From an uncultured Nitrososphaerales archaeon (GTDB lineage: Archaea; Thermoproteota; Nitrososphaeria; Nitrososphaerales; JAAOZN01), in assembly GCA_938029515.1 (NCBI GenBank), contig CALJAQ010000020.1, forward strand, positions 1 to 11,844: a DNA stretch of 11,844 nt, read 5' to 3'. The translations under genes were made by a program, and so were the position numbers. Position 1 is the stretch's first letter. The number at the start of each line of letters is the position of its first letter. This document shows, piece by piece, positions 1 to 11,844 of this stretch. The notes below the pieces were generated by a model. It was not told where the DNA came from, searched no databases, and saw only the letters and a list, made by a program, of their open reading frames with translations.

Positions 1-82
1 CTATGTTTCTAGGTCTTCTGCAGGCTGCTAGCTGATTTGGTATGAGCCAGGTTAGGTATAGTTCCTCTGCTAAGTTATTCAA
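1..82 (-). CDS. N-terminal fragment of a possible dual-specificity/tyrosine phosphatase (partial)
   Basis: An open frame starts at TTG (82-80), overlaps the TGA of the upstream thioredoxin-like gene as TTGA, and runs off the window after 27 codons. The visible protein begins MNNLAEELYLTW and contains WLIPNQLAACRRP. This resembles the start of archaeal dual-specificity phosphatases, where a W-x-I-x-x-x-x-L-A-x-S-x-x-P segment precedes the catalytic domain; that match is from memory of the family. A GGTGA ribosome binding site lies about 7 nt before the TTG. The 4-nt stop/start overlap suggests translational coupling with the gene at 79-351. The catalytic HCxxGxxRS loop would lie outside the window, so the functional call is weak, while the presence of a gene is fairly likely. 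Confidence 0.4.
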   Translation of the reverse strand, partial: MNNLAEELYLTWLIPNQLAACRRPRNI

Positions 83-351
83 GTTTCTTTCACCGCCGCT
101 TCTTCTATTCTATGTCTAATCTCATCTTCCCGTGGTAAGCCAATAAATATCAGCTTACCGTTTATCACTAAGGCTGGTGCAGATGTTATCTCATATTTTA
201 ATCTGATTTCAGGCTGCTTTAACACGTCAACTTCTTTTACAGCAACATCGATCTTCTTTGCCTTCAACTCCTCTACAACTTTGTTTACACGCATCTTTAA
301 CACGGTGCAGTATGTACAGTTTGGGGACGTCAGAACCTCTACCCTAACCAT
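79..351 (-). CDS. Glutaredoxin/thioredoxin-like small redox protein
   Basis: This is a 90-residue single-domain thioredoxin-fold protein starting at ATG (351-349). The CxxC active site is C12-T-Y-C15 near the end of the first strand (VLTSPNCTYC), and the conserved cis-proline is P59 in TSAPALVING. The length and the early CxxC match archaeal glutaredoxin-like and mini-thioredoxin proteins, which reduce protein disulfides in the cytoplasm or hand electrons to partner enzymes. The CTYC dipeptide is closer to glutaredoxin (CPYC) than to thioredoxin (CGPC). There is no signal peptide or membrane segment. It lies 26 nt after tsr3 and overlaps the start of the following gene, so the three probably form one transcript. 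The redox partner cannot be told from the sequence. Confidence 0.85.
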   Translation of the reverse strand: MVRVEVLTSPNCTYCTVLKMRVNKVVEELKAKKIDVAVKEVDVLKQPEIRLKYEITSAPALVINGKLIFIGLPREDEIRHRIEEAAVKET

Positions 352-377
352 ATACCCACTACATCTTGGCAGCGGCT

Positions 378-896
378 TTAACTCTTTCCCCCAAATAATC
401 TAAACGCTTTTCTTTCAACATCTAAAACATCTTCTTCACTCGCTGCCTCTGAATAAGCGTCTAGGAGTTCTTTGTTTAAGGATAAGAAGGTTGGGCCCCA
501 TTTATAGATTTTAAGCAGGTCTTCTGCTTGAGCCTTATTCGAGGTTATGTAGAGTGCTGCTGCAGCAGCCTCCAGCGAGCTAAGTTTACCTATCTGCCCA
601 TAGTTTATGGGATTAGCTGCTAGAAGGAGGGGTAGTCTTAATCTTCTGCCTCTGATTCTGTGTTGAAAGACTTTGTCAACATTTTGCCACGAGCAGTCTA
701 TGACGAGTAGACCTTGAGTCAGATCCTCTTTTGGTGTAAGTGTACTGTTTGAGGTTGGATCGAGTATAATCATCTTTTGGCGTATGCTGCTTAGTCTGTG
801 TATTGGCTGTGCTAGTTTCATTCTACACATCTTCGCTGAAGTGCATTTCTTTGGGTAGTCTTGATGCATCGCATATACGTAGATCCGTATATTCAA
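378..896 (-). CDS. tsr3: Tsr3, rRNA 3-amino-3-carboxypropyltransferase (DUF367 family)
   Basis: A 172-residue cytoplasmic enzyme of the Tsr3 family. Family members transfer the 3-amino-3-carboxypropyl group of S-adenosylmethionine to a (pseudo)uridine in the small-subunit rRNA decoding region during ribosome maturation. Visible family motifs in order are DYPKKCTSAKM (13-23), ILDP (44-47), VIDCSW (65-70), LPLLLAANPINYG (88-100), KLSSLEA (104-110) and KWGPTFL (132-138). The length is typical of archaeal members. The start is the TTG at 896-894. It includes the first beta strand (NIRIYVYAMHQD) and lies about 28 nt from the centre of the TATA-like palindrome at 918-931, with no ribosome binding site, so the mRNA is probably leaderless. 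An internal ATG at codon 10 would cut into the strand. It heads the leftward cluster. Confidence 0.9.
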   Translation of the reverse strand: MNIRIYVYAMHQDYPKKCTSAKMCRMKLAQPIHRLSSIRQKMIILDPTSNSTLTPKEDLTQGLLVIDCSWQNVDKVFQHRIRGRRLRLPLLLAANPINYGQIGKLSSLEAAAAALYITSNKAQAEDLLKIYKWGPTFLSLNKELLDAYSEAASEEDVLDVERKAFRLFGGKS

Positions 897-917
897 GGTT
901 CATTATGTTTAAGAGGT

Positions 918-931
918 GCTTATTAATAAGC
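918..931. promoter_or_regulatory. Palindromic TATA element shared by tsr3 and the divergent oxidoreductase gene
   Basis: GCTTATTAATAAGC is a perfect 14-bp palindrome with an archaeal TATA-like core. Its centre lies about 28 bp from the ATG of the plus-strand oxidoreductase gene (952) and about 28 bp from the TTG of tsr3 (896). Both distances fit a transcription start at or next to the first codon, and neither gene has a clear ribosome binding site, so both mRNAs would be leaderless. A single symmetric site could bind TBP in either orientation, or also serve as an operator. Confidence 0.6.
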
Positions 932-951
932 AGTCTATCATACTATTTTGG

Positions 952-1971
952 ATGAAGGCGGTAGTATATTATGAGCACGGTGAAGCCGATAGGCTGATCT
1001 ACGAAGAGAGAGATAAACCGACAATTGGAGAAGGTGAAGCGCTCATTAAGGTTGAAGCATGCGCGTTAAATAGGCTTGACATCCTAGCAAGGAGAGGGGT
1101 TGTAAAGACTACAGCGACTCTACCACATATACTCGGTGTCGACATTGTAGGCTACGTAGAGGAGCAGAAAGGAGGTAATCTTCCAATAGGCACACCTGTA
1201 CTTGTCTACAGCGCGATAACCTGCGGTAGATGCCCAGCCTGCCTCTCGGGTAGAGAAAACCGCTGTCAATCGCTGAAGATGATAGGTTTCCACACAGATG
1301 GAGGTTATGCGGAGTATGTGAATGTACCTGTACGAAACCTTATACCTCTTAACCCTAAGATTCCCTTAGAGGAGTATGCAGCAGTACCTGTTGATTACAC
1401 TACTGTGTGGCATGCTCTAATCGAAAGAGGCGGCCTCAAGGTTGGTGAAAGTATTCTCATCTGGGCTGGTGGAAGCGGTGCTGGAACTGTAGCAACAAGG
1501 TTGGCCAAGCTCGTTGGAGCTACGGTCTTCACAACAGTTGGCAGCGCTGAGAAGGCTGAGAAGGCTAAGCGTTTTGCAGATCATGTATTCAACCACTACA
1601 GCGGTGATGTGCCTAGATTAGTGAAGGAGGCTACTGGAGGAAGGGGTGTTGACGTAGTGTTAGATTACATTGGCTCCGCTACTTGGAAGAAGAGCCTAGA
1701 ATGTTTATCGGTAGGTGGTAGGATGATAACCTTCGGTGGAGTAAGCGGCTTCGACGGGGATGTAGATATAAGAGCATTCTACACAAAGCACCTCACAATA
1801 ATAGGAACCTTCTTCGGAACAAGGCTCGACCTGTTGAAATCGTTAGAGTTAGTCGAAAGAGGATTATTAAGGCCAGTAATAGATTCAATTTACCCACTTA
1901 AGGATGCTAGAAGCGCACATATCAAGATGGAGGAGAGTAGGCACTTTGGGAAGATTCTTCTTAAACCCTAA
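952..1971 (+). CDS. Zinc-containing alcohol dehydrogenase-like / quinone oxidoreductase-like MDR protein
   Basis: A 339-residue medium-chain dehydrogenase/reductase with an N-terminal GroES-like catalytic domain (about 1-145) and a Rossmann NAD(P) domain (about 146-290) carrying AGGSGAGT around 172-179. The structural zinc site is complete: C91, C94, C97 and C105 in CGRCPAC...NRC. The catalytic zinc ligands of true alcohol dehydrogenases are not evident. The usual first cysteine region reads ACALNRLDILARRG (N40, D43), and the GHE motif is replaced by GVD (62-64), as in quinone oxidoreductases. It is therefore more likely an NAD(P)H-dependent reductase of quinones, enones or acyl-type substrates; the substrate is unknown. 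The start is the ATG at 952, because family members begin MKAVVY and it sits correctly behind the 918-931 TATA element. The upstream in-frame GTG at 916 overlaps that promoter. Its stop overlaps the carB stop. Confidence 0.85.
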   Translation: MKAVVYYEHGEADRLIYEERDKPTIGEGEALIKVEACALNRLDILARRGVVKTTATLPHILGVDIVGYVEEQKGGNLPIGTPVLVYSAITCGRCPACLSGRENRCQSLKMIGFHTDGGYAEYVNVPVRNLIPLNPKIPLEEYAAVPVDYTTVWHALIERGGLKVGESILIWAGGSGAGTVATRLAKLVGATVFTTVGSAEKAEKAKRFADHVFNHYSGDVPRLVKEATGGRGVDVVLDYIGSATWKKSLECLSVGGRMITFGGVSGFDGDVDIRAFYTKHLTIIGTFFGTRLDLLKSLELVERGLLRPVIDSIYPLKDARSAHIKMEESRHFGKILLKP

Positions 1972-4900
1972 GAGAGGGGTATCCTTAACTCCCGTCTATG
2001 GATCATCTTCAACCCTTCAACGAATGCTTCAGCACCCTCATAGGTTGTTAGCACAGGGACACCAGTTTCAACAGCCTTCCGTCTAATCTGATACTCATCC
2101 TCCAACATGCTGGCAAACTTCTCCAAAACTGTAGTCGAAGGTATGTTTATGATAAGCTCAAGCTTACCTTCAACCAAATAGTCTAGAATGTTGGGTTTAC
2201 GCTCAGGTTCGCTTATCTTATTCAGCACCTTAACACGCAGACCACCCTTCTTCTCCAAATACTCTGCGGTGTGCTCAGTAGCATATACGTTGAAGTTAAG
2301 GTCGATAAGCTTCTTGGTAAGATTGAGTATACGAGCCTTTAAATGAACGCCTCCTACAGTGACCAAGATGTTGCTATTAGGCTTAGGGATCTTGTATCCT
2401 ACAGCTATCAGAGCCTTTATTAGAGCTTCAAAGAAGCTGCTGCCGAAGCACGCGACTTCACCCGTCGAACGCATTTCTACACCTAGATGCGGGTCTGCTC
2501 CCTCCAGCTGCATAAACGAAAATTGAGGAGCTTTTACACACACCTGCTTCATAGATAAGTCGCCTCTACCGGTAAGTGGGATCTTACCGTTAAGCATCGC
2601 TGAAGCGGCGAGTGAAATTAGGTTTACACCTGTAGCTTTAGAAACAAACGGCATAGATCTAGAAGCCCTGAGATTACACTCTATAACATAAACTACACCA
2701 TCCTTATACAGAAACTGTATGTTGAATGGGCCTTTGATTCTAAGAGCCTTAGCTACCTTCGTAGCATATTCTATCGCGAGTTGCTGAACATCGGCTGGGA
2801 GCCTTTGAGGAGGTATGCACATTATAGCGTCTCCAGAGTGAATACCAGCTTGCTCAACATGCTCTATGACAGCACCGATATAGACTCTTTCACCGTCGCT
2901 AACACCATCGATTTCAAACTCTTGCGCATCCATTATGAACTTGCTTATAACAACAGGATGCTCTGGACTAACCTTAGCTGCTTTTAGCAGAAACTGCTCT
3001 AGCTGCTTCGGTGTCCAGACGATTCTCATGGCGGCGCCGCTTAACACATAGGATGGTCTCACGAGGATTGGGTAAGAGACCTTCTTGGCGAAGGTTTTAG
3101 CATCTTCTATGGATGTGAAGGTGCTCCACTCTGGTTGAGGTATGTGTAGCTCATCTAGAAGTTTGCTGAATTTTGCCCTATCTTCGGCTTTATCGATGTT
3201 TACGCTTTCTGTTCCTAGTATCTTTGCGCCGTATGCTGTTAAGGCGGTTGCGAGGTTATTCGGTATCTGTCCGCCTACAGAGATTACAACACCAAGAGGT
3301 TTCTCCTTCTCATAGATATCTAACACTCTCTCCAGTGTCAACTCCTCGAAGTAGAGTTTGTCGCTCATATCGTAGTCTGTTGAAACTGTTTCCGGGTTGC
3401 AGTTAACTACGATAACTTCTTCAACACCATTGTTCTTCAACTCCCAGACCATATTCATAGTAGACCAATCGAATTCAACAGAGCTTCCTATCCTATATGT
3501 GCCAGCACCTAGAACCATCACCTTCTTCATATCCTTGAATTGAATGTCGTCTGCATCACCGTTGTAAGTAAGGTAGAGGTAGTTCGTCTTAGCAGGCCAC
3601 TCAGCGGCTAAGGTATCTATCTGCTTAACCACCGGCACTATATTGAGTTTTTTACGTAGATCTCTAACCTCAGCTGCAGACACCCCTATACACTCAGCGA
3701 TTTGAGCGTCTGAGAAGCCGAGCTGCTTGGCTCTGCGGAGCAGATCAGGCGCAGCGCCTTCAGCTACTTTCCTTGCAGCTTTCCTCAGAAGTCTTTCCAT
3801 TTCGATGATGTTGTTGATCTTGTTTATGAACCAAGGGTCGATGCTGCTCAGCTTGTTTACCCGCTCAGCTGTTAAGCCTGCTTTAAGAGCATCAGCCACG
3901 TCAAAGATTATCTCATCAGTCATATGCTGAAGCCTTGCTTCAATTTCATCCACATTTACTGAGGCCTCGTGCCTCCGATCTGCTACAAGCCCACTCCTAC
4001 TTATGTCGAGCATTCTGATAGCCTTCTGTAAAGCCTCCTCGAAACACCTACCAATAGCCATAACCTCTCCTACTGACTTCATCTGCGTGCCTATCTTTCT
4101 AGTAACTTTATCGAACTTCGTTAAATCCCAGCGGGGCATCTTTACAGTAACATAGTCGAGTGACGGTTCGAAGCCAGCGGTAGTGATGCCAGTGACCTTA
4201 TTTATCAACTCTGAAAGCGAGTAGCCCAGCATAAGCTTTGCAGCGCTGTATGCTATTGGGTAGCCTGTCGCTTTCGACGCTAAAGCCGATGAGCGTGATA
4301 GTCTGGCGTTTATTTCAATAGCAACATATCTTTCTGAATTAGGCTCTAAAGCGAACTGTATGTTGCATTCCCCTACTATTCTACAAGCCTCTGTAGCCTT
4401 TAGGGCCGCTGTTCTCAGAAGATGGTACTCTCGGTTGTTTAAGGTCTGCGAAGGGGCTATTACTATGTTATCACCGGTATGAACTTTCATAGCTAGAATA
4501 TTCTCCATATTACATACGGTCAGACCGTTTCCATATGCGTCTCTCATAACCTCATATTCGATTTGCTTCCAAGTTCCTATATACTCTTCAATAAGCACTT
4601 GGTGTGTTAAGCTGCTCACTAACCCTCTAGTAACGATCTCCTCAAATTCATACTCGTTAAAGGCTACCCCACTCCCCCTACCTCCAAGCGTATATGCTAC
4701 GCGAACCATAATTGGGTAACCTAGTTCAGCCACGATCTTTCTCGCCTCTTCAAGGGAATAGGCGGCTGCGCTTCTCGCTACAGGTATACCAGCGTCTAGC
4801 ATAGTCTTACGGAATAAGTCCCGATCTTCTGTGGCTTCGATGCCTTCTATAGGTGTGCCAAGCACCTTAACACCATACTTGTCTAATATTCCCCTCTTCG

Positions 4901-5228
4901 ATAATATGATGCCGCAGTTTAGAGCAGTCTGCCCTCCAAAGGATAGCACTATGCTATCAGGCCTCTCAACCTCAATAACCTCTCTGACGAAGTCAGCGTT
5001 AACTGGTAGAAAGTAAACCTTCCCTGCTAACTTCTTATCTGTCTGAATAGTAGCTATATTTGGGTTTACGAGAACGGTTTCTATACCCTCCTCACGGAAG
5101 GCCTTAAGACATTGGCTACCTGAGTAGTCGAACTGGCGGCTGCTTTAGCAGCTTTCGCCCGCTTCGCCTATCTTAATGGCCCCGCTGCCGAGGACAACAA
5201 CTTTCTTTATAGAGCTGTTAAGCGGTAT
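1968..5228 (-). CDS. carB: Carbamoyl-phosphate synthase large subunit, interrupted by a putative 21-nt intron
   Basis: Large subunit of carbamoyl-phosphate synthase, which makes carbamoyl phosphate from bicarbonate, ATP and CarA-derived ammonia for pyrimidines and arginine. After removal of 5133-5153 the protein has 1079 residues, close to E. coli CarB (1073). Residue numbers here are for that spliced form. The N-terminal nucleotide-binding motif is KKVVVLGSGAIKIGEAGE (8-25), continuing FDYSGSQC from residue 26. The first ATP-grasp half has GGRGSG (about 175-180). A linker carries the allosteric/oligomerisation region. The second half starts at about 561 with KKVMVLGAGTYRIG and EFDWS. The last ~135 residues form an MGS-like regulatory domain (VTVGGVHLKARI). 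The frame is closed by an in-frame TAA at 5147-5145 unless the 21 nt are removed or bypassed. Between an upstream TGA (5237-5235) and the conserved N-terminus there is no ATG, GTG or TTG. ATA at 5228-5226, 7 nt after GGAGGTG, is the best start. It overlaps carA by 11 nt. Downstream of the interruption the frame is intact and fully conserved, so I do not call a pseudogene. Confidence 0.9.
5133..5153 (-). other. Putative 21-nt bulge-helix-bulge intron in carB (with in-frame TAA)
   Basis: The mRNA strand reads GGCGAA, then 21 nt, then TTCGAC. The 21 nt separate GEAGE from FDYSG, which are contiguous in CarB proteins, and contain TAA (5147-5145). Folding gives exon GGCG paired with intron CGCC (4 bp); an AAA bulge; an intron hairpin GCTGC-TAAA-GCAGC; and AGT after CGCC on the 3' side. 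Cutting after the second base of each bulge (AA|A and AG|T) removes exactly 5153-5133 and restores the frame. This matches the rule for the archaeal tRNA splicing endonuclease. The outer helix is imperfect (CGAA can pair with TTCG across a GCG/AG internal loop), so this is a relaxed HBh'-type motif. Alternatives are an assembly or strain-specific insertion, stop readthrough, or translational bypassing. Confidence 0.65.
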
Positions 5229-6363
5229 GGTTTTTCACCTCCATCCTTTGAGCGAACAAGTCAAATATGTAGAGGGTATCGTATGGGCCTGGTGAAGCTT
5301 CTGGATGGAATTGCACAGCCAGTATCGGTTTGGCTTCATGGTACACCCCTTCAACCGTTTTGTCGTCGGCGTTTATCATCCACACATCTAACCCACTCTT
5401 ATCTAGTGAATTTGGGTTGATAGCGTATCCATGGTTCTGGCTTGTTATGTAGTTGCGCCCGCTTTTAAGATCGATGCATGGTTTGTTCTGACCCCTATGT
5501 CCGTATTTCAACTTAAATGTGTCTCCTCCTAGTGAGAGGGCGATTATCTGCACACCTAGGCATATGCCGAGCATAGGTATACCTTCATCAACTAAAGAGC
5601 TTACGGTCTTAATCGCCTTCACGCAGATCTTAGGGTCTCCTGGGCCGTTGCTTATGAGCACACCTTTGGGGTTATACTCCATTATTTCTGACGCTGAGGT
5701 GTTATGCGGGACACGTATGACTTTTAGGCCTCTTTTCAGTAGCTCCCGTATTATACCATACTTTACACCACAGTCTATAACTACGACCTTATCTCCTCCT
5801 TTACCGTAGATCATAGGCTCTTTTACACTAACCGTGCTTACGAAGTCTTGCTCACCATACCTTTGAGCCCCGGCTAGTCTTCTCTTCAAGTCTTCAACGT
5901 CGATTTCATCTTCAGCTACAGCTAACACACCCATCATAACACCCTGCGCACGTAGCTTCTTAGTAAGCTCTCTGGTGTCTACGCCTTCAATCCCAGGCAC
6001 ACCCTCTTCATAGAGCCAGGTGTCAAGACTCTTTCTAGACCTCCAGTGGTTAGGTGCTCTACAGAGTTCGCTAACTACAACGCCTGTAACCTGCGCTCGA
6101 TCTGATTCGAAGTTTAGAGGTATGTTATACTTGTCTGCATCGCTGTAAAGCGGGACACCGTAATTTCCAATAAGTGGGTATGTGAACGTCAAGATCTGCC
6201 CTCTATATGAGGGGTCAGTAATGCTTTCAGTATAACCTACCATTCCTGTGGTAAAGACTACTTCTCCTACCCTTATAGCTGGGTAGCCGAAGCCACGCCC
6301 ATGGAAAAGAGTACCGTCTTCAAGTAGGAGGGTGGCGTTGTAAATTCTTTCAGGAGTAACCAA
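5218..6363 (-). CDS. carA: Carbamoyl-phosphate synthase small subunit (glutamine amidotransferase)
   Basis: A 381-residue glutamine-hydrolysing subunit that passes ammonia to CarB. The N-terminal CarA domain (about 1-180) contains GEVVFTTGMVGYTESITDPSY and TYPLIGNYG. The C-terminal class I glutamine amidotransferase domain has the oxyanion strand NGPGDP (239-244), the nucleophile C268 in GICLGVQ, the conserved SQNHGYAI (308-315), and the catalytic pair H353 and E355 in QFHPEASPGP. The catalytic triad is complete and the length is normal. The start is TTG (6363-6361), since no other start keeps the NATLLLEDGTLF strand that family members share. An AT-rich box, ATATTTAAGG on the plus strand at 6399-6408, lies about 40 nt upstream and fits a promoter with a short leader. 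carB follows with an 11-nt overlap, so the two are translated from one mRNA. Confidence 0.96.
   Translation of the reverse strand: MVTPERIYNATLLLEDGTLFHGRGFGYPAIRVGEVVFTTGMVGYTESITDPSYRGQILTFTYPLIGNYGVPLYSDADKYNIPLNFESDRAQVTGVVVSELCRAPNHWRSRKSLDTWLYEEGVPGIEGVDTRELTKKLRAQGVMMGVLAVAEDEIDVEDLKRRLAGAQRYGEQDFVSTVSVKEPMIYGKGGDKVVVIDCGVKYGIIRELLKRGLKVIRVPHNTSASEIMEYNPKGVLISNGPGDPKICVKAIKTVSSLVDEGIPMLGICLGVQIIALSLGGDTFKLKYGHRGQNKPCIDLKSGRNYITSQNHGYAINPNSLDKSGLDVWMINADDKTVEGVYHEAKPILAVQFHPEASPGPYDTLYIFDLFAQRMEVKNHTA
5236..5242 (-). promoter_or_regulatory. Strong ribosome binding site for carB, inside the carA 3' end
   Basis: GGAGGTG on the minus strand is complementary to the 16S rRNA 3' end and lies within codons of the carA C-terminus (MEVK). 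The 7-nt spacer ends at ATA (5228-5226), which is in frame with carB. This site decides the choice of ATA as the start, since no standard start codon exists in frame. Confidence 0.7.
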
Positions 6364-6398
6364 CCCCTAGATGAACCCTCGCTCACTTTACATCAACC

Positions 6399-6408
6399 AT
6401 ATTTAAGG
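6399..6408 (-). promoter_or_regulatory. Probable TATA box of the carAB operon
   Basis: The minus strand reads CCTTAAATAT, a good archaeal TATA box, centred about 40 nt before the carA TTG. A transcription start 25-27 nt downstream would give a leader of roughly 14 nt. It lies in the 197-nt divergent spacer (6364-6560) between carA and ftr, in which I see no further gene or RNA. Confidence 0.5.
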
Positions 6409-6520
6409 TTAGCGCGCCCCCCTCTGCTTATCTAAGCGATGACAAGATGTAGAAAAAACATTCAGTAATTTTAAAATATTCAGCGGTAAAGGCAGATTGT
6501 TATACAATATGCATTGGTAA

Positions 6521-6533
6521 AAGTTTTTAACAA
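6521..6533 (+). promoter_or_regulatory. Possible TATA region of ftr
   Basis: An AT-rich AAGTTTTTAACAA lies about 34 nt before the ftr ATG (6561), and no ribosome binding site precedes the ATG, so a very short leader or leaderless mRNA is likely. Just upstream, at about 6496-6517, are small imperfect dyads (TTGT-TAT-ACAA and CAAT-ATGC-ATTG) that could be an operator; this is speculative. Confidence 0.35.
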
Positions 6534-6560
6534 GTTATGTAGTGAGATGTTAGATCGTTT

Positions 6561-7463
6561 ATGACATTAGAGGTTGAAATTGAGGACACATTTGCTGAAG
6601 CATTTCCCATGCTTGCAAGCAGAATATTAATCACAGCAGCAGATGAAGAGTGGGCAAGAATAGCCGCCAAAACAGCTACAGGCTTCGCATCATCTATTAT
6701 TATGTCACCAGCAGAGGCTGGAGTGGAAGGCCCGACTGTGCCTCCTGAAAAGACGCCAGACGGTAGGCCTGGAGTACACATACAGATATACCATCGAACA
6801 GGACACGAGTTGAAGGCTCAACTTATTGCAAGAATAGGTCAGTGTATCCTAACCTGTCCTACAACAGCTGCTTTTGACGCCATGCCCCACCCTAGGAAGA
6901 TGCTTAGGCTCGGCGCATCTATAAGAATGTTCGGTGACGGGTATGAAAAGAAGGATAAGTTTGGTGAAAGGACTATTTGGCGTATACCTGTTATGGAAGG
7001 TGAATTCATAATAGAGAATAAGTTTGGCATAAGAAGATGTGTGGCTGGAGGAAACTTCCTTGTTATGGGTGAAGATCAAGATTCGGCTCTAAAGGGGGCT
7101 ATGCAAGCTGTGAAGGCGATGGAGAAGATCGAAGGGGTTGTACTAACCTTCCCAGGTGGAATATGCAGATCAGGCTCAAAAGTAGGTTCGATGAAGTATA
7201 AACTTCCAGCCTCGACGAACCACCCCTTCTGCCCACTACTTAAAGGTGTGGCCACAGACTCTAAGGTGCCTAATGGTGTAAAGAGCATATATGAGATTGT
7301 GTTTAACGGCGTAACTACAGAAGTTGTCAAGAAGGCTACTGCTGTAGGTGTGAAGGCGGCTGCAGAAGTAAAGGGTGTAAAGAAGATATCAGCAGTCAAC
7401 TTTGGTGGAAAGCTTGGGCCGTTCCAGATAAGTTTGAAGGAGGCGTTAGCGTCAGTAAAGTGA
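6561..7463 (+). CDS. ftr: Formylmethanofuran:tetrahydromethanopterin N-formyltransferase
   Basis: A 300-residue protein that reads end to end as Ftr (family length about 297). Ftr moves the formyl group between formylmethanofuran and tetrahydromethanopterin, giving N5-formyl-H4MPT. It works in CO2 reduction in methanogens, in the oxidative direction in Archaeoglobus and methylotrophs, and in archaea with an H4MPT-linked Wood-Ljungdahl path. Recognisable segments are the N-terminal EDTFAEAFPMLASRILITA, the stretch ILTCPTTAAFDAMP, the central GGNFLVMGEDQDSALKGAMQAV, and FPGGICRSGSKVGS followed by PASTNHPFCPLL. It is a soluble cytoplasmic enzyme. The ATG at 6561 fits the family start. No fwd/fmd, mch or mtd gene is adjacent, so it stands alone here. 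Its last 12 nt overlap the end of the convergent rpiA. Confidence 0.96.
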   Translation: MTLEVEIEDTFAEAFPMLASRILITAADEEWARIAAKTATGFASSIIMSPAEAGVEGPTVPPEKTPDGRPGVHIQIYHRTGHELKAQLIARIGQCILTCPTTAAFDAMPHPRKMLRLGASIRMFGDGYEKKDKFGERTIWRIPVMEGEFIIENKFGIRRCVAGGNFLVMGEDQDSALKGAMQAVKAMEKIEGVVLTFPGGICRSGSKVGSMKYKLPASTNHPFCPLLKGVATDSKVPNGVKSIYEIVFNGVTTEVVKKATAVGVKAAAEVKGVKKISAVNFGGKLGPFQISLKEALASVK

Positions 7464-8135
7464 GCCTTGATCTAGCGTGTAGACCGAACCGTCTAGGCGA
7501 GCAACATAAATGCGGAGCGATGGTAGAGTAAAGATCCCTGTATCGACCACACCAGCTATATCCTTTATCTTATAGTGAAGGCCACGAGGTTCTTCGATTT
7601 CACCGAAATCTACGTCAAATACGATATTACCGTTCTCCGTGATAGTTGGGTACCCCTTTTTATCAACCCTAATCACCGCTCTACCTCCCATAGCCTCCAG
7701 TCTATCTTTAACATACCATCTGGCGAATGGTGAAACCTCTACCGGCAGAGGTCTATTAAGCCTTTCAACAACCTTATTTTCATCAACCATAATCACACAT
7801 TTTTTTGCTGCAGATAAGAGTATGCGCTCCCTAAACATAGCTCCCCCTCCACCCTTTATTAGATTCAAACTTTTATCGACTTGGTCAGCACCGTCAAAAA
7901 CCCACTCCAATTCTTTGATTAGATGAGGGCCTCCAACCCTTAGCCCAGCCTCCAAGGCTACAGCCTCTATTTGCATAGATGAGGGAACTACAGTTATGCT
8001 CTTCGAGCTCTCTGTCTCAGATAACGCTTTGATAAACGCTGCGACCGTCGAGCCGCTGCCTAAACCGATTATAGAGCCCCTTTGGACGGTGGAGGCTACA
8101 AGCTTAATCATCTTGAAGAGGTGATCTTCTGTCAA
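7452..8135 (-). CDS. rpiA: Ribose-5-phosphate isomerase A
   Basis: A 227-residue enzyme that interconverts ribose 5-phosphate and ribulose 5-phosphate, supplying ribose for nucleotides. Landmarks are the phosphate loop GLGSGSTV (24-31), VPSSMQ (50-55), the active-site DGADQVD (81-87) with D81 and D84, K94 in LIKGGGGAM, and the catalytic E103 in FRERIL; the numbering coincides with E. coli RpiA. The usual glutamate after DGAD is glutamine here (Q85), which is unusual but is not one of the catalytic residues I recall. The start is TTG (8135-8133). Only 3 nt separate it from the preceding gene's stop, so it is probably translationally coupled to the coiled-coil protein gene. Its 3' end overlaps ftr by 12 nt in convergent orientation. 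Confidence 0.95.
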   Translation of the reverse strand: MTEDHLFKMIKLVASTVQRGSIIGLGSGSTVAAFIKALSETESSKSITVVPSSMQIEAVALEAGLRVGGPHLIKELEWVFDGADQVDKSLNLIKGGGGAMFRERILLSAAKKCVIMVDENKVVERLNRPLPVEVSPFARWYVKDRLEAMGGRAVIRVDKKGYPTITENGNIVFDVDFGEIEEPRGLHYKIKDIAGVVDTGIFTLPSLRIYVARLDGSVYTLDQGSLY

Positions 8136-8138
8136 GTT

Positions 8139-8801
8139 TCATCCTTCTAGGTCTATCTGTTCGAGTCTGGCGAGTGCATCTAACACCTCCTCTCTGATCT
8201 CCTTTATCTTTGAATCCGCTTCGCTTTCAGACGCCTTCTTTCTACGCTCAACCTTCTTCTCCTCTGGGGCAGCTTTCGGCTTAGTTTCTTCTTGTGTTGG
8301 TTGTAATCCTTTTATCGCCTCAAGCTGAGCTCTTGCCTCCTTTAGTCTGGTTTCTATCTGAGCGATCTTCCTCTCAAATAAATCTACGAGCTCTTGCCTA
8401 AGGTTTTCTAGCTCACCTACTTCGATTATCAAGTTTAGATCGCTAAGCTTTGCCTCTATCTCTCTTAACTGATCTCTATACTTCGCTGAAAGCTTTTCCC
8501 GATCTTCTCTACTTATTCTGCCTGATGCTTCAGCTTCGTAGAGTCGTGTAATAGCCCCTGAAACCAGCTCCTTTTCTAGAAGAAGTGTCTTAACCTCTCT
8601 TTTAGCCTTCTTCAGCTCTAAATCCGTAACTTTATTCTCAACTACTCCGCTGCTTCCCAGATCCAGCGAAGTTATGTTAACTTTTTTAGTAGGTGGGGTA
8701 GCCTTAATCTTCTGAGAATATTTGGCTCGATATAGATAGTAGGATGCACCTAAAGCTGCTGCAATACCACCAGCTACTATCGAGGCTACCACGAACTCCA
8801 A
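8139..8801 (-). CDS. Membrane-anchored coiled-coil protein of unknown function
   Basis: A 220-residue protein I cannot assign to a named family. Residues about 4-24 (VVASIVAGGIAAALGASYYLY) form a single membrane anchor followed by basic residues, so the bulk is probably cytoplasmic. Residues about 60-165 are highly charged with heptad-like spacing (LLLEKELVSGAITRLYEAE, then LREIEAKLSDLNLI and ARAQLEAI), giving long coiled coils. A low-complexity Lys/Glu/Pro linker (about 168-195) leads to a short C-terminal helix (IREEVLDALARLEQIDLEG). The GRISREDREKL segment is a helical break. The start is TTG (8801-8799), with AAGGT 5 nt upstream. It lies between rpl37e and rpiA in the same direction. A scaffold or membrane-organising role is possible, but nothing in the sequence proves it. 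Confidence 0.8.
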   Translation of the reverse strand: MEFVVASIVAGGIAAALGASYYLYRAKYSQKIKATPPTKKVNITSLDLGSSGVVENKVTDLELKKAKREVKTLLLEKELVSGAITRLYEAEASGRISREDREKLSAKYRDQLREIEAKLSDLNLIIEVGELENLRQELVDLFERKIAQIETRLKEARAQLEAIKGLQPTQEETKPKAAPEEKKVERRKKASESEADSKIKEIREEVLDALARLEQIDLEG

Positions 8802-8844
8802 CTACGACCTTACTTTAAATTGTGGTGTTAGTTAAACTTTCCAC

Positions 8845-9018
8845 CTATCTGATCTTCTGCCCTAGCCAGTCATATTTTCGCATCTTTGGGCTTGCTCCAA
8901 AGCCGCAATGTGCACATACCTTATGCCTTATGTGGTAGGCTTGTCTTCCGCACCTTCTGCATACTATGTGGGTTTTATGCTTACCTCGCTTCCCGAATGA
9001 AGGTGTGCCTTTGGTCAT
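8845..9018 (-). CDS. rpl37e: 50S ribosomal protein L37e
   Basis: A 57-residue zinc-binding protein of the archaeal/eukaryotic large ribosomal subunit. It begins MTKGTPSFGKRGKHKTH, as the family does, and carries the zinc ligands C20, C23, C35 and C38 in CRRC and CAHC. The basic C-terminus KMRKYDWLGQKIR is typical. I chose the ATG at 9018-9016 because GGTGA lies 5 nt upstream of it and the family starts here. An in-frame GTG three codons earlier would sit inside that ribosome binding site. It follows lsm by 16 nt, the common archaeal lsm-rpl37e arrangement, indicating co-transcription. Confidence 0.97.
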   Translation of the reverse strand: MTKGTPSFGKRGKHKTHIVCRRCGRQAYHIRHKVCAHCGFGASPKMRKYDWLGQKIR

Positions 9019-9034
9019 CCTTCTCACCTATTGG

Positions 9035-9259
9035 CTAGGGTGGTGAGACCATCACCACGTTATCTCCTCTAACTATTATAGTTCCAAGCCTCTCTGTTTT
9101 GCCTTCTTCTAAGATGGTTTCTGAGGAGTCTAGGACCAGGTTCATATGTTGGTCGAAGCCTTGTAGTGTGCCTCGGATGACTTGACCACCTTTAAGTTTT
9201 ATGAGCACCGTCTTCCCGAGGCTCTCATCCAGCATCTTAATGGCCATATCTACACTCAT
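9035..9259 (-). CDS. Sm-like archaeal protein (LSm)
   Basis: A 74-residue protein consisting of a single Sm fold. The Sm1 motif is GQVIRGTLQGFDQHMNLVLD (about 25-44) and the Sm2 motif is IIVRGDNVVMVSP (about 61-73), with the classic RGDNV. Archaeal LSm proteins form heptameric rings that bind U-rich RNA and take part in RNA processing and stability. The start is ATG (9259-9257), preceded by GAGGAG with an 8-nt spacer. A TATA-like box at 9298-9306 fits a short leader. It is the first gene of the lsm-rpl37e pair. Confidence 0.96.
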   Translation of the reverse strand: MSVDMAIKMLDESLGKTVLIKLKGGQVIRGTLQGFDQHMNLVLDSSETILEEGKTERLGTIIVRGDNVVMVSPP

Positions 9260-9297
9260 TTTGTTTACTCCTCGCCTTAACTTCTATCGGTTAGACT

Positions 9298-9306
9298 CTT
9301 TTAAAC
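9298..9306 (-). promoter_or_regulatory. Probable TATA box of lsm-rpl37e
   Basis: The minus strand reads GTTTAAAAG, centred about 43 nt before the lsm ATG, giving a predicted leader of about 17 nt that holds the GAGGAG ribosome binding site. A perfect palindrome ACATATATGT (9305-9314) adjoins it on the upstream side and touches the stop codon of the next gene. Confidence 0.5.
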
Positions 9307-9313
9307 ATATATG

Positions 9314-9874
9314 TTATGTTGATTTCTTTTTGCCTCCCATCTTTAGCCCTATTAGTATAAGTATAGAGCCTGAGAGTAGTGTGAGTTGAGGTACGATCTC
9401 CATCTGTGGATTCATGTGGTATGTCAGCACTCTCTGGCTAATGGTGAAGACTACGCTTCTTTGGCTCTCCTGCGGATTGTCGAAGACCGCATAGTATGCC
9501 CCAGCTCTTAGTTTGAGCGTTAAGTTATATTTGGTTTGAGAGATTGCCGCGTCGTATAGGTGGGCTGCTGAGCCTTTCTGCCAAGCGCTTACCCCCTCTT
9601 CATCCATAAGGTAGAAGTTCAGCTGCCCATCTGCTATGTAGCTGCCTACTACTGCGACTCTATCTGGGTTATTTGGCACCTCTATCTCCACTTTCAGACT
9701 ACCTTTTGCGTCGATGCGAAGTAGGGTTAGGGGTAGGATTGTTTCCTCTACGTAAGATGTGTATGTAAACCCAAAAGACTTCCCAACAGCGATTATAAGT
9801 GGTGGGTTAATTACACCAGCATATAACCCTATGACGAAGAGAACCAAGCCTGTGGCAAGAATTTTTGCATTCAA
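9314..9874 (-). CDS. Membrane protein with two terminal membrane segments and an external beta-rich domain, unknown function
   Basis: A 186-residue protein. Residues about 4-30 (ILATGLVLFVIGLYAG...PLIIAV) are a membrane anchor, and residues about 161-178 (VPQLTLLSGSILILIGLKMG) are a second membrane segment followed by a basic tail (GGKKKST). The 130-residue middle is rich in beta strands, with SLKVEIEVPNNPDRVAVVGS, LNFYLMDEEG, and KLRAGAYYAVFDNPQE followed by VVFTIS. Both termini would be cytoplasmic and the middle outside the cell, and one N-glycosylation sequon is visible (N117-L-T). The layout recalls emp24/GOLD-like or peptidase-associated beta-sandwich domains, but I cannot assign a family. 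The start is TTG (9874-9872) with no good ribosome binding site. A TATA-like box lies at 9908-9916. Confidence 0.8.
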   Translation of the reverse strand: MNAKILATGLVLFVIGLYAGVINPPLIIAVGKSFGFTYTSYVEETILPLTLLRIDAKGSLKVEIEVPNNPDRVAVVGSYIADGQLNFYLMDEEGVSAWQKGSAAHLYDAAISQTKYNLTLKLRAGAYYAVFDNPQESQRSVVFTISQRVLTYHMNPQMEIVPQLTLLSGSILILIGLKMGGKKKST

Positions 9875-9907
9875 GCGAACACACTAAGGCACCAGCATCA
9901 TAAAATG

Positions 9908-9916
9908 AATATTTAT
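9908..9916 (-). promoter_or_regulatory. Probable TATA box of the membrane protein gene
   Basis: The minus strand reads ATAAATATT, centred about 38 nt before the TTG at 9874, which implies a leader of roughly 11 nt. It lies just after the stop of the upstream hydrolase gene, so the membrane protein may be transcribed separately from it. Confidence 0.45.
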
Positions 9917-9919
9917 CGT

Positions 9920-10663
9920 TTAGGGGTTTAGGAAGGTGAAGGCTTCTTCAACGATCCTCTCCGCATCAGATGGGTTAGCTCTAAGCCTATGTCCAGCATC
10001 AAGTAGTAGCAGCTTTTTCGGCTCTCTAGCCTTCTCAAAGAGCCTATATGCGTCTCCAACCGGCACCAAGTCATCAAATCTACCGTGCGCTATTAGTGTT
10101 GGTCGAGGCGCTATCGCTCTAATCCATTTTGAAGGGGCATATCTTTGTGACTCTGAGAGCACCTGATCTATGAAGCTGGGGCTTCTACCACCTCTTATTA
10201 CACCGGCAGATAGAGCTTTTTCAAGAAGAGGTCTTGCGATGCGTTGGCTTAGAGGTTGGTAGGAGGCGCTGCAGGAGACAACACCATCAACTTCTTTGTT
10301 GTTCGCAGCAGCGTAGATGGCTACTACACCCCCAGCGCTAAATCCGAGTAGATATTGCCTATACCCCTTTAATCTTGACCTCAGGTATCTTAGACACGAC
10401 TCTGCATCCTCCACCCAAGCCGACAAACCAAAGCACCCTTCGCTACCATCTGTGCCTCTCAGATTCAAGAGAGCAGCTGCAGCCCCTCTTTTTACAACCA
10501 TATAGGCGAAGTCCAAGTAGCCTTTCTGCTCCACCGGTTCAGGTGAGAAAGGTAAGCCGTGAAGTGTGACAAAAACTGAACACCTTTTCACCTCTATAGG
10601 TAGGCAGAGTGTGCCTCTAACTTTAAACCCGTTAACCACCAACTCGATCTTTTCTGTATGCAA
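9920..10663 (-). CDS. Alpha/beta hydrolase (serine esterase/peptidase-like)
   Basis: A 247-residue soluble alpha/beta-hydrolase. The nucleophile elbow is LGFSAGG with S109, the acid is D197 in GRFDDLVP, and the base is H225 in DAGHRLR, so the catalytic triad is complete and in the right order. The oxyanion-hole strand is TLHGLPF (33-39), and the LRGTDGSEG segment (68-76) resembles the RGxGxSxG motif of the dienelactone hydrolase/acyl-peptidase-like branch. The substrate is unknown, with esters or short peptides most likely. There is no signal peptide, so it is cytoplasmic. The start is TTG (10663-10661) with no ribosome binding site and a TATA-like ATTTAATA about 33 nt upstream, suggesting a very short leader. 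It is divergent from the ferredoxin gene. Confidence 0.88.
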   Translation of the reverse strand: MHTEKIELVVNGFKVRGTLCLPIEVKRCSVFVTLHGLPFSPEPVEQKGYLDFAYMVVKRGAAAALLNLRGTDGSEGCFGLSAWVEDAESCLRYLRSRLKGYRQYLLGFSAGGVVAIYAAANNKEVDGVVSCSASYQPLSQRIARPLLEKALSAGVIRGGRSPSFIDQVLSESQRYAPSKWIRAIAPRPTLIAHGRFDDLVPVGDAYRLFEKAREPKKLLLLDAGHRLRANPSDAERIVEEAFTFLNP

Positions 10664-10716
10664 AGGAGTACACTCTAAATATTAGAAGACACTATTAAAT
10701 CTTAGAGGTTAAGAGG
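10664..10716. promoter_or_regulatory. Divergent promoter region between hydrolase and ferredoxin-oxidoreductase genes
   Basis: This 53-nt spacer holds two TATA-like boxes in crossed arrangement. TAAATATTAG (10676-10685) is about 37 nt before the ferredoxin TTG, and TATTAAAT (10693-10700, read as ATTTAATA on the minus strand) is about 33 nt before the hydrolase TTG. GAGGT (10705-10709) is the likely ferredoxin ribosome binding site. AGAGGTT occurs twice in quick succession (10704-10710 and 10712-10718). The two core promoters overlap, so their firing may be mutually exclusive. Confidence 0.4.
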
Positions 10717-11124
10717 TTGGTCAAAGCAAGGCTCTCCGTTGTAGATGTGAACCTCTGTGTAGGCTGCCAATGCTGCATGTTTGCGTGCTCACGTAGATTT
10801 GGTGCCGGTGGTCTAAGTAAGACCGCTATCCTCATACGCTCAGCTGGCGGCATAGAGCGCGGGTTTATTGTGCAAGTCTGTAGGGCTTGTGAAGAACCTC
10901 CTTGTGCCGCTGTATGTCCTACAGACGCTTTGAAGCTTAGGTCTGGTGGTGGTGTGCTTTTAGAGGCTGCTAAATGTATAGGGTGTAGGCTTTGTGTAGA
11001 CGCATGCACGGTTGATGCGGTTTTATGGGATAGTGAATCAGATAAGCCTATGATATGTGTGCACTGCGGACTATGTGTTCAAGCCTGCCCCTATAATGTG
11101 CTAGAACTTTCAAGAGGTGTTTGA
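10717..11124 (+). CDS. Four-cluster 4Fe-4S ferredoxin (electron-transfer partner of the adjacent oxidoreductase)
   Basis: A 135-residue iron-sulfur protein with sixteen clustered cysteines in four groups: C14/C17/C20/C24, C55/C58/C63/C67 (CRACEEPPCAAVCP), C87/C90/C93/C97 (CIGCRLCVDAC) and C114/C117/C120/C124 (CVHCGLCVQACP). An extra cysteine is C19. This spacing, with a CxxCxxxxCxxxCP group second, is that of the HycB/NrfC/DmsB-type electron-transfer subunits, which hold four 4Fe-4S clusters. There is no signal peptide or twin-arginine motif, so it is cytoplasmic. The start is TTG (10717) with GAGGT 7 nt upstream. It ends just before the aldehyde ferredoxin oxidoreductase start (2-nt gap), so the two are an operon and it very probably carries electrons to or from that enzyme, like other ferredoxin-like subunits paired with this family. 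Confidence 0.9.
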   Translation: MVKARLSVVDVNLCVGCQCCMFACSRRFGAGGLSKTAILIRSAGGIERGFIVQVCRACEEPPCAAVCPTDALKLRSGGGVLLEAAKCIGCRLCVDACTVDAVLWDSESDKPMICVHCGLCVQACPYNVLELSRGV

Positions 11125-11126
11125 GT

Positions 11127-11844
11127 GTGATAGATGGAGACCCCATTCAGAAGGTTCTTTACGTTGATCTTACTAGGCGTAGATTCTGGATAGATGAAAG
11201 GGCAGATCTTTTTCAGAAGTATATCGGAGGTTCTGGTGTAGCCATTAAGCTTCTTCTTGAAGAATGTAGGCAAGGTGCCGACCCTCTTGGTCCAGATAAC
11301 CCAATAATATTTGCCGCCGGGCCTTTAAACTGCGTCTTCCCTATGGCGTCCAAGACGGTAGCCATGTTTAAGTCGCCTCTAACAGGCAACCTTGGTGAAA
11401 GCCACGCTGGTGGCAGAAGCGGGGTAGCGTTAAGGTCAGCTGGATTAGGTGCTCTAGTCATCAAAGGGGTTAGTGAGATACCTGTCTACCTCTCCGTCAA
11501 TGATGGCAAAGTGGCTTTCAAAGACGCTAGAGTGCTCTGGGGCATGAGGAGCAGCTATACGGTTGGTAGAGTGATTAGAGAAGAGGAGGCTGGCGCTGGC
11601 CTCAGAACGATTATGAGGATAGGGCGCGCTGGTGAAAAGCTGGTTAGGTATGCTTGTGTAATAACAGAAACCTATAGGCACTTCGGCAGACTAGGTCTTG
11701 GGGCGGTCTTCGGAAGCAAGAAACTCAAAGCGATAACCATCTCTGGAACAAATAACATAAAGGTCAGAGATATCAAAGAATACAAGGAACTCTACCAGGA
11801 GATATTCAAACTAGAAACTACAGCGCCAGCGCTAAAAAAATACC
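11127..11844 (+). CDS. Aldehyde ferredoxin oxidoreductase family protein, N-terminal part (partial)
   Basis: An open frame of 239 codons runs off the window. It is the N-terminal tungsten/molybdenum bis-pterin domain of the AOR family, with the start VLYVDLTRRRFWIDE, KYIGGSGVAIKLL (31-43), FAAGPLNCVFPMASKTVAMFKSP, ESHAGGRSGVALRSAG (91-106) and RIGRAGEKLVRYACVIT. GRLGLGAVFGSKKLKAI (187-203) is the family's GRGGLGAVMGSKxLKAI signature with two changes. The cysteines for its own 4Fe-4S cluster lie beyond the window. Members oxidise aldehydes, or catalyse related low-potential steps as in BamB-type enzymes, with ferredoxin; the substrate here is unknown. The start is GTG at 11127, 7 nt after GAGGTG. 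An in-frame TTG at 11121 overlaps the ferredoxin stop but has only a 1-nt spacer. Confidence 0.93.
   Translation, partial: MIDGDPIQKVLYVDLTRRRFWIDERADLFQKYIGGSGVAIKLLLEECRQGADPLGPDNPIIFAAGPLNCVFPMASKTVAMFKSPLTGNLGESHAGGRSGVALRSAGLGALVIKGVSEIPVYLSVNDGKVAFKDARVLWGMRSSYTVGRVIREEEAGAGLRTIMRIGRAGEKLVRYACVITETYRHFGRLGLGAVFGSKKLKAITISGTNNIKVRDIKEYKELYQEIFKLETTAPALKKY

Follow-up and report, generated by a model that had tools for sequence, protein, structure and literature searches.

How a complete CarB can be produced from a gene whose reading frame meets a stop codon near its beginning is the question raised by the carB locus of the window, i.e. the whole stretch of 11,844 nucleotides from an uncultured Nitrososphaerales archaeon that was analysed here. 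All features described below lie on the minus strand. Exon 1 of carB (5154..5228) starts with an ATA codon (5228-5226) and encodes IPLNSSIKKVVVLGSGAIKIGEAGE. It is followed by the putative 21-nt intron AGCTGCTAAAGCAGCCGCCAG (5133..5153), for which cuts are predicted between 5154/5153 and 5133/5132, and by exon 2 (1968..5132), which reads FDYSG and continues to the stop codon of the gene.

The interrupted carB gene

Across the junction the sequence runs GGC GAA / AGC TGC TAA AGC AGC CGC CAG / TTC GAC TAC, so that the reading is ...GSGAIKIGEAGE, then the seven codons of the insert and then FDYSGSQC. A first-pass annotation had proposed an insert at 5133-5153 with an in-frame TAA; its coordinates and the stop codon (5145..5147, in the loop of the intron) were confirmed. 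An open reading frame with an ATG, GTG or TTG start begins only at the GTG at 4949 (4949-1968, 993 aa), and according to the reading frame translation of the unspliced message would end after a 27-residue peptide. Joining 5228-5154 to 5132-1968 gives a single CarB of 1079 aa. Residues 1-338 of this spliced frame match the solved chains of E. coli CarB and human CPS1, and the alignment with human CPS1 is free of gaps at GEAGEFDYSG. Exact removal of the insert hence restores a conserved CarB protein, as is expected of an archaeal bulge-helix-bulge (BHB) pre-mRNA intron.

The start of carB overlaps by 11 nt with an ORF at 5218..6363, which, judging from its sequence, is of the carA type. The initiation codon is ATA (5226-5228) in the window and in the congener G001, and GTG in the congener G002. 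Directly upstream of the ATA of the window, GGAGGTGA is located at 5242-5235, and there is no in-frame ATG, GTG or TTG in the window between the upstream stop codon (5237-5235) and the conserved part of exon 1. Three matches with 92% identity in the protein collection comprise 993 aa (P0005-P0007), which is the length of the truncated ORF of the window, and three matches with 86-88% identity are of full length (P0001-P0003). Scans for tRNA genes returned nothing in the window or in nine loci.

Predicted RNA structure and cut sites

In the predicted fold, a central helix H is formed by GGCG of exon 1 (5156..5159) and CGCC of the intron (5135..5138). It is flanked by bulge 1 (AAA, 5153..5155) and bulge 2 (AGT, 5132..5134), each with a predicted cut after its second base, and the intron itself contains the hairpin h' (GCTGC TAAA GCAGC, 5139..5152). 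The 4-bp helix, the AAA bulge and the hairpin are as stated in the first-pass annotation. As a single sequence, the window folds moderately better than its shuffles (z -1.31, 25 of 200 shuffles equally good). With a z value this modest the window alone is no proof of the structure, which is supplied instead by the inserts at the same site and the compensating stems of its relatives.

RNAalifold predicted the same structure from 118 distinct sequences and from a MAFFT alignment of 45 sequences. The consensus core consists of a 4-bp helix between GGCG of exon 1 and CGYN of the intron, a 3-nt bulge ARA, the hairpin and an open ANTTY at the 3' side, where the window has its bulge 2. The outer helix between exon 1 and exon 2 comprises CGGAG/CTCCG, an A.A mismatch, AG/CT and C/G. 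It had been suggested that cutting each bulge after its second base yields precisely the 21-nt excision. When this rule was applied to the unguided RNAalifold fold of the 45 sequences, the cuts fell after column 21, the last base of the GAR codon, and after column 55, in front of TTY, and they thus coincide with the boundaries that the protein requires. Shifting the junction by -1 or -2 kept GEAGEFDY in 91 of 104 cases, a shift of +1 in 4 and the other three shifts in none; the value for shift 0 (104/104) is fixed by construction, as the parser took its boundaries from the protein, and all that can be read from this comparison is which shifts are incompatible with the protein.

In the 45-sequence alignment, 96.9% of 765 cells were paired. 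Changes on both sides of a pair were found in 71 cells, compared to 23.2 in shuffles (none of 500 as high) and 6-20 in slid controls, and four of the five stem pairs of hairpin h' showed such changes. Mapped onto the tree, each of three stem pairs underwent seven double compensatory changes, and helix H shows one double change between exon and intron, from C-G to T-A. When the 118 sequences were folded singly (the short row L082 had been dropped from this set), the hairpin was formed in 116, the outer helix in 113, helix H in 76 and all three in 74. With boundaries set by the protein, the pairs H2-H4 and h'1-h'3 were present in all 105 distinct strings and H1 in 93 of them.

The first-pass annotation had described the outer helix as imperfect and the motif accordingly as relaxed. 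This is true of the window, which together with G001 provides the two rows lacking three standard pairs in the outer-helix table; most relatives keep the CGGAG:CTCCG helix, which is only partial in the genus of the window. A strictly canonical BHB, with two 3-nt bulges and a continuous outer helix, was found neither in the fold of the window nor in the consensus folds. The features of a BHB intron that were found are an intron hairpin and a central helix, about 4 bp long and with a bulge on either side, of which the 3' bulge is relaxed (ANTTY). The 3' bulge of the consensus is longer than 3 nt, which is a point against reading the insert as a BHB intron.

Occurrence and constraint of the insert in relatives

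A search of 41 genomes with the region as DNA gave matches in 24. The first-pass annotation had suggested comparing carB among close relatives: G001 (89% identical) carries the insert, with a TAG besides the TAA, G002 lacks exactly 21 nt at this site, and the stems covary across relatives. Inserts were present in 12 of the first 20 loci, at the same codon junction, with lengths of 21, 22, 23, 25, 26 or 30 nt and differing sequences. Of 400 genomes from the order, 360 yielded CarB. When named genomes were scanned with a sequence pattern, at least 119 loci were obtained, all matches listed having the insert at the carB site; since the pattern fixes GGCGARWGY, CGY and TTYGAYTAYTCNGG, the conservation of these bases in the 119 loci is not independent, and with several bases fixed the scan is no evidence for absence elsewhere. 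Among the 119 matches listed, 116 belong to the Nitrososphaerota, two are without a phylum and one is labelled Woesearchaeota. The listed bearers of the intron include Nitrosotalea devanaterra, N. bavarica, Nitrosopumilus salaria, Nitrosarchaeum, Cenarchaeum, Nitrosocosmicus and Nitrososphaera. Three loci are identical letter for letter to loci of named genomes, one of them that of Nitrosopumilus sp. b1 (family f10). Identical strings were merged before inserts, folds, trees, codons and landing codons were counted.

With a covariance model of the intron and its flanks, matches at E <=0.001 were obtained in 125 of 349 genomes of the phylum under strict filters, genomes without a match being uninformative. 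Within the order there were 62 matches, 41 of them of intron length (at least 60 nt) and 21 of 41 nt, the intron-free length. Outside the order, only one of 63 matches exceeded 41 nt. This match, in G605, was rejected as a carB intron outside the order: it lacks an FDYSG site and, by its sequence, belongs to a different gene. In a tree of 165 CarB proteins, from which four short rows (L103, L134, L142, L153) were left out, the presence of the insert changes at least 7 times (5 of the changes forced by well-supported branches), its frame class 30 times and its length 38 times; a second tree with 189 rows gave 13 changes in presence, and as the root of these trees is unknown, gains and losses are indistinguishable.

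Two of the loci deserve separate mention. The MAG Nitrosarchaeum nzgw9 contains two intron-bearing carB loci (L109 and L126), whose introns measure 21 and 20 nt; it is perhaps a mixed bin. On the contig labelled Woesearchaeota (L172:2154-5834), carB has the intron as well; an ORF with a homing-endonuclease repeat (PF18780) lies between the carA-type ORF and carB, and a transposase-type ORF is found nearby. This copy may be due to transfer, inheritance or misbinning, and on a rather unlikely reading its position beside the homing-endonuclease-repeat gene hints that intron-bearing carB may also move between phyla.

A model restricted to the core of the motif (R2) was run on 40 genomes, and all 10 matches at E <0.01 were located at carB; its reach is limited, as it missed 2 of the 12 known carB introns of those genomes (G006 and G013). 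Six weaker matches had E values of 0.03-0.96. In 68 of the at least 119 named loci (540 kb) the model matched once per locus, 68 times in all. Within this search for the core of the motif, nothing points to a multiplying element, with one motif per genome.

The 105 distinct exon-intron-exon strings have inserts of 20-34 nt, falling into frame classes of 47, 29 and 29, and 58 of the inserts would shift the frame. All 105 strings meet a stop codon, 82 inside the insert and 23 within 300 nt downstream. The eleven codons upstream of the insert (102 distinct pieces) vary mainly at third positions, and a crude omega of about 0.16, calculated from 400 random pairs, indicates purifying selection on exon 1 in its frame. 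Since exon 1 is conserved as protein, the frame-shifting cases can join it to exon 2 only with the insert gone.

Of the 104 distinct introns, all 46 with a length divisible by three contain an in-frame stop codon, compared to 33 of the 58 others. Relatives with nothing but sense codons at this place, named in the first-pass annotation as the case that would speak against an intron, were therefore not seen. The stop codons of the 46 are TAA, TAG or TGA and differ in codon position. When the letters of the loop were shuffled (2000 trials), on average 16.9 of the 46 introns kept a stop codon, with a maximum of 27. Counted over independent pairs the contrast is 3.7 to 0 of 14 (median p 0.125), too few pairs for significance. 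The regularity suggests selection against read-through of the unspliced message. Jaillon reportedly described a comparable rule for tiny eukaryotic introns in 2008.

The exon bases that take part in pairing are constrained at wobble positions in intron-bearing genes, too. GGC is used at the helix-H codon in 151 of 152 intron-bearing rows compared to 2 of 37 intron-free rows, and this was the sole significant contrast over independent pairs among those listed (about 6.6 to 0 over 7 pairs, median p 0.016). All five codon features (Ile with C as third base, GGA, GGC, TAC and TCY) occur together in 138 of 152 intron-bearing rows and in none of the 37 intron-free ones. The listed contrasts other than GGC point in the same direction without significance, the independent-pair medians being 0.125 for the Ile third base, 0.25 each for GGA, TAC and TCY, 0.5 for GAA and 0.125 for all five together. 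Among loci not chosen by the pattern, a set that includes 20 loci picked for a stop codon inside the insert, intron-bearing genes showed GGC in 31, GGA in 30 and TAC in 32 of 32 cases; the values for intron-free genes are 2, 6 and 12 of 29. Eight intron-free genes from family f10 of the order have relaxed codons at the pairing positions.

Fate of the insert and biological meaning

Genes for the splicing endonuclease EndA (PF01974) were found in 40 of 41 genomes, 31 of which have two. In both G001 and G011, one EndA gene encodes the His-containing motif GIDHAPYLV and the other lacks this His, which fits a catalytic and a structural subunit. The assembly of the window itself, 72% complete, contains a single EndA gene, whose type lacks this His. 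RtcB is encoded in all 21 of 21 genomes, that of the window included. Thaumarchaeota are listed with an alpha2-beta2 EndA in PMC4090602, and according to PMC6379350 relaxed motifs are cut efficiently only by (alpha-beta)2 and epsilon2 enzymes, one (alpha-beta)2 EndA with constrained specificity also being described there.

The shared site, the EndA-type fold and the break of the frame in carB together indicate that the insert is most likely removed from the mRNA. We consider it highly probable, judging from sequence comparison, that the 21 nt are a small pre-mRNA intron of the relaxed BHB type that is excised by EndA and sealed by RtcB. In the carB transcript, the GGCG at the end of exon 1 would pair with the CGCC at the 3' end of the intron, beside the short intron hairpin, and in most relatives the helix between exon 1 and exon 2 would close the structure. 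The two-subunit tRNA-splicing endonuclease would then cut each bulge between its second and third base and RtcB would join the exons, so that the ribosome could read GEAGE-FDYSG. The BHB mechanism predicted in the first-pass annotation gains support from the conserved position of the insert, its frame-breaking lengths, the covariation, the wobble constraint and the EndA and RtcB genes of the relatives; cleavage and ligation as such, as well as the identity of the acting enzymes, we infer from these features.

A ribosome that leaves the message at the GAR codon, skips the hairpin and resumes in exon 2, with the RNA left uncut, would likewise deliver a continuous CarB; such a translational bypass would fit a short hairpin that often holds a stop codon, and hopping tolerates variable lengths. 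The known cases (T4 gene 60, yeast mitochondrial byps), however, require a landing codon that matches the take-off codon, and none of the 104 distinct inserts ends in GAR before TTY. Bypass also gives no reason why exon 1 pairs with the 3' end of the intron, why a helix forms between the exons and why wobble bases are frozen on both sides, and we regard it as very unlikely. Even less weight can be given to the idea that nothing is removed and that translation yields either two peptides or a CarB starting at the GTG further downstream (993 aa). The three close database relatives of 993 aa (P0005-P0007) would agree with this, but purifying selection acts strongly on exon 1 in its frame, and GEAGEFDYSG lies within the conserved N-terminal part of the solved CarB and CPS1 chains. 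A sequencing error, an assembly artefact or gene decay might be suspected because the assembly of the window is fragmented and 72% complete; yet the insert is structurally conserved and occurs in many separate assemblies, including the single-contig G009, G011 and G012 and the chromosome LN890280, and exon 2 is open for 1054 codons in the window, leaving this explanation next to no probability.

If the insert is indeed a spliced intron, it is conceivable, although rather unlikely, that it is an old intron of the whole order, kept because splicing gates CarB: output would depend on EndA and RtcB, the unspliced message would be stopped early, and the intron would have been lost precisely several times once the gate had become dispensable.

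Very short inserts in genes, the 12-bp elements of the rudivirus SIRV1, were reportedly proposed to be spliced by Peng in 2004. These elements are viral variants, whereas the carB insert occupies a fixed site common to many cellular species. The closest counterpart is the cbf5 pre-mRNA intron of Crenarchaeota (Watanabe 2002, Yokobori 2009), which is described in PMC2738675 as short and BHB-like with a relaxed motif in a protein gene, cut between the second and third bulge bases by a hetero-oligomeric EndA and patchily present among lineages, all of which applies to the prediction for carB, too. It concerns another gene in another clade, and its splicing was shown by cDNA, whereas that of carB is predicted. 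Relaxed-motif tRNA introns (hBH, HBh'; PMC6379350) share the helix-bulge logic of the carB insert, but the exons of carB encode protein and their strands are thus also constrained by codons. In Haloferax, the mRNA of HVO_1309 is cut by EndA at a BHB site (PMC7714728), as proposed here for carB; this site, however, lies in the 5' UTR and no coding exons are joined.

In 2009, PMC2738675 referred to introns predicted in other protein genes without confirmation, citing Peng 2004 for one of them, and as of 2020 the cbf5 mRNA is given in PMC7714728 as the only additional archaeal BHB intron reported. The first-pass annotation knew of no intron in carB, and no such case was found among the open-access papers searched.

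If true, the carB case would be a further coding BHB intron, situated in a core metabolic gene of a large order to which ammonia-oxidising archaea belong. It also suggests that in many species the annotated CarB lacks its N-terminal part or is broken. Cultured members of the order allow direct tests of splicing, and introns of 20-34 nt that were repeatedly gained or lost would lend themselves to studies of the recognition of relaxed substrates by EndA.
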